64,000 nucleotides of DNA from Pseudanabaenaceae cyanobacterium SKYG29 (GTDB lineage: Bacteria > Cyanobacteriota > Cyanobacteriia > Pseudanabaenales > Pseudanabaenaceae). Of this stretch, positions 1 to 64,000 are shown piece by piece; the first letter of the stretch is position 1; every line of letters starts with the position of its first letter. The notes beneath the pieces were generated by a model. It did no database searches, was not told where the DNA came from, and saw only the letters and a program-made list of their open reading frames with translations. The DNA lies in the NCBI GenBank assembly GCA_025055675.1, contig JANWWT010000001.1, positions 434,001-498,000 on the forward strand. The letters run 5' to 3'. The position numbers and the translations under genes are program-made.

Positions 1-1
1 A

Positions 2-937
2 GAAACAATTGCGGGTCAGGTGATGGAGATAGATACTTATTCACCCCAATCCTACGGTGTCAATTTAGACAATCCCCATGTCTTAGTAGTCAATGATTTC
101 TGTGCTTCTACAGGGTCTAACTTCTACTTATTAGAGGGGCTAGAGTTAAAGGCATCCCTTGCTAGTGCCATCTATGTACAAAATCAGTTATGGGGAGCAT
201 TGGTTGTGTATGAACACCGACAAAGTAGAACGTGGAAAGGTTGGGAAGTAAATTTAATTCAGCAAATAGCCATGCAGTTAGCCATGGCAATCCAAAGGAC
301 GGAACTGTATGAGCAAATACAAAGTGAGCTAAAGGAGAAGGAGGTGCTGCTGAAAGAGGTACATCACCGTGTAAAAAATAATCTACAAATCATGTCTAGC
401 TTGTTGAGAATGCAATTTCGTACTGCTCCATCTGAAATCAGGCAGCAATTAGAAGATTATCAAACTCGCATTCAGGCAATGGCACTAGTACATGACCAAC
501 TCTACCGTGCTACTAATTTCAGTTCTATTAACTTGCAAAGCTACCTGACTAAGTTGGTTAACTGTCTCCTACAAACTTTTGTTTCAGATGCTACTAAAGT
601 TAAGATAGAAGTTGATGCTCAGGAAATTATTTTGCCCCTGGAAAAATCTATCCCCTTGGGACTCCTTACGAATGAATTAGTGTCGAATTGTTTTAAGTAT
701 GCCTTCCCCAATGGGGTTGGTGTTATCAAAGTCACGTTATCGGCAGAGGATGAATTTCTCATCTTACAAGTAGAAGATAATGGTGTCGGTCTACCACCAG
801 ATTTTGACATAGAAACCAGTGACAGTTTAGGTATGCAGTTGGTACTAACTCTGGTAGAACAATTAGAGGGAACACTCCACTATCAAACTGGTGCCGGGAC
901 TGTCTTCACAGTGCGATTTCCCCACTCTCCTGCCTAG
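2..937 (+). CDS. Sensor histidine kinase (GAF - HisKA_2 - HATPase), C-terminal part
   Basis: Partial gene, cut by the left window edge: the reading frame is open from base 2, so the GTG/ATG at 20-25 are probably internal. The first ~100 visible residues look like the end of a GAF domain (phytochrome/GAF-kinase type, with WEVNLIQQIAMQLAMAIQRT leading into a helix). They are followed by KEVHHRVKNNLQ, the H-box of the HisKA_2 family. An ATPase domain follows, with N-box NELVSNCFKYAFP and G-box EDNGVGLPPDF. HisKA_2 kinases are cytoplasmic and autophosphorylate on the H-box His. The input signal cannot be told because the N-terminus is missing. The stop overlaps that of bolA on the other strand by 4 bp. 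Confidence 0.9.
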   Translation, partial: ETIAGQVMEIDTYSPQSYGVNLDNPHVLVVNDFCASTGSNFYLLEGLELKASLASAIYVQNQLWGALVVYEHRQSRTWKGWEVNLIQQIAMQLAMAIQRTELYEQIQSELKEKEVLLKEVHHRVKNNLQIMSSLLRMQFRTAPSEIRQQLEDYQTRIQAMALVHDQLYRATNFSSINLQSYLTKLVNCLLQTFVSDATKVKIEVDAQEIILPLEKSIPLGLLTNELVSNCFKYAFPNGVGVIKVTLSAEDEFLILQVEDNGVGLPPDFDIETSDSLGMQLVLTLVEQLEGTLHYQTGAGTVFTVRFPHSPA

Positions 938-1197
938 TTGATCTGTATCTGGTTTTGTGCCCACTGTTCGGGGGTGTAGGTCTTTAGCTGTAGGGCATGA
1001 ATGGAGCCATCATCTAAATAGCTTTTGAGAGCATCGTTTACCATTCTGTGTTGTTTGATCATCGTTAAACCCCGAAATGCTTCTGCCACCACGATCGCTG
1101 TAAAATGCTGTCCGTCATTTAGGGGGTCTTGCACCTGCACCTGTGCCCCTGGAATAGCCGTGCGAATCAGATTAGCTACTTGTTCCGCTGAAATCAT
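934..1197 (-). CDS. bolA: BolA family protein
   Basis: 87 aa, the usual BolA length. It shows the class II KH-like BolA pattern: an acidic/hydrophobic N-terminal helix, a central GQHFTAIVVAEAFRG strand-helix part, and the conserved HRMVNDAL helix (residues ~50-57). BolA proteins work with monothiol glutaredoxins in Fe-S cluster and iron handling. The family's Cys/His ligand region is represented by the central His and the HRMV His. It is a single gene, convergent with the upstream kinase (4-bp overlap). Start: the ATG at 1197 is the only reasonable one. Confidence 0.9.
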   Translation of the reverse strand: MISAEQVANLIRTAIPGAQVQVQDPLNDGQHFTAIVVAEAFRGLTMIKQHRMVNDALKSYLDDGSIHALQLKTYTPEQWAQNQIQIN

Positions 1198-1244
1198 AGG
1201 TCAGAGTAGTTGTTTCTATTCTAGAATTTAGCACAAAAATTTTC

Positions 1245-1274
1245 TGTGACTGTTAAGCAAGTTTGCGCTAGAAT
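1245..1274 (+). promoter_or_regulatory. Candidate sigma70-type promoter of tRNA-Ser
   Basis: TGTGAC (1245-1250), 18-nt spacer, TAGAAT (1269-1274), which would place the transcription start a few bases before the tRNA at 1289. This is inferred from sequence only. The -35 box is a weak match. Confidence 0.4.
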
Positions 1275-1288
1275 GGGATGCCTGGGGT

Positions 1289-1373
1289 GGAGAGATGGCC
1301 GAGTGGTCGAAGGCGCAGCACTGGAAATGCTGTGTGGGGCAACTCACCGAGGGTTCGAATCCCTCTCTCTCCG
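1289..1373 (+). tRNA. tRNA-Ser (anticodon GGA)
   Basis: 85 nt with a long variable arm, as for class II tRNAs. The acceptor stem GGAGAGA (1289-1295) pairs with TCTCTCC (1366-1372), with discriminator G at 1373. The anticodon stem CAGCA/TGCTG encloses loop CTGGAAA, giving anticodon GGA, which reads UCC and UCU. The T-loop GTTCGAATC is canonical. The 3' CCA is not encoded. Confidence 0.97.
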
Positions 1374-1425
1374 TTGTCAAAGATCGCGTTTCTTGGCACA
1401 ATGGCAGTAGTCATGGGGAGATGCT

Positions 1426-1923
1426 ATGGAACCGATCGTGTTTTGGCAGCCAGGGGAACCAGACAGCGAAACCAAGTTGGCAGAGATCAAGGGTTGGTGG
1501 CAAAATCTGCTCGGCAAGCCTATTCTGTGGCAGCAGCGTCCTTTACCAGAGGACAAGGATTTAAGCAAAATCAACTGGGAAGTGCTAAAACTAGATGAAG
1601 AGTTTGTCCCTGTCAAAATGGACTTGCGGGGGATCACGCTCTATTGGCAGCGCCCCACTGATAGTAGTGAACATAACCTCACCCCCAGTGCTCTCAAACT
1701 CGATCGTCAAGCGCAAACCCTTGATGTCCTACCTGATTCCACTCGTAATTATGTAGTGCGGATTACCTCTAGGGAACCCGTATACCAAGTGATTCGTCTA
1801 TTCCAGCCACAGGTGGAGGTCAGGGGAGAGATTCTGGTATTCAAGGATGCAACTACCATGACCGCTGTGGAAGTAGAACTCACAGCCGAGCAAAAACAAC
1901 AAATCATTACTCAATTTCAGTAA
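1426..1923 (+). CDS. Conserved hypothetical protein upstream of Crp/Fnr regulator
   Basis: 165 aa, soluble, with no signal peptide or membrane segment. I do not recognise a named domain. The sequence is rich in Trp in the first third (WQPGEPD, GWWQNLLG, WQQRP) and ends with beta-strand-like segments followed by a short helix. A good ribosome site (GGGGAG at 1414-1419) precedes the ATG. The stop codon TAA shares one base with the ATG of the downstream Crp/Fnr gene, so the two are probably translated from one message. Function unknown; the tight coupling suggests a role linked to that regulator. Confidence 0.75.
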   Translation: MEPIVFWQPGEPDSETKLAEIKGWWQNLLGKPILWQQRPLPEDKDLSKINWEVLKLDEEFVPVKMDLRGITLYWQRPTDSSEHNLTPSALKLDRQAQTLDVLPDSTRNYVVRITSREPVYQVIRLFQPQVEVRGEILVFKDATTMTAVEVELTAEQKQQIITQFQ

Positions 1924-2609
1924 TGACGACAGAGGAGTGGTTGCACTGTTTACGCTCTGCCTCATTTTTTACGGGGCTGCCTTCGAGTGCCACTGCAAGG
2001 GCTACGGACAAGATGGTGGTACGCCATCACCCCCCCGATCGGGTCATCCTTTTGGAAAATGACTGGGGTACTTCTGTCTATTTTGTGTTGCAAGGCTGGG
2101 TGAAGATTCGCACCTATAACCTAGAGGGGAAAGAAGTCACGCTCAATATTTTAGGCAAGGGGGAAATGTTTGGGGAGATGGCTCCTTTAGACCAAGTTCC
2201 CCGCTCTACCGATGTGATTACCCTGACAGAAGCCACGATCGCCAGTATTCCCGCGGAAGATTTTGTCTACCTCCTGCAAACGGAACCCAAAGCGGGTATT
2301 CATCTGGCTCAATCGATGGGCAAACGACTGCGGCAACTTAATCGACGCCTGCGCATGCGGGAATCGGATAGTACGGCACGGGTGGTGGACATTTTGCTGT
2401 TTTTAACCGAAAGTCAGGGGCGAGTGACCCCAGAAGGAGTAACAATTCCCTGTTTACCCCATCGGGAGTTGAGTAGCTTGACGGGTTTAGCACGGGAGAC
2501 AGTGACCAGAGTTTTGAGTAAACTGGAAAAACAAGATTTAATTCGCCGTGATGACGATCGAGATGTCTTCTGCATTAAAGACCTGGTGGCACTGGAAGAT
2601 TTACTTTAG
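1923..2609 (+). CDS. Crp/Fnr family transcriptional regulator
   Basis: 228 aa, typical family length. The N-terminal half is a cyclic-nucleotide-binding-type beta barrel (residues ~15-125, with [20 protein letters not shown] at the phosphate-binding-cassette position). A long dimer helix follows (~125-150). The C-terminal winged helix has [20 protein letters not shown] as its recognition region. Sequence features differ from NtcA, and the C-terminal motif differs from classical CRP, so ligand and regulon cannot be assigned. The cassette has GEMA and PRSTD rather than a clean cAMP signature. Convergent with the DnaJ gene, overlapping by 9 bp. Confidence 0.88.
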
Positions 2610-3200
2610 GCGAGCAAGGCGATCGAGGTCATGCTGCACTTCAAAGCAGAGGGCACGGTTGTGGGGTGCTGTTTGTAGCGCTTTTCTGAGGTAGATTTCC
2701 GCCTCACGGTATTTGCCAATTTGCAGTAGTTCATTGCCCTGGCGTTGATAGGCAACAGCGAGCCATTTGATAACTTCACTATGGTCAGGAAACCGTTGCC
2801 TTAGACCCTCTAGCATAGCCATCGCCACAGGGTATTTCTTTTGCCGAAACAGGAGCTGTACCCGTTGTAACGTATCTTGCAGCAGTCTCTCTGCGGGAGA
2901 GGGGGGCACTTTTTCTTTCGTCTTGGGGGTAGGGGGACGGAATTCTACTTTGACAGTGGGTTTAGGTGGTGGTGGGGGAGGAGCAGGTCTGGTGTGATTG
3001 CTCGGTGTTGCTCCTGCCTGGAGCGTGCGTAACACTTGATAGGCTTCCTGCACAAGGCGGAATTTTTCCGCTGCCTGGGGGTCACCTTGATTGACATCGG
3101 GGTGGTATTTCCGTGCCAAGCGACGATAAGCAATCTTGACATCTTCCCAAGAAGCGTTGCGGGCAAGTCCCAAAACACGATAGCAGTCAGCAGGTTGCAT
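2601..3200 (-). CDS. DnaJ-domain protein with C-terminal TPR repeats
   Basis: 199 aa. A J domain fills residues ~5-62, with the HPD motif (YHPDVNQG) needed to stimulate Hsp70 ATPase. A Pro-rich linker (~65-95, PPPPPPK) follows, and the last ~90 residues carry two helix-turn-helix repeats of TPR type ([20 protein letters not shown]). No Cys-rich or DnaJ C-terminal substrate domain is present, so it is a type III J-protein, probably a specialised DnaK co-chaperone. Its ATG shares one base with the TAA of the upstream 54-aa gene, indicating coupled translation. Confidence 0.88.
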
Positions 3201-3364
3201 TACTCAGACTTTTTGCGGATATTGTACTTCCCCCTGGGGGTAATTGGCGACCCCTTGTTAGCCTCAACTAAACTCACATATTTGGCAATTGCCTGCTCCT
3301 TCTCACTAAATTCCGCAATTACATGCACTCGCTTAGCTGCCATTTCTAGTATCACTTGATACAT
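3200..3364 (-). CDS. Small conserved protein, 54 aa, coupled to DnaJ-TPR gene
   Basis: 54 aa starting [13 protein letters not shown], ending in a basic tail ([11 protein letters not shown]). The frame stays open further upstream, but that extension would run into the aldose epimerase coding region, so the ATG at 3364 is preferred. It has a beta-strand then a helix ([17 protein letters not shown]). I do not recognise the family. The stop overlaps the start of the DnaJ gene (TAATG). Confidence 0.65.
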
Positions 3365-3381
3365 AGGTTTTTCCCCTAACT

Positions 3382-4236
3382 TTAGAGGAATTTTACGGCA
3401 ATCTGCACACTTGTTGTCAAACTTTCCCCCGAGGCTAGAGTAATTAACTTTTCCCCCGTGTTGAGGGCGTTGCGGGGAGAACTCCAGGGTTCTAAACAGT
3501 AAAAATCTTTCCCCTTGACTGTCCAAAATACCAAGGTGGTGTAGTGCTGGTCATAGCTAATTGTTACCTCTAAGTTGCGAGCACGATCGGTTACCTTTGC
3601 TACTTGGGCAGACAGGGGCATCAAAGCAATGTCAATTTCCCCACAATCGAAATCAAATTCCCCTGTAAAAGCCTGGGGTTGGGTTTCCCCTTTGACTACG
3701 TATTGTTGAGCGGGAATCTGGAATTGCAGTTGGGTCTTGTCGGGAGCCAAAAAGTAGGGATGAATACCTGTGGCAAAGGGCATGGGGGCTGTACCTAAGT
3801 TGGTATGACGGAATTGCAGTTCTAGTTCCTGGGGACGCAAGGTGTAGGTGTAATCCAGTTGAAAGGGAAAGGGATAAACAGCCAAAGTCTCCCCCCTATG
3901 GCTAAGCGTCACTGTGATGCTAGCTCCCTCTGCCGTATTCTGGTTTGTCACTGTCCAAGGGAGATGGCGGGCAAAACCGTGTTGGGGTAATTTGTAACTC
4001 TGTCCTTCCCAGGTGTAGGTGTCATCAACGAGATTGCCACAAATAGGAAACAAGAGGGGAATCCCTCCCCTAATCGAGAGCGCAGGGTTGGCAAAGCGTT
4101 CCCGATCGAGGTAGAGAATTTCCATCGCCCCCACCGCCCAACTAAGTAGGATGCCTCCCCGCTCTGGTAGTACCGTCGCTCTATCCCCTTCTGCCTGCAA
4201 AACCCAAGTACCTTCCTGCTGCCCGACAGAATACAT
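3382..4236 (-). CDS. Aldose 1-epimerase family protein (hexose or hexose-6-P mutarotase)
   Basis: 284 aa. The galactose-mutarotase-like fold is marked by GGIPLLFPICGN, by the active-site His regions LPQHGFAR and ATGIHPYF, and by the catalytic Glu region CLEPWSSPRN near the C-terminus. These enzymes interconvert alpha and beta anomers of free sugars or of glucose-6-phosphate; the sequence alone does not decide the substrate. It is the first gene of a short leftward group with the 54-aa gene and DnaJ-TPR. No signal peptide, so cytoplasmic. Confidence 0.85.
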   Translation of the reverse strand: MYSVGQQEGTWVLQAEGDRATVLPERGGILLSWAVGAMEILYLDRERFANPALSIRGGIPLLFPICGNLVDDTYTWEGQSYKLPQHGFARHLPWTVTNQNTAEGASITVTLSHRGETLAVYPFPFQLDYTYTLRPQELELQFRHTNLGTAPMPFATGIHPYFLAPDKTQLQFQIPAQQYVVKGETQPQAFTGEFDFDCGEIDIALMPLSAQVAKVTDRARNLEVTISYDQHYTTLVFWTVKGKDFYCLEPWSSPRNALNTGEKLITLASGESLTTSVQIAVKFL

Positions 4237-4248
4237 TTTGGCTCCCTC

Positions 4249-5886
4249 CTACACCCTTCTGCTACTTAACCATACATCAAATTGATCAGGGGAAATCGGC
4301 GAAGTAAAAATATAGCCCTGACCGTACTGACATCCCAATCGATGTAATAATGCCAGCTGTTCTTTCGTTTCAATGCCCTGGGCAATAATCTCCCACTGCA
4401 GTTCATTAGCCAGCTCGATGATCGATTGGGTGGTGGCAACAGCGTGTTTATCCGTCGGTAGATGGTGCACAAATGACCCATCAATTTTGAGATAGTTGGC
4501 AGGGAAATGTTTGAGAATTTCGTAGGAAGCAAAACCTGTGCCAAAATCATCAATGGCAACTTTTACCCCCATTTCCTGCAAAGTCCGCAGATGAGTAATT
4601 AGTTTAACGGGATGTTGCATTACTACTTTTTCCGCAATATCCAAACAGAGAGGATAACGGCGTACATGCTGCACTAAATTGGCAAAGGTACTGTCACTCT
4701 GAAAGTGTTTCCCCGATATATTCAAGGAAATAGGCAAATGCCATCGATTGTATAAATTCTCTGCTTGCTCTAATGCCCATAGGTCCAGGTCTAAAATCAA
4801 CCCCGTTTCTTCTGCTAAGGGTAAAAACCGATTAGGCATAATTGTGCCCATCTGGCGATGTTGCCATCGCAGTAGGACTTCTAAACCAACAACCACCTGC
4901 CTACTCAGTTCCACAATGGGCTGCACAACTAGGCGAAATTCGCCGTGCTCCAAGCCTTGCCTCAGGCTGTTTTCCAACGCCATCCGTTCTGCAAATTCTA
5001 CCCCTAGGGATGGTTCAAAACATTGATAACGGTTGTGCCCTAGCTGTTTACTGTAGTAGAGTGCACTATCGGCGTTCTTCAATAAATCTTCCGCTGTTAA
5101 AGCATCCTGGGGATAGAGGGAAATGCCAATGCTGGTGGTAATAAAAATTTCATTGCCGTAAATTGTATAACCCCTCCCTAAGTGGTGAATCAACCGCTGG
5201 GCAAATTCCTGCACTTGCTGTCGATCGGCTAATTTGGGGGCGGCTATAGCAAATTCCTCTCCCCCCAACTGCACCATCGGATAGTCCGCGGGCAACAAAA
5301 ATTGTAATCTTTCTCCTACTGCCTGCAGTAATTCGTTGCCAATATCCCTACCTAAAGCCCCATGAATGAGGGGCAATTGGTCAATTTCCAGCAACAGGAG
5401 TGCTAGTCCCTTGTTCCCCACCACGGGAATCAAACTGTTGAGTAACTGATAAAACTCATTCCTTTTGTATGCAGAATTGTTATCTTGACCCATTTCCTGG
5501 GCGTATTTCTTCCAACACTGAGCTTTCTGTAACCGCCCCTGAATTGCTCCCAATAGTTCTGCTACCGTAAAGGGCTTAGTTAAATAGTCATCTGCCCCTA
5601 GTTCCATGCCGTGGCGCATGTCCTGCTTGTCCGCTTTGGCAGTGAGAAAAATAAAGGGAATCATGGCTGTCGCAGGCTGTTGGCGTAGAACTTTTAGAGT
5701 CTCATAGCCGTCCATCTGGGGCATCATCACATCACAGAGAATTATGTCAGGTAGGTGTTCCGTTGCTAAAGCCACTCCCACTAAGCCGTTTTCTGCTCCC
5801 AAAACTTCGTAACCCTCAAAGCGCAGGGTGTCCATAATCTCTTCCCGCAGGGCATCCATGTCTTCTACTACTAAAACTTTGGTCAT
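4249..5886 (-). CDS. Response regulator with GGDEF and EAL domains (active sites altered)
   Basis: 545 aa: receiver domain 1-125 (phospho-Asp in IILCDVMMPQMDG, K in LTKPF), GGDEF ~145-295, EAL ~310-545. The GGDEF signature reads GGEEF. However, the substrate-binding helix reads EIDQLPLIHGALGRDIGNE where active cyclases have DID-FK--ND--GHDIGD, so the guanine-binding Asn and Asp are His and Asn here. The EAL domain keeps E (GLEVLLRW), N (NISG), DDFGTG, K (LKIDG) and YGQG, but the general-base Glu of AEGxE is Gln (AQGIE, Q503). Overlaps the upstream kinase by 4 bp, its likely partner. Confidence 0.92.
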   Translation of the reverse strand: MTKVLVVEDMDALREEIMDTLRFEGYEVLGAENGLVGVALATEHLPDIILCDVMMPQMDGYETLKVLRQQPATAMIPFIFLTAKADKQDMRHGMELGADDYLTKPFTVAELLGAIQGRLQKAQCWKKYAQEMGQDNNSAYKRNEFYQLLNSLIPVVGNKGLALLLLEIDQLPLIHGALGRDIGNELLQAVGERLQFLLPADYPMVQLGGEEFAIAAPKLADRQQVQEFAQRLIHHLGRGYTIYGNEIFITTSIGISLYPQDALTAEDLLKNADSALYYSKQLGHNRYQCFEPSLGVEFAERMALENSLRQGLEHGEFRLVVQPIVELSRQVVVGLEVLLRWQHRQMGTIMPNRFLPLAEETGLILDLDLWALEQAENLYNRWHLPISLNISGKHFQSDSTFANLVQHVRRYPLCLDIAEKVVMQHPVKLITHLRTLQEMGVKVAIDDFGTGFASYEILKHFPANYLKIDGSFVHHLPTDKHAVATTQSIIELANELQWEIIAQGIETKEQLALLHRLGCQYGQGYIFTSPISPDQFDVWLSSRRV

Positions 5887-8195
5887 ACTTCCCTCCCGAT
5901 CGGTAAAGTGACGGTCACGATCGTGCCGACTCCTTCTTGGCTGTGTAGGGTCAGTTTCCCCCCCTGCAGTTCCACCGCTGATTTAGCAATGGAGAGACCT
6001 AAGCCCGTCCCCGCAATATTGCCCACATTCTGGGCGCGGTAGAAGGCATCAAAAACACGTTCTTGGTCTTTGAGGGGAATGCCCATACCTTCGTCCTTGA
6101 TCTGGATAATTATATTTTGCTGCTCCTGGCGCAGAGTCAGGGTGATGTTTCCCCCTTTGGGGGAGTATTTGATGGCGTTGGACAGCAAGTTGACTAACAC
6201 CTGGCGCATCAGTTTGGTGTCAATCCAGACTACACCGACCGGCGGATGGGAGCACTGAAAGTGAATGTGATGTTTGTCCGTGGCTAACACACTAATCTCG
6301 CCGAGGATGTCTTGGCAGAGCTGGGCAATATCAATGGGAGCAAGTTGCAGTTTGCGGGTTCCCGATTCAACTTTAGAAATACTAAGAATGTCTTCTAGCA
6401 ATTCGGTCATGCGCTTAACTTCCATTTGAATTTTGTGCAGTCTTTCTTCCCGTTGTTGGGGGGTCATTTGTTCGCTGTAGCGGAGTAGGGAATCACTAGC
6501 AGCTTGAATAGTCGCCAAGGGGGTACGAAATTCATGGGAAGCCATGGACACAAAGTGGGACTTTAATTCACTTAGTTCCTTTTCTTTCGAAAGAGCCTGT
6601 TCTAACTGTTCTAAACTCTGCTGAAGTTGGGCAGTACGTTCAGCCACTTCCGCTTCTAAGTGAGTATTCAGCTGTCTGACTGTTTGCAAGAGAATAGACT
6701 GTTGTAATGCCACTGCCACATGACTGGCAATCTGTTGTAAGAGATTGATTTCAAAGGGTTGCCATACTCTGGGAGCAGAACAGTGATGGGCAATCAGTAA
6801 TCCCCATAATTTACCACTGATGATAATTGGTACAACTAGGTTTGCCCGCACTTGGAATTGCAACAAAAGGTCGCGGTGACAACTATGGATAGGGGCAGTG
6901 AAAACATCATCAATACTGTGAACTCTGCCCTGGGTGTATAGTTCCACGTACTTTTCGTGAAAACAGTGATCATAGACCTGCTTGGAAATAACACTATCCC
7001 AGGGGGGCTGTACCGACTCGACAACAAACTTGCCTGACCAATCGGTTAAAAATTGAAAGATGACAACTCGTTCTGTCTGTAATAGCTGTCTAACTTCTGC
7101 TACTGTGGTATGCAAGATAGAGTCAATGTCCAGCTCCCTTTGAATGCGCAGGGTGATTTCCCCCAGCAAACGTTCCCGTTCCATTTGATAATACAGTTGG
7201 GCTTCCGCCGCCTTGCGGGCGCTGATGTCCGTATAGCTGGACAAATACATCGGTTTGCCCCGATAAAAGAGGAGAGAAACCGACACCGCTACATACTTGA
7301 TCGTGCCGTCAGCGCAGCGGATTTTCACCTCATCTTCCCAGGTTTCCCCCTGATAACGTAGTTGTGCAATATGACTGAGTAATCGCTCCCGTTCCCCCCG
7401 ATCGGGATAGAGTAGCTCTATAAAATGGGGATTACTATTAGCCTCTGCTTGGGAATAGCCCGTAAATGCTTCCATGGCGGGGTTGAAGAGGACAAAATCA
7501 CTGACAGAAGGACCCAAGGTAATCCCTTTTTTTACTGCTGTTAAGAGGGTAAATAGCTCCTCTTCCCGTCTCAGCAGTTGTTGGGAGGCAGCTTGTGCCA
7601 CCCGCGCATCCCTTAAGTCAGCAATGATGTAGGTCTTGGATTCCCCCGAACTGCCTTGAATTACGCGCATCTCCGCGGGCGTTATTTCTCCCGATCGTCT
7701 TAAAATCTCAATCTCTGTATGTTCCCCCTGCACCAAGGGCAACCCAAATTCCTGCCCCACAATTTCCCAGGCTGGACGATCGAATAGCTCCTCCGCTGCT
7801 GGGTTGACAAACTGTACTACGCCCTGGGGGTCAAGGACTATCATGCCGTCGGGATATTTGTTGAGGAAGTCAAGCAAGAGGGGTTGGATGCCCGTTGTTT
7901 CCTGGCAAGTGCCGATAATTTTTCCCTCCCCCGGAGTGAGAGTGACGTTGATTTCCCGCTTCTGATATAGCCAATGGTGGACTACTTGCTTATTTTCCCT
8001 ATAACAGTCCTGACAAGCTCTAATTAACCCGTCGGCTTTGATTACTTCCCCCAAGGGTTGGGGCAAAGGTAGGGGTTCTCTGCCTAAAAGTTCCCACCAT
8101 TTTTTATTCGCCTCCAGGAGGTAGAGGACATCCCCCTGCCATTGGGCAACAAAAATGCTCACCGCTACATAGTCAAAAACTGGGAGCATGGTCAC
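5883..8195 (-). CDS. PAS-GAF sensor histidine kinase
   Basis: 770 aa, no membrane segment. Domains in order: two or three PAS-type regions (~1-330; NKYPDGMIVLDPQGVVQFVN is a clear PAS start), a GAF domain (~345-500), a coiled coil (~505-545), HisKA with H-box ASHEFRTPLATIQ near residue 555, and HATPase with N-box NLLSNAIKYSPKGG and G-boxes DEGMGIP and GTGLGLSIAK. The kinase looks complete and active. The start is GTG at 8195, with an ATG two codons later as alternative. It overlaps the GGDEF-EAL response regulator by 4 bp, so the two form a probable two-component pair. Confidence 0.92.
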   Translation of the reverse strand: MTMLPVFDYVAVSIFVAQWQGDVLYLLEANKKWWELLGREPLPLPQPLGEVIKADGLIRACQDCYRENKQVVHHWLYQKREINVTLTPGEGKIIGTCQETTGIQPLLLDFLNKYPDGMIVLDPQGVVQFVNPAAEELFDRPAWEIVGQEFGLPLVQGEHTEIEILRRSGEITPAEMRVIQGSSGESKTYIIADLRDARVAQAASQQLLRREEELFTLLTAVKKGITLGPSVSDFVLFNPAMEAFTGYSQAEANSNPHFIELLYPDRGERERLLSHIAQLRYQGETWEDEVKIRCADGTIKYVAVSVSLLFYRGKPMYLSSYTDISARKAAEAQLYYQMERERLLGEITLRIQRELDIDSILHTTVAEVRQLLQTERVVIFQFLTDWSGKFVVESVQPPWDSVISKQVYDHCFHEKYVELYTQGRVHSIDDVFTAPIHSCHRDLLLQFQVRANLVVPIIISGKLWGLLIAHHCSAPRVWQPFEINLLQQIASHVAVALQQSILLQTVRQLNTHLEAEVAERTAQLQQSLEQLEQALSKEKELSELKSHFVSMASHEFRTPLATIQAASDSLLRYSEQMTPQQREERLHKIQMEVKRMTELLEDILSISKVESGTRKLQLAPIDIAQLCQDILGEISVLATDKHHIHFQCSHPPVGVVWIDTKLMRQVLVNLLSNAIKYSPKGGNITLTLRQEQQNIIIQIKDEGMGIPLKDQERVFDAFYRAQNVGNIAGTGLGLSIAKSAVELQGGKLTLHSQEGVGTIVTVTLPIGREV

Positions 8196-8261
8196 GCTAG
8201 GGAAGTTTATATTTGCATCCTAGCAACACCTACCCCTTTTCTCCCGAAACCACAAAAAAGT

Positions 8262-10754
8262 TTAAGATTCTACCTTGAATTTACCCACCTGTTCCTGCAG
8301 TCTTTGGGATAGGGCAAGCAGTTGGTCAAAGGTCTGGGCTACCATCTCTGCCTGCTGGGAATTGTTGTTAGCGATCGTTCCCACCTCTGCCATTACCTGT
8401 TTGACCCGATTGGAGTTGATCAACTGTTGTTGGGAGGCTCGGGCAATGTCGTTGACTAGTTGACTAATTTCCGCACTCACTTGGTTGATCACTTGCAGTC
8501 TTTGCCGTGCCTGTTCAAGTAGTTCCGTACTTTCTGCTACCTGCTCCGTGCCTTCTTGGATGGAACTGACTACTTCCCCCACCTGCCCCTGAATTTCCTC
8601 TAGCAGACGGCGAATTTCTCTGGTCGCTTCCGTCGATCGTTGGGCTAATGCCCGTACCTCATCTGCCACTACCTTGAAACTCTCCCCTTCTTCCCCTGCT
8701 CTAGCAGCTTCAATAGAAGCATTCAATGCTAATACATTTGTCTGGGCAGCAAAGTTACCGATTAGTTTCACCACCCTGGCAATTTTCTGGGAAGCATCCT
8801 CTAGGAGCTGTACCTTTTCCGCTGCTCGTGTTACTTTCTCCTTCGCTACATTGATTTCTGCCACAGTGCGGGTCATGACTTTGTCCCCCTCTGCCACTAC
8901 CGCTACGGCTTCGTTTACCTGGTTTTGGGCTACCTGTGCCCGTTGCTCCACCTCCTGCAAAGATTGTGCCATCAATTCCACCTGCCCCACTGCCTTCTCC
9001 AAGGCTTCTACCTGCTGTTTAGCTCCCCTAGCCACTGTCTTGACTACTTGGTCATTGGCGATCGTGCTCTGGGTCACCGTGGCTGCCGACTCCTTTACCC
9101 CCAAGACCAGTTCCCGCAAACTGCGAATCAAAGAATTGTAAGAATCAGCGATCGTGCCCAACTCGTCCTCTGTCACTTTTGCCCGAATCGTCAAATCCCC
9201 CCTACTCACTGGGTCTACTTCTAATAATAACTCCAATGCTCGTCTTTGTAATAACTCCTTCTGCTCTCTCTGCTCCCGAGCTAGTCGTTCTGCTTCCTCT
9301 TTCAGTTGCATTGATCGTTGTACTTCCTCTAACTGTGCCTCGATCGAGTTTTCAATGTTGATCACCATCTGGTTGATGCTTGCTGCTAACTGCCCGATTT
9401 CATCCCCCCGATCGGTGTCTAGTTTTTGCAACTGCCCTTGCCCTACCAGGCCAGCAAAGCTGGCTAATTGTTGGATGGGAGTAACGATCGAGTTCGCCAC
9501 ATAGGTTCCTAGAAATGCTAAGACAACCAAAGTAATCAATCCGATCCCATAACTCTGTAAAAGAGCAACTCTCAAGGTAGCATCAATTTCTCGGCGAGAC
9601 TTACCAATGAAAGCAATGCCGACCACTTCTTGCTTGTGATTAAATAGAGGCTCGTAGTAAGTGAGATAGAAATCTCCGACAATGTTGGTTTCCCCTAAAA
9701 ACTTCTCCCCTGCAATTAAAACTCTCTCCGCTACTTCCCTGGCTACTCTTGTCCCAATCGCCCGCGAGCCATCGCCTTTGCCTGTCCTGGGGTCGATGTA
9801 AGGAATAGAAGTATTGATACGAAAATCCTGGGCGAAGATGGTAGCTACTGGCACATTGTTCTTAACTTGGAAGGTATCCACAATGCCGTAGTTACGGTTG
9901 ATAAGGGAGCCAATTATTACCACTCCCACCGTATTGTTGCCCCGTTTAATGGGGTGAGTAGCAATGGTCACTAGGCCTATTTTGCCAGTTTCCACATCAA
10001 ACCTGCCCTCAGGGAAGGGAGCATCTTCTGGCTTCAGACCGGCTATCTTTTGGGGACGGGGATTGATGCGCGCCTGTTCTGCCAGACCGAGCTTTTGCAA
10101 AATACTACTCCTGACCAACTCTGCACCGCTTTGGGGTTGTCCTGTACTGAGAGTAGTTTGCAGAATTTCTAAGTCCGCTAACTCTACCCCTGTGCTGATG
10201 CTATAGGAACGATAGGCAGGACGATAAACCTCGTCACCAGCACGTAGGGGCGGATTATCGACAAACTTATCATCTATAACTTGACCCCTACCGGCAATTA
10301 CACGACCTTGACTATCTACCACTACCTTGAAGCTTTTAATAGACTCAGGTTCAACGTTGCTGCTCAACTGTAATAAGGGCAAAATAGAGCTCGAATCCCT
10401 CAGGTTGATAGTCGGTGATTGCAAAGCTCCCGCCGTCTTTTCTGCTTCTGGCAGAGCTTCTGCCAATGACCACAGTACAAAGTCAGTAGTAAAAAATGCT
10501 CCCTTTTCCTGGAGAGTTTGCGTCAGGTTGTCGATGTAGTTTTTGCGGGAGTACTGTACGTTAAATTGGGTAATTATCACTACCGGCAAGGCAGCTGCTA
10601 ACCAAAGAGAAATAGTAATTTTCCAACGCAAGCTCAAATTCCGCCAGAAATTCTTTAATCTGGGTCTCTTGGGTAGGTTGGGCAGAGCAAAAGTCCGTTC
10701 CTGTTTTCCCGCTTCTACTAACATCAACTGTCCTCCCTGGTATATTTTACCCAT
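8262..10754 (-). CDS. Methyl-accepting chemotaxis protein (PilJ-like), membrane-bound
   Basis: 830 aa. Membrane helix 1 at ~46-63, a large extracytoplasmic Cache-like sensor (~70-395, containing [21 protein letters not shown]), membrane helix 2 at ~400-423, and HAMP regions (one after TM2 and a second at [15 protein letters not shown]). Then comes the MCP signalling coiled coil with its hairpin near residue 680 ([18 protein letters not shown]). The double-HAMP arrangement resembles PilJ-type receptors that steer type IV pili in cyanobacteria. No cheA, cheW or pil gene lies nearby, so it is an orphan. An alternative start is the Met at residue 11. Confidence 0.9.
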
Positions 10755-10797
10755 TTAAGCATACCCCAGGCTCGATCGCCTATCACGCCCTGCTACG

Positions 10798-10823
10798 CTG
10801 GGGTCAGCACCATCGACCCCCAG
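10798..10823 (-). terminator. Stem-loop downstream of ispG, possible terminator
   Basis: CTGGGGTC (10798-10805) pairs with GACCCCCAG (10815-10823), giving 8 bp with one bulged C and a 9-nt loop, about 18 bp after the ispG stop on the minus strand. No T-run follows, so it would be an atypical terminator or a processing hairpin. Sequence evidence only. Confidence 0.4.
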
Positions 10824-10840
10824 TGATTTGCACCTCGGGC

Positions 10841-12034
10841 CTAGGGAGTAGCGGGAGGATCAACCCATCTGCCGTCGGCTTTAATGAGGGCAATCAGTTC
10901 TTCCACTCCTTTCTCTTCTGGTACCTTCTTAATTTCCTCTCTGCCACGATAGAGGGAGATATAGCCAGGGGTACGACCCACATAACCATAATCTGCGTCC
11001 GCCATTTCCCCAGGACCGTTGACAATGCAGCCCATCACAGCAATGTCTAAGCCGACAAGATGTTTAGTGGCTTCTCTGACTTTGTGTAGGACTTCTTCCA
11101 AGTTGAAGAGAGTACGACCGCAGGAAGGACAGGCAACATACTCTACCATCGTCTTGCGCAGTCCTAGAGCTTGCAAAATACTGTAACAGACTGGTATCTC
11201 TTTTTCTGGCGGTTCTGTTAAAGAGACCCGAATGGTATCGCCAATGCCCTGGGCTAGGAGGGTGGCAATCCCTGCTGTGGATTTGATCCTGCCATACTCA
11301 CCATCCCCTGCTTCCGTCACCCCCAAATGTAGAGGATAGTCCATACCTAGTTCATCCATGCGCTTGACCATCAACTGATAGGCACTGATCATCACAGGTA
11401 CCCGCGAGGCTTTCAGGGAAATGACTAAGTTCTTGTAGTCTAAATCCTCACAAATGCGAATGAATTCTAATGCTGATTCCACCATGCCTAAGGGGGTATC
11501 ACCGTAGGTAAACAACATTCTCTCTGCTAAAGACCCGTGATTGACTCCAATGCGCATAGCTTTCCCCTGTTCTTTTAATGTCTGTACCAAGGGCTTGAGA
11601 GTCTCACGAATCTTTTCCCCGATTTCGTCAAATTCTGCCTTGGTGTACTCTGTGCGATTGGGTTTCGGTTTTTCAAAAACGTACAGACCAGGATTAATAC
11701 GTACCTTATCCACGTGCTTAGCTGCTTCCAAGGCTATCTTCATACCGTTGTGGTGTACGTCCGCTACCAGGGGTACGTCTTGGTATTCCTGCCGCAATTT
11801 GCGCTTAATCTCTCCCACGGCATGGGCATGGGCAAGGCTAGGAACTGTCACCCGCACAATCTCACAGCCAATTTCATGGAGACGACGAATCGCCGCTACG
11901 GAGCCATCGATGTCTAGGGTATCTTCGTTAATCATCGACTGCACCACTACAGGAGCATTTCCCCCAATAGTGACGTTGCCAACTCTTACAGGGCGAGTTT
12001 TGCGTCTAACGATCGTGCCTTGATAGTTGTCCAT
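10841..12034 (-). CDS. ispG: 4-hydroxy-3-methylbut-2-enyl diphosphate synthase (ferredoxin), IspG
   Basis: 397 aa. Penultimate enzyme of the MEP isoprenoid pathway; it reductively opens methylerythritol cyclodiphosphate to HMBPP using a [4Fe-4S] cluster. The cluster ligands are visible as CPSCGRTLF (~residue 300) and GCIVNGPGE (~335). The TIM-barrel half shows [19 protein letters not shown] and LVADVHHNG. The length fits the two-domain bacterial form rather than the three-domain plant form. In cyanobacteria the electron donor is ferredoxin. The stop of menD's upstream gene order leaves 21 bp between ispG and menD. Confidence 0.97.
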
Positions 12035-12055
12035 AGGAAGTGGTCATCGCTGTAT

Positions 12056-13780
12056 CTAGTCTAGCTTTTTTCTGCTGCTAGGAGCCAATAAGTTTGTTTC
12101 TATTGTTTGTATTACTTTTTGCCAGAAGTTGTGACGTTGTTGCCAGTCCTTTTTCCCATCGGTCTTGATGCTGATAATTTGCACACCTGGTTGGGTCAGG
12201 GCATCTTTGACCAAATCTGTAACTTGAGAAATAGTAGAAGCCTGGTGCCAATCAGCGCCATAACCTGTGGCAATCTGCGCCAAATCAATCCCGATCGGTG
12301 TCAAAAATAGTTCCCTAAAGGGTGGTTCAAAGCGGGATATAGGTAGCATCTCAAAGATTGCCCCCCCCTGGTTGTCGATTAGCAAAATAGTCAGGTTGAT
12401 GGGATTTAGCTTACCCAGTAGTAATCCATTTATATCGTGACAAAAGGTAAGATCACCACAGATGAGTAATACAGGTTTTGGTACAACTTTTGCTACCCCC
12501 ATGGCGCTGGAGATCATGCCGTCAATACCATTGGTGCCACGGTTGGCAAATACTGTTACCCGCTGGCAGTTGTGGAAGTAGCTATCTAAATCACGAATTG
12601 GTGTGCTGTTGCCAATGTAAATGATGGTCTGATCGGGCAGGTGGGCAGCTAGTTCATAATAAATTTTCCCCTCAAAGGGATAGTCAATACCTGCCATCCA
12701 TTCATCTAAAACTATCTGGGTCAAACTGTTGGCTTGCTCCCACAATTGTAACCACTCCCGATCGAGGGGCTGTGGCTGTAGTTGAGGTAGTAATTGTTGA
12801 CAAAAATCTGTTACCGTGAGGGGAACTTGATAATTATTGCCATGGGTAGGGTCACTGTTGTCGTAGCTCCCGATCGTGATTTGCTGACAGTGGGGATGCT
12901 GTTCTAACCATTGGCGGTAACTTTTGGAGGTGGGCATATCACCCAATCTCAGGACTATTTCTGGCTCTAGTCTCTCAGCTAGGCAAGGGGAACGGAGAAA
13001 ACTATCATAGTGACTAATGACATTTTGTCTGGGCATGCCTGTGGCTTCTGCTAGGAGGGGATAGCCCAAAGTTTGGGCTAACTTGTGCACTAAATCTGTT
13101 TCTGCCAGGGGGTATTTATTGACACCAACTACGACGACACCTCGCCGTTTGCTAGCCAAGAGTTCCCTGAGTAAATCTACATTTTCTAGTTGCGTCTTAG
13201 TACCCAAATGTTGCCAGGTAGGTAGGCTGGCGTAGAATTGACTGTCCAAGCTTGGGGGGGCTAGGGGTTCACTGAAGGCAAAGTTGAGATGGACTGCTCC
13301 TGGCAAAGGTTGTAAAGACCGACTGACTGTAGCCTGTATAAGTGTGGCTAAATAGCGATCGTTTGCGGTTGGTAGTCCGACTTCAACAAATTGACGGACA
13401 TAATGACCAAAGATATGGAGCTGATCGATCGTTTGTTGGGCACCGCAATGCCTCAGTTCGGGAGGGCGATCGGCGGAGAGAATAACCAAAGGCACGTGAC
13501 TGTAATAGGCTTCAATCACAGCGGGAAAATAATGGCTAACAGCAGAACCAGAGGTACAAACTAAAGCTACAGGTCGCCTTTGTGCCTTTGCCATGCCCAG
13601 GGCGAAGAAACCCGCCGAGCGTTCATCTATCTGGACGTAGATGTCTATTTGGGAGAGCAGATACAAACCCAGAACCAAGGGTGTAGAACGGGAACCAGGA
13701 GAGATACAAACCTGCCTCACACCCGCCTGCCACAGGGCTTGGGCTACTACTTTTCCCCAGTCCAAGTTGCGATCGGTCAT
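12056..13780 (-). CDS. menD: 2-succinyl-5-enolpyruvyl-6-hydroxy-3-cyclohexene-1-carboxylate synthase, MenD
   Basis: 574 aa ThDP-dependent enzyme. It condenses isochorismate with 2-oxoglutarate in the menaquinone/phylloquinone pathway, which in cyanobacteria supplies the photosystem I quinone. Diagnostic segments are CISPGSRSTPLVLGL near the N-terminus, the DERSAGFFALGMAK stretch with the conserved ThDP Glu, the middle-domain HCGAQQTIDQ, and the C-terminal FANRGTNGIDGMIS plus the ThDP/Mg motif GDLTFCHDINGL. The start ATG overlaps the clpB stop by 4 bp, so it is translated downstream of clpB on the same message. Confidence 0.97.
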   Translation of the reverse strand: MTDRNLDWGKVVAQALWQAGVRQVCISPGSRSTPLVLGLYLLSQIDIYVQIDERSAGFFALGMAKAQRRPVALVCTSGSAVSHYFPAVIEAYYSHVPLVILSADRPPELRHCGAQQTIDQLHIFGHYVRQFVEVGLPTANDRYLATLIQATVSRSLQPLPGAVHLNFAFSEPLAPPSLDSQFYASLPTWQHLGTKTQLENVDLLRELLASKRRGVVVVGVNKYPLAETDLVHKLAQTLGYPLLAEATGMPRQNVISHYDSFLRSPCLAERLEPEIVLRLGDMPTSKSYRQWLEQHPHCQQITIGSYDNSDPTHGNNYQVPLTVTDFCQQLLPQLQPQPLDREWLQLWEQANSLTQIVLDEWMAGIDYPFEGKIYYELAAHLPDQTIIYIGNSTPIRDLDSYFHNCQRVTVFANRGTNGIDGMISSAMGVAKVVPKPVLLICGDLTFCHDINGLLLGKLNPINLTILLIDNQGGAIFEMLPISRFEPPFRELFLTPIGIDLAQIATGYGADWHQASTISQVTDLVKDALTQPGVQIISIKTDGKKDWQQRHNFWQKVIQTIETNLLAPSSRKKLD

Positions 13781-16362
13781 TCAAATATCAGCTGATTGTC
13801 TGCCAGTCTCACTTTGATCGTGTCACCCGTGGCATATTTCCCTGCCAAAATAGCGTCGGCGATCGGGTTTTCGATTAGTTTCTGCATCGCTCTTTTTAGG
13901 GGACGGGCACCAAAGGCGGGATTGTAGCCCCGCTCGATGATAAATTCTTCCGCTTCCTCTGTCAGAGCAATAGCTAGTTTTTGTTCTGCCAAACGATCGG
14001 TAATGCGTTTTAATTGTAGTTTGACAATCTGGCGCAGTTCTTCTCTACGCAGGGCATGGAATACCACAATTTCATCAATACGGTTGAGAAATTCAGGGCG
14101 AAAACTTTTTTGCAGAGCATGCATTACTTTTTGCCGTTGTTCTTCCCCCTCCCCTGCCAACATGAACTCACTGCCAATGTTACTAGTCATGATGATAATT
14201 GTGTTTTTGCAGTCCACCAAGCGCCCTTGACTGTCTGTAATTCTGCCATCATCCAACACTTGCAGGAGAATGTTAAACACGTCGGGATGTGCCTTTTCTA
14301 TTTCATCAAACAAAACTACAGAGTAAGGTCGGCGACGCACTGCTTCGGAAAATTGCCCCCCCTCTTCATAACCCACATAGCCTGGGGGTGCACCAATCAA
14401 GCGAGAAACTGTGTGCTTTTCCATGTATTCCGACATATCGAGGCGGATCATCGCTTGGTCGGAGTTGAACAAAAAGTGGGCTAGGGACCGCGCTAATTCG
14501 GTTTTGCCCACACCTGTTGGACCCAGAAAGAGAAAGGAGCCGATCGGTTTGTTGGGGTCCTGCATACCTGCCCTTGCCCGTCTGATGGCTGCTGCCACGG
14601 AAGCTACAGCTTCTGCTTGTCCCACTACGCGTTCGTGTAAATGGGCTTCTAACTGCAACAGCTTCTGTCGTTCCGGTTCCAATAAACTGTTAACGGGAAT
14701 TCCTGTCCACCTGGCTACAATTTCCGCTATGTCATTCTCTGTCACCTGTTCGCGAAAAAGGGAGGTACCCTCCGATCGGGTTCTGTCAATCTGCAGCTCT
14801 GCTTCATCTAGTTGTTTCTCTAGCTCTGTCAAACGATTGTATTTTAACTCTGCTGCCAAGTTGAGGTCAAATTCCCGCTCTGCTTGCTCGATCTGTCGCT
14901 TGGTTTGCTCAATCTCTTCTCTGAGGGCTTTGACAAGGTCAATAGCTTCTTTCTCCGCCCGCCATAACTCCTGTAAATACACCTGTTTTTGTTTGAGTTT
15001 GTGGATTTCTGTCTCAATCCGCTCGATTCTTTCTGCTGTTACCTGGGCGGCTTTGCCTGTGAGATTGTCTTCCCTTTGCAAAGATAGTTTTTCCATCTCC
15101 AGTTGCATGATCTTGCGATCGAGTTCATCTAGCTCGATCGGTTTGGAAGTAATCTCCATTTTTAACTTCGCCGCAGCTTCATCCACCAGATCAATGGCTT
15201 TGTCCGGCAGAAACCGATCGGTAATATAGCGATGGGACAGAGTGGCAGCACTGATCAGGGCGGAATCGGAAATTTTGACACCGTGGTGGACTTCATATCT
15301 TTCCTTCAACCCCCGCAGGATGGAGATAGTGTCTGCCACAGTTGGTTGGTCAACTAATATCTGTTGAAAACGCCTTTCCAGAGCAGCATCCTTTTCAATG
15401 TACTTACGATATTCATCTAAAGTTGTTGCCCCAATACAGCGCAGTTCCCCCCTTGCCAACATGGGTTTCAAGAGATTACTAGCATCAACTGAGCCTGTCC
15501 CTGCCCCTGCCCCCACTACTGTATGCAGTTCATCTATAAATAGGATGATCTGACCCAGAGAACTGGTGACTTCCTTTAACACTGATTTCAGGCGTTCTTC
15601 AAACTCACCCCTGTACTTTGTCCCAGCCAGCAGCGCGCCCAAGTCTAGACTCACCAGTCGCCGTTCCTGCAAAGACTCAGGCACATCCCCCCGTACAATC
15701 CGCTGTGCCAGACCCTCAATAATGGCTGTCTTCCCCACCCCCGGTTCACCAATCAAGACAGGATTGTTTTTCGTCCGCCGCGACAACACCTGAATCACCC
15801 GTCGCACTTCCTCATCCCGCCCAATCACAGGGTCTAACTTTCCTTCCCGCGCTAAAGCTGTTAAATCAACACTGTATTTCTCCAACGCTCCGTACTTCGA
15901 TTCCGGATTGCTATCTACAACCTTCTGCGCGCCCCGCAAGGATTGCACGATCGGTTCTAACTTTTTCCTATCCAAATTGACATGGCGCAACAACCGTTTG
16001 CCTACCCGATCGTCTTCTGCCAGGGCCAACCATAGATGCTCGATGGAAATGTAGGTATCCTCCCATTCCTCCCGCAAGTCCGCCGCCCGATCGAGGCAGG
16101 CATTCAGGAACCGTCCTAAATACAATTCCCTAGGATTAGCAATACGGGGTTGACTGCGCAGAAATTCCTCTAAATGTCGTTGTAACCGGGCCAGGGAGAC
16201 ACCAGCAAAAATTTGTTTAGTCAGACCATCCTGCTCCAGGAGTGCTAGGGCTAAGTGTTCTACTTCCAGCTCTTGGTGTTGAAAGCGCCGCGCTACGTCT
16301 TGGGATTTGACAATCGCTTCCCAAGCTTTGTCCGTAAATTGATTGGGGTCAGTTGGTTGCAT
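13777..16362 (-). CDS. clpB: ATP-dependent chaperone ClpB
   Basis: 861 aa, full-length ClpB (Hsp104 type) disaggregase. N-terminal Clp_N repeats (1-150), AAA1 with Walker A GEPGVGKT near residue 205, the regulatory coiled-coil middle domain (~400-530, strongly charged Glu/Lys/Gln repeats), AAA2 with Walker A GPTGVGKT near 614 and pore motif GYVGYEEGG, and the C-terminal ClpB D2 domain. There is no ClpP-binding IGF-type loop, consistent with unfolding and resolubilising aggregates together with DnaK. The start [17 protein letters not shown] matches the family. It lies upstream of menD with a 4-bp overlap. Cyanobacteria often carry two clpB genes; which one this is cannot be decided here. Confidence 0.96.
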
Positions 16363-16443
16363 AGAACTTGTCGGTACTGCTAGGCATGATAGCGTAGCCT
16401 TTGGAATTAGAGAATTTTGCCAAAATAGACTACCAGTTAACTC

Positions 16444-16449
16444 TATAAT
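16444..16449 (+). promoter_or_regulatory. Candidate -10 element of infB promoter
   Basis: A TATAAT lies 41 bp upstream of the infB start, inside the 127-bp clpB/infB divergent region. No convincing -35 box sits at 16-18 bp; TTGCCA (16417-16422) is 21 bp away. The clpB promoter must lie in the same stretch, but I could not pick it out. Confidence 0.35.
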
Positions 16450-16489
16450 AGGCTAAAGTATTGCATCTTGGATTTGATTACCCGACCCC

Positions 16490-19348
16490 ATGAGTAGAGT
16501 GAGAATATATGATTTAGCGAGGGAGTTGCATCTGGATAACAAAGATGTAATGGCTATTTGCGAAGAACATGGCATCCCCCTCAAAAGTCATAGTAGCACC
16601 ATTACGGAAGAAGAAGCAGAAAAGGTAAGAGCTTCCGCCAGGGCGGGTAATCGTCCCCTCCGCAGCTCGGCTAAACCCAGTCGTACCAAAGAAACTAAGG
16701 AGAAAGAAGTCTCCCCTAAGACAAATAAGATTGTCACTGTCTCCAAACCCGAAGTAAAGCTAGTGGCTCCCCCCACCAAGCCTGCAGCTCCCGCTCCCCT
16801 GCCCAAACCAGAGCCGCCTGTCCCGCCAACCAAACCCTCTGTTCCCAAGGCAGAACCAGTAGCGCCCCCCCCTAAGGCAGAAGAAAAGCCCACGGCTCCT
16901 CCTGGGGCGGTAGCCCCGCCTAAGAAACCCGAACCACCTGCTAAGAAACCAGAGGAGGTAACTACTCCCCCCCCTAAAAAGCCCGAACCACCAACTTTGC
17001 GCAAGCCTGTCCCCAAACCTACCCTCCCCAAGAAGGAAGCAACCAGCCCTCCCCCTAAACCCAAGCCCCCTGTCATCTCGGCAAAGCGTCCCACGCCGCC
17101 TAAGGGAGACCTATTGATTGAACGGGGTATCAGCCCTCCCAAACCTGTTAAACCAGCTGCGGAAGCACCTGCGCCCCCCGTTAAACCAACACGCCCAGTG
17201 GAACCAGAAATCCCTCCCCTCGAACCAGTGGCTACATTTGAGGAGGTAGCACTCCGTCCTCGTCCCACTAAGAAGCAAAAATCTAAAGTGGAGGACTTGG
17301 AAGCTCTGGAACAGGAAAAGGTTAAACGGAGTAACAAGCTGCGGCGCTTTTATGAGGAGGAAGATATCGATTTCGATGAAGAGGACTGGTTCGACGACTA
17401 TGAGGAGGAGGAGGAAGCCCCTATTAGTCTTTCTCTAGTCCGTCCCTCTGTTCGCCCCCCCAAACCCTCTGTCAGTAAGCCCACGGGAGGGATGAGCCGA
17501 GGTGATGCCCAGAAGTCCCCGAAAAAACCAAAGGAACGTCGTCCTACTACCTCCCCTACCCCTGAAAAACCTACCTCGATCGAGCTGGCTGATGCCATTC
17601 CCTTGCCGGAGTTAGCTAGTCGGTTGGTGGTGGCGGAGACAGAAATTATCCGCATCCTGTTCCTGAAGGGGATCATGGTGAACATCAACCAAGCCCTTGA
17701 CCTCGATACTGCCAAAATTGTCTGTCAGGAACTGGGGGTAGAGGTAAGGGAGCCGGCAGCGAGTGCTGCTGCCACGAAGACAGAAATGCTGGAAATGGAG
17801 GACTTAGAAAACCTCCAGCGTCGTCCCCCCGTAGTGACAATTATGGGGCACGTGGATCATGGCAAAACCTCTCTTCTCGATGCCATTCGCAAAACCAAGG
17901 TTGCCCAGGGGGAAGCAGGGGGGATTACCCAGCATATCGGTGCCTACCACGTGGAAATTGAAGTGGAGGGCAAACCCCAAACGATCGTCTTCCTGGATAC
18001 GCCTGGTCACGAAGCTTTTACCGCTATGCGGGCGCGGGGAGCAAAAGTTACTGATATTGCTGTCCTGGTAGTGGCAGCGGATGACGGTGTACAACCACAA
18101 ACGATCGAGGCTATCAGTCACGCCCGTGCCGCCAAGGTACCCATCATTGTTGCCATCAACAAAATCGATAAACCCGAGGCGCAACCCGATCGCATTCGGC
18201 AGGAACTGACGGAGTACGGTCTGATTGATGAAGCGTGGGGAGGAGACACGATCATGGTACCCGTGAGTGCCCTGCGGGGGGATAACCTCGATACGCTCTT
18301 AGAAATGATCCTGCTGGTGGCAGAAGTGGAGGACTTGAGTGCTAACCCCGATCGTCCTGCCAAAGGCACCATCATCGAAGCCCATATGGACAAAGCCAGG
18401 GGGCCGGTGGCTACCTTCCTCGTACAAAATGGCACCCTCAAGGTGGGGGATATAGTCCTAGCGGGGTCAGTGTACGGCAAAGTGCGGGCGATGATCAACG
18501 ATCGGGGGGAACGGGTAGAAAAAGCCTTGCCTTCCTTCCCCGTGGAAGTCTTAGGCTTGAACGAACTGCCCCAAGCAGGGGACGAATTTGAGGTGTTCAC
18601 CGATGAAAAGCAAGCCCGAGCGCTGGCGGAAGAGCGGGCAGAAGCCCAGCGGCAAAGTCGTCTACAACAGTCCCTTGCTAGTCGGCGCATTAGTTTAGGG
18701 ACAGTCTCTGCCCAGGCGCAGGAAGGAGAACTCAAGGAACTCAATGTGATTGTCAAGGCAGATGTCCAGGGGTCAGTGGAAGCGATCGTCAATTCCCTGT
18801 CCCAGTTACCCCAGCAGGAAGTGCAGTTGCGTGTTCTTCTAGCCGCTGTAGGGGAAGTCAGCGAAAACGACGTAGCCTTGGCTGCTGCTAGTAATGCTGT
18901 CATTTTGGGCTTTAATACTTCCTTAGCCCCTGGTGCTCGTCAAGCCGCTGATGAATTGGGGGTAGACATTCGGGATTACAACATCATCTACAACCTCCTG
19001 GAGGATGTGCAGGCGGCAATGGAGGGTCTCCTAGAACCGGAACTAGTAGAAGAACCTCTAGGTCAAGCGGAAGTGCGCCAGGTTTTCCACCTAAGCAAGG
19101 CAGTAGTTGCAGGCTGTTATGTTCTGTCGGGCAAGTTAGTGCGGAATTGTAATCTCAGGGTGTTACGGAAGGGCAAGGTCATTCACGAAGGGGCACTTGA
19201 CTCCCTCCGCAGGATGAAAGACGATGTTAAAGAGGTAGCTAGCGGGTTTGAATGCGGTGTGTCCGTCAACAAATACACCGATTGGCAGGAGGGGGACATC
19301 ATCGAAGCCTTCCGCATGGTGACTAAGCGCCGTACCCTGAGCACCTAG
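16490..19348 (+). CDS. infB: Translation initiation factor IF-2
   Basis: 952 aa. The N-terminal IF2_N domain starts [15 protein letters not shown] long Pro/Lys/Glu-rich linker (~70-300) is typical of cyanobacterial IF-2, with an acidic block near 290-310. A second IF2_N-type region ([20 protein letters not shown]) follows, then the GTPase domain with G1 GHVDHGKT near residue 453, DTPGHEAF and NKID. The C-terminal part contains the fMet-tRNA-binding C2 domain. It delivers initiator tRNA to the ribosome. The stop directly abuts the dapB stop on the other strand (no base between). Confidence 0.97.
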
Positions 19349-20152
19349 CTACAGAATTTTCTCCAACCCGTAGACCAAGGACTGCAGCGTGATGACTTTG
19401 CGGATTGCCAAGATAACGCCGGGCATATAGCAAGCTCGATCGATGACATTATGGCGCAGGCTATAGGTCTCCCCCGCACTACCAAAGATAACCTCCTGGT
19501 GGGCAACTAAACCAGGCAACCGCACACTGTGAATGGGGATGTTTTCCCCCACTACCTTGCCCCTGCCCTCGGTTTCTAAGCGGGGGTTAAACGTCTTGCC
19601 CAACTCGGAGAGCATCTGTGCCGTTTTAATTGCCGTGCCACTGGGGGCATCCGCCTTCTGTTCATGGTGCAACTCAATGATTTCCACATAGTCATAAAAC
19701 TGACTGGCGGCAACAGCAGCTTGCTGGAGCAAAATCATGCCAATGGAAAAATTGGGAGCGATAATTGCCCCTACACTGGCTTTATCAGCAAACTCAGCTA
19801 AATCTTGGATTTGCGCCTCTGTCAGTCCCGTTGTACCCACTACCGGACGGACTCCATAGGCAATTGCCGATCGGACATGGTCGTAGACTACCCCAGGATG
19901 GGTGAAATCCACCATAACGGCGTACTGCTGCTCCTGCGCTCCCTGCGCCAATAACACTTGCAAATCACTTGTAACTGGCACTTCTAGCGCCCCTATTCCC
20001 ACCACCTCCCCAATATCCTCCCCCAAATGCGTACGTCCTGTTGCCCCAATTAACACTAAATCCCGCCGCTGGGCAATTGCCTTAATTACTGTCCGCCCCA
20101 TCTTGCCCGTTGCCCCCGCCACAATCACAGGAATTGGTAAATCTGTCGCCAT
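19349..20152 (-). CDS. dapB: 4-hydroxy-tetrahydrodipicolinate reductase
   Basis: 267 aa. NAD(P)H-dependent step of diaminopimelate/lysine synthesis. The nucleotide-binding motif [12 protein letters not shown] is at the N-terminus. The catalytic region is [15 protein letters not shown] (His and Lys of the DapB active site), and DFTHPGVV plus VVGTTGLTE are family signatures. A possible Pho box lies ~46 bp upstream of the start, in the region shared with the divergent kinase gene. Confidence 0.96.
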
Positions 20153-20197
20153 GAGATGCCTGCCTAGCTTCAGAGGATTAGTCTACCATCTGCACAA

Positions 20198-20227
20198 AAT
20201 TTAAGGATTAGTTAAGGAAAAGTTAAG
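20198..20227 (-). promoter_or_regulatory. Candidate Pho box (SphR/PhoB-type tandem repeat)
   Basis: Read on the minus strand the stretch is CTTAACTT - 3 nt - CTTAACTA - 3 nt - CTTAAATT: three 8-bp units with exact 11-bp periodicity. The described cyanobacterial Pho box is three PyTTAAPyPy(T/A) units 3 bp apart; two units fit fully and the third has one mismatch. It lies between dapB (46 bp upstream of its start, same orientation) and the divergent histidine kinase gene (71 bp upstream). A minus-strand TAGACT could be a -10 about 12 bp after the last unit. Which gene it serves is not settled. Confidence 0.5.
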
Positions 20228-20298
20228 AATACTTAGTTGCCAACCCCTGCCTAAACCGCCAAGATGGTAGATAGCAAGATTATAGGTAGAAAAACGCC

Positions 20299-22194
20299 AT
20301 GGCACCTTCTGTAGTTATTGCTCAGATTTCCGAGGATCAAGAAAAGCTCTGGCAAGCCGTATTGGAGTCCCAAGGGCTAGAGGTGACGGTCAAATCTCCC
20401 CAGGAAGACCTGACGCAATATCTCAAGGAACAGAAGCTGAGCGGGCGAGAACTACCGCATCTAATTTTGATGGACATGGGGATTACCACCAGTGACGGTT
20501 CCTCCCTGCAAGCAGTAGGGGTTTGCCGCTGGTGTACGGAAAACCAAGCTCCCACTAAAGTCATTCTCAACAACTCCAAACAGGACCAAATTTTACCCCT
20601 CAAGCGACGGTGGGCTACCCGTTTGGGTGCAGCAGACCTCCTACCCCGCCTATTCTCGGAGAATCTCAATGAAATTATCGATCGGGTAGCGGAAATTGGC
20701 GAGTTTACTGTTTCCCGAGCTGCATTGGAACAGATATTTGCCAGCACGACGCGGGCAGAAGCGGAAGACACTACTGTGCTTGCTCCCAGAACTGAAGTTC
20801 GCACTCTCAGGGAAGTAAAAACCGATGAAATTGTCCGTAAATTAGCTGCTCTCACCTCCACGATCAATGAAGTTTATGCTGAAGAAGAGAGTAAGGGAGA
20901 AGAACAAACAACAGGTTTATCTTTGGATGCCACTATTCAAGAACTGACCTTGTATGACTTTCAATTAGAAATCAACCGTCCTGGCAATGATGCTGTTCGC
21001 TACCTAGAAGAAAATACCCTTATTCCTGGTGTGATTCTTGTCCAGGAAGGCAAATACTTTGGCTTTCTTTCTCGCCGTCGCATCCTAGAAATGTTAGCCC
21101 GTCCCTTTGGACAAGAACTATTCTTGAAACGACCGATCGTGAAGATGTATGACTCAGGGGCTTTAGACACTATGATTTTGCCAGGCAACACTTCCGTAGT
21201 TGTAGCGGCAGTCAATGCTTTGCGTAGGGCGGAAGCTCTAATTTATGAGCCAGTAGTTGTACAACTTGATCCAGACAACTATAGAATGCTCGACCTCCAT
21301 GACCTATTGTTGGCACAACTAGAAATACAAGAGACGGCATCCAAGATGCTGCGTAACCAAGCCAAAGCTCGCATGGTGCAGATGGAAAAGATGGCAAGTC
21401 TAGGTCAAATGCTAGCTGAAGTTTCCCATGACATTCGCAACCCTGTCAATTTCATCCATGGTAATGTGGAGTACTTGCAAAATTACTGTCAGAGCTTGAT
21501 TAAAACTGTAGAGACAATTCAGCGAGAGATCAATCATCCTACCCTGGGACAACTGATAGAAACGGAAAATTTAACCTATGTGCTCCAGGACTTACCTAAG
21601 GTAGTCAACAGCATCAAGTTGGGGGCAGAACAACTACGCAATCTAGTCACCGGTCTGCAGAGCTACTCCCACATGGAGGAAGTTATACCCGACATTTTGG
21701 ACATCCATGAATGTATTGAAAATAGTCTCACTATCTTGAGTAATCGCATCAAAGATCAGATTACCATAGAGAAACGATTCAACGAAGAAGTAGGGGAAAT
21801 TCTCGGCTTCCAAGGTCAACTAATGCAGGTATTCATGAACATTATCGGTAATGCTGTGGATGCCCTCTACGAAAAGATGCAGAAGGTAGGCAAGAACGGC
21901 TGGCAACCCAAGATCATTATTTCCACTGGGCTAAAACATGAAGATAAAAATGACTTTCTTTCCATCAAAATTGCGGACAACGGCGAAGGTATTCCCCCAG
22001 AAAACCAAAAACGTATTTTTGATTCTTTCTTCACAACCAAATCAGCTGGCAAGGGCACAGGCTTGGGCATGGCTATTACCCACGAAATTGTTGTGCAAAA
22101 ACATAAGGGTAAGATACTACTTAACTCTCCCTATGTTATGGACGGTAAGAAAATTACAGGTACTGAGTTTGAAGTTTTACTACCTACTTCATAG
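20299..22194 (+). CDS. Sensor histidine kinase with receiver-like N-terminus and CBS-like middle region
   Basis: 631 aa, soluble. Residues ~1-130 look like a degenerate receiver: the acceptor region reads LILMDMGIT, but the conserved Lys near the end is absent (LGAADLLPRLF). Residues ~215-340 contain a CBS-like segment (YFGFLSRRRILEML, LELxLKRPI-type pattern). A coiled coil then leads to an H-box of form VSHDIRNPVNFI (Asp-Ile-Arg instead of the common Glu-Ile/Phe-Asn/Arg). The HATPase domain is complete (NIIGNAVDALYE, DNGEGIPP, GTGLGMAI). The ATG at 20299 lies 71 bp downstream of the Pho-box-like repeat. No response regulator is adjacent, so its partner is unknown. Confidence 0.88.
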   Translation: MAPSVVIAQISEDQEKLWQAVLESQGLEVTVKSPQEDLTQYLKEQKLSGRELPHLILMDMGITTSDGSSLQAVGVCRWCTENQAPTKVILNNSKQDQILPLKRRWATRLGAADLLPRLFSENLNEIIDRVAEIGEFTVSRAALEQIFASTTRAEAEDTTVLAPRTEVRTLREVKTDEIVRKLAALTSTINEVYAEEESKGEEQTTGLSLDATIQELTLYDFQLEINRPGNDAVRYLEENTLIPGVILVQEGKYFGFLSRRRILEMLARPFGQELFLKRPIVKMYDSGALDTMILPGNTSVVVAAVNALRRAEALIYEPVVVQLDPDNYRMLDLHDLLLAQLEIQETASKMLRNQAKARMVQMEKMASLGQMLAEVSHDIRNPVNFIHGNVEYLQNYCQSLIKTVETIQREINHPTLGQLIETENLTYVLQDLPKVVNSIKLGAEQLRNLVTGLQSYSHMEEVIPDILDIHECIENSLTILSNRIKDQITIEKRFNEEVGEILGFQGQLMQVFMNIIGNAVDALYEKMQKVGKNGWQPKIIISTGLKHEDKNDFLSIKIADNGEGIPPENQKRIFDSFFTTKSAGKGTGLGMAITHEIVVQKHKGKILLNSPYVMDGKKITGTEFEVLLPTS

Positions 22195-22234
22195 TCCTAT
22201 ACAAATCGTTAAATCTAGCTCTTCATCGGCATGG

Positions 22235-22262
22235 TATAATTTTCCTACATATCTGCATGTAG
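22235..22262 (+). promoter_or_regulatory. Candidate promoter and operator of the CARF-HEPN gene
   Basis: TATAAT at 22235-22240 is followed within 4 bp by a perfect inverted repeat CTACAT (22245-22250) - 6 nt - ATGTAG (22257-22262), where transcription would begin. That is a usual place for a repressor site. No good -35 box is visible. The 5' leader would be ~140 nt. Near its end CTCC (22363-22366) can pair with the ribosome site GGAG (22376-22379), only a 4-bp stem. Confidence 0.4.
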
Positions 22263-22389
22263 GGTATGGCAGTTTGCTTTGGTGTGTAATCTAGAGTAGA
22301 GACAAAAATCACCAACAAGGGAAGGGAGGATTAAAAAATTGACAAGGGAAAAACTTAAAAGTCTCCACTACTTGCGGAGCTAATGACTT

Positions 22390-23712
22390 ATGACCAAGGT
22401 GTTATTCGTTACTGTCGGTGGCTCACCTCAGCCCATCGTCACTGCTATTAAGAGCCTAAACCCCGATCGGGTCATTTTCATCTGCTCCAGTAACAATAAA
22501 GGTAAAGGTTCTATCGATCAGGTAGTGGGGAAGGGTACGCCCTGTGAAATTAGGAAAGGGGATACAGTTGTGGACAGGTTGCCCAACATTCCCACCCAGG
22601 CAGAAATTACGGCTCGCTTTAATCCCGATCGGGACATAATTCTTATAGATGACCCTGATGATTTATCAGAATGCTATACCAAAATTGCTGATGGCATAAA
22701 AAAAGTAAAAGAAGAAGAGGAAATGGCAAATATTTACGCCGACTATACAGGCAGTACGAAAACAATGTCTGCAGCTCTTGTGGTTGCTAGTTTGGATTAC
22801 GATATACAATTGATGATTACTACTAGCACTGTTAGAACAAATAATATTAGGGTGGAAGTAGGAGAGAGAACAAGGAGAGCGCGCACGATCGGTATGTCGG
22901 TTAGACGATTGTTAGAACAGAATGTAACTACATATCTCAAAGAGTATAACTACAGTGCTGCGGTTAGGTATCTGGAAGAATTACAAGTTAATCATGAACT
23001 AGTAGAGCAAGATGGACAAAAAGTAGGCATGTGTCTGGATATTTGTCGTGCCTTTGATGCTTGGGATAAGTTTGAACATAGCACTGCTTGGCAATTAATC
23101 CAACCCTATATGAAGTCACTTAAAGAATACGGCATTTTTCTGAAGAAAGTAAAGTATAGTCGGAATTTGTTAGACCCAGATTTCAGGGGTGATGACCTGA
23201 TTAAAGGTCATGGCTACGAGGTGCTTCAGGACTTACTATTAAATGTTGAACGTCGTGTAGAGCAAAAACGTTATGATGATGCCGTTGGTCGGCTTTACCG
23301 ATCGTTAGAGTTGTTAGCCCAACTAAGACTCCTGTTACAGTACGGACTGAAGACAGAAAACGTGGACGTAACACAGCTGCCAAAGGATTTACAGTCCAAG
23401 TATGAAAGTTACCGATTGCAAGACGGTAAGGTGCAGCTGGCTCTGCAGCGTTCCTATGAGTTGCTCTGTGACCTCAATGACCCCTTAGGTCGGGTATACG
23501 AAAACTATAAGGGACGGATTATGGATGCCCTGGCAACCCGAAATTACTCAATCCTTGCCCATGGATTTAGTCCAATCATTGAGGAGAAGTACAGAAAGTT
23601 TGCTGATTGTATCCTAGGATTTATGCGGGAGGGCTTATCCATCTGTGTTGGCAATAAATTGCAAGAAGCCCCACAATTTATTAGTGACTTGAGCTTATTA
23701 ACAGAGCTATGA
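22390..23712 (+). CDS. CARF-HEPN protein (TIGR02710-like, Csm6/Csx1-type ribonuclease)
   Basis: 440 aa. The N-terminal ~170 residues form a CARF-type Rossmann domain: first strand KVLFVTVGGSPQPIV (ligand-loop residues 10-16) and the signature DYTGSTKTMSA at residues 118-128. The C-terminal part is all-helical and carries R384-NYSILA-H391, an R-x6-H HEPN ribonuclease motif. In type III CRISPR systems such proteins bind cyclic oligoadenylate through CARF and cut RNA with HEPN. No cas gene or repeat array is visible in the 64 kb, so it stands alone here. Slightly AT-richer than its neighbours. Its stop overlaps the next gene's start by 4 bp. Family assignment is from motif recognition, not a search. 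Confidence 0.82.
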   Translation: MTKVLFVTVGGSPQPIVTAIKSLNPDRVIFICSSNNKGKGSIDQVVGKGTPCEIRKGDTVVDRLPNIPTQAEITARFNPDRDIILIDDPDDLSECYTKIADGIKKVKEEEEMANIYADYTGSTKTMSAALVVASLDYDIQLMITTSTVRTNNIRVEVGERTRRARTIGMSVRRLLEQNVTTYLKEYNYSAAVRYLEELQVNHELVEQDGQKVGMCLDICRAFDAWDKFEHSTAWQLIQPYMKSLKEYGIFLKKVKYSRNLLDPDFRGDDLIKGHGYEVLQDLLLNVERRVEQKRYDDAVGRLYRSLELLAQLRLLLQYGLKTENVDVTQLPKDLQSKYESYRLQDGKVQLALQRSYELLCDLNDPLGRVYENYKGRIMDALATRNYSILAHGFSPIIEEKYRKFADCILGFMREGLSICVGNKLQEAPQFISDLSLLTEL

Positions 23713-23993
23713 CCGATCGTTATTCTAACCTGATCGATTTAGTTAAGGAATGGCAAAGCAATAATTATCAAGACTTTACTCAAGTAGAGTCTTTTTTCAG
23801 ACAGGAAATATTGCCTGACCAAGGTGCCGATCGTTTACGTCTGCATGTAGAAATACACCGTCTGATTAAGTTAATTGAGGCGGATTTATCCCTGCTACAG
23901 GCTAGTCGATCGGAGGAGAATAGACAAAAATATCTGACTAGGCTACAGGAAAAGGCAAATAACCTAATTGCTCTTTGTCAGAGTTATCGCTAG
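23709..23993 (+). CDS. Small helical protein, PatD-like (heterocyst-frequency / FtsZ-interacting family)
   Basis: 94 aa, all-helical. The C-terminal half has the pattern of the cyanobacterial PatD family: EIHRLIKLIEADLSLLQASR, then a linker and a final helix NNLIALCQSYR. PatD of Anabaena affects heterocyst frequency and acts through FtsZ. Members in other cyanobacteria presumably have a more general cell-division role. It overlaps the CARF-HEPN gene by 4 bp (ATGA), so both are made from one message, and overlaps glk by 30 bp at the 3' ends. The family call is from remembered sequence pattern and needs a profile search. Nothing else in the sequence gives a function. Confidence 0.5.
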   Translation: MTDRYSNLIDLVKEWQSNNYQDFTQVESFFRQEILPDQGADRLRLHVEIHRLIKLIEADLSLLQASRSEENRQKYLTRLQEKANNLIALCQSYR

Positions 23994-24974
23994 TATGCCT
24001 GCACCAATTAACCCCACCTCTGGATGTAGGACAATGTGGAAAGGAATATGATCGAGTAGGTGGCTCACCCTGCCTTTGTCCTTGATAGTTGCTAAAAACT
24101 TACCTTGGTCAACTAGACATAAGTTTAATAGCTTGGGTAAAATTCCCCCAGCGATGTAAATCCCGCCATAGGCAAGTAACTTCAAAGCAAAATCCCCCAC
24201 TTCTCGGGCATAGCAGTCTAAAAATATAGCGATCGTTTCTGCTGCGATGCTATCAGTTTTATTCCTAGCAGCTTGAGCAATTAAAGCGGGTGCATCAGGA
24301 TGACTGTCAATGACGGCTTGATAAATATTGCTGTGTTCTGCCCGGTAATATTGATGGAGAAATGCATAGATATTGGTTATACCTTGACCTGATACCACTC
24401 GTTCTACAGAAACACGCCCAAATTTTTGCTGCAAATATTTCAATAGCTCTATTTCGAGCAACGATCGGGGAGCAAATTCGGTATGACCACCTTCTGTCGG
24501 ATAAACCTGGTATCCCTCTCCTTGCTTAATCAAAAAACCTTCCCCTAAACCAGTTCCAGCACCAATAACACCGATCGGTGCCCCTACTACAGGGGTAACA
24601 TTCTGGAGTGTCAGTAAGTCTTGTTTATCTAACCCTAAAACACCATAGCCCACGGCTGTAAAATCATTAATAAACACTACTCGCTCAATTTCCAGATGGC
24701 GACTCACGGCTCGTCGATCGATCACCCAACCTAAATTGACCATGCGGCACTCATCCCCAACAATACTACCTGCAATTCCTAAACAAATCATCTGGGGTTT
24801 TTCTGTAATCTGTAAATTAACCTTGACATCAGTCAAAAATTGCTCGATCACTGCTTCTAGGTGGGGAAAATTCCTCATTTCATAGCGATTTGTGTAGAGA
24901 GGTTGACCATTCTGATCGATTAAACGCAGCAGCCCTTTTGTGCCACCAATGTCTCCCACGAGCAAATAACTCAT
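23964..24974 (-). CDS. glk: Glucokinase
   Basis: 336 aa from the ATG at 24974, chosen because it gives the family start MSYLLVGDIGGTKG and an ATGA overlap with the ruvA stop; the frame is open 19 codons further upstream inside ruvA. ATP-binding motif GDIGGTKG is at the N-terminus, with catalytic Asp region FINDFTAVGYG, GAGTGLGEGF and EGGHTEFAP characteristic of bacterial glucokinase. It phosphorylates glucose at C6 for entry into glycolysis and the oxidative pentose phosphate pathway. Convergent with the PatD-like gene (30-bp overlap). Confidence 0.93.
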   Translation of the reverse strand: MSYLLVGDIGGTKGLLRLIDQNGQPLYTNRYEMRNFPHLEAVIEQFLTDVKVNLQITEKPQMICLGIAGSIVGDECRMVNLGWVIDRRAVSRHLEIERVVFINDFTAVGYGVLGLDKQDLLTLQNVTPVVGAPIGVIGAGTGLGEGFLIKQGEGYQVYPTEGGHTEFAPRSLLEIELLKYLQQKFGRVSVERVVSGQGITNIYAFLHQYYRAEHSNIYQAVIDSHPDAPALIAQAARNKTDSIAAETIAIFLDCYAREVGDFALKLLAYGGIYIAGGILPKLLNLCLVDQGKFLATIKDKGRVSHLLDHIPFHIVLHPEVGLIGAGILAITLTKSN

Positions 24975-25594
24975 AGCTTTTTCTCCTGTAATGTTAACCA
25001 CTCGATCGCTGCTCTGAGCCAATCTTCCCACTGCTCTGTCTGCCTTAAATGGGGCATAGTTGCTACCGCTTGCATAGCTCTTGTGACCTCGTCATGGGTG
25101 TAGCCTAGGGCTAGCAAAGTCATTTCTATTTCCTCTTGCCAAGGTGTGGGGAGAGGTACTACAACTCCCGATCGATAATCTGCCAGTTTAGTGCGCAATT
25201 CTAAGGCTAATCTCTCTGCCGTTTTTGTGCCTATTCCTGGCGCTAAGCATAAAACCCGGATGTTAGAGGTAATAATTGCTTTCACCAAATCAGTCAAACC
25301 TAAAGTGTGCAACAGGGCTAGTGCCATTTGTGTACCGACTCCCGTTACCTGAATTAGTTTGCGAAATAAATCCCTCTCTGCCTTAGTGGGAAAGCCAAAC
25401 AAGCATAATTCTTCCTCTCGCACTTGCAGATGGGTAAATACTTCTACTACTTCATTAATTACTAAAGAACTAGCGTGGCGACCAGTAATACGCACATCGT
25501 AGCCTAAGCCTCCTACCTCCAAACACAAAATATTGCTTACAGGTTTGCGATCGATTTCTATACTCACTACCCGACCACGGATGAGAGCAATCAT
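24971..25594 (-). CDS. ruvA: Holliday junction branch migration protein RuvA
   Basis: 207 aa. OB-fold N-terminal domain (MIALIRGRVVSIE), two helix-hairpin-helix motifs (ITGVG-like LIQVTGVGTQMALALL and CLAPGIGTKTAERLALEL), and a small C-terminal domain III that contacts RuvB. It binds four-way junctions as tetramers and loads the RuvB helicase. Overlaps glk downstream and the coiled-coil gene upstream by 4 bp each, so it lies in a three-gene leftward operon. Confidence 0.96.
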   Translation of the reverse strand: MIALIRGRVVSIEIDRKPVSNILCLEVGGLGYDVRITGRHASSLVINEVVEVFTHLQVREEELCLFGFPTKAERDLFRKLIQVTGVGTQMALALLHTLGLTDLVKAIITSNIRVLCLAPGIGTKTAERLALELRTKLADYRSGVVVPLPTPWQEEIEMTLLALGYTHDEVTRAMQAVATMPHLRQTEQWEDWLRAAIEWLTLQEKKL

Positions 25595-26124
25595 GACTGG
25601 GGCTTGGGTAATTTGGGAAAGCGGGGTAGTTCCACAGCGGCGAAAGAGGACAGGTGCTTTTCGCGGTCGCGGCGGATGAGGGGGGAAGGGGAACGGCGAT
25701 CGGTGGGGGGGCGAGGGGTAGGTTGGGGCTTCTCCTCTTCTCGAAAGGAAATAGCTTCTACGTCCGTCCAGGAAGTCTCAGGGATGGGGTCAGGGTCAGC
25801 CTTGGGTGGGGGGGTAGCAATAGTAGTAGGCACATCAATACACCGTTCCAGAGCAGCTTTAAGTTGGGAGCATTGATGCTGTTCCCGTTTCAAGCGATTA
25901 CGCAATTCCTCGCAGGTGCTTTGGGAGATTGCTAGTTCTTCCTTTTTTGCCAGTAGTTCCTCCTCTAGTAACCGTACCCGCTCCCGCAGAAACTGGTTGC
26001 GACTTTCCTGCTGCTCCAGTAGGGATTGACATTGGTGTAACTTAGCTTGACACTCCATGAGCAATCTCTGATTTTCGGCGCACTGGGGTGCTTGGGGACA
26101 GGTTACTTCCGGAGTAGTACTCAT
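25591..26124 (-). CDS. Hypothetical coiled-coil protein upstream of ruvA
   Basis: 177 aa from ATG 26124 (a TTG two codons earlier is possible). Residues ~15-95 are heptad-rich Glu/Gln/Leu/Arg coiled coil with several Cys. The C-terminal half is a Pro/Arg-rich disordered tail (PTPRPPTDRRSPSP) ending LPRFPKLPKP. No domain recognised. It is first in the operon with ruvA and glk; a 4-bp overlap with ruvA supports expression. Confidence 0.6.
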   Translation of the reverse strand: MSTTPEVTCPQAPQCAENQRLLMECQAKLHQCQSLLEQQESRNQFLRERVRLLEEELLAKKEELAISQSTCEELRNRLKREQHQCSQLKAALERCIDVPTTIATPPPKADPDPIPETSWTDVEAISFREEEKPQPTPRPPTDRRSPSPLIRRDREKHLSSFAAVELPRFPKLPKPQS

Positions 26125-26200
26125 GACCAACTGCTAATGGTACTCCCTTAATTAAAATTCTATTGCGGCGATTATACAAGACCTAGACATTCTCCCTTTT

Positions 26201-26229
26201 TTGTGCGATGACAAGGAAAATGCTACAAT
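26201..26229 (+). promoter_or_regulatory. Candidate sigma70-type promoter of the RR-EAL gene
   Basis: TTGTGC (26201-26206), 17-nt spacer, TACAAT (26224-26229), 45 bp upstream of the start codons of the response regulator gene. Good spacing and fair box matches; sequence evidence only. Confidence 0.5.
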
Positions 26230-26270
26230 TGGCAGCCCCACAGGATACCATAAGCTAAGAGTAATTTTTT

Positions 26271-27482
26271 GTGATGAGTAAATTCTCCCCTGCTAAGATT
26301 TTGATAGTGGACGATATGCCCGACAATGTTCGGCTGCTCACTAATATTCTCAGTCGCAAAGGCTTTGAGTTAATTGCCGCCTATAGCGCCCAGATGGCAT
26401 TACAGTTGCTGCAGTCTGTTCTGCCTGATTTAATTCTCCTGGATGTCAATATGCCAGGCATGAGTGGCTATGAACTCTGCGAGACTTTGAAATTGGATGA
26501 CAGACTGAAAAGTATCCCCATTATTTTTATCAGTGCTCTCAACGATATTCAAGATGTGGTGCATGGCTTTAGCTTAGGGGCAGTGGACTATATTACAAAA
26601 CCTTTTCAAATCGAAGAGGTAATTGCCAGGGTTAACACTCACATTTCTCTGTACAGGTTACAACGACAACTTCTCGTAGAAAACCAAACCCTGCAAACCA
26701 AAATTCAGGAACGGTTTAATATCGATCGTGATTTATATAATGATCTCTGCCAAGCCATTCCTAACCAAGAACTGGAGATTTACTATCAACCGATCGTGTC
26801 TATTGCTGATAACAAGATTAGTGGGTTTGAAGCCCTATTGCGCTGGCAACATCCGACTAGAGGCAAGGTCTCCCCTGGGGAATTTATTCCGATTGCGGAA
26901 CAAACAGGCTTGATTAACAACATGGGTGCTTGGGTCGCCCAACGATCGATGTTACAACTTAGCCGCTGGCACAGTGCCTATCCCCAATTGATGGTGAGTA
27001 TAAATGTGGCAGGGAGCCAACTCCTTGATCCCCAGTTTATCAATGTGATTGAGAATGGGTTGAGTATTACAGGTGTTTCACCGAGTCAGATTAAGCTAGA
27101 AATTACGGAAAGTGATATTATTACGGACGTTGATCGGGCAATTAACCAGCTGCAGCAACTACGAGAATTAGGAGTAAAAGTCTGCCTCGATGACTTTGGC
27201 ATTGGTTACTCTTCTCTCAGTCGCGTGCAGGAATTTCCTATTGATGTCATTAAAATCGATCGGACATTTATTAAACAGAAAAATTGGGTTATTGCTAACA
27301 TCATTCAGCTCCTTGCTGATAGTCTAGGGGTAGAAGTGATTGCAGAGGGAATAGAAACAGTAGAACAGTTAACCAAAGTAAGAGGAATCGGTTGCGATTA
27401 TGGGCAGGGTTTTTTGTTTTCTCCGCCCTTACCTGTCAAAGAAGCTACTGACCTATTAGCCCAAGTTTTTTTGCCGGGATAG
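26271..27482 (+). CDS. Response regulator with EAL phosphodiesterase domain
   Basis: 403 aa; start GTG 26271 or ATG 26274. Receiver domain 5-125 (LILLDVNMPGMSG, ITKPF) followed by a full EAL domain (~160-400). All catalytic landmarks are intact: GFEALLRW, NVAGS, LEITESD, LDDFGIG, IKIDR, AEGIE, YGQGF. It should hydrolyse c-di-GMP to pGpG under control of phosphorylation. It contrasts with the altered GGDEF-EAL regulator at 4.2-5.9 kb. No kinase is adjacent. Confidence 0.93.
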   Translation: MMSKFSPAKILIVDDMPDNVRLLTNILSRKGFELIAAYSAQMALQLLQSVLPDLILLDVNMPGMSGYELCETLKLDDRLKSIPIIFISALNDIQDVVHGFSLGAVDYITKPFQIEEVIARVNTHISLYRLQRQLLVENQTLQTKIQERFNIDRDLYNDLCQAIPNQELEIYYQPIVSIADNKISGFEALLRWQHPTRGKVSPGEFIPIAEQTGLINNMGAWVAQRSMLQLSRWHSAYPQLMVSINVAGSQLLDPQFINVIENGLSITGVSPSQIKLEITESDIITDVDRAINQLQQLRELGVKVCLDDFGIGYSSLSRVQEFPIDVIKIDRTFIKQKNWVIANIIQLLADSLGVEVIAEGIETVEQLTKVRGIGCDYGQGFLFSPPLPVKEATDLLAQVFLPG

Positions 27483-27530
27483 CTTTTCTCCTAGTAGAGC
27501 CTAGAGGTAAAAAGTAATTGCAGGCTAAGT

Positions 27531-27560
27531 TTGCTGTCCTAGGACAATTAATTGTATAAT
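27531..27560 (+). promoter_or_regulatory. Candidate promoter upstream of the OmpR-type regulator
   Basis: TTGCTG (27531-27536), 18-nt spacer, TATAAT (27555-27560), within the 173-bp gap before the response regulator gene. A second TATAAT at 27608-27613 lies 42 bp before the start codon and may mark a second promoter. The palindromes CAATTAATTG and TTAATTAA flank the first -10. Confidence 0.45.
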
Positions 27561-27655
27561 TTATTTACACTTAATTAACTCCCCTCGCCGGCAGCAGTGA
27601 AATATTCTATAATTCGATTAAGCTATAGGTTCGCAAGGAAATCGATAAGTTCACA

Positions 27656-28390
27656 ATGAATAAATTAAAGATTCTGCTGGTGGAAGACGATACGGAGTCG
27701 GGAGAAGCCCTGATGGAAGCCCTGCGAGATCAGGGATACAGTGTGGAGATAGCAGCAGATGGGGAAGAGGGTTGGGAGAAGTGTACGCAGGAAAAGTTTG
27801 ACCTTTTGTTGTTGGATATTATGTTGCCCAAGCTGGATGGAATTAGTCTGTGCCGTCGTCTGCGCCACAAGGGCTATACTATGCCAGTCATTATGCTCAC
27901 TGCCCGTAAAACTATTACCGACAAGGTTCTCGGTCTGGATGCAGGGGCAGATGATTACATGACCAAACCGATCGATTTACTGGAGTTGTTTGCGCGGTTG
28001 AGAGTATGGGAGCGGCGCATTTTTGAGTTTACTCCCCCCCCTGTAGTGCAGGTACCAGCGGAAAAGCCGGCAGCGACAATTATGAAGTGGGGGCGCTTAA
28101 AATTAAACACCACAACCAGGGAAGTGACTTATCAACAAAAGCAAGTGCCAATTACGCGTAAAGAGTTTGAAGTGCTAGAACTGCTGATTGCTAGTGGCAG
28201 AAATATCCTCACCCGTAATGCTATTTTGGAAAGACTATGGGATCAAGATGACCCACCCACAGAATATGCGGTGAAAGCTCACATTCTCTCTATTAGAAAT
28301 AAACTGATGTCGGTAGGTGCCCCGCCGGATTTCATCGAAACAGTAAGGGGGATTGGTTACCGCCTACGACCCTATACAGGGATTAACTAA
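27656..28390 (+). CDS. OmpR/PhoB family response regulator
   Basis: 244 aa. Receiver domain (acidic pair VEDDTESG, phospho-Asp in LLLLDIMLPKLDG, Lys in MTKPIDLLEL), a short linker, and a C-terminal winged-helix DNA-binding domain (~140-240; KEFEVLELLIASGRNILTR, TVRGIGYRLRP). Not RpaA or RpaB by sequence. Its stop shares one base with the start of the ABC ATPase gene, so the regulator is made from the same message as that ATPase and dprA. No kinase nearby. Confidence 0.93.
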   Translation: MNKLKILLVEDDTESGEALMEALRDQGYSVEIAADGEEGWEKCTQEKFDLLLLDIMLPKLDGISLCRRLRHKGYTMPVIMLTARKTITDKVLGLDAGADDYMTKPIDLLELFARLRVWERRIFEFTPPPVVQVPAEKPAATIMKWGRLKLNTTTREVTYQQKQVPITRKEFEVLELLIASGRNILTRNAILERLWDQDDPPTEYAVKAHILSIRNKLMSVGAPPDFIETVRGIGYRLRPYTGIN

Positions 28391-29460
28391 TGGCAGGGGT
28401 TCGCTTGGCAGGTATCACTAAGGAATGGCAGCCCTTGGGTAAGACGCAGGAAATAGGGTACAGGTTAGGCACGATCGATTTACAGATAGGGGACGGGGAG
28501 CTGTGTACTTTGGTCGGTCCGTCTGGCTGTGGCAAGAGTACAATTTTGCGTTTGATTGCAGGGCTAGAGACACCAACGACGGGGGAGATTTACATAGGGG
28601 AAAAAAAAGTAAATGACCTGCCCCCTAGAGATAGGGATGTGGCAATGGTATTTCAGAATTATGCCCTCTATCCCCACATGACAGTAGCAGAAAACTTGAG
28701 CTTTGGTCTGCGGATGCGGGGGGTAGATAAAAGTGTGATTAGGGAACGGGTACAGTCTGTGGCTAAGGCTTTGGGGTTGGAAAACCTGCTGCAACGCAAA
28801 CCCAGTCAGCTCTCCGGCGGACAGCAACAGCGGGTGGCACTGGGCAGAGCGATCGTGCGGCAACCCCAGGTGTTTCTTCTGGATGAACCGCTCTCTAACT
28901 TGGATGCCCAACTGCGGGATACCACTAGGGCAGAACTAAAGCTCCTGCACCGCCAACTGCAAACCACCATGATTTACGTCACCCACGACCAAGTGGAGGC
29001 AATGACCCTAGCCGATCGGATGGTAGTTTTGTACCAGGGGCAGATTCAGCAAATTGGGACACCGCAGGAGATTTATCAGCAGCCCGCTAACCGCATGGTG
29101 GCGACATTTATTGGCAATCCGCCCATGAATATCCTGCCGGGCGTGGTAGTACCAGAGGGAATCAAAATTGGCGGACAGGTTCTACCGATCGACACGACCG
29201 TACCGGTGGGGCAACCGATCGAAGTGGGCATTCGCCCCGAAGATTTGCGCTTTCAGCCGCAGGGGGAGTTAGGGCTGGCGGTAGCAATTAAGTTGACGGA
29301 GTTGCTGGGAGCAGAAACGTTAGTACACGCTGACATCACAGGTTGTCCCCAGGGAGAAGTGCTCATGAAAGTGGCAAACCAACCCCTAGGGGAGAAAGTA
29401 TACTTTGACCGCGATCGTTTATACTTCTTTGCACCAACGACGGGGGAACGCTTGGGCTAA
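28390..29460 (+). CDS. ABC transporter ATP-binding protein, MalK/UgpC type
   Basis: 356 aa. Walker A GPSGCGKST, Q-loop NYALYPHM, signature LSGGQQQRVALGRAI, Walker B FLLDEPLSNLDAQLR and H-loop YVTHDQ are all complete. The C-terminal ~110 residues form the TOBE/OB regulatory region typical of sugar importers (IGNPPMNILPG, EVGIRPEDLR). The N-terminus carries an insertion (WQPLGKTQEIGY) before the first strand. No permease or binding-protein gene is close, so it is an orphan ATPase that probably serves one or more sugar importers encoded elsewhere. Joined to its neighbours by 1-bp TAATG overlaps on both sides. Confidence 0.9.
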   Translation: MAGVRLAGITKEWQPLGKTQEIGYRLGTIDLQIGDGELCTLVGPSGCGKSTILRLIAGLETPTTGEIYIGEKKVNDLPPRDRDVAMVFQNYALYPHMTVAENLSFGLRMRGVDKSVIRERVQSVAKALGLENLLQRKPSQLSGGQQQRVALGRAIVRQPQVFLLDEPLSNLDAQLRDTTRAELKLLHRQLQTTMIYVTHDQVEAMTLADRMVVLYQGQIQQIGTPQEIYQQPANRMVATFIGNPPMNILPGVVVPEGIKIGGQVLPIDTTVPVGQPIEVGIRPEDLRFQPQGELGLAVAIKLTELLGAETLVHADITGCPQGEVLMKVANQPLGEKVYFDRDRLYFFAPTTGERLG

Positions 29461-30545
29461 TGGAAGCTGCCTATTGGTATGCTTGGTCACAAATGCGGGG
29501 GATTGGTCCCGTTTTACTGAAGCGGATTTTTGAATATTTCGGCAGTCTGGAGCGGGCATGGTACAGCGGGGAGCAGGAACTGTGGCAGGTGGAGGGTTTG
29601 GGTAAAATTACCATTGCCAGTATTCTAGAACAGCGCTCCCTCCTCGATCCCCTCCCCCTTTGGCAAAAGCATTTGCAGCAAAACCCCCAGGTTTGGACTC
29701 CGGTTGACCCCCACTATCCCCAACTACTGTGGCAAATTCCTGACCCACCACCAATTCTTTACTACAAAGGGACTCTGCAAACTTGGTCGGAAAGTTACAC
29801 GATCGCTATTGTCGGTACCCGCAGCCCCACCAGCTATGGATTACGCTGGACAGAAAAAATTAGCACTGCCCTGGCGGAACGGGGATTTGTGATCGTCTCA
29901 GGGTTAGCGGAGGGGATCGATAGCTGCGCCCAACGAGCTTGCCTCAAGGCCGGGGGAAAAACGATCGCTGTGGTCGGTACAGGGGTCGATCGGGTCTATC
30001 CCAGTCGTCATCAACAACTCTACGAGCAAATTTTGGCGCAAGGTCTAGTTTTAAGTGAGTATCCCCAGGGGACACCCCCCGATCGGAGTCACTTTCCCAA
30101 ACGCAATCGGATTATTGCCGGGCTATGCCGCGGTGTAATTGTTATGGAAGCCCCAGAGGGGTCAGGGGCATTGATTACTGCCTACCAAGCCAATGAATAT
30201 CAGCGGGAGGTATTTGTTCTGCCTGGCAATCTGGACACAAAACAGGCGCGGGGTTGTTTACAGTTGTTGCAGAGAGGGGCGCAAATTATTTTGGGAGTAG
30301 ATGAACTCCTAGCAGTTTTGGGGGAATTACCCCTCCTCGACCCTCCAGCGGATGCCAGCCAGCTGCCAATTCCAGAAGCCTACCGCCGTGTGGTAGACCT
30401 CATCCCCTACAGTGAAGCGATTAGTTTCGATCGGTTAATTGCCCTGTCGGGCTTACAGTCAGGAGAACTGGCTAGCCAATTGTTAGAGCTAGAAATCCTA
30501 GGCATTGTCATACAACACCCAGGCATGCGTTACCAAAGAACCTAG
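29460..30545 (+). CDS. dprA: DNA processing protein DprA
   Basis: 361 aa. An N-terminal helix-hairpin-helix (SAM-like) region, then the Rossmann core with [45 protein letters not shown] and GSGALITA, and a C-terminal winged helix (~290-361). DprA protects incoming single-stranded DNA and loads RecA during natural transformation. The 1-bp overlap with the ABC ATPase gene and the regulator before it suggests one transcript. Confidence 0.95.
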
Positions 30546-31201
30546 ACCAAATCAGGCCTACCTGCTTCTATCAGGGCTTGCTGGCGAATACGACAGGCAT
30601 CGCAGACACCGCAGGGCTTCTCTCCCCCTTGGTAGCACGACCAGGTTAACTCGATCGGTACTCCTAGTGCTAGTGCTTTTTTAACAATATCCACTTTGCG
30701 GTCATGAATTAGCGGTGCCACTAGACGGGGTGGATTTCCCGCAATGCCCACTTTGCAAGAGAGGCTGACCAAATGCTGAAATGCCTGCAAATATTCAGGA
30801 CGACAGTCAGGGTAGCCAGAATAATCCACAGCATTGATCCCCAAGTAGACCGCCTCTGCTCCTTTGGCTTCCGCTAAGGATAAAGCTACAGCGATAAAAA
30901 CCGTATTCCTGCCGGGGACGTAGGTGGGGGGAATAATAGCAGGATTAACGCCTGTTGTAGGCACAGGAATATCAGGACTGGTGAGGGCAGAGCCACCCCA
31001 TTGGGATAGGTCGATTGCTAGGATGTAATGCTCCTGGATATGAAAGTGGGCAACGATCGCTTTCGCCGCCTCTAGTTCCCGCTGGTGTTTTTGTCCATAG
31101 AAAATGGAAAGAGCAATGGGAGTATAGCCGTCTGCCAGTGCCTGGGCAAGCACCGTTGAGGAATCTAATCCCCCTGAGAGCAATACGACCGCTGTCTTCA
31201 T
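30542..31201 (-). CDS. queC: 7-cyano-7-deazaguanine synthase QueC
   Basis: 219 aa. N-type ATP pyrophosphatase with P-loop [29 protein letters not shown], and C-terminal zinc cysteines in [16 protein letters not shown]. It converts carboxy-deazaguanine to preQ0 in queuosine synthesis. Last gene of the leftward sepF operon, overlapping the sugar dehydrogenase stop by 4 bp and dprA at the 3' end by 4 bp. Confidence 0.96.
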
Positions 31202-32322
31202 GGCTCTAAGCGTAGCAATTGTCCGTTCGGCTCATCTGTTAAGACATACACAAAACCATCTTTACCCTGTCCTACATACCGAACCCGCCTACCAATCGGA
31301 ATTGCCCCAATCACCTCTCCTTTCTGGTTGAGGACTTGCACTTGCTGAGATACTAATCCCCCCACTAATAAATTGCCCCGCCATTGGGGAAACTTGTCTC
31401 CCCGATACACTGCTAAACCAGAGGGAGCAATCGCCTCCTCCCACACCACCACAGGGTCAACCATACCAGGGGCAGAGGGTTTACCGATCGGTGCGCCCGT
31501 ACTATATTCCCTTGTCCGCGATACCACAGGCCAGCCATAATTTTGGCCTGCCCGCAGACGATTTAGTTCATCACCCCCCCGTGCACCATGCTCCGCTGCC
31601 CATATTTCTCTAGTTTGGGGGTCCAGGGCTAATCCCTGAATGTTGCGATGCCCGATCGTCCATAGGAAACCATCACTATTAGGGTCGTTGACGAAGGGGT
31701 TATCAGGGGGTACCTTGCCGTCAGCAGTCATACGGACAATTTTGCCCAGGTGGCTCCGTCGGTTTTGCGCCTGCTCCCGAATCAACTTGCCCCCCAGACT
31801 ATTGGGGGGATTGCCGCCATCACCCACAGTAACAAGTAAGGTGCGATCGGGTAACCACAATAACCGTGCACCAAAGTGCTGAGTCCCTGACTTACTAGGC
31901 TGCGCCCGCCAAATTACCTGCCAGTTGCGGAGATGCTTGCCGTCAAACTGCGCCCTTGCCACCGTTGTCTGATTGGCACTGCTATTCCCTTGGGCGTAGG
32001 TAAAGTATACAAGGGAACTTTGGGGGAAATCGGGATGGAGAGCAATGTCTAGTAAACCCCCTTGACCAGCGGCAAACATAGGAGGAACTCCCTCTACCAG
32101 ACGCAACCTACCATCCTGCCAATGCCTGACTCTGCCTGGTCTTTCCGTAATTAACGCACTGCCGTCGGGTAACCAGACCATACCCCAGGGGTGTGCTAAG
32201 CCAGATACGATCGGAGTTACCTGCACAGTAGTTATCTGCGGCAAATCCTGACTATTTTTGATGATTCTGGGTTGAGCCGTAGCCAGCAAAGTTAACAGAA
32301 GCAAGGGAGCCAGGTACGCCAT
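31198..32322 (-). CDS. PQQ-dependent sugar (glucose/sorbosone-type) dehydrogenase, secreted
   Basis: 374 aa. The N-terminal hydrophobic segment ([13 protein letters not shown]) looks like a signal peptide. The remainder fits the six-bladed soluble glucose dehydrogenase family: [58 protein letters not shown] and [13 protein letters not shown]. Family members oxidise aldoses with PQQ in the periplasm; many relatives have unknown substrate and the organism may not make PQQ. The reaction is therefore an inference. 37 bp after the STAS gene, 4-bp overlap with queC. Confidence 0.85.
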
Positions 32323-32359
32323 TTCCCTGAGGATAACGCTACCGCCAGGTCAGCTAACT

Positions 32360-32710
32360 CTATTCTAAGTAAAGTTCCATGGTGGGGAGCAGGCGTTGCA
32401 AATTACCCAGGGAACGTTCCTGCCAAAATACAGCTTTCGACCCCCGTACTACTAACTTTAGCTCAGGATATTGGCGAGCATTGATAACAAAGCGCGATAG
32501 GGCAGTAATCCCAGAACTATTGAGGAGTTTGAGTTCTTTGAGGTCAAGGGTTAGATGGCTAACACCACTTGCTAAAATGTGGTCAAGGAATTCAGCAAGA
32601 GGTCGATAGGCATTAGCCCCTGGCAAACGCATACTACCAGTGAAAACTACTCTTCCCTCGTTAGCATCATAGGTAACTGTGTAATCTTCGTGGGTCAGTG
32701 CCTGGGTCAT
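32360..32710 (-). CDS. STAS-like regulator (slr1659-type)
   Basis: 116 aa. A single STAS-like domain with the phospho-acceptor loop LLNSSGITALS (S65-S66-G67), the normal acceptor pattern of anti-sigma-factor antagonists. The family resembles cyanobacterial slr1659-type regulators. It overlaps proC by 4 bp. Its kinase is not adjacent; a RsbW-like ATPase is encoded at 62.8 kb of this window, but a link is only a possibility. Confidence 0.75.
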   Translation of the reverse strand: MTQALTHEDYTVTYDANEGRVVFTGSMRLPGANAYRPLAEFLDHILASGVSHLTLDLKELKLLNSSGITALSRFVINARQYPELKLVVRGSKAVFWQERSLGNLQRLLPTMELYLE

Positions 32711-33516
32711 GGACTATAGTCTAGTTCTGCTGCTCGCCTGCTAGCTGCTTCCACTGCCGCCATCAATGCCAACCTTAACCTATGGTACTCCAGCGCGTAA
32801 ATCCCTGCAATAGTTGTTCCCCCGGGGCTAGTAACCTGACTTTTCAAGTCAGCAGGGTCAATATGCTTGGCTTTAAGGTACTGGGCTGTTCCCAACATAG
32901 TCTGTATCGCTAAGGTCTGTGCCAGGGCACGGGGTAAACCCATCAACACTCCCCCATCAATCAGAGCTTCTAACACCACTGCCAAATAACCAGGACCCGA
33001 TCCCGCCAACCCTGTGACAGCATTTAGCCACTCCTCCGGCACTTCCACTACCTCCCCCACTGCTTGCAACGTAAATTTCACCCTTTCCTTCTGGGGGGCT
33101 GTCACCAGATCATTACAGGCAAAGGCAGTCATTCCTGCCCCCACCTGAGCAGGGGTATTGGGCATGGCCCGCACGATCGGTAACTGGGGAAACACTCTGC
33201 CCAAACTGCTCAAACTAACGCCCGCCATGACAGATAGCACCAGGTCAGTGATGATAGAGGCTAACTCCGAAGCGATCGTGGTAAATTTTTGGGGCTTTAC
33301 AGCCAGCAAGAGAATTTCACAGGGCGGTATATCTGAGTTACGGTTTACCACTCTCACACCGTAATGAGACTCCAGATAAGTACACCGCTCCGATCGGGGA
33401 TGACTAGCCACCACCTCCCCTGGGGCATAGGTACCCGTGGAGAGAAGACGGGAGAGGATAGCTTCCCCCATCACCCCCACACCCACAATGCCGAGGGCAA
33501 ATTTACTGTTGCGCAA
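32707..33516 (-). CDS. proC: Pyrroline-5-carboxylate reductase
   Basis: 269 aa. Final step of proline synthesis. N-terminal Rossmann start [36 protein letters not shown], and the C-terminal dimer/active-site region [24 protein letters not shown] followed by SPGGTTIAG. The start overlaps the sepF stop by 14 bp; proC next to sepF is a common bacterial arrangement. Confidence 0.96.
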
Positions 33517-34072
33517 AGCGATTCACCGAAGGCTCTGCCGACCAAGCGGGGGAAGACATGGCAGGACGGGAGGGAATTTTCACCTGTGGCAGAGGTGGCT
33601 CACTCAAGTTACCCCCCATAGTGGTTACCTGCACACAGGAGGGGGCAAACAGAAAGATACTGTCGCCAATGCGTTCTTGGTGTCCGTCGATAGCATAGGT
33701 GCCGCCTGCGACGAAATCCACTGCCCGCTGCGCCTGGTCAGGTTCCATCATGGTTAGATTTAAGACCACCGACTTACGTTCCCGCAGCGCTTGAATGGCA
33801 GCAGGCATTTCCTCAAAGCTCCGTGGCTCCATCAACACCACCTGGGATACAACATTGCTCGCACCGGGCATGCCGATCACATTACTACCCACTTCACTGC
33901 GAAAAGGACGCTCCCGCCGCCGCGTGGAAAAATCTTCTGGCTCAGGAGCAGGGCGAGCAGGTTCTTCTGCCGGCGGGGTATACTCCCTACTGCCTGTCTC
34001 CTCGTACTCGTAGTCGTATTCCTGGTCTTCAGACAATCCCACGAAACTGCGCAGTTTATTGAAGATACTCAT
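33503..34072 (-). CDS. sepF: Cell division protein SepF
   Basis: 189 aa. N-terminal short amphipathic helix [13 protein letters not shown] (membrane anchor of SepF), an acidic/Pro-rich linker, and the SepF core (~75-165: [48 protein letters not shown]). SepF tethers FtsZ filaments to the membrane; in cyanobacteria it is also called Cdv2. First gene of the operon sepF-proC-STAS-sugar dehydrogenase-queC. Confidence 0.95.
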
Positions 34073-34140
34073 AGGTTACTCCTCATTTACCATTGATCTT
34101 AGTCCATGTAGTCCTATTGGGAGCGCCACGGATAGTAAAA

Positions 34141-34169
34141 ATTATAGGGAAGTTCTCCTTCCTGGCGAA
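34141..34169 (-). promoter_or_regulatory. Candidate sepF promoter with palindromic spacer
   Basis: On the minus strand: TTCGCC (34169-34164), 17-nt spacer, TATAAT (34146-34141). The leader to the sepF ATG at 34072 would be ~60 nt. The spacer holds a perfect inverted repeat GGAAG (34148-34152) - 5 nt - CTTCC (34158-34162), a possible operator between -35 and -10. Confidence 0.45.
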
Positions 34170-34204
34170 ATTTTTTCTTGTAAAGTCTGACAATGTTAGG
34201 GATT

Positions 34205-34234
34205 TTGACTGGTTTCTAAGAATGTTTTTAGGAT
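34205..34234 (+). promoter_or_regulatory. Candidate promoter of the DUF3172-der operon
   Basis: TTGACT (34205-34210), 18-nt spacer, TAGGAT (34229-34234), 40 bp before the ATG at 34274. A purine-rich GGGGGGAGG (34237-34245) lies shortly after. Sequence evidence only. Confidence 0.45.
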
Positions 34235-34273
34235 CAGGGGGGAGGTATGATGGGGTAAGTATAGGATGACACT

Positions 34274-34774
34274 ATGGCAAGGAGACGGTCTTCGACGTTT
34301 GCGGCTAGTCCCCCCAGGGATGATACCAGCCTGAAAATTGCCATTGCGGGGGCGATATTCGTTTTGGGCATTGGGGTAGGTCTAGCCATCAGTACCCTTA
34401 ATCCCACAGTGCGCACAGTAGATGTGACTAGGCTGGAGTATTTGGCGGGGCAGTTCTGTACGAATTTTGGCTATGCTGCGGTGGTCACCACTAATCGCAT
34501 CTATGTCACCCTCAATCCCTACAATGTCTATGTGAGTCAGTCAGATTCCCAGCCTGGGTGTGTGGTTCTACCCAATAACTGGAATCAGTTACAACAAAGG
34601 CAGTTAATTACGGGGGAAGATATTCAGCGCTGCCGTGCCCGTCTCAATACCTTTGGCTATTCTGGTAATATAGAAGACCCTAAGAGTGTCAAGGTAGACT
34701 GTATCTACGAAAGTCAGAACGCCCAGGCTGCTTTTCTGCCACAGAATACGCAAAACAATCAACCTGCCCAATGA
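34274..34774 (+). CDS. DUF3172 family protein, membrane-anchored
   Basis: 166 aa. A basic N-terminus (MARRRSS) is followed by one hydrophobic helix (~20-40, [18 protein letters not shown]) and a soluble domain with three or more Cys ([27 protein letters not shown]). Fits the DUF3172 family, which is restricted to cyanobacteria and plastids as far as I know; function unknown. The C-terminus is Gln/Asn-rich. Overlaps der by 4 bp. Confidence 0.8.
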
Positions 34775-36129
34775 GCTTACCGATCGTTGCTATTGTAGGT
34801 CGCCCCAATGTGGGTAAGTCAACGCTCCTCAACCGCATTACAGGGGAGCAGTGGGCGATTGTCTATGACGAGCCTGGCATTACGCGGGACCGTACCTACC
34901 GTAGGGCGTTTTGGGGAGCCCATGAGTTCATGGTGGTGGACACGGGGGGGTTGGTTTTTGATGATGATTCGGCGTTTTTGCCCCAGATTCGTCAGCAGAC
35001 CCTGGCGGCGGTACAGGAGTCAACGGCGGTAATTTTTGTGGTGGATGGACAGGAGGGCTTAACCCCAGGGGATTTACAGATTGCGGAGTGGTTGCGCCAC
35101 CATCCTATTCCTGTCCTAGTGGCGGTAAATAAGTGTGAGTCGGAAAGTGTGGGGCTGTCCCAAGCGGCGGAGTTCTGGCGGTTGGGCTTGGGGGCACCCT
35201 TCCCCATTTCCAGTATTCACGGTGTGGGTACAGGGGAGTTGATGGAAGCGTTGGTAGCCTATTTGCCCCCCCCAGAATCTGTCACGGAGGAGGAGGAAAC
35301 AAAGGTGGCGATCGTGGGTCGTCCAAATGTGGGCAAGTCCAGTCTCCTCAATGCTTTTACTGGCTCAGAGCGGGCGATCGTCAGTCCCATTGCGGGTACG
35401 ACTAGAGATGCCATTGATACGGTGGTCACTCGGGGAGAGAAGCGTTACAGGTTGATTGACACGGCGGGGATTCGGCGCAAAAAGAATGTGGAGTATGGGG
35501 CAGAATTTTTTAGTATCAACCGTGCTTTTAAGGCAATTCGTCGATCGGATGTGGTGCTTTTGGTGTTGGATGCCCAGGAGGGGGTAACGGAGCAGGATCA
35601 GCGGTTAGCGGGACGCATTGAAGAAGAGGGCAGGGGCTGCATTATTGTTGTCAACAAGTGGGATTTGATCGAAAAGGACAGCTACACAATTTATGAGTAC
35701 ACCAAAAATATCAGAACGGACTTGCAGTTCATTGATTACGCTCCTCTAATTTTTGTCAGTGCCTTGACGGGGCAACGGGTACCTAAAATTCTGGACTTGG
35801 TAGATAAGGTAGCAGAGCAGCATCAACGTCGTGTACCCACAGCGGTTTTGAACGATGCGCTCAATGAAGCGATCGCTTGGCACAATCCCCCAGTTTCCCG
35901 GGGCGGCAAGCAGGGCAAGATTTATTACTGTACTCAGGTGGCAACTGCTCCCCCTGCCATCGTGCTGTTTGTCAATGACCCCGATCGGTTTAATGACACC
36001 TATCGCCGCTACATTGAGCATCAACTGCGCAAATCCTTGGGCTTTGAGGGTACACCCCTGAAGTTAATGTGGCGGGGCAAGAAGGTGCGGGAAGTAGAAA
36101 AATCCATCAATCGGGCGACCAAGGTGTAA
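34771..36129 (+). CDS. der: Ribosome biogenesis GTPase Der (EngA)
   Basis: 452 aa. Two tandem GTPase domains: G1 motifs GRPNVGKST (~9-17) and GRPNVGKSS (~187-195), DTGG and DTAG, NKCE and NKWD. A KH-like C-terminal domain contacts the 50S subunit. Essential for large-subunit maturation. Convergent with pgeF, overlapping its end by 23 bp. Confidence 0.97.
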
Positions 36130-37063
36130 TACCTGACCACTGGACTTTGCCTGTCTGTCCGTCCTGGGTGTGGCAACTGCGGCGGTAGGAGTAGAAGAGA
36201 TGGGGATTTTGGTAGGTGCAGTAGGGAGCAATGGCAATATGCTCAGGGGGGATGCCCAGCTCCAGGAGTTGTTGTTGCTGCACAAGACGCAAATCTAAAC
36301 GGCAATGCCCAGGTAGTTCATCGGGCAATACTCCCACAGGGTCTGTCAGGGTGGCTAACACCCGATCGGCTACTTCTTGCCCCACTTGGTACTTCTCCCC
36401 ACTAATAGCAGGACCCAAAGCAAATAACAAATCAGTCAAGTTGCTGCCCTGCTCGACCAGAGTTGCCACCATGATGGGGAGAATCTTTGCTGCTGTCCCC
36501 CGCCAACCACTGTGAACGGCGGCTACTGTGCCCCTCTTCCTATCCCCCACTAAAATCGGTACACAATCGGCACTACAGACCCAGATTGATTTGGCAACTT
36601 GCCGATCGAGCCATAAGCCATCTGCTTCCAGTCTGTCTTCTGCCTGCGTATTTTTGTGGGGCTGCTGGTCTTCTTCTTGTGTTTGATGAGTTTGGTGACC
36701 TTGATCCAGATATTCCTGGGGTTGTTGGTGAGCTTGATAGTCCTGGGGTTGGTGAGCTTGATAGTCCTGGGGTTGTTGGTGAGCTTGATAGCCCTGGGGT
36801 TGGTGAGCTTGATAGCCCTGGGGTTGGTGAGCTTGATAGTCCTGGGGTTGGTGAGCTTGACAGTCCTGGGGTTGGTGAGCTTGACAGTCCTGGGGTTGGT
36901 GAGCTTGCCGAACCAACAGACCATAGACACAGCGATTGCCATGGACTTGTTTGGCAAAGAGGGCATCAGTTGGAGGATTCTGGTCTTTGGTGAGAAAACA
37001 GTGTTGCCACCGATCGAGTAAACGACACCGTAAACTTCCGCCTTCCCAGTACCAATCACTCAT
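36107..37063 (-). CDS. pgeF: PgeF/YfiH-type polyphenol oxidase (laccase domain) with Gln/His repeat insert
   Basis: 318 aa; family members are ~240-270 aa. The catalytic landmarks are present: VHGN (~40), [20 protein letters not shown] and [15 protein letters not shown]. The metal site is formed by His and Cys residues of these motifs. Enzymes of this family have been linked to multicopper-oxidase-like activity, purine-nucleoside chemistry and peptidoglycan proofreading. Between VYGLLVR and DGLWLD sits an ~85-aa insert, made mostly of eight copies of QAHQ(Q)PQ[DGE][YC]; removing it gives a normal length. Overlaps DUF58 by 4 bp and der by 23 bp. Confidence 0.9.
36710..36907. repeat. 24/27-bp minisatellite inside pgeF
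   Basis: Eight tandem units in 198 bp: six of 24 bp and two of 27 bp (an extra Gln codon). They encode QAHQPQD[C/Y], [17 protein letters not shown] and QAHQQPQEY. Every unit length is a multiple of three, so the pgeF frame is kept. Units differ by single bases, with neighbouring copies often identical, as expected for slippage or unequal exchange. Confidence 0.95.
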
Positions 37064-38400
37064 AGGAGACTGCGTTGCTTCAACTGCAAATACCGATCGA
37101 CCAAGGGCTGGCTCACCTGATGGGCAGGGGCATCCAAAACTAACACCCCGTGCTGGCGCAATTTAGCAAAAGCTAGTTCCCGTTGGTCAAGCAAATCGAG
37201 GGCAACTGCCCGATTAAAAGCATCCTTGATGGCAATAGGTATCCGATCGGCACTGGCGGGGTCAGGGAAAGTGTGGGCTAACCGATCGACTTCAGGGTCG
37301 CGCAAGGTAACACAGAAGGGCAAATAGCGGGGAGTGAGATGGGTCATAGCTGTCAACAGTTCTGCTGAAGCTGTCTCGTCAATGATGTCTGTGAGCATTA
37401 CCACCAATGCTCGCCTAGTCTGTTGCTGTACTACCTTCCCCACTGCTGTCATATAGTCAGGTTCCAAGAGCTGAGGCTCAATTGCCGTCAGTTGCTCCAT
37501 GATCTTCCCCAGGCGATGTTGTCCCCGTTCTGGCGGTAGCCAGCAGTACATATCCCGATCGAATACTCCTACTCCCACCCGATCGCCCCTGTGCAGTCCC
37601 GCCAGCGCTAGAGCTAAAAGAGCATTCAAACCATGATCGAACCTGGTTAAACCCGCCACCCGTGCCGTCATCAGCCGACCCCGATCGAGCAGGATAATCA
37701 AAGTCTGCTCCTGTTCTGGTTCTAATACTCTTACTAGAGGGCGGTTCCGCCGCGCTGTCGCCTTCCAATCGATTAACCTGGTGTCATCCCCCAAACGATA
37801 TTCCCGCAATTCCGCAAATTCCGTCCCGATGCCCCAGCGCCGCTTTTGTCTGATCGCCCCCCCTGCCTCCATTGCCAGTTTAATTGTCAAAGCCTTGAGG
37901 GAGACCAGATCGGGATAGACTGCCACCTCTTGTCTAGCAGGTACAGTCCACTGGGAAAAAGCTAGCCCCCATCGCCCCCGCTGCCGCACATAAATGTCCC
38001 CCCAGGTAAAAAGCCCCCGCCGATCGGGTCTAATCGTGTAACCCAATTCATACCTTACCCTTGCTCCCAGTTGCAGCTGTAGCGTATCCCGTGACACCGA
38101 AAACTGCGGTGGGTAACTGTCCCGTATTTCCACATAGCAAGGTTGAGAAGCAGTCTCGATCGTCACTTCCACAGGATTGGGTTTACCAATGGAGAGGCGG
38201 GGAGCTATCGACCGTCTGACCTTGACCCGATCGATGGTGAGAACATCAATAACCGCCAGACCGAGGACAGCCAGATTGCCGACTACCAGTGCCAAAGCTG
38301 CCACTTGCCAACGGGAGGAAGCAGGAGACAGCCCAAAGAAAACCGCTCCCACTAAGCCCACTACCACCAACAAGAAATAAGCCCGATCGGTTAACAACAT
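37060..38400 (-). CDS. DUF58 family protein with von Willebrand-like domain
   Basis: 446 aa. Two hydrophobic helices at the N-terminus (~8-48), then a beta-rich segment. The DUF58 signature EFAELREYRLGDDTRLIDWKATARR lies near residue 200-225, followed by a vWA-like part (LIILLDRGRLM, VMLTDIIDETA). DUF58 proteins commonly accompany MoxR ATPases; none is seen here. In this operon it lies between ycf34 (adjacent, no gap) and pgeF (4-bp overlap). Function not assignable beyond family. Confidence 0.85.
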   Translation of the reverse strand: MLLTDRAYFLLVVVGLVGAVFFGLSPASSRWQVAALALVVGNLAVLGLAVIDVLTIDRVKVRRSIAPRLSIGKPNPVEVTIETASQPCYVEIRDSYPPQFSVSRDTLQLQLGARVRYELGYTIRPDRRGLFTWGDIYVRQRGRWGLAFSQWTVPARQEVAVYPDLVSLKALTIKLAMEAGGAIRQKRRWGIGTEFAELREYRLGDDTRLIDWKATARRNRPLVRVLEPEQEQTLIILLDRGRLMTARVAGLTRFDHGLNALLALALAGLHRGDRVGVGVFDRDMYCWLPPERGQHRLGKIMEQLTAIEPQLLEPDYMTAVGKVVQQQTRRALVVMLTDIIDETASAELLTAMTHLTPRYLPFCVTLRDPEVDRLAHTFPDPASADRIPIAIKDAFNRAVALDLLDQRELAFAKLRQHGVLVLDAPAHQVSQPLVDRYLQLKQRSLL

Positions 38401-38655
38401 CTAGGTCGGTACAGCCACCCCAGGGCGGAGGCGAGACCATTTCCCCTGTTCCAGACGGAAACTATCACAGCCGACCACATCCCATTCCATGAGAATTTCT
38501 TCCCCTTGGGTACGAATATTGACATTAATTTGGGGATTATGGGGCATAAAATCGGGGTAAGCCGTGAGATGGGGTTGTTGGTGTTGGTGTTCCACCGCAT
38601 GGTAGGTGATGCACTGATCGACAAAGTAACAATTGACACAAATACACATAGGCAA
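38401..38655 (-). CDS. ycf34: Ycf34 family protein
   Basis: 84 aa, or 82 from the Met at residue 3 (MCICVNC). The conserved CICVNCYFVDQC motif with paired cysteines, HAVEHQHQQPHLT, PQINVNIRTQG and EWDVVGC define the Ycf34 family of cyanobacteria and red-lineage plastids. Members bind an Fe-S cluster and affect photosynthetic electron transport. It ends exactly where the DUF58 gene begins and follows glcF by 19 bp. Confidence 0.92.
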   Translation of the reverse strand: MPMCICVNCYFVDQCITYHAVEHQHQQPHLTAYPDFMPHNPQINVNIRTQGEEILMEWDVVGCDSFRLEQGKWSRLRPGVAVPT

Positions 38656-38674
38656 CCCTCGTCTGGCAGTGACT

Positions 38675-39985
38675 CTATGATAGAGGATTTCCTAGGGAGC
38701 GGGCTAATAACTCCACAGGATGTAACACAGGCACATCTTTATGCTGCAAAGCGAGGTGCTTACGAATTTGCAAAGCACACCCTACATTCGGGGAAGCAAT
38801 CACATCAGGTCGCGGCGTTAACAAATTATGCACTTTCTGTCTGCCCAATTCCTCTGCCACTTGCGGTTGCAGAATGTTATAGACTCCCGCACTGCCGCAA
38901 CAGATGGCATTATCGACAATTTCTGCTAGTTCTAGTTGAGGAATCTGTTTGAGCAATCGTCGGGGTGGCAAGCTAATCTTTTGTCCATGCAACAAATGAC
39001 AGGCATCTTGATAAACCACCCTCAAAGGAGCAGACCCGATCGGTTTTAACTCTGCTGTCATGCCCACTGCATCCAAAAATTCATGAATATCTCTGACTTT
39101 AGCCACAAACTCCTTCGCCTGGTCTTTGTATTGGGGGTCATCTGCCAACAAATGGTGGTACTCCTTCAAGGTATGACCGCATCCCGCTGCATTGATAATC
39201 ACATAATCCACATTAGCTGCCCTGAAGCAATCGATCATTTCCCTTGCCAGCTGCTGTGCCTGTTGTTCTTGCCCTTGGTGATGGGATAGCGCCCCACAAC
39301 AACCCTGTACGGGGGGAATCACCACTTCACAACCATTTGCCGCCAGTACCTTGACCGTTGCTTCATTCACCTGGGGTTGAAACAGGCGTTGCACACAGCC
39401 AAGGATTACCCCCACTCGATAGCGCTTTTGTCCCTGGGCAGGTACCAAGACCGGTAACCGATCGCTAAAGGCGGCTTTCGTCACAGGCGGCAAGATCGAT
39501 TCCATGGCGCGGAGACGATCGGGCAGCAGTCGCCATACACCCAGTTGACGCAGAAGTGAGGGCAGACCTAGTTTTTGATACAACCACAGCGGGTACAGCA
39601 ACCAGCGCATTCTCTGGGGGTAGGGAAAGATGTGAAAGATAAACCAACGCAGCAGGAAGTCAAAGGGCGATCGGGAGAAATTTCTTTCCACTTGGGCACG
39701 GGTGGCACTGATAAGCCGATCGTATTGCACCCCTGAGGGGCAGGTAGTAACACAAGCTAGACAACCCAAACAGGTATCAAAGTGTTGCACTACATTAGGA
39801 GCAAGTCCAATCTCTTGGGTATTGATGGCATCCATCAGATAGATACGTCCACGGGGGGAGTCCGTTTCCTTACCGATGACACGGTAGCTAGGGCAAGTAG
39901 CCAAACAAAAACCGCAATGGACACAGGCATCAATCAATTGGGGATTGGGAGGAGATTTTTGATCAAAAGTGGGAGCAGTTGCCAT
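38675..39985 (-). CDS. glcF: Glycolate oxidase/dehydrogenase iron-sulfur subunit GlcF
   Basis: 436 aa. Two 4Fe-4S motifs (CVHCGFCLATCPSY and CLGCLACVTTCPSG) in the first 90 residues. Two CCG-domain repeats follow (GCCGALSHHQG and CCGSAGVYN), as in GlcF and heterodisulfide-reductase D-like proteins. With GlcD (not in the window) it oxidises glycolate to glyoxylate in photorespiration. Related subunits of other FAD-linked dehydrogenases are the main alternative. First gene of the leftward operon with ycf34, DUF58 and pgeF. Confidence 0.9.
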   Translation of the reverse strand: MATAPTFDQKSPPNPQLIDACVHCGFCLATCPSYRVIGKETDSPRGRIYLMDAINTQEIGLAPNVVQHFDTCLGCLACVTTCPSGVQYDRLISATRAQVERNFSRSPFDFLLRWFIFHIFPYPQRMRWLLYPLWLYQKLGLPSLLRQLGVWRLLPDRLRAMESILPPVTKAAFSDRLPVLVPAQGQKRYRVGVILGCVQRLFQPQVNEATVKVLAANGCEVVIPPVQGCCGALSHHQGQEQQAQQLAREMIDCFRAANVDYVIINAAGCGHTLKEYHHLLADDPQYKDQAKEFVAKVRDIHEFLDAVGMTAELKPIGSAPLRVVYQDACHLLHGQKISLPPRRLLKQIPQLELAEIVDNAICCGSAGVYNILQPQVAEELGRQKVHNLLTPRPDVIASPNVGCALQIRKHLALQHKDVPVLHPVELLARSLGNPLS

Positions 39986-40279
39986 GGTTTGCTATGGGAG
40001 TTTTTGATCATCTTAATCAATCCTGGCAAGTCTCTGACCTGAGTTATCCCCATAGGCTACATAGGTCTCAGTCTATTTGTAGCAGTCCTCAACCCTATAA
40101 CAGATTTAACTAACTAATACTGTTTGACCACGGCAGAATTATAAGAGACTTTGGCAGACGGGCATTCTCTTGCTCTTAAATGATTCCTTAGATGAGGGGA
40201 ATTTGGGGGTAGGGGGCTATACCCTCGATGTTTTAGTTTTTGATGTTCTAGATGACAGCTACCTAACTGTTGTAACCAA
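39986..40279. other. Longest gene-free stretch (294 bp) between glcF and a P-loop kinase gene
   Basis: No convincing gene. A 62-codon minus-strand frame (40114-40302) overlaps the kinase gene end and has unlikely composition. An imperfect inverted repeat spans 40034-40071 (CTGACCT against AGGTCTCAG with a 2-nt bulge), in the probable upstream region of glcF. No tRNA, repeat array or terminator with a T-run was seen. Confidence 0.6.
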
Positions 40280-40765
40280 TTAGTCAATCCATTCACTTTC
40301 ATTTTTGGCTAAAGGGGATAGCAGATAATCGAATCCTTCCTGCAGGCGGGGGGGCGACAGTTGCAGATGGCGATACATCTCCACAATTACATCTTCGGGC
40401 ACTTGCCGATCGCGCTGTTGATTACGCATAAGACATACCCATAGGGGTTCATTCAGCCACCAGCCGCGAATGGGGTCAAAGCCGTACTTCCGTGCCAGGT
40501 CTATGACTTTCCGCCGATATTCCGCCCGATAGTTTGTGGCATCATATATCACGGAGTGGCGATCGGCACTGGCTCTGGCAAAAGCGGACTCCACTGCTCG
40601 CCAAATTTCACTCCAGTTACCTTGAATCCTAGCATCACCGTAGAGCTGTTCCCGCACCCGATCGGGGCTGACAATCACTGCATTACTGGTCTGCTGGAGC
40701 AGGGCTTGAGCGAGGGTAGATTTGCCGCTCCCAGGTACGCCGATGAGGATGATCGCCTCTGCCAT
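40280..40765 (-). CDS. P-loop kinase, AAA_33 / polynucleotide-kinase-like
   Basis: 161 aa. Walker A GVPGSGKST at residues 8-16, a lid/acceptor region SPDRVREQLYGD, YDATNYRAEYRRK and a DRQVPE segment. This pattern matches the small AAA_33 kinases related to T4 polynucleotide kinase and to zeta-toxin-like phosphotransferases. The substrate is unknown. Divergent from gpx, with only 21 bp between the start codons. Confidence 0.82.
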   Translation of the reverse strand: MAEAIILIGVPGSGKSTLAQALLQQTSNAVIVSPDRVREQLYGDARIQGNWSEIWRAVESAFARASADRHSVIYDATNYRAEYRRKVIDLARKYGFDPIRGWWLNEPLWVCLMRNQQRDRQVPEDVIVEMYRHLQLSPPRLQEGFDYLLSPLAKNESEWID

Positions 40766-40786
40766 GTCCTTTAGCTGGAAGAATCT

Positions 40787-41263
40787 ATGCCCACTTTACA
40801 CGAATATACGGTTACTAATATTGACGGACAGCCCGTGAATTTATCCCAGTACGCAGGGAAGGTCTGCTTGGTAGTGAATGTTGCTTCCCAGTGCGGCTAT
40901 ACACCCCAGTACAAGGGCTTGGAGGAGTTGTATCAGAAATACAAAGACCGCGGTTTCGTTATTCTGGGCTTCCCCAGTAATGATTTTGGGGCACAGGAAC
41001 CTGGCACAGAGGAGCAAATCAAGGAGTTCACTAAGTCCCGTTATGGGGTAACCTTCGATCTGTTCAGCAAAGTGAAAGTCAAGGGTCCAGATAAAGTGCC
41101 CGTTTACCAGTGCCTCACTTCTGAAACCAACAAGGAAGTGCAGTGGAACTTTAACAAGTACTTGGTGGACAAACAGGGTAAGGTGGTCAAATACTACCCC
41201 TCAAGTGTTGCGCCCGATAACCCTGAGTTGATTAAAGACATTGAAGCACTGCTCAACGCCTAG
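40787..41263 (+). CDS. Glutathione peroxidase family protein (Cys type)
   Basis: 158 aa. Thioredoxin fold with the peroxidatic Cys in NVASQCGYTPQY, FPSNDFGAQEPG (Gln of the catalytic triad) and WNFNKYLVD (Trp/Asn). The codon is Cys, not Sec. Cyanobacterial members reduce lipid hydroperoxides, often with NADPH or thioredoxin as donor. A Cys near PVYQC is a possible resolving residue but is not at the usual position. It abuts cobH directly (stop and ATG adjacent). Confidence 0.93.
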   Translation: MPTLHEYTVTNIDGQPVNLSQYAGKVCLVVNVASQCGYTPQYKGLEELYQKYKDRGFVILGFPSNDFGAQEPGTEEQIKEFTKSRYGVTFDLFSKVKVKGPDKVPVYQCLTSETNKEVQWNFNKYLVDKQGKVVKYYPSSVAPDNPELIKDIEALLNA

Positions 41264-41881
41264 ATGGACTACCTGCGGGATGGGGCAGAAATCTATCGCC
41301 GTTCCTTCGCCACCATTAGAGCGGAGACAGACCTGTCCCACCTGCCCCCAGCCTTAGAACCGATCGTGGTGCGCTTAATCCACAGTTGCGGCATGCCGGA
41401 TATTGTCCAGGATTTAGCCTATGGTGGGGATGTAGCAACGATCGGCAAGCAAGCGCTGCAAGGGGGGTCGCCCATTTTATGTGATAGTGAGATGGTGGCG
41501 CAAGGGATTAACAAAGCTTTTCTCCCCGCTCAAAATCAGGTAATTTGTACGCTCCATCACCCGCGGGTGCCGGAGTTGGCAAAAAGGCTAGGCAATACCC
41601 GATCGGCGGTGGCAGTAGATTTATGGCGGGAATATGTAGCGGGGTCAGTAATAGCTATTGGCAATGCCCCTACGGCTTTGTTTCGGCTCCTAGAATTGTT
41701 AGCGGTGGGGTATCCCAGACCAGCCGTGATTTTAGGTTTTCCTGTGGGCTTTGTGGGGGCAGCGGAAGCCAAACAGGCCCTGGCGGAGAATCCCTGGGGT
41801 ATACCCTTTCTCACTCTCCATGGGCGCAGGGGGGGGAGTAGCCTGGCAGTAGCGGCGGTCAACGGGTTGGCTTTGGCATGA
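41264..41881 (+). CDS. cobH: Precorrin-8X methylmutase
   Basis: 205 aa. Moves the C11 methyl to C12 to form hydrogenobyrinate/cobyrinate. Family segments: IHSCGMPDIVQDL (catalytic His), ILCDSEMVAQGI, IGNAPTALFRLLEL and GFPVGFVGAAEAK. CbiC is the equivalent name in the anaerobic route. It begins directly after gpx and overlaps cobI by 4 bp. Confidence 0.95.
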   Translation: MDYLRDGAEIYRRSFATIRAETDLSHLPPALEPIVVRLIHSCGMPDIVQDLAYGGDVATIGKQALQGGSPILCDSEMVAQGINKAFLPAQNQVICTLHHPRVPELAKRLGNTRSAVAVDLWREYVAGSVIAIGNAPTALFRLLELLAVGYPRPAVILGFPVGFVGAAEAKQALAENPWGIPFLTLHGRRGGSSLAVAAVNGLALA

Positions 41882-42567
41882 CCACAATCTATGGCATTGG
41901 TGTTGGTCCTGGTGACCCTGAACTAATTACGGTCAAGGGCTTGCGTATTTTACAGTCCTGTGGGGTGGTGGTCTATCAGGCAGCCGATGGTCACAAAAGT
42001 AATGCGCGGCGGATAGTGGAGGGTTATTTGTGCCCCCACCAAATTGAAGTTGTCTATCACTTGCCTCGCTCTTTAGATGCCACAGAAGTGGATTACGACA
42101 GGGCAATCGCTCCCCTGTTGCCCTATTTGGAATTGGGTCAGGACGTGGCTGTCATTTGTGAGGGTGACCCCCTGTTATATGGCTCATTTATGTATGTATT
42201 TACAAGATTGCAGGGTAAGTATCCCATCGAGGTTATTCCTGGTATTTGTTCGCCTTTGGGCGCAGCGGCGGCACTGGGTTTGCCCCTAAGTTATCGTCAG
42301 GAAGTGTTCAAAATTATCCCCGCTACTTTGGATGCTGCTAGGCTAAGAAATGAACTAGATTCTGTCGATGCCTGTGCCATTATTAAGCTGACTAGACATT
42401 TTGCGAAGGTACGATCGGTCTTGCAAGAACTACAGCTCTTACCCAGGGCTATTTACATTGAAAGAGCAACCATGGCGGAGCAAAAAGTCATACCCCTAGA
42501 ATTGGTTGACCCCGATCGTGTTCCCTATTTCTCTCTGATTTTAGTGCCCAGCCTTAGCCGTCTATGA
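41878..42567 (+). CDS. cobI: Precorrin-2 C20-methyltransferase
   Basis: 229 aa. SAM-dependent tetrapyrrole methylase: GIGVGPGDPELITVKG at the N-terminus, VICEGDPLLYGSFMY (second SAM loop) and VIPGICSPLGAAAALG. Catalyses C20 methylation early in corrin ring synthesis (CbiL in the anaerobic route). Overlaps cobH and cobJ by 4 bp each. Confidence 0.95.
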   Translation: MTTIYGIGVGPGDPELITVKGLRILQSCGVVVYQAADGHKSNARRIVEGYLCPHQIEVVYHLPRSLDATEVDYDRAIAPLLPYLELGQDVAVICEGDPLLYGSFMYVFTRLQGKYPIEVIPGICSPLGAAAALGLPLSYRQEVFKIIPATLDAARLRNELDSVDACAIIKLTRHFAKVRSVLQELQLLPRAIYIERATMAEQKVIPLELVDPDRVPYFSLILVPSLSRL

Positions 42568-44024
42568 GAGAGTTAGCGATTTTAGTGTTAGGAGAAGGGG
42601 GGATAAGGATAGCTCAGTTGCTGCAATCTCACTACCCTAGCAGTAAAATCTATGGCTGGGCAAAACGGGTATGCTTTGCTGATATTTTTTTTACAGAATT
42701 TGCCCCTACTTGTCAGCAGCTATACCGAGATGGTTACAGCTTAGTGGGGATTTGTAGTGCAGGTATTCTGATTAGGAGTCTCGCCCCTATTTTGCAGGAT
42801 AAAACGATTGAACCCCCTGTTATTGCCCTCTCTGAGGATGGCAGTACCGTAGTTCCCCTCTTGGGTGGTCTGCAGGGAGCCAATGAGTTAGCCACAGTGA
42901 TTGCCCAAATTTTGCACACTCAGCCTGCCATTACTAGCACAGGCAGTAACCGCTTTAAGGTAAGTTTACTATCGCCACCCCAGGGCTACAGATTGTTGAA
43001 CCCCATTGGGGAGGCTAAACATTTCTTGGCAGACTTGTTAGCAGGGGCAAAAGTCAAGCTCAATGTGTCGATCGATTGCCCCAATCCTGACTGGCTGACC
43101 AATAGCGATTTACCCATTAGTGATAATGCTACCCATCAAATTACTATTACCACGGCAAGCAAAATTGATGACTTGAGTCATAGCCATTTAGCCTATCAAT
43201 GTACACCCCTTAGGGGCAAATTAGCAGTTGTGGGATTAGGTCCTGGGGATGTTGACAAGCTTACTCCTGCAGTACAACAAATCATATCTGGCAGTACCGA
43301 TATTGTCGGCTACCACACCTACATCAAACTGCTATCTAAATTTACTGGTCATAAAACTGTCCACAGTTTTGATAACAAACAGGAAACCGATCGTGCCCAT
43401 CTAGCTATTGCGTTAGCCCAACAGGGAAAACAGGTAGTGGTAGTTTCTTCAGGGGATGCAGGCATTTTTGGCATGGCAACTACGGTCTTGGAAGTGTTAG
43501 ATAAAACAGACACGGATATAAATTTTGACCTCACCTTCCACCCTGGCATTTCGGCAGTCCAAACTTTGGCAGCTAAGGTGGGCGCTCCCCTCGGTCATGA
43601 CTTTGCCGTAATTTCCCTGTCCGACCATCTCAAACCTTGGTCAACAATTGCCGATCGTCTCCGTGCCCTTGCCCAAACCGACTTTGTCATTGCTATCTAC
43701 AACCCTGCCTCTAGTACCCGTCGCAGCCAAATCCATCAAGCTAAAGCTATACTAGCCCAATATCGATCGCCCCAAAATGTGGTGGTGGTGGGGAAAAATC
43801 TCGATCGCCCAGGTGAAGAAGTGATTATCACAACTTTGCAAGACTTCAACCCCGATTTAGTCGATATGCAAACGATCGTTTTAGTCGGTTCCAGTCACAC
43901 CAAAATCATCAGCAAGAGAAATCAGGTTTGGGTTTACACCCCCCGTTTTTACCACTCTACTGGGGGGGAGCAGGACGGACAGGGCGGCGGGGCAGGCGGG
44001 GACGATCGAGAGCGGCAGTTTTAG
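42564..44024 (+). CDS. cobJ: CbiG-CobJ/CbiH fusion, precorrin-3B C17-methyltransferase
   Basis: 486 aa. The N-terminal ~200 residues are CbiG-like (GEGGIRIAQ, GICSAGILIRSLAP, ALSEDGSTVVPLLGG), the lactone-opening partner in the anaerobic route. Residues ~215-460 are the CbiH/CobJ methylase (VVGLGPGDVDKLTP, VVSSGDAGIFGMA, FHPGISAVQ, YNPASSTRR). This fusion is known in cyanobacteria. The usual end would be near WVYTPR; here ~25 extra Gly/Asp-rich residues follow, and they are exactly the part that overlaps the next gene by 68 bp. Confidence 0.94.
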   Translation: MRELAILVLGEGGIRIAQLLQSHYPSSKIYGWAKRVCFADIFFTEFAPTCQQLYRDGYSLVGICSAGILIRSLAPILQDKTIEPPVIALSEDGSTVVPLLGGLQGANELATVIAQILHTQPAITSTGSNRFKVSLLSPPQGYRLLNPIGEAKHFLADLLAGAKVKLNVSIDCPNPDWLTNSDLPISDNATHQITITTASKIDDLSHSHLAYQCTPLRGKLAVVGLGPGDVDKLTPAVQQIISGSTDIVGYHTYIKLLSKFTGHKTVHSFDNKQETDRAHLAIALAQQGKQVVVVSSGDAGIFGMATTVLEVLDKTDTDINFDLTFHPGISAVQTLAAKVGAPLGHDFAVISLSDHLKPWSTIADRLRALAQTDFVIAIYNPASSTRRSQIHQAKAILAQYRSPQNVVVVGKNLDRPGEEVIITTLQDFNPDLVDMQTIVLVGSSHTKIISKRNQVWVYTPRFYHSTGGEQDGQGGGAGGDDRERQF

Positions 44025-44847
44025 GAGGGGCAGGAGTTTTGCCCCTGGGTCTGCTTTTCTTTTTCGGTTTGGCAATTTTCTTCTGTTGCACGATCGGTTC
44101 TAGCGCCTTTCCCTCGACAAACCTCAGAGTTTTACCCTCTCGCACTACCGTCATATCCCAAAAGTAATTCTTCTGTTCTGGGGGGACAGTGCCAGCAATC
44201 TTGAGCTTGAACTTACGCAATGCTTTGTTAATCTGTGCCTTGGCATCACTGCGCTTGATTTTCACCACAATTTGTTCTGGCTCTACCTGCACTACTTCAC
44301 CACGGATAGAAAATTGCCCCTCTGGAAAACCAGGATCAATAGGTGTTTCCGACTTGCCCAACTCTACTGGTGCCCACACCCCTGCAATTTGTAGATGGAG
44401 TTCAGCATCTTGATTGCGAGTACGGGGATAGACAACCCACAGATAGGAACGATCGGGTGCCAACCTCTTTTTAATTAGAGACATCATCTTGCCCAAAACT
44501 ACGCAGGAGAGGGACTGCCCATCCGGGGTAACCAGAGTACCCTTGCCTATGTCGGACTCTTCAGGCACAAATCGCCCTTCCACCAGACCAACCGCCCGGT
44601 ATTGTAGGGGAGTTGTGGGGGGAAGAATAGGCTGTAATCCCTTAGGAACAGGTTCTGCTGGCTGGGTTGCTTGCTCTACTTCTTGCGGCTTTGCTGCCGC
44701 CTCTGGGACTGATTCCGCAGGCTTAGTAGGGGGTGCGGGTGGTTGGGCAGGAGTAATCCGCACCAATTCTAATTTGGGTTTGGCGGGGGGTGGAGCAGGT
44801 GGAGGATGGGGACGCTTGGGACGTTTAGGTTTTTCCAGGTCGCTCAT
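43957..44847 (-). CDS. Hypothetical Pro-rich protein with central conserved domain
   Basis: 296 aa. N-terminal ~75 residues are Pro/Ala/Lys-rich and probably disordered. A central beta-rich domain spans ~78-250 (YRAVGLVEGRFVPEE, YLWVVYPRT, FSIRGEVVQVEPEQIVVKI, ending NYFWDMTVVREG). The C-terminus is basic and Pro-rich (KKKSRPRGKTP). The pattern of short strands suggests OB-like folds, perhaps nucleic-acid binding, but that is inference. It follows tpiA with a 4-bp overlap; its 3' end overlaps cobJ by 68 bp. Confidence 0.75.
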   Translation of the reverse strand: MSDLEKPKRPKRPHPPPAPPPAKPKLELVRITPAQPPAPPTKPAESVPEAAAKPQEVEQATQPAEPVPKGLQPILPPTTPLQYRAVGLVEGRFVPEESDIGKGTLVTPDGQSLSCVVLGKMMSLIKKRLAPDRSYLWVVYPRTRNQDAELHLQIAGVWAPVELGKSETPIDPGFPEGQFSIRGEVVQVEPEQIVVKIKRSDAKAQINKALRKFKLKIAGTVPPEQKNYFWDMTVVREGKTLRFVEGKALEPIVQQKKIAKPKKKSRPRGKTPAPPKTAALDRPRLPRRPVRPAPPQ

Positions 44848-45632
44848 GGTCTAGGAGTGGGGAGATGGAAATTAACTATCCGCGCAAAACTATTGGGGTC
44901 AAGGCTAGCACCACCAACCAGTACACCATCAATTTCCGGTTGCGCCATTAATTCATCAATGTTGTCCGGCTTGACTGAGCCACCGTAGAGGAGCGTAATC
45001 CGATCGGAGTTAAGCACAGAGCGGATATGTTTGAGCATCCGATTTGCCTCTTGGGGGTGGCAGGTATCCCCCGTCCCGATCGCCCAGACAGGTTCATAGG
45101 CAATGACTAAGTTAGTAATGTCAATTCCCTCTAGGGCATTAGTCAATTGACTGGTCAAGACATCTTCCGCTACCCCTGACTCCCGCTGCAGTTTAGTTTC
45201 ACCAATACACAGGATGGGAGTAATATTATGGGCTTGGGCAGCCATGACCCGCTTGCGTACTGTTTCATCCGTATCACAGAAATAGTGGCGACGTTCACTG
45301 TGCCCCACAATCACATAGCGGACATTGTACTCATTGAGCATCTGCCCGGAAATTTCCCCTGTAAAGGGACCCTCATCTGCCCAGTGAATATTTTGCGCCC
45401 CGATCATTAAATTTCTAGGAGCTAATACCAGAATTTCGGAGAGGAATTGTAACTTAGTGAAAGGCGCACAGATCACAATATCGGGTACATGGTTACTCTT
45501 TTGTTCATCTAGCCACCACACCCGATCGCTGTGGAGTTGGGGCAAAAACTTAATGAGAAAATCCCGCGCTTCTGGCTGGGTCTTATACATTTTCCAGTTG
45601 CCGGCAATGATTTGCTTGCGACCGTAGTTCAC
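44844..45632 (-). CDS. tpiA: Triose-phosphate isomerase
   Basis: 262 aa. Substrate Lys in IIAGNWKMYK, the active-site His in VIVGHSERR, the catalytic Glu loop in AYEPVWAIGTGD, and the phosphate loop LLYGGSVKPDN. Interconverts DHAP and G3P in the Calvin cycle and glycolysis. Slightly longer than the usual ~245 aa because of an insertion after the first helix (SDRVWWLDEQKSNHVPD). Confidence 0.97.
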   Translation of the reverse strand: MNYGRKQIIAGNWKMYKTQPEARDFLIKFLPQLHSDRVWWLDEQKSNHVPDIVICAPFTKLQFLSEILVLAPRNLMIGAQNIHWADEGPFTGEISGQMLNEYNVRYVIVGHSERRHYFCDTDETVRKRVMAAQAHNITPILCIGETKLQRESGVAEDVLTSQLTNALEGIDITNLVIAYEPVWAIGTGDTCHPQEANRMLKHIRSVLNSDRITLLYGGSVKPDNIDELMAQPEIDGVLVGGASLDPNSFARIVNFHLPTPRP

Positions 45633-45688
45633 ACTTTCCCCTTTCTCTCGCTCTCGATTCCATTTAGTATATCCTGTGGGAGAGACAG

Positions 45689-46651
45689 TTAGGTGAAATG
45701 TTGAAAGGCTCTACCCTGAGGTAGATTAATGCCTTGGTCGGTAATTGTACCGATGATAGAACTACCTGGCAATTGCTGGTTTATGTTAATAGCAGCTGCT
45801 TCCGGCAGGCAGAGAACTAATTCAAAATCTTCGCCGCCATATAGTACCCAATCCAGGGCATTTTCCCCTGCTACTTTTGTCAGTAATTTCGGCACAGGAA
45901 AATTCTCCCAGTCAATCACACACCCCACTTGGCTCAGCCGACAAATTTGATAGATAGCATCCGCTAGTCCGTCACTGCTGTCCATCCCACAGACCCGATC
46001 GCTGTATTGCCACAGCAAAGGAATCACATCTAAGCGGGGGCGGGGACGTTGATGGGCATGACAGAGCAGCTGCCGTTCCGTTGGTGTCAGAGGTTCTCCT
46101 AGTTCAGGATGGAGTAAGATTTCTAAGCCCGCCTTGGACAGACCGTGGTCACCGGTAATTAATACCCGGTCCCCTGGTTGGGCAGTATGGCGATAGATTG
46201 CTTGGTGGTAGAGCACTTGTCCCAGAGCAGTAACACTAATGACATTGCGGTCACAGCGGACAGTATCACCCCCCACCAGGACAGTGTTGTAGGCGATCAG
46301 GCACTCCCTGAAGCCGCGATAAACCCCCTCGATCCAGCCCACAGGGGTTTCGGGATGGAGACCAACTGCTACGACCAACCCCCAAGGCTTTGCCCCCATA
46401 GCTGCCAAGTCAGACAAATTCGCCGCCGCTGCCCGCCAGCCCACGTCTTCAGCACTGGTGGTTTGGGGACTGAAATGTACCCCCTCTACCAGCATATCTG
46501 TTGTAATTACCACACTGTGGTGGGGCAAGGTACTCCCTAAAAGAGCCGCATCATCGCCAACACTGTTGTGGCAAAAGGGGCGGAACAGTTCCAACAAGCC
46601 CGCCTCTCCCACATCTTTGACCCGCCGCTCCCCCGTTTCCCTAGGCGACAT
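45689..46651 (-). CDS. thiL: Thiamine-monophosphate kinase
   Basis: 320 aa. Makes thiamine diphosphate from thiamine phosphate. PurM-like fold with VGDDAALL (Mg/ATP), [42 protein letters not shown] and [11 protein letters not shown]. Overlaps gloB by 11 bp. Confidence 0.95.
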
Positions 46652-47411
46652 ATAGGTCTTTCATACCCCGCAGCTTACCAAACACCCGATCGGGTTCTGT
46701 ATACCCAGTCGCCGCCTGTATAGCAGGGGTATCCCAGCGCAGGAAGGGATTGATCGCTTTTTCCAGCCCGATCGTGGAGGGGATAGTGCAAATGTAGTTA
46801 GCGCGCATTTCCTGGACTACTTGGAAACGAGCACGCAGAGCATAGTTATCGGGGTCAACAGTGAGAGCAAACTTGAGATTATTGAGGGTGTATTCGTGGG
46901 CACACCACACCTGGGTTGCTTCGGGCAATTGGCGTAATTTAGACAGCGACTGTACCATTTGGCTGGGCGTTCCCTCAAACAACCTACCGCAGCCGCCGCT
47001 AAAGAGCGTATCGCCGCAGAAAAGATGACCAGACTGGGGAAAGTAGTAGGCAATATGTCCCCGCGTGTGCCCTGGGATAAATAAAATCTCTGCCTCTTCC
47101 CCGCCAAAAGTAACCCGATCGTTTTCCTGTAAAAACACCGTTTGCCCTGGGATTCTCCCCTTGTCCGCCGCGCCACCATAGACAGTTGCCTGGGGATAGA
47201 CGGATAGTAAGTCCCGATTGCCCCCCACATGGTCGCTGTGGTGATGGGTATTGAAAATAGCTACCAGTTTTGCCCCTAGTTCTGCTAACTTGCTCAAAAC
47301 AGGTTCGGCTATCGCTGGGTCAACTACTGCCGCCTCTGCACGATCGGGGTCGTGGAGCAGAAAAATATAGTTATCTTTGAGGGCCGGTAGACAGTGAACA
47401 GCAAACGCCAT
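46641..47411 (-). CDS. gloB: Hydroxyacylglutathione hydrolase (glyoxalase II)
   Basis: 256 aa. Metallo-beta-lactamase fold with [32 protein letters not shown] and the C-terminal glutathione-binding domain ([23 protein letters not shown]). Hydrolyses S-lactoylglutathione in methylglyoxal detoxification. One base separates it from the DUF4079 gene; it overlaps thiL by 11 bp. Confidence 0.95.
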
Positions 47412-47412
47412 A

Positions 47413-47931
47413 CTAGGAAGCCTTGGTCATCGATTCCAGAATCCGTTGCACGATTTGTACCCCTGTAGCTGCTTGCCAGAGAAAGAAGCTCACCAACAGG
47501 GTGTTGAGGGAAATGTGAGTCAGTCTTGCCCACTCCTTGCCTTTTTGCATCCAGGGTACAAGACCAGCACTGAGGGTAGCTAAACCCGCCACACTCAAAC
47601 CCACGATTAAATGGGGTCCGACAAACAGCTTGTTGTTATTGATGTAGGTAACTGCCATGCCACCAATGCTCCCCATCACTAAGCCAATCAGCAGGAGGGA
47701 ACCAGTGACAAAGTGCTTATCCTTGAGAGCTTTGAGGGTACCGCCCGCTTCCTCTTGCAGAGCCTTCTTCTCCTCCCCTTTCGCCAGACGGAGTTTGCGC
47801 ACTTGCAGACCGAGGTAAGCAGCATAGAGCATCACAGCTAAAGTCACCCACATCAAAGTCGGATGGACAAAAGTCAAGACAGGACGGAGGTTGTCGGGAA
47901 TCGCTAAGTTCATAGAGTAGGGGAAATTCAT
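47413..47931 (-). CDS. DUF4079 family membrane protein
   Basis: 172 aa with four predicted membrane helices (~20-45, ~78-100, ~108-130, ~145-165). A charged loop after helix 1 ([20 protein letters not shown]) and conserved His in [16 protein letters not shown] and THISLNT suggest haem- or quinone-linked membrane chemistry, but no function is established. DUF4079 is cyanobacterial/plastid. Overlaps the DUF309 gene by 4 bp. Confidence 0.82.
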
Positions 47932-48308
47932 CTTTCTTCATAATACCCCAGGTTGGGGTAGGGGGGGAGTGGGGCATCTGCCTGCAAAGCGAGGAGTAAA
48001 TTTTCTGCCCCTTCTAGGAAATGTCCTAGATCAAGACCGTGATAGCCATCTTCGTACTGGTGCAGGCGATAAATGCCTTCCCCTAACAAAATCTTAGCCC
48101 CGTTGGTGTTCCCCTGCTGAAGGTGATAACAACCCACTGCCACTTGCAACAATCCCTGATAAAAATTGCGTTCCTCTGGGGGAGCGTTGTGCCAAATTTC
48201 TTCCAAGATGTCGTGGCAGAGATAAAAATCCTGTTGGTTGAAAAGTCCTACGGCTACTTCTAAATCAGCCGCCCCAGTTTGGCCATCCTCACTGCTAGTC
48301 ATGGGCAC
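47928..48308 (-). CDS. DUF309 domain protein
   Basis: 126 aa helical protein with the DUF309 signature: FNQQDFYLCHDILEEIWHNA (His, Glu, Trp), ERNFYQGLLQVAVGCYHLQQGN and RLHQY. Function unknown; the conserved His/Glu resemble a metal- or ligand-binding helical bundle. Overlaps EamA by 14 bp and DUF4079 by 4 bp. Confidence 0.85.
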   Translation of the reverse strand: MPMTSSEDGQTGAADLEVAVGLFNQQDFYLCHDILEEIWHNAPPEERNFYQGLLQVAVGCYHLQQGNTNGAKILLGEGIYRLHQYEDGYHGLDLGHFLEGAENLLLALQADAPLPPYPNLGYYEER

Positions 48309-49188
48309 GAGTTACCAAATAGATACTGCCGAGGGTAACTACCACTCCTAGCCATTGCACCCAGGCTAACCGCTCCTGCAGAAAGAAACTGGAAAATAGG
48401 AGAGCAAACATGGGTGTGGAAAAAGTTAGGGCACTCAAAGATGTCAGATTGCCCCTGGAAGCGAAATAAAAGAAGAGACCATAGGCAATCGCGCTCCCCA
48501 TCACACTCATGTAGAGCATCCCTGCCCAATCTATGCCCGACAGACTTCCCCAGGCAGCCCTATCTCCCACCGACCACAACAACAAGGGCAATCCCCCCAA
48601 CACCATATGCCAACCTGTTGCTACCACGGGGTCAGCCACTGCCACCACAGGTCTAATCAAAATCGTCCCGATCGCCATAGACAGAGAAGCCGCCAGCATG
48701 AACCATTCCCCCCTGGCAAACAAACCTGAGTGCCATGCCCCCTGCCAATCTCCCGCTAGGACTAGTTGACGCACCTCTGCTGGCATACCTACCAAAGTAA
48801 TGCCCACAATCCCCAGCGCCAAACCTAAACCACAATATCTGTCAATTTTTTCTTTGTAAATCAGGAAGGCAAGCACAGCTACCGCGATCGGTTGGGAATC
48901 AATCAGCAGGGAACCCAGACCTGCCCCTGTCTCTGTTAGACCCAGCGCCAAGCATAACTGAAATAGGAACGCATCAAAAAAAGCGAACACCCCAATCCAA
49001 GCCCACGCTCGCCAGGTTCTCGGCTGCGGACGATTAAACCAACTTGCCGCCAGTAAAAGCAGCATACCCGCTGGCACCAGCCGTAAACCCGCCATAAACA
49101 GCGGAGTCGTGTGGGGTAGGACAGATTTCATCACCACCATCGCCGTTCCCCACAAGAAAAAAGGTAACAACAACACCAGTTTTCCCAT
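48295..49188 (-). CDS. EamA (DMT superfamily) transporter
   Basis: 297 aa with ten predicted membrane helices in two EamA repeats (first ~1-140, second ~158-292; repeat signatures GTAMVVMKSVLPHTTPLFMAGLRL and GSAIAYGLFFY). Inner-membrane drug/metabolite carrier of unknown substrate. Second gene of the leftward operon. Confidence 0.88.
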   Translation of the reverse strand: MGKLVLLLPFFLWGTAMVVMKSVLPHTTPLFMAGLRLVPAGMLLLLAASWFNRPQPRTWRAWAWIGVFAFFDAFLFQLCLALGLTETGAGLGSLLIDSQPIAVAVLAFLIYKEKIDRYCGLGLALGIVGITLVGMPAEVRQLVLAGDWQGAWHSGLFARGEWFMLAASLSMAIGTILIRPVVAVADPVVATGWHMVLGGLPLLLWSVGDRAAWGSLSGIDWAGMLYMSVMGSAIAYGLFFYFASRGNLTSLSALTFSTPMFALLFSSFFLQERLAWVQWLGVVVTLGSIYLVTRAHD

Positions 49189-49206
49189 GGTTAAACCAAG
49201 ACTTTG

Positions 49207-49536
49207 TTAATTTATCTTAACATTATCCCGCTGGAAGAGGTGAGTGCCGTCTAGTCCTGTAATTGCCTGGTAGTGAATTGTCGATACTATGGGGGGAAGA
49301 TTTGCAGTCAACCGAAATTCTACCCGATCGATAAAATCGATACCTTTAACGGGGGGTAAGATTGTCCAGGTAGTCACAAGGGTATCGACGATTGCTAATT
49401 CAATTTGGCTGGTTTGGTAGAGAGCAAAAAGTTGTTCTAAGCGGCGGTTAAATTGCGCAGGATCACTACCCCGTAGGCAATAGGAGTCAATGATATGCAG
49501 AACACGCTGTCGCGCGATGCGAGTTTGCAGCTCCAT
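49207..49536 (-). CDS. Hypothetical protein, 109 aa
   Basis: 109 aa, soluble; N-terminal helices with basic residues (RIARQRVLHIIDSYCLRG) then a beta-rich C-terminal half (VEFRLTANLPPIVSTIHYQAI). No domain recognised. It lies 18 bp upstream of EamA on the same strand and is divergent from sbcC with 56 bp between starts. Normal composition and gene packing support it as real. Confidence 0.65.
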   Translation of the reverse strand: MELQTRIARQRVLHIIDSYCLRGSDPAQFNRRLEQLFALYQTSQIELAIVDTLVTTWTILPPVKGIDFIDRVEFRLTANLPPIVSTIHYQAITGLDGTHLFQRDNVKIN

Positions 49537-49592
49537 AATATTGGTAGAGGAGGCATGATATTTTAACTATTAGCATAACCTGAAGTTAAGAA

Positions 49593-52500
49593 ATGATACC
49601 ACAGAAATTAGTCTTAAAAAATTTTTTGAGCCACACCCACACCGTGCTGAACTTGGAGGGGTTACACACTGCTTGTATTTGTGGAGAAAATGGTGCGGGC
49701 AAATCCTCTTTGTTAGATGCCATAACCTGGGTGTTGTGGGGAAAATCCCGTGCGGAGACGGAAGATGACCTCATTCATCAGGGACAGAAGGAAATGCAAG
49801 TAGACTTTACCTTTCTCAATCGGGGGAATTGTTATCGGGTATTGCGCACGCGGGTCAGGGGGCAAGCCAGCAACCTAGAAGTGCAGATATTGAGCAATGG
49901 TAAATTTCGCTCCCTCACAGAACGGGGACTGCGAGCAACTCAGCAGATGCTCAACCAACAACTGCAGATGGACTATGACACTTTTATCTATTGTTCCTAT
50001 CTGCGCCAGGGCAAAGCGGATGAATTGATGGTCAAACGCCCCCAGGAACGTAAACAACTCCTAGCGGAAATTTTGCAACTAGACCAATACGAAGTACTGG
50101 CGGAACGGGCTAAGGATGTTGCCAGACAAACACGGGGAGAATTGACAGCTATCAGTCAGCAAATCCAGCGATTACAGCAACAGTTACAACCCCAGGGTCA
50201 GGTAACAGCAAAACTAGAGGAGTTACGCCAGGCAAAACTGCAAATAAAGGAGTTTATAGCACAACAGGAAGCACAAAAACAGCAGTGGGAAGCGCAACAG
50301 CGCTACCGCTCGGAATTACTGCAAAAGATCAGCTGGTTACAGCAGCAAATTCAGCAGGCAGAGCAAGAGCAATCAGCCCTAGAGCAGCAGCGGCAAGCAC
50401 AATATCGCCAGTGGAAACAGTTAGGTAGCATAATTAGGGAGCGGGAAACGATCGAGCAAAACTACGAGCGATACCAACAAATTACCCAGGAATTAATAGC
50501 GATCGGGCAAAAGCAAAGCCAGTATCAACAGATTGGGGAAAGAAGACAACAACTAAGGGAACAGTTACAGAGAATAGAAACGGAGATCAAGTTAGAAATA
50601 CGGCAATATCAAACCCAACTGGAAGAATTGCAGAAACAACGGCAACAGCTGGGCAAAACACTACAGCGCCAGGCAGAAATTGAGTCTGCTTATCAGCAAT
50701 ACCAAGCCCAAAAATGGCAATTACAGGACTACGACCGCAGACAAGCCCAAGTCACCCCCCTGCAACAGCGATTGCACACCTTGGAACGACAGTGGGAGCA
50801 GATAAAAGCTAACTTGCAGGCAAAGCGAGAGGCATTGTTACAACAACAAGGTCAATTGCAACAGCAACTATCTCAACAACAGCCCCTACAACAGCAACTG
50901 CAGGTATTAGAGCAACAACTTGCCGCATTACAGAAGAAGCAGGTCTATCAACAGCGAGTCCATGAAAAAGGTTTGGAACGACGCGACTTCCTGGAAAGAC
51001 TAAAAGTGCGCATGCAAGAGTACGAAGAGAAGATCAAGCAGACAGAAATCAATCTCAAACAGATGCAAGCCCCCCAAGCTAATTGTCCCCTCTGTGACCA
51101 GCCCCTTGCTACCCATCACCGCCAGTACGTGCAAAAAAAACACCAACAGCTGCTACAAGAACTGCAACTAGAGATATGGCTGATTAAAGAACAACAGGCT
51201 ACTTCAGAAACAGAAATTAAAGTCCTCCGGGAAGAATACGTCCGCCTACGCCAAGAATTACAGCCCTATAGTCGTCTCCTAGAACAAAAAGGCAGAATTC
51301 AATCCCAGTTAGAGGCAATGACAGCAATTACCGATCGTTTTTCCCTCCTCTCCCAAGAAATACAAGCAATCGAGACCCAAATCACCCAAGGGAATTGGGC
51401 AGAGGAAATCCAAACAGAAATGCAACTGTTAAGGGAGAGTATCAAACAAATTGGCTATGACGAACGTGACCATGCTCTGTTACGGAATGAAGTAGAGAGA
51501 TTACGGTGGTCAGAAATCAAGCTAGCGGAACTGCAACAAGCCCAACAACAATTACAGCAAATTGCCCATCTTGTACCCCAGATAGAAGAGCAAGTCAGCA
51601 AATTGACCGATCGGTTACAGCAACGACAAATTGACCCCTATGTACAAGCCCAAATCCATCAATGTGACCAACAGTTACAAGCCCTTGGTTATAGTCCTGC
51701 TCTCCATCAGCAAATTAGTAAAACCCAAGCAGAATACAAACCCTACCTACTGCGATACCAAGAACTCCAACTAGCACTGCAGCAACTACCCCAAATACAG
51801 CAACAATATTACTCCACCTGTCACATCCTACAGCAAAAACAACAGCAAATCACAACTTGGCAGCAAGAACAGAGGAATTATCAAGGACTACTAGATGCCT
51901 GCCCTGACTACACTGCCGCCCTGGCCGACATCAACCAGAAAATTGCCACTGCCCAGGAGACATTAGACAACTACACGATCGAGATAGGCAAACTGGAACA
52001 ACTCTGCCACCAACTACAACTATATCAACAGCAAATCCAGGAACTACAACTACAAAAACAAGCACTGGAACATAAACAAAACATCTATCAAGAACTAGCA
52101 AATTGCTTTGGCAAAAATGGCATTCCCACCCTCATCATTGAAACCATTATTCCCCAAATTGAAGCAGAGGCTAATCAAATACTAGGTCAGCTGACCAACT
52201 ACCAACTCAGCCTGAGATTTATCACGCAAAAGTCCAACAAGAAGGCAGATAAATTCATTGAAACCCTAGACATAGAAATTGCTGATGCCAAGGGGACAAG
52301 ACCCTATGAAACCTACTCAGGGGGAGAAGCATTCCGCATTAATTTTGCTGTCCGCCTCGCCCTTTCCCGTATCCTTGCCCAACGCACAGGGGGCACACTC
52401 CAAACTCTGATTATCGATGAAGGTTTTGGCAGTCAAGATGAAGCAGGCTGCGATCGGTTAGTTGCCGCGATTGAAGCCGTTGCCCAGGACTTTGCCTGTA

Positions 52501-52601
52501 TTCTTGTCATCACCCACATGCCCAAACTCAAAGAAGCCTTCTCTACTGTTATTGAAGTGTCTAAAACAGACAAAGGTTCCCAGGTACAGTTGGTATTGTA
52601 G
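49593..52601 (+). CDS. sbcC: SbcC/Rad50-type exonuclease ATPase subunit
   Basis: 1002 aa. Walker A CGENGAGKSS (residues ~30-39), two long Gln/Glu-rich coiled coils around a zinc hook C498-P-L-C501, then signature YSGGEAFRI near 907 and Walker B TLIIDEGFGS near 940. With the nuclease SbcD it processes DNA hairpins and double-strand ends. The coiled coils are unusually rich in Gln. No same-strand sbcD follows; instead a metallophosphoesterase gene runs toward it, overlapping by 41 bp. Confidence 0.93.
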   Translation: MIPQKLVLKNFLSHTHTVLNLEGLHTACICGENGAGKSSLLDAITWVLWGKSRAETEDDLIHQGQKEMQVDFTFLNRGNCYRVLRTRVRGQASNLEVQILSNGKFRSLTERGLRATQQMLNQQLQMDYDTFIYCSYLRQGKADELMVKRPQERKQLLAEILQLDQYEVLAERAKDVARQTRGELTAISQQIQRLQQQLQPQGQVTAKLEELRQAKLQIKEFIAQQEAQKQQWEAQQRYRSELLQKISWLQQQIQQAEQEQSALEQQRQAQYRQWKQLGSIIRERETIEQNYERYQQITQELIAIGQKQSQYQQIGERRQQLREQLQRIETEIKLEIRQYQTQLEELQKQRQQLGKTLQRQAEIESAYQQYQAQKWQLQDYDRRQAQVTPLQQRLHTLERQWEQIKANLQAKREALLQQQGQLQQQLSQQQPLQQQLQVLEQQLAALQKKQVYQQRVHEKGLERRDFLERLKVRMQEYEEKIKQTEINLKQMQAPQANCPLCDQPLATHHRQYVQKKHQQLLQELQLEIWLIKEQQATSETEIKVLREEYVRLRQELQPYSRLLEQKGRIQSQLEAMTAITDRFSLLSQEIQAIETQITQGNWAEEIQTEMQLLRESIKQIGYDERDHALLRNEVERLRWSEIKLAELQQAQQQLQQIAHLVPQIEEQVSKLTDRLQQRQIDPYVQAQIHQCDQQLQALGYSPALHQQISKTQAEYKPYLLRYQELQLALQQLPQIQQQYYSTCHILQQKQQQITTWQQEQRNYQGLLDACPDYTAALADINQKIATAQETLDNYTIEIGKLEQLCHQLQLYQQQIQELQLQKQALEHKQNIYQELANCFGKNGIPTLIIETIIPQIEAEANQILGQLTNYQLSLRFITQKSNKKADKFIETLDIEIADAKGTRPYETYSGGEAFRINFAVRLALSRILAQRTGGTLQTLIIDEGFGSQDEAGCDRLVAAIEAVAQDFACILVITHMPKLKEAFSTVIEVSKTDKGSQVQLVL

Positions 52602-53466
52602 TGACAACCTCTATGCCGATCGTACCATTTTCATCCACCCAGACTTGCCTGACGCATTCCACTTGATAATCAACTAAATGCACAACCGTAAAAAAACGAA
52701 AGATACTTGCCCCCACCAACCGCCAGCGCGGCACACAAGCAGCATTGACATAGACAGTACCATTTTGCACAACGATCGTTTCTCTGTAGTAGGGCTGGAC
52801 TCTCAAGTGATGGTGCATGTGGCCGAAAGCGACCAGGGGAACCGATCGGGTAAGGCGGCAAACCTCAATGGCACTGTAGAAATCGGGGTCACCGTAATCC
52901 CCACCAAGGGGTTGCCAATCCCTGCCACAGGGAGAAGAAGGCAGTTCCCCCAAGCCAATGGGACCGTTGTGCCCTAGAAAGATTAGATGAGGACACTGCG
53001 CCTGCCTAGCTTGAGCACAAATCAAATCCAGGGATGACTGAAAATCCGTTACGCCAAACCGCTCGGCATAGAAGCTAGCATTTTTCCACTCTGCCCCCCC
53101 CCAGCTAAAGGGTCTGCCCCCCACCACCGACAAGCCCAACTCAGGAAAGTCTTTGTAACCATAGCCCACATGGCAGTCCCCCAGAATCTCCAGTTGTTTG
53201 GTCACCCGACAGCCCTGCCCATCGTTTTTATAGGGAGATTTCTTTCTCCCCCACTCAGAAGCCGTATACCAGGCATCGTGATTGCCGAGAATAACCGCCT
53301 TAGGGATGGTCAGCGTACTGATAAATTCCACCAGGGGTAGAGCTTCGTTGCCAATATCCCCCACAAACAGGACAAGATCAGGTTGGAGATGGGACAGAGC
53401 CAGATGATCCCCCCCGTCCCACTGATCGTGAATGTCCCCTACAATGGCAATCTTAATGTGCCGCAC
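52561..53466 (-). CDS. Metallophosphoesterase, TIGR04168-like
   Basis: 301 aa. Calcineurin-like phosphoesterase motifs in order: GDIHDQW, VGDIGNE, LGNHDAW, FLGHNGP and FGHMHHHL. The order and lengths fit the TIGR04168 group of cyanobacteria, whose substrate is unknown. Lacks the SbcD C-terminal DNA-capping region. Overlaps prk at its start by 14 bp and sbcC at its end by 41 bp. Confidence 0.85.
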   Translation of the reverse strand: MRHIKIAIVGDIHDQWDGGDHLALSHLQPDLVLFVGDIGNEALPLVEFISTLTIPKAVILGNHDAWYTASEWGRKKSPYKNDGQGCRVTKQLEILGDCHVGYGYKDFPELGLSVVGGRPFSWGGAEWKNASFYAERFGVTDFQSSLDLICAQARQAQCPHLIFLGHNGPIGLGELPSSPCGRDWQPLGGDYGDPDFYSAIEVCRLTRSVPLVAFGHMHHHLRVQPYYRETIVVQNGTVYVNAACVPRWRLVGASIFRFFTVVHLVDYQVECVRQVWVDENGTIGIEVVTTIPTVPGNLCLF

Positions 53467-54460
53467 CCACTAACACTGCCTCTTTTTGGGTCAACTTTTC
53501 GTACATTGCCCGCATCTTCAAGCCCACAATTACTTGCAACAAGCCCGTACCGTTGTTAGAGCCAGGGTAGTCGGGATGCTTGAGCAGTAACTGCGTCAAT
53601 TCCCCGTAGTGCTTGGTGGACAGACGACTGAGGTGGGTTTCAATGTAGATGACTTCGTCTAGGCGCTCAAATTGCCCATCTACTTCCAGGACAGTCACAG
53701 GATGCCCATAATATTCATCTGGTCCGTAGTAGAAGCGCATACCAGGGTGGGAGCAGGTCAACTTCTTACCGCAGGGAGTCCAAGTAATCGTTGAACCCTC
53801 ATCAAAGAGATAGACAGGCTCAAATCCATCCACTCCCTGTTTTTGCACTAGGCGCACCCGTAAATATTTATGGTCAGGGTCCTCAGGCACCAGATTAGAG
53901 GGTAAAATTTGAATGACAACATCAGCATACTGCTTTTGCGGATCAATATAAGCCATAAAATCGGGCTTACGGGCTTCGATCGCTTGTAACACATCCTGGA
54001 GGGTATGACCGCGTTCTGCCATGTCCCGTTTAATTTTCCAGGCGATTTTGACTGGTTCACTCAGGTCGAGATAGACACTAAAATCCACCAACTGCCGTAC
54101 CCGTTCGTCGTAGAGGGGATGCAGACCTTCAATTACGATAATTTCCGTCGGTTCTACTAGCTCAGGGGGGTCGATCGTGCCCGTTTCGTGATTATAGATG
54201 GGCTTCATCACGGATTTCCCTGCTTTCAAGTCCCGAATCTGCTCGTACATGAGGTCAAAATTGTTCGCCCTGGGGTCGAGGGCAGTGATGCCAGTCTGCT
54301 TCCGTTGTTTTCGATCGAGGCTGTGGTAGTCGTCTAAACAAATGACAGTCATTAAATCTTTTCCAAATAGGTCGGCAAGACGGCGTAGGAAAGTAGACTT
54401 GCCACAACCGGAGTCTCCTGCCACACCAATGATCACAACGCGATCTGGCTTTTTGCTCAT
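53453..54460 (-). CDS. prk: Phosphoribulokinase
   Basis: 335 aa. ATP-dependent synthesis of ribulose-1,5-bisphosphate, Calvin cycle. Walker A GVAGDSGCGKST with Cys19, and Cys41 in VICLDDYH: the redox pair controlled by thioredoxin in oxygenic phototrophs. A second Cys pair is visible in TPCGKKLTCSHPG near 230. Other landmarks: catalytic DDYHS, YNHETG, IVIEGLHPL. No cp12 gene nearby. The leader region just upstream contains a TTAA repeat. Confidence 0.98.
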   Translation of the reverse strand: MSKKPDRVVIIGVAGDSGCGKSTFLRRLADLFGKDLMTVICLDDYHSLDRKQRKQTGITALDPRANNFDLMYEQIRDLKAGKSVMKPIYNHETGTIDPPELVEPTEIIVIEGLHPLYDERVRQLVDFSVYLDLSEPVKIAWKIKRDMAERGHTLQDVLQAIEARKPDFMAYIDPQKQYADVVIQILPSNLVPEDPDHKYLRVRLVQKQGVDGFEPVYLFDEGSTITWTPCGKKLTCSHPGMRFYYGPDEYYGHPVTVLEVDGQFERLDEVIYIETHLSRLSTKHYGELTQLLLKHPDYPGSNNGTGLLQVIVGLKMRAMYEKLTQKEAVLVGAAH

Positions 54461-54492
54461 ATTCTTAAACTTGATTTAAGTAACTCTTAATA
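54461..54492. promoter_or_regulatory. TTAA repeat with 11-bp periodicity and inverted repeat upstream of prk
   Basis: TTAA occurs at 54465, 54476 and 54487, exactly 11 bp apart. On the minus strand ATTAAG - 5 nt - CTTAAAT forms an imperfect inverted repeat covering a possible -10 (TATTAA, 54492-54487) about 25 bp before the prk ATG. Such symmetry suits a LysR-type or Pho-type regulator, but neither consensus fits well. Confidence 0.3.
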
Positions 54493-54572
54493 CTTTACCA
54501 GAAATGGGAGCAAACCTACCCAGACCCTCCAGGTTGTGGGACATAATAGGAGTAGAGTTGGGGCAGAAATTG

Positions 54573-54932
54573 ATGAATACTATCGACTGGGGTAAATTAC
54601 TGCAACGGGGGTACTACGTGACTTTGGGTTTCACTTCTATTCTGTTAGAGATTGCCCAGGATGCCACGAAGCGGGAGGAGCGGATCAAGGACCTCGATCG
54701 GTTTCTCGATGAATTAGTGGCAAAGGGAGTAAGCACAGAAGCAGAAGCCCGCAGCTATGTTGATCAAATAATGGCACGGGGCACGCAGACTAGCAAAACG
54801 GAGGATGGCACTACAGTAACAGCAGTAGCTACGACCGTGGCGGACAACACGGAACAGGAATTGCGGGAGCTGACAGAACAAATTGCCAAGTTGAGACAGG
54901 AATTAGAACAACTGCGGGCAGAGAAACAATAG
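54573..54932 (+). CDS. Hypothetical phasin-like helical protein upstream of trmD
   Basis: 119 aa from the ATG at 54573 (MNTIDWGKLLQRG), preferred over an in-frame ATG at 54504 because a CATAAT and an AGGAG lie between them. N-terminal amphipathic helix (YYVTLGFTSILLEIAQDA), a charged helix (REERIKDLDRFLDELVAKG), a Thr-rich linker and a C-terminal coiled coil. The layout resembles phasin or polyhydroxyalkanoate-granule proteins, but no clear signature. Three bp before trmD. Confidence 0.7.
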   Translation: MNTIDWGKLLQRGYYVTLGFTSILLEIAQDATKREERIKDLDRFLDELVAKGVSTEAEARSYVDQIMARGTQTSKTEDGTTVTAVATTVADNTEQELRELTEQIAKLRQELEQLRAEKQ

Positions 54933-54935
54933 GGG

Positions 54936-55634
54936 ATGCGGATTGATATTATCACCCTCTTTCCGGAATTTTTTACATCACCCCTGCAGGTGGGACTTTT
55001 GGGTAAAGCTTTAGCCAAGGGGATAGCAACAATTGTCTGCACTAACCCCCGCGACTACACTACCGATCGCCATCACAGAGTAGACGATGAACCCTATGGG
55101 GGGGGAGTAGGGATGTTGATGAAGCCAGAACCCCTGTTTGCCGCCGTGGAATCCCTGCCCCAGATAGAAGAGCGGGAAGTGATCTTGTTTACACCCCAGG
55201 GAGAGGTAATGAGTCAGCCCCTGTTAAAGGAGTTAGCTACCAGGTCGCAGTTAGTATTAATCTGCGGCAACTACGAGGGAGTGGACGAACGGGTGGCGGA
55301 ACATCTGGCGACGCGGGAGGTATCTTTGGGGGACTTTGTTTTGACCTGTGGGGAAATTCCCGCCTTGGCACTGATTAACGGCGTCGTCAGGCTCTTACCA
55401 GGCACAGTGGGCAAGGAAGATTCCCTCAAGTATGAGAGTTTTGAGGCAGGGTTGCTGGATTACCCCCAATATACCCGTCCCAGGGAATTTCGCGGTTGGC
55501 AAGTGCCAGAAGTGCTTCTGACTGGTAACCATGCTGCCATTGCCCAGTGGCGCAAAGAACAGCAAATTTTGCGTACCCAAACCCGCCGCCCCGATCTCTA
55601 CCAGCGCTACCTAGAGAGGGGAGGGAATGATTAA
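54936..55634 (+). CDS. trmD: tRNA (guanine-37-N1)-methyltransferase
   Basis: 232 aa. SPOUT methylase with the trefoil knot: DDEPYGGGVGMLMK, LICGNYEGVDERV, LGDFVLTCGEIPAL and the C-terminal SFEAGLLDYPQYTRP. Uses SAM to methylate G37 of several tRNAs, preventing frameshifts. The 3' end overlaps the acyltransferase gene by 24 bp. Confidence 0.97.
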   Translation: MRIDIITLFPEFFTSPLQVGLLGKALAKGIATIVCTNPRDYTTDRHHRVDDEPYGGGVGMLMKPEPLFAAVESLPQIEEREVILFTPQGEVMSQPLLKELATRSQLVLICGNYEGVDERVAEHLATREVSLGDFVLTCGEIPALALINGVVRLLPGTVGKEDSLKYESFEAGLLDYPQYTRPREFRGWQVPEVLLTGNHAAIAQWRKEQQILRTQTRRPDLYQRYLERGGND

Positions 55635-56963
55635 CTTTTCCATCTCCTGCTGGAGTTCCTCCGTCAAGGTTTGCACCGCCTTGGGTCGATTGATTTTGTA
55701 ACTCTCATACCGATCGTTGACGTTGATAACGGCACCAATACTGATGCGACAATCCCTTAAGCCCAAGTAGGGAGGACGACCGTAAGGATTGCCTTTAATC
55801 CGATCGAGGACACGCCACACCAAGAGCAGAGTTTCCGCAAACCTGGTGGGGGAGGGATGGGCAACTACGTATTCCCCAGAGATGTGCACGATCGATTCTG
55901 CTAGGCGCATATGCCATTCACTGTTGAGGGCTTCCTGGGCTAACTGGTTGGCAAAACCCTTGGCAAAGGGCGATAGGGACTTTACATCCTTAATATCCGT
56001 ACGAAATACCTGGTCCCACACCAGCTGTTCCAAACGGCGACAACGATCGATGGGGTCACCCTTAGGACTGACACCGAAGTGATATTCAGCAACGGTGAGG
56101 ATGTGATCTAATAGAGCCTGGAGGCGGGTTTGCAGTTGGTCAGATTTGACCGCAGGGGGTAGGGGCAGGGGATAAAATTTCTGGTAGTGGTTAGCCACGT
56201 AGTCAATCATGTAATTTCCCAGTTCCGCTAGACGCTGATACCGCTCTTCCAGGGAATGGGGTAGGGGTTTAACAATACCGCAGTCCTGCTCTAGGCGCAG
56301 TAAAAATTGGTCTAACTTCTGCCAGCCCAAATTGACATAGATGTACTGGAAACCCAGGGGCACAATCCAGACCTGTTCCGCTCTCCCTGCTTTGACCAAA
56401 TCCTCTACACACCAGAATCCCAATTGGGCTACTCCCGGTTCTAATTTGCGAATTTCCTCACTGCAGCCGTTGGTTCCCCCTTCAGGGGCAATTGCTAGGG
56501 GTTGCACTCCATCCTTGAGGGTTTGGCGGATAAACTGCAAACTAGTGCGGTCAGCTTTACTCCGATATACCGAAATGCCCCCCATGCGGGGATAGAGCCA
56601 AGTGATGATTTCCCCTGCCCACAGGGGAATGCCCCGATCGTAGGCAAAGTAGGGACGTACAGGACGGGCTAATTTTACTCCCATTTTGCGGGCGGTTTGG
56701 GGCAAGACGTGACCAAAGAGGTGGACAAGCGCATATTGGTCATCGATCGTGGGGTGGCGAAAAGCAAAAATTACCCGTGCCTGCTGCTGGAGGAAAGCTT
56801 GGGCAATAGCCACCAACTTGTCGGGGTTGACGGTCTCCATCTGTCTGAGTCCGCACTGATAGCGGGTCAACAGGGGTAACAGTAGGTCTGCCACGCCCAT
56901 GACCAACGGATTGGGTTGGGGGGGGAGAAATGCTAAGGGGGGACGTACCAAGTCTTTCTGCAT
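55611..56963 (-). CDS. PlsC-like acyltransferase domain protein
   Basis: 450 aa. The acyltransferase motif H-x4-D is visible as RHPTIDDQYALVHL (~residue 68) and the second motif as PEGGTNG (~160). A long C-terminal region (~200-450) has no domain I recognise; it is helical, with SLSPFAKGFANQLAQEAL. Such proteins are related to glycerol-phosphate acyltransferases, but the substrate is uncertain. The start sits next to a -10-like CATAGT embedded in an 8-bp inverted repeat shared with the ebfC promoter. Confidence 0.75.
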   Translation of the reverse strand: MQKDLVRPPLAFLPPQPNPLVMGVADLLLPLLTRYQCGLRQMETVNPDKLVAIAQAFLQQQARVIFAFRHPTIDDQYALVHLFGHVLPQTARKMGVKLARPVRPYFAYDRGIPLWAGEIITWLYPRMGGISVYRSKADRTSLQFIRQTLKDGVQPLAIAPEGGTNGCSEEIRKLEPGVAQLGFWCVEDLVKAGRAEQVWIVPLGFQYIYVNLGWQKLDQFLLRLEQDCGIVKPLPHSLEERYQRLAELGNYMIDYVANHYQKFYPLPLPPAVKSDQLQTRLQALLDHILTVAEYHFGVSPKGDPIDRCRRLEQLVWDQVFRTDIKDVKSLSPFAKGFANQLAQEALNSEWHMRLAESIVHISGEYVVAHPSPTRFAETLLLVWRVLDRIKGNPYGRPPYLGLRDCRISIGAVINVNDRYESYKINRPKAVQTLTEELQQEMEKLIIPSPL

Positions 56964-56989
56964 AGTTATTCCCGTTGCTACACCTCCAC

Positions 56990-57066
56990 TATGACAGGGA
57001 TTATCTAGGGGGCTGGCTAGGAGTGTGGCAGATTCTCGATCGTCCCCGCCTGATTTCTGTCATAAT
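56990..57066. promoter_or_regulatory. Divergent promoter region with inverted CTGTCATA elements
   Basis: TATGACAG (56990-56997) and CTGTCATA (57057-57064) are perfect inverted copies 59 bp apart. Each ends in a possible -10 pointing outwards: minus-strand CATAGT toward the acyltransferase gene and plus-strand CATAAT (57061-57066) toward ebfC. No good -35 box for either, so activator-dependent promoters are possible. Confidence 0.35.
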
Positions 57067-57092
57067 ACAGGGGAAGTTGCAGACAAAAAAAT

Positions 57093-57425
57093 ATGGCAGG
57101 ATTCGGCGGTTTTGGCTTAGGCAAAATCAAAGAGGCTTTTCAAAAGGCGACCCAGCTCAAGGAGCGCTCCCAGGAATTGCAACAGGAATTGGAAGAAATG
57201 CGCCTAGAAGCAGAGGCAGGGGGGGGGCTAGTCAAAGTGACAGTTACCGGTAACCAAGAACCCACAGCTATTGTCATCAGCCAAGAGGCGATTGATCAGG
57301 GCAAGGAAGTATTAGAAGATTTGGTGTTGACAGCAATGCGCAACGCCTACCATCTCTCCGCCAAGACAATGAAGGACAAGATGGAAGCCCTCACCAATGA
57401 ACTAGGGTTGCCCGGTGCCCTCTAG
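57093..57425 (+). CDS. ebfC: YbaB/EbfC family nucleoid-associated protein
   Basis: 110 aa, the family length. Gly-rich N-terminus, a long central helix (QELQQELEEMRLEAEAGGGLV), strand VKVTVTGNQ, and the last helix pair (DLVLTAMRNAYHLSAKTMKDKM). Binds DNA as a dimer. Convergent with rsgA, 24-bp overlap. Confidence 0.94.
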   Translation: MAGFGGFGLGKIKEAFQKATQLKERSQELQQELEEMRLEAEAGGGLVKVTVTGNQEPTAIVISQEAIDQGKEVLEDLVLTAMRNAYHLSAKTMKDKMEALTNELGLPGAL

Positions 57426-58436
57426 GTCTGCTTCCAGGGATTGCACCAATTGCCGACGGGAAACAGCACGATATTTTTTGGGATTGAGCCGGGGTTCAAC
57501 AATTGTTCTACCGCCACTTCGTTTTTTCACTTTGAGAGGATCATCGGGAGTAGCGGTCATAGCCTGGCGGGATTCTTGCTCCTGCACTTCTGCTAGGAAT
57601 TGGCAATAGTGCTCATAGCGCTCCCAATCTTTGCTGACCTGACAACCTGGCTCTTCCCGATGGAGACAATCGCTAAACTCACACTGCTTGTCCTGCAGTT
57701 GGCGGCGAATTTCGGGAAAACACTGCCCTAGTTCCCTGCACCCCATGGGTAAAGCGGGCTGAATAAACCCTGGGCTATCAGCTAATTTCCCCCCCCCTGG
57801 CACCTCAAATAACTCCACATGGCGGGTAGTGTGCCTGCCCCTCCCTAACTTGGGGTCTACGGTGCCCACCCCGATCGGTAATTGGGGCAATAGATACTTA
57901 ATCAAACTGGATTTCCCTACCCCCGATGGACCGCAGAGAATACTTACCCCCTTGCTAATCCGTTTTTCCAGGCAATCGATACCTTCCCCCTGCTCCACAC
58001 TCAAGGGCAAGGGTTCATAGCCCCAACTTGACAACCGATCGTGCCATTCCTGCCAAGTTTGGTCATCAATTAGGTCCCGTTTGTTAAGACAGAGCAGAAT
58101 TTCTGTCTGTAGGTATTCGCTGTAGACAAGAAAGCGACTGATCTGCACAGGGTCAAGAATTTGGCAGGAAAACATGAGAATTACCCGGTCGATATTAGCA
58201 ATGCCAGGGCGTTCCAGGTAGTTGCGGCGGGGTAAGACCTCGGCGATCGCTCCCCTTTGTCCCTGCCAGTCTGGTTCTGTGATAACAACGCGGTCCCCTA
58301 CCCACACCTGCTGACCGATTTTTTTCAGGCGGGCACGCCGGACACACAGCAACGTATCGACATTGTGGCAGGGTTCGTCCAGTTTGACCCGATAGAAATT
58401 GGCTTGGACGGCGAAAACTTGACCCGTTAATTCCAT
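57402..58436 (-). CDS. rsgA: Ribosome small-subunit GTPase RsgA
   Basis: 344 aa. OB-fold N-terminus, then a circularly permuted GTPase: G4 LCLNKRD before G1 GPSGVGKSS, then G3 VDPKLGRG. A C-terminal zinc finger has Cys and His residues (CEFSDCLHREEPGCQ). Releases RbfA and checks 30S maturation. The C-terminus carries an extra ~60-aa basic tail (KVKKRSGGRT). TusA-like gene starts 7 bp upstream on the same strand. Confidence 0.96.
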   Translation of the reverse strand: MELTGQVFAVQANFYRVKLDEPCHNVDTLLCVRRARLKKIGQQVWVGDRVVITEPDWQGQRGAIAEVLPRRNYLERPGIANIDRVILMFSCQILDPVQISRFLVYSEYLQTEILLCLNKRDLIDDQTWQEWHDRLSSWGYEPLPLSVEQGEGIDCLEKRISKGVSILCGPSGVGKSSLIKYLLPQLPIGVGTVDPKLGRGRHTTRHVELFEVPGGGKLADSPGFIQPALPMGCRELGQCFPEIRRQLQDKQCEFSDCLHREEPGCQVSKDWERYEHYCQFLAEVQEQESRQAMTATPDDPLKVKKRSGGRTIVEPRLNPKKYRAVSRRQLVQSLEADLEGTGQP

Positions 58437-58443
58437 AGTGGGT

Positions 58444-58668
58444 TTATTTACCTTGTCCCCGCTGCACTACTAATTCGTAGAAACCATCTTTTTCTATCAG
58501 GCTCTCGATTAAATGTCCTTCCACGGACAGACTATTGGGTACCTGCTCGATCGCTTCCCCTGGATCAAGCCAAACTGTTAGAGTTGCACCGATCGGTATT
58601 TGTTCTAATTTTAATTTTGTGCGGACAAAACTAAGGGGACAGGGGACACCACGCAAGTCTAGGGTCAT
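58444..58668 (-). CDS. TusA-like sulfurtransferase
   Basis: 74 aa. Single domain with the active Cys in RGVPCPLSFVRTK (Cys10) and the two-strand/two-helix TusA fold (GATLTVWLDPGEAIEQVP). Members carry persulfide sulfur to tRNA thiolation, molybdenum cofactor or other acceptors. Only 7 bp before rsgA. Confidence 0.88.
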   Translation of the reverse strand: MTLDLRGVPCPLSFVRTKLKLEQIPIGATLTVWLDPGEAIEQVPNSLSVEGHLIESLIEKDGFYELVVQRGQGK

Positions 58669-58715
58669 AAATTATGGAGCGCTTTGTTCTATCATAGCCT
58701 AACAATTACTGAGGA

Positions 58716-59456
58716 ATGGCAGCGGGCATGAGACAGGACCACTACGGGCTAGTAGGAGCAGGACAGAATTTATCCCAGCGGGACTGGAGTTACGATGTGC
58801 TAATTCGAGCCGACCTGCGGGCAACGAACTTAAGGGGGGGCAATTTTAGCTACGCAGACTTACGGGCGGCAAACTTACAGGGGGCCGATCTCCGCGGCGC
58901 TATTCTACACTACACTTGCTTTTTACGGGCGGACTTACGGGGGGCTGATCTCCAGGAAGCCGAGATTGTGGAATGTCGGTGGCAGGGAGCAATCTACGAC
59001 CAAGCTACCCGCTTTCCTGCCTATTTCAACTACCGATCGGTGGGGATGATTGGACCGAGAGCCAATTTGAACGGGGCACAACTTAACACAGCCTATCTCC
59101 GCCACCTCGACCTTAGCGAAGCCAGCCTCCTGGGGGCATATCTGGGGGGTGCTGACCTGACGGGGGCAAATTTACGGGGAGCACGCCTGAGCCAAGCCGA
59201 TTTACGCTACGCCTTTTTAACGGGGGCGAATTTGCAGGGAGCGCGTCTAACGGGGGCAAATCTGGCGGGGGCAGACCTGCGGGCAACGAATTGGGCGGAG
59301 GTAGACATCGATCGGCTTGACAGCATCGCTGGGGCTGATTTTTCCTTGGCAGTGGGCATGAGCGATCGGTTACGCCAATTTTTCCTCAGCTTGCCTGGGA
59401 TTGATGAACTCCATCCCCTGACCCGCCGTTCCACCCGCGAGTCATTGTCGGTCTAG
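58716..59456 (+). CDS. Pentapeptide repeat protein
   Basis: 246 aa. Two blocks of A[DN]LxG-type repeats (~25-80 and ~115-205; LRAANLQGADLRGA, LTGANLQGARLTGANLAG) form a right-handed beta-helix, interrupted by a ~35-residue non-repeat segment. A charged C-terminal tail follows. Common in cyanobacteria; functions are mostly unknown. Stops 1 bp before the next gene on the other strand. Confidence 0.9.
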   Translation: MAAGMRQDHYGLVGAGQNLSQRDWSYDVLIRADLRATNLRGGNFSYADLRAANLQGADLRGAILHYTCFLRADLRGADLQEAEIVECRWQGAIYDQATRFPAYFNYRSVGMIGPRANLNGAQLNTAYLRHLDLSEASLLGAYLGGADLTGANLRGARLSQADLRYAFLTGANLQGARLTGANLAGADLRATNWAEVDIDRLDSIAGADFSLAVGMSDRLRQFFLSLPGIDELHPLTRRSTRESLSV

Positions 59457-59457
59457 T

Positions 59458-59766
59458 TTAACCTTCTGCTTTTTCTGGGTTAGTTGCAGCGGGTTTGCCC
59501 CCGATCGTACTGTCACGGTTGAGGTCTTTGCCGACCAGGTTCTCTACGGCGTCGATTGTCTTACCAGCAGCATCCTTGGCCAGTTCCCCTACATCTGTGT
59601 TTAAGGTTTCTGTGACTTTCTTCACAGTCTCTTCCCCAACTACGCTCTCAATTTTGTCCTTGACCCCTTCAGCAATCTCACTGGCTTTCTGCTGCAAACC
59701 GCTGATTAGACCGCCTAGACCGCCTGCACTTTTCTGTTCTGGTGTCTGCCCTTGTTCCGTATTCAT
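59458..59766 (-). CDS. Small hydrophilic protein, LEA/CsbD-like composition
   Basis: 102 aa from the ATG at 59766 (MNTEQGQTPEQ); a longer frame starts ten codons earlier but reaches toward the murJ leader. Very hydrophilic with alternating Lys/Glu/Ala/Thr helices (LQQKASEIAEGVKDKIESVV). Resembles stress-protective disordered proteins, no clear family. Confidence 0.65.
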   Translation of the reverse strand: MNTEQGQTPEQKSAGGLGGLISGLQQKASEIAEGVKDKIESVVGEETVKKVTETLNTDVGELAKDAAGKTIDAVENLVGKDLNRDSTIGGKPAATNPEKAEG

Positions 59767-59919
59767 AGTTACTATTTCCGCAATGGATACAGCCACAGTA
59801 GACTCAAACAGAACCTATCCAGATATTCTTTAGCTTTTCTCCAGAATTGCTGGCTGCAGTGGACAAGGACCGCCTGCCGCCCTATATTTACTCAGTGGCA
59901 AAACTGGATAGTAAAGAAT

Positions 59920-61476
59920 GTGCAAAACCGATCGATATTAAACATTGCGGGCATTGTAGGCATTGCCACGCTTTTGAGCAAAGTGATGGGACTGGCACGG
60001 CAGGTGATAATTGCCTGGGCGTTTGGTGTGGGGGAAGCAGTGGATGCCTATAACTATGCCTACGTCATTCCTGGCTTTTTGCTGATTTTGTTGGGGGGCA
60101 TCAATGGACCCTTTCACAGTGCCATTGTCAGTGTCATCTCCCGTCGTCCCCAGGCAGAAGCAGCAGTGATTATCGAAACGGTCAACACGATCGTGGGTCT
60201 ATTTCTGCTATTGCTGACAGTTTTGTTAGTAATTTTTGCTGAACCAATTACTTCTCTGTGGCAGGGGTTGAATGCCAGTGAGGTCGGTTTGACCACGAAG
60301 GCAATCGCCGTAGAACAGTTGCGGATTATGGCACCGATGGCATTACTGGCAGGTTTGATTGGCATCGGCTTTGGTGCCCTCAACGCTAGTCAGCAGTATT
60401 GGCTCCCTTCCATCAGTCCTATTTTTTCCAGCCTGGCAGTGATTGTGGCAGTGGGTATCTTTGCTCTGGGGGATCGTGCTGATATGTGGCAAGGGGGACG
60501 TTTGCTAGCCTGGGGGACTCTGGTGGGGGCAATTTTACAGTGGCTAGCCCAGGTACCAGCCCAAATCCGATCGGGGCTAGGGGGGTTACGGCTACGATGG
60601 CACATCCGTCATCCTGGAGTTAGGGAGATTCTGGGCATTTTGCTGCCCGCCACCCTCTCTTCTGGCTTGCTCTACATCAATGTCAATGTCGATCTATTTT
60701 TTGCTGCCTACATTCCCCAGGCGGCGGCTGCCCTGGGTTACGCGCAACTGTTAGTGCAAACTCCCCTGGGTCTGATGTCCAACATGATTTTAGTGCCCCT
60801 GCTGCCAATCCTGTCACGGTTAACTGCCCCTGAACACCTTCCGCAACTGCAGGCAAGAATTCGGCAAGGTCTAGTAGTTACCGCTTTGACCATGCTCCCC
60901 CTCAGTGCTTTGCTGATTGCCCTGGCAAACCCGATCGTGTCCCTCATCTACCAACGGGGCAAATTTACGGGGGCAGCCTCAGAATTTGTAGCAGCAGTGC
61001 TAGTGGGTTATGGTGTGGGGATGTTTGTTTATCTGGGTCGGGATGTATTAGTGCGGGTTTTCTATGCCCTGGGGGATGCTACTACCCCCTTTCGTCTGAG
61101 TGTATTGGGGGTGGGGCTAAATGCTCTCTTTGACTGGCTATGGGTAGGGCAACTAGGAGCACCGGGTCTGGCAGTAGCAACCGCCTCTGTCAATTTGATT
61201 TCCGTAATTTTATTACTGATTTTGCTGGCCCAGAAATTAGGAGGACTTCCCCTGGGGGCTTGGAGCCTCCCGATCGGTGCCATTAGCCTGATCAGTACCC
61301 TTGGCGGTCTAGTCAGCTGGGGCATAGAACGACAGTTGCCCCTTCTTCCCAATTTCTGGTGGCAGTGCGGGCGGTTAGGTATTGCTGGGGGAGCAGGACT
61401 GCTAACGATCGGTCTGTTACTCCTCCCGCTGCGGCTGCCTGAAGTAGAGCAAGTGCGCCAGAAGTTAAAAATCTAA
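59920..61476 (+). CDS. murJ: Lipid II flippase MurJ
   Basis: 519 aa from GTG 59920, with about 14 membrane helices. The frame is open back to 59752, but the extra ~56 residues have unlikely composition and would overlap the preceding gene. The mature start should precede [20 protein letters not shown]; conserved features are [20 protein letters not shown] and [18 protein letters not shown] (MVN family). Flips peptidoglycan precursor. The start is the uncertain part: a GTG with a weak ribosome site. Confidence 0.88.
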
Positions 61477-62427
61477 GTGCTCCGTCAATTGTAGGTTCGC
61501 CACACTTTCATCGCGGAACATAGGCAGGATATGCTGGCAAAACGCCTCCGTTGCTTTTGAGCGGTAGCGGTGGGGATTCATAATTTGCACTAACAGACGG
61601 CGGATTACCATTCCCTCGATCGGAACCCGTGCCAATACCCCCAACTCCAACTCCTTTTCCAGGGCAGTCAGAGGCAAGAAAGCCGCCCCTAGACCCGCTT
61701 GTACTGCGCTTTTAATTGCTTCAATAGAATTTAGCTCCATGGTTACGGGCAACTGGCGGGGCACCACCCCATTTTTGGCGAGCACTTGGTCAATCACTTT
61801 CCTAGTGGTGGACTGACCATCCAGGACAATAAACTGCAGATTGTACAACTCCTCTCTGGGGATAGACTGTCGTTGGGACAAGGCATGGTCCTTGGGCACC
61901 ACCAAAACAAACTCATCCAGAGCATAGGGGATAATTTCCAGGGAATGGCGCAACTCCGGCGGAATCTCTCCTCCCACAATTGCCAAATCCACCTGCCCAT
62001 TGACTACACTCCAGGCCGTACGCCGGGTAGAATGGACATGTAAGTGCACCTGCACAGCGGGATAATGCTGCCGGAATTGACCAATCAAGCGGGGCATCAA
62101 ATAGGTTCCCGTCGTTTGGCTAGCCCCAATCACCAGTGTTCCCCCGTGCAAATTCTGTAAGTCTTCAATAGCGCGGCAGGTTTCCTGACAGAGATTCAAA
62201 ATCCGTTCCCCATAGTCAATCAATAATTTCCCTGCCTCTGTCAACTGGGCCCGGCGTCCGCCGCGGTCGAAAAGTGGTACATTTAATTGACGTTCCAGAT
62301 GTTGCACCTGCAAACTGACTGCCGGTTGTGACACAAATAAACTGTCCGCTGCCCGCTTAAAGCTGCCTTCTACAGCGATGGCTTTCAAAATACGCAGTTG
62401 GTCAAGGGTAAAAGGAATGTCAGTCAT
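61465..62427 (-). CDS. rbcR: LysR-type regulator of RuBisCO genes, RbcR
   Basis: 320 aa from ATG 62427, giving the family start [18 protein letters not shown]. Winged-helix domain ([20 protein letters not shown]), then an effector-binding domain with [33 protein letters not shown] and [17 protein letters not shown], typical of RbcR/Ycf30. RbcR activates RuBisCO and carbon-fixation genes in response to metabolites. A GTG 10 codons upstream is an alternative. Its start codon overlaps that of the divergent 103-aa gene. Confidence 0.92.
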
Positions 62428-62737
62428 GGACTTCAACCAAATCGTAAAAGAACTCACTGCTAGGGGTGTTTTACTAATGGCTAGGCGCTGCCCCCCGCGC
62501 AGTTGCGGTTTGTTTCACCAGCTTAGCCCCTCCCAAAGGGAGAAGCTGCGTCAAAAGTGTATAGAGTTTGCCAATCCTCTATCCCACTACGATACCCTGG
62601 AATTTCACTATGGTGATCAAAATTTCATTCTATACAAAATTCCCATGAACCTCCTAGTTTTGACTAGCAATACCCCCAAACTGCCCCCCCAGCTACTAGA
62701 AACCCTTCTGCCCACCTTACAAAATTTCCTCTCCTAG
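62426..62737 (+). CDS. Hypothetical protein divergent from rbcR
   Basis: 103 aa from the ATG at 62426 ([15 protein letters not shown]), placed 9 bp after AAAGGA (62411-62416). No named domain; Cys pair [11 protein letters not shown], a helix [13 protein letters not shown] and a C-terminal helix pair. The in-frame ATG at 62417 has no spacing from the ribosome site. Start codons of this gene and rbcR share bases 62426-62427. Confidence 0.6.
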
Positions 62738-62773
62738 GTATGCTATATTTAGCCCAGCAACCATGATTAGGGC

Positions 62774-63211
62774 ATGGCAGATACTTCTATTAAGATGCAG
62801 ATTTCTATCCCCCCCATCGAGGGGGCGGAGGATATACCTGTTGCTGCTGTGCAAGCCCTAGCGACTAAAATGGGATTTAGCCCCGATCGGGTACAAGACA
62901 TTGCCCAAGCCCTGACGGAAGCCTGTGTCAACGCCATAATTTACAGCGATTCCGATGCTGATGTAGAAATTGTGATATTGGCGTGCCAAAATAGTCTAAT
63001 ATTAGAGGTCAGGGACAAAGGTCCTGGCTTTGAACCCGATGCCGTACCCCCTCCCAATTTTGAGTTAATCTCAGAAATGGGGGTAAAAAATGGTGGGTTT
63101 GGTATCCACATGATCAAAGCCCTAGTTGACAAACTAGAGATCGAGTCCTCTAATAAGGGCACAGTAGTCCGTATGAGTACCTTCTTGTCCAAGGCAGATA
63201 ACCAATCATGA
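62774..63211 (+). CDS. RsbW/SpoIIAB-like anti-sigma ATPase (serine kinase)
   Basis: 145 aa. GHKL ATPase with N-box QALTEACVNAII, G1 VRDKGPGFEP and G2 GGFGIHMIKAL. In partner switching, such kinases bind a sigma factor and phosphorylate a STAS antagonist on Ser. Overlaps the STAS gene by 4 bp. Confidence 0.88.
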   Translation: MADTSIKMQISIPPIEGAEDIPVAAVQALATKMGFSPDRVQDIAQALTEACVNAIIYSDSDADVEIVILACQNSLILEVRDKGPGFEPDAVPPPNFELISEMGVKNGGFGIHMIKALVDKLEIESSNKGTVVRMSTFLSKADNQS

Positions 63212-63558
63212 CTCACTCCTCCTTTTTACAAGACGAGTTAAAAATTTCCTCCAAGGAAGAAGACAACAAAGTTACCCTCAAGTTAGAGGGTGCTCTGAGT
63301 GCTACCACGGTGCCCTACTTTCGCCAAACGGTGCAGCCTTACCTCGATCGTCCTGTGGCTGAAATTATCCTGGACTTTTCTGGGGTGACCAAGGTAGTGA
63401 GTCGGGGTGTGGGAGCAGCGATCGATATAGCTGTACAGATTAAGAAAATTGGCGGTAGGATGCGGGTGGAGAATATAGGCAAGTTTAGCCGTTCCCTCTA
63501 CATCCAGGGGGTACACCTAGTAGCCGATGTGCCTGAGTTAGAGGGCTTTGAGCCCTAG
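63208..63558 (+). CDS. STAS-domain protein (anti-sigma antagonist-like) with altered acceptor site
   Basis: 116 aa. STAS fold: LKLEGALSATTVPYFRQTV, ILDFSGVTKVVSRGVGAAID. The acceptor loop reads V-S65-R66-G67 where SpoIIAA/RsbV have D-S-S-G, so the Ser normally phosphorylated is Arg. Overlaps the RsbW-like gene by 4 bp. Confidence 0.88.
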   Translation: MTHSSFLQDELKISSKEEDNKVTLKLEGALSATTVPYFRQTVQPYLDRPVAEIILDFSGVTKVVSRGVGAAIDIAVQIKKIGGRMRVENIGKFSRSLYIQGVHLVADVPELEGFEP

Positions 63559-64000
63559 TTACTCCTGCTGGTGGGAGAACTGGTAAGCCCCCAGCCATCC
63601 TAAGAAGACAGACAACCCCAACAGAACCACAAATGTATTCCAGGGTGGGATGCTACCCGCCAAGACTGCCCGTAGACCTATACTGGCATGGGTAAGCGGT
63701 AAAAGATAAACGATCGGTTTCAAGACCAGAGGGAGCTGAGTGGGTTCAAAGAAGGTAGCACCCAGAAAGGACATGGGCACAATTAAGAAGTTGTTATAGA
63801 GACCGACTGCCTCCAGGGAACGCACCTTCAATCCCACGATCACCCCCAAACCGGAAAACACCATGGAATTGGCAAATACCACGAACAAAAATAGGGGATG
63901 GAGAAAATACCAATTGCCAGACACTAGCAAGCCTACAATGGCAAGGGAAATAGCTGTAATGCCGCCCCTAGTTACCCCCGCCAACATTTTACCTAGATAC
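63559..64000 (-). CDS. ABC-2 type transporter permease, C-terminal part
   Basis: Partial, cut by the right window edge: the frame remains open to base 64000 (YLGK before the Met at 63987). At least four membrane helices; ABC-2 permease pattern KMLAGVTRGG, FANSMVFSGLGVIVGL, NFLIVPMSFLGATFF and YLLPLTHASIGLRA. Drug, polysaccharide or lipid exporters share this family. The stop abuts the STAS stop on the other strand without a gap. Confidence 0.88.
   Translation of the reverse strand, partial: YLGKMLAGVTRGGITAISLAIVGLLVSGNWYFLHPLFLFVVFANSMVFSGLGVIVGLKVRSLEAVGLYNNFLIVPMSFLGATFFEPTQLPLVLKPIVYLLPLTHASIGLRAVLAGSIPPWNTFVVLLGLSVFLGWLGAYQFSHQQE

What the first reader, a model, noticed from the sequence alone, without database searches (positions are those of the whole stretch)
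22195..23993. CARF-HEPN gene coupled to a PatD-like gene, away from any visible CRISPR locus
The 440-aa protein has a CARF signature (DYTGSTKTM) and an R-x6-H HEPN motif (R384, H391), as in cyclic-oligoadenylate-activated ribonucleases. It overlaps by 4 bp a 94-aa gene that resembles PatD, which acts on FtsZ in Anabaena. No cas gene or repeat array is in the window. A nucleotide-sensing RNase translated together with a possible cell-division modulator could be a stress or abortive system in which growth or division responds to the signal. The coupling itself is seen; its meaning is inference.
Basis: partly seen in the sequence, partly recalled or inferred. Interest (0 to 1): 0.65.

Follow-up and report, generated by a model that had tools for sequence, protein, structure and literature searches.

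The report
Stranded CRISPR RNase beside cell-division gene
The gene encodes a known kind of CRISPR alarm-activated RNA-cutting enzyme that was stranded when the rest of its CRISPR operon disappeared; it sits next to a cell-division gene because that operon once ended there, so nothing found here shows that the two proteins work together.

Summary
The two genes and their 4-bp overlap are real. The 440-aa protein belongs to TIGR02710 (CARF1-type CARF-HEPN, Csx1/Csm6-like; 215 bits against a cut-off of 84). Its catalytic R384/H391 and CARF K124 are intact, and a characterised family member is the cA4-activated, self-limiting RNase TTHB144. The 94-aa protein is this genome's single PatD-family gene (39 bits, E 7e-10, below the curated cut-off of 50).

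The "CRISPR-free" setting is only local. A sister genome (G388, same genus) has the same flanks, infB-dapB-histidine kinase on one side and patD-glk-ruvA on the other, with a complete 9-kb type III-D operon between the kinase and the CARF-HEPN gene. The CARF-HEPN gene ends that operon, and patD follows with the same 4-bp overlap. In the window the operon core is gone and an unrelated 195-bp stretch remains. The same genome keeps a separate type III-B locus with an array 229 kb away, which could supply the cyclic oligoadenylate.

PatD adjacency occurs in this genus only: one inherited event, not a recurrent association. Verdict: a new member of a known kind, an orphaned type III effector. The defence-to-division link is unsupported but not excluded.

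The parts
20299..22194 (+). histidine kinase (HisKA + HATPase_c), left flank shared with G388; in G388 the type III-D operon starts 47 bp after it
22195..22389 (.). 195-bp gap at the place of the missing 9-kb type III-D core; no similarity to the operon ends in G388 and no other copy in the genome
22244..22263 (.). perfect 7-bp inverted repeat CCTACAT-6-ATGTAGG inside the gap, role unknown
   Evidence: read from sequence
22390..23712 (+). CARF-HEPN ribonuclease, TIGR02710 family / CARF1 CARF_HEPN (Csx1/Csm6-like), 440 aa
22741..22767 (+). CARF ligand-loop motif DYTGSTKTM (residues 118-126); K124 aligns with TTHB144 K94
   Evidence: PMC6599890
23539..23562 (+). HEPN catalytic motif R384-x6-H391; H391 aligns with TTHB144 H368
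   Evidence: PMC6599890
23709..23712 (+). ATGA stop/start overlap, identical in G388
23709..23993 (+). PatD-family protein, 94 aa, the only PatD match in the genome; predicted four-helix protein
23964..25031 (-). glucokinase, right flank, convergent with patD; same arrangement in G388

Best explanation
The gene is a CARF1-type CARF-HEPN ribonuclease (TIGR02710), the last gene of a type III-D CRISPR operon that lay between a histidine kinase gene and patD in the ancestor of this genome and G388. In the window's lineage the Cas10-to-p205 core was lost and the effector stayed (inferred from comparison). It most likely still works as in TTHB144: a dimer binds cyclic oligoadenylate (probably cA4) in its CARF pocket, the HEPN sites are switched on and cut RNA indiscriminately, slowing the infected cell, and the CARF domain slowly destroys its activator (inferred from homology). 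The signal would now come in trans from the type III-B Cas10 of the same genome (inferred). PatD is the ordinary single-copy gene that happens to lie downstream and is probably read from the same transcript (inferred from the overlap); no functional partnership is needed.
For: Family and fold: (best PDB match is Thermus Csm6 8jbb/8jh1, bound to A2>p or cA4, E about 6e-12). TTHB144 is a TIGR02710 protein, 27% identical, with K94=K124 and H368=H391 (activity from PMC6599890). Origin: G388 has the same flanks with a complete III-D operon (Csx10 357 bits, Cas10 with GGDD) ending in this gene, then patD with the same overlap. In Pseudanabaena cinerea (L132) the same p205 to CARF-HEPN order closes a III-D operon. 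Csx10 is absent from the window genome and present in G388. The window and G388 proteins are sisters (SH-aLRT 99) with similar end branches 0.21 and 0.25, and pairwise dN/dS is 0.11, as for glucokinase (0.10), so no decay is visible. In-trans source: type III-B locus with intact GGDD Cas10, Cmr3-6, two CARF7 proteins, cas1 and a 19-repeat array. All 12 genomes with an above-cut-off TIGR02710 match also have a Cas10 match, against 161 of 386 overall.
Against: No activity, ligand or expression data exist. Polarity (loss in the window versus gain in G388) rests on two genomes and on operon order elsewhere. The window protein has S122 in the usually GG ligand loop (G388 has C121), which could change ligand or ring-nuclease behaviour. 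Whether this III-B complex makes a ligand that this CARF accepts is unknown.
Confidence: 0.75

Rival explanations
1. The pair is a functional module: the cyclic-oligoadenylate-activated RNase and PatD act together, PatD restraining FtsZ assembly when the RNase is expressed or active, so that division stops during infection.
For: The 4-bp overlap is kept in both genomes although the proteins are only 69% and 80% identical. PatD interferes with FtsZ polymerisation and limits Z-ring formation in Anabaena (PMC12288457).
Against: PatD adjacency occurs in this genus only, one event. PatD is single-copy, present in 122 of 386 genomes and also in genomes without a Cas10 match. In the third genome of the genus (G387) patD stands alone, equally short (94 aa), with no CARF-HEPN gene. 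Expression from a shared operon gives no dependence on the alarm molecule.
Confidence: 0.08
2. The gene persists mainly as the leader of patD: its transcript and stop/start coupling are needed to express patD, so it could not be deleted with the rest of the operon.
For: No clear Shine-Dalgarno sequence precedes patD; the ATGA overlap allows re-initiation. The missing segment ends just before this gene.
Against: The protein is under purifying selection and keeps all catalytic residues, more than a leader needs. In G387 patD has its own upstream region and also lacks a visible Shine-Dalgarno sequence.
Confidence: 0.15
3. The orphan senses a nucleotide not made by CRISPR, as considered for some CARF genes outside cas loci, and serves a housekeeping stress response.
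For: CARF genes not linked to CRISPR-Cas occur in each CARF family (PMC4012209). No cas genes lie near it in this genome.
Against: The genome has a type III-B system with an intact cyclase motif. 66 of 80 named homologous loci carry type III or cas1 homologues nearby. The gene most likely descends from a III-D operon.
Confidence: 0.07
4. The III-D core inserted between the kinase and an older CARF-HEPN-patD pair in G388, so the window shows the ancestral state.
For: Only two genomes define the event; G387 has neither arrangement at this place.
Against: In G388 the CARF-HEPN gene lies 6 bp after p205 as the last operon gene, the same order as in Pseudanabaena cinerea. TIGR02710 is a type III ancillary family.
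Confidence: 0.12

Closest known systems
TTHB144 of Thermus thermophilus HB8 (TIGR02710; cA4-activated self-limiting HEPN RNase, PMC6599890)
   Same: Family model, CARF-HEPN layout, aligned K94/K124 and H368/H391
   Different: 27% identity; TTHB144 sits in a type III locus with cas1, cas2 and cas10, this gene has no local cas genes; loop reads GSTK instead of GGTK; ligand untested
TIGR02710 effectors at the end of cyanobacterial type III-D operons (G388, Pseudanabaena cinerea and others)
   Same: Same protein family, same position after p205 in two genomes
   Different: The rest of the operon is missing in the window's genome
PatD of Anabaena (FtsZ-interacting, heterocyst frequency)
   Same: Family match E 7e-10, single copy
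   Different: Below the curated cut-off, 94 aa instead of 119, different neighbourhood
[quoted passage not shown]
   Same: A Cas10 in one place, an effector in another
   Different: Here the effector's own operon appears lost; signalling not tested
SyCsx1 of Synechocystis PCC 6803 (cA4-dependent CARF-HEPN RNase of a III-D system, PMC9676260)
   Same: Same architecture and system type
   Different: Its reported CARF motif is DxTHG, here DYTGS; probably another CARF family (not tested)

Membership tests
TIGR02710 CARF-HEPN (Csx1/Csm6-like) | score above the curated family cut-off | tested here: met
   215.2 bits against 83.9; PADLOC CARF1 CARF_HEPN 441 bits
TIGR02710 CARF-HEPN (Csx1/Csm6-like) | HEPN R-x4-6-H and CARF lysine intact | tested here: met
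   R384, H391, K124 invariant in 27 homologues
TIGR02710 CARF-HEPN (Csx1/Csm6-like) | Rossmann-like CARF plus helical HEPN fold | tested here: met
   AlphaFold2 pLDDT 88, pTM 0.70; best PDB matches are Csm6
TIGR02710 CARF-HEPN (Csx1/Csm6-like) | RNase activated by cyclic oligoadenylate | not testable with these tools
   needs purified protein
Type III ancillary effector | linked to type III genes | tested here: inconclusive
   not linked in the window; linked in G388 and most homologues; Cas10 elsewhere in the genome
PatD (NF037954) | score above the curated cut-off of 50 bits | tested here: not met
   39.3 bits, E 7e-10; only PatD match in the genome; treated as a divergent relative, not filed as an equivalog
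PatD (NF037954) | interaction with FtsZ | not testable with these tools
   needs binding or polymerisation assay
Conserved functional gene pair | recurrent adjacency in unrelated lineages | tested here: not met
   only G000 and G388, same genus

The most novel reading that the evidence does not exclude
After losing its Cas10 complex, a cyclic-oligoadenylate RNase was kept under selection in translational coupling with an FtsZ inhibitor, so that a type III-B alarm elsewhere in the genome both cuts RNA and, through PatD, holds cell division.
Probability: 0.07. Interest if true: 0.65.

Novelty: new member of a known kind. Interest (0 to 1): 0.33.

Why it matters
It gives a before-and-after pair of genomes for how a type III effector is orphaned: the same flanks with and without the 9-kb III-D core, with the effector intact after the loss. 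That is a natural case for testing whether effectors are shared between type III loci in trans, an idea supported so far by a statistical association (PMC11229360). It also shows that an apparently meaningful two-gene overlap can be the leftover of an operon's position.

Tried and rejected
(1) Recurrent CARF-HEPN/PatD pairing: rejected by surveys of 386 phylum genomes, 38 family genomes and 80 named loci. (2) A Cas10 in G387: the weak hit (25.9 bits, below cut-off) lies in a protein that begins like a response regulator, so it is not counted. (3) Transposon or repeat scar in the 195-bp gap: no second copy in the genome. (4) Viral copies of the RNase: none confirmed. (5) Fold search for PatD: nothing significant, best E 0.27. 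(6) Rfam in 20000-26000: nothing. (7) Promoter scan: no more sites than in shuffles. (8) Papers naming PatD together with CARF: none among those listed; TIGR02710 by name: none.

Full report
Observation. The first is a full-length TIGR02710 protein (215 bits) with a Csm6 HEPN domain and a PADLOC label CARF1 CARF_HEPN (441 bits). A profile of 27 homologues finds Thermus Csm6 among solved structures (5fsh, E 6e-9), and the predicted structure (pLDDT 88) matches Thermus Csm6 best. The second matches PatD at E 7e-10 but below its curated cut-off; it is the only PatD match in the genome.

Is there CRISPR nearby? Not in the window: no array by script, and no other Cas family among those listed for 61 ORFs (the lists show 25 of 34 and 25 of 94 families). 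But the same contig carries, about 229 kb upstream, a type III-B locus: a 500-aa Cas10 with YAGGDDFLG, Cmr3, Cmr4, Cmr5, Cmr6, two CARF7 proteins (RelE- and DUF2103-type), cas1, Csx18, and 19 copies of a repeat, 18 of them near-identical.

The sister genomes. The genus holds three genomes here (G000 = the window, G387, G388). In G388 (contig CALGKB010000004.1 by length and match, MAG of an uncultured Pseudanabaenaceae) the region is collinear: infB, dapB, histidine kinase, then a type III-D operon (Cas10 with GGDD, Csx10, Csx7 and other RAMP genes), then the CARF-HEPN gene 6 bp after p205 (the last, unnamed 205-aa operon gene), then patD with the same overlap, glk and ruvA. Window and G388 align up to the end of the kinase and again from the start of the CARF-HEPN gene; 9.07 kb in G388 correspond to 195 unrelated bases in the window. 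Csx10 is found in G388 and not in G000 or G387. In G387 patD stands elsewhere without a CARF-HEPN gene, and the kinase is followed by an lspA-like gene, named from its sequence only.

Loss or gain? In Pseudanabaena cinerea the same p205 to CARF-HEPN order ends a III-D operon (L132), and TIGR02710 genes lie beside III-D genes in many other cyanobacteria. Loss in the window's lineage is the simpler reading, but only two genomes carry the comparison, so it is an inference.

Is the orphan still working? The protein keeps all catalytic residues. Pairwise dN/dS with G388 is 0.11, like glucokinase (0.10) and above the kinase (0.04); dS is near saturation, so this is rough. On a tree the two are sisters with similar end branches, 0.21 for the window and 0.25 for G388, so no faster evolution after the loss is seen. 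The Thermus homologue TTHB144 aligns K94 with K124 and H368 with H391; it is a cA4-activated RNase that also degrades cA4 (PMC6599890). All 12 genomes with an above-cut-off TIGR02710 match also have a Cas10 match at E 0.001 or better, against 161 of 386 overall; some of those Cas10 matches are weak. TIGR02710 genes also sit beside III-B loci of the kind found here (L150, L169, L173, L197), so service by III-B is plausible. Sharing of signals between type III loci has been proposed (PMC11229360).

PatD. PatD is a single-copy gene in 122 of 386 genomes, with or without a Cas10 match. In 13 of 19 sampled genomes it lies divergently next to a RelA/SpoT gene. Among 80 named TIGR02710 loci a PatD profile finds only G388. 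The 94-aa length is shared by G387, so it is not caused by the overlap. One shared ancestor explains the pair; a functional bond is neither shown nor excluded.

Verdict. A well-preserved type III CARF-HEPN effector, orphaned by loss of its III-D core, adjacent to patD through the former position of the operon. New member of a known kind.

Noticed in passing
L072, L073, L075, L077-L079, L081-L087: In 13 of 19 sampled cyanobacteria patD lies divergently next to a RelA/SpoT (p)ppGpp synthase/hydrolase gene, a recurrent neighbourhood that could link PatD to the stringent response.
   Followed up: partly
L014-L017 (G334, G174, G101, G191): Short 168-198-aa proteins match only the N-terminal (CARF) half of TIGR02710 and lie about 6-8 kb from a Cas10 match; possible stand-alone CARF proteins.
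   Followed up: no
L068 4031-15818: The window genome's type III-B locus: 500-aa Cas10 without an HD match, two CARF7 proteins (RelE- and DUF2103-type), PD-DExK protein, Csx18, cas1 and a 19-copy array.
   Followed up: partly
window 22244-22263: Perfect 7-bp inverted repeat CCTACAT-6-ATGTAGG in the gap left by the missing operon.
   Followed up: no
window 22750-22755; L141 1355-2677: The usual GG of the CARF loop (residues 121-122) is GS in the window protein and CG in G388; the other nine proteins of alignment A1 keep GG.
   Followed up: no
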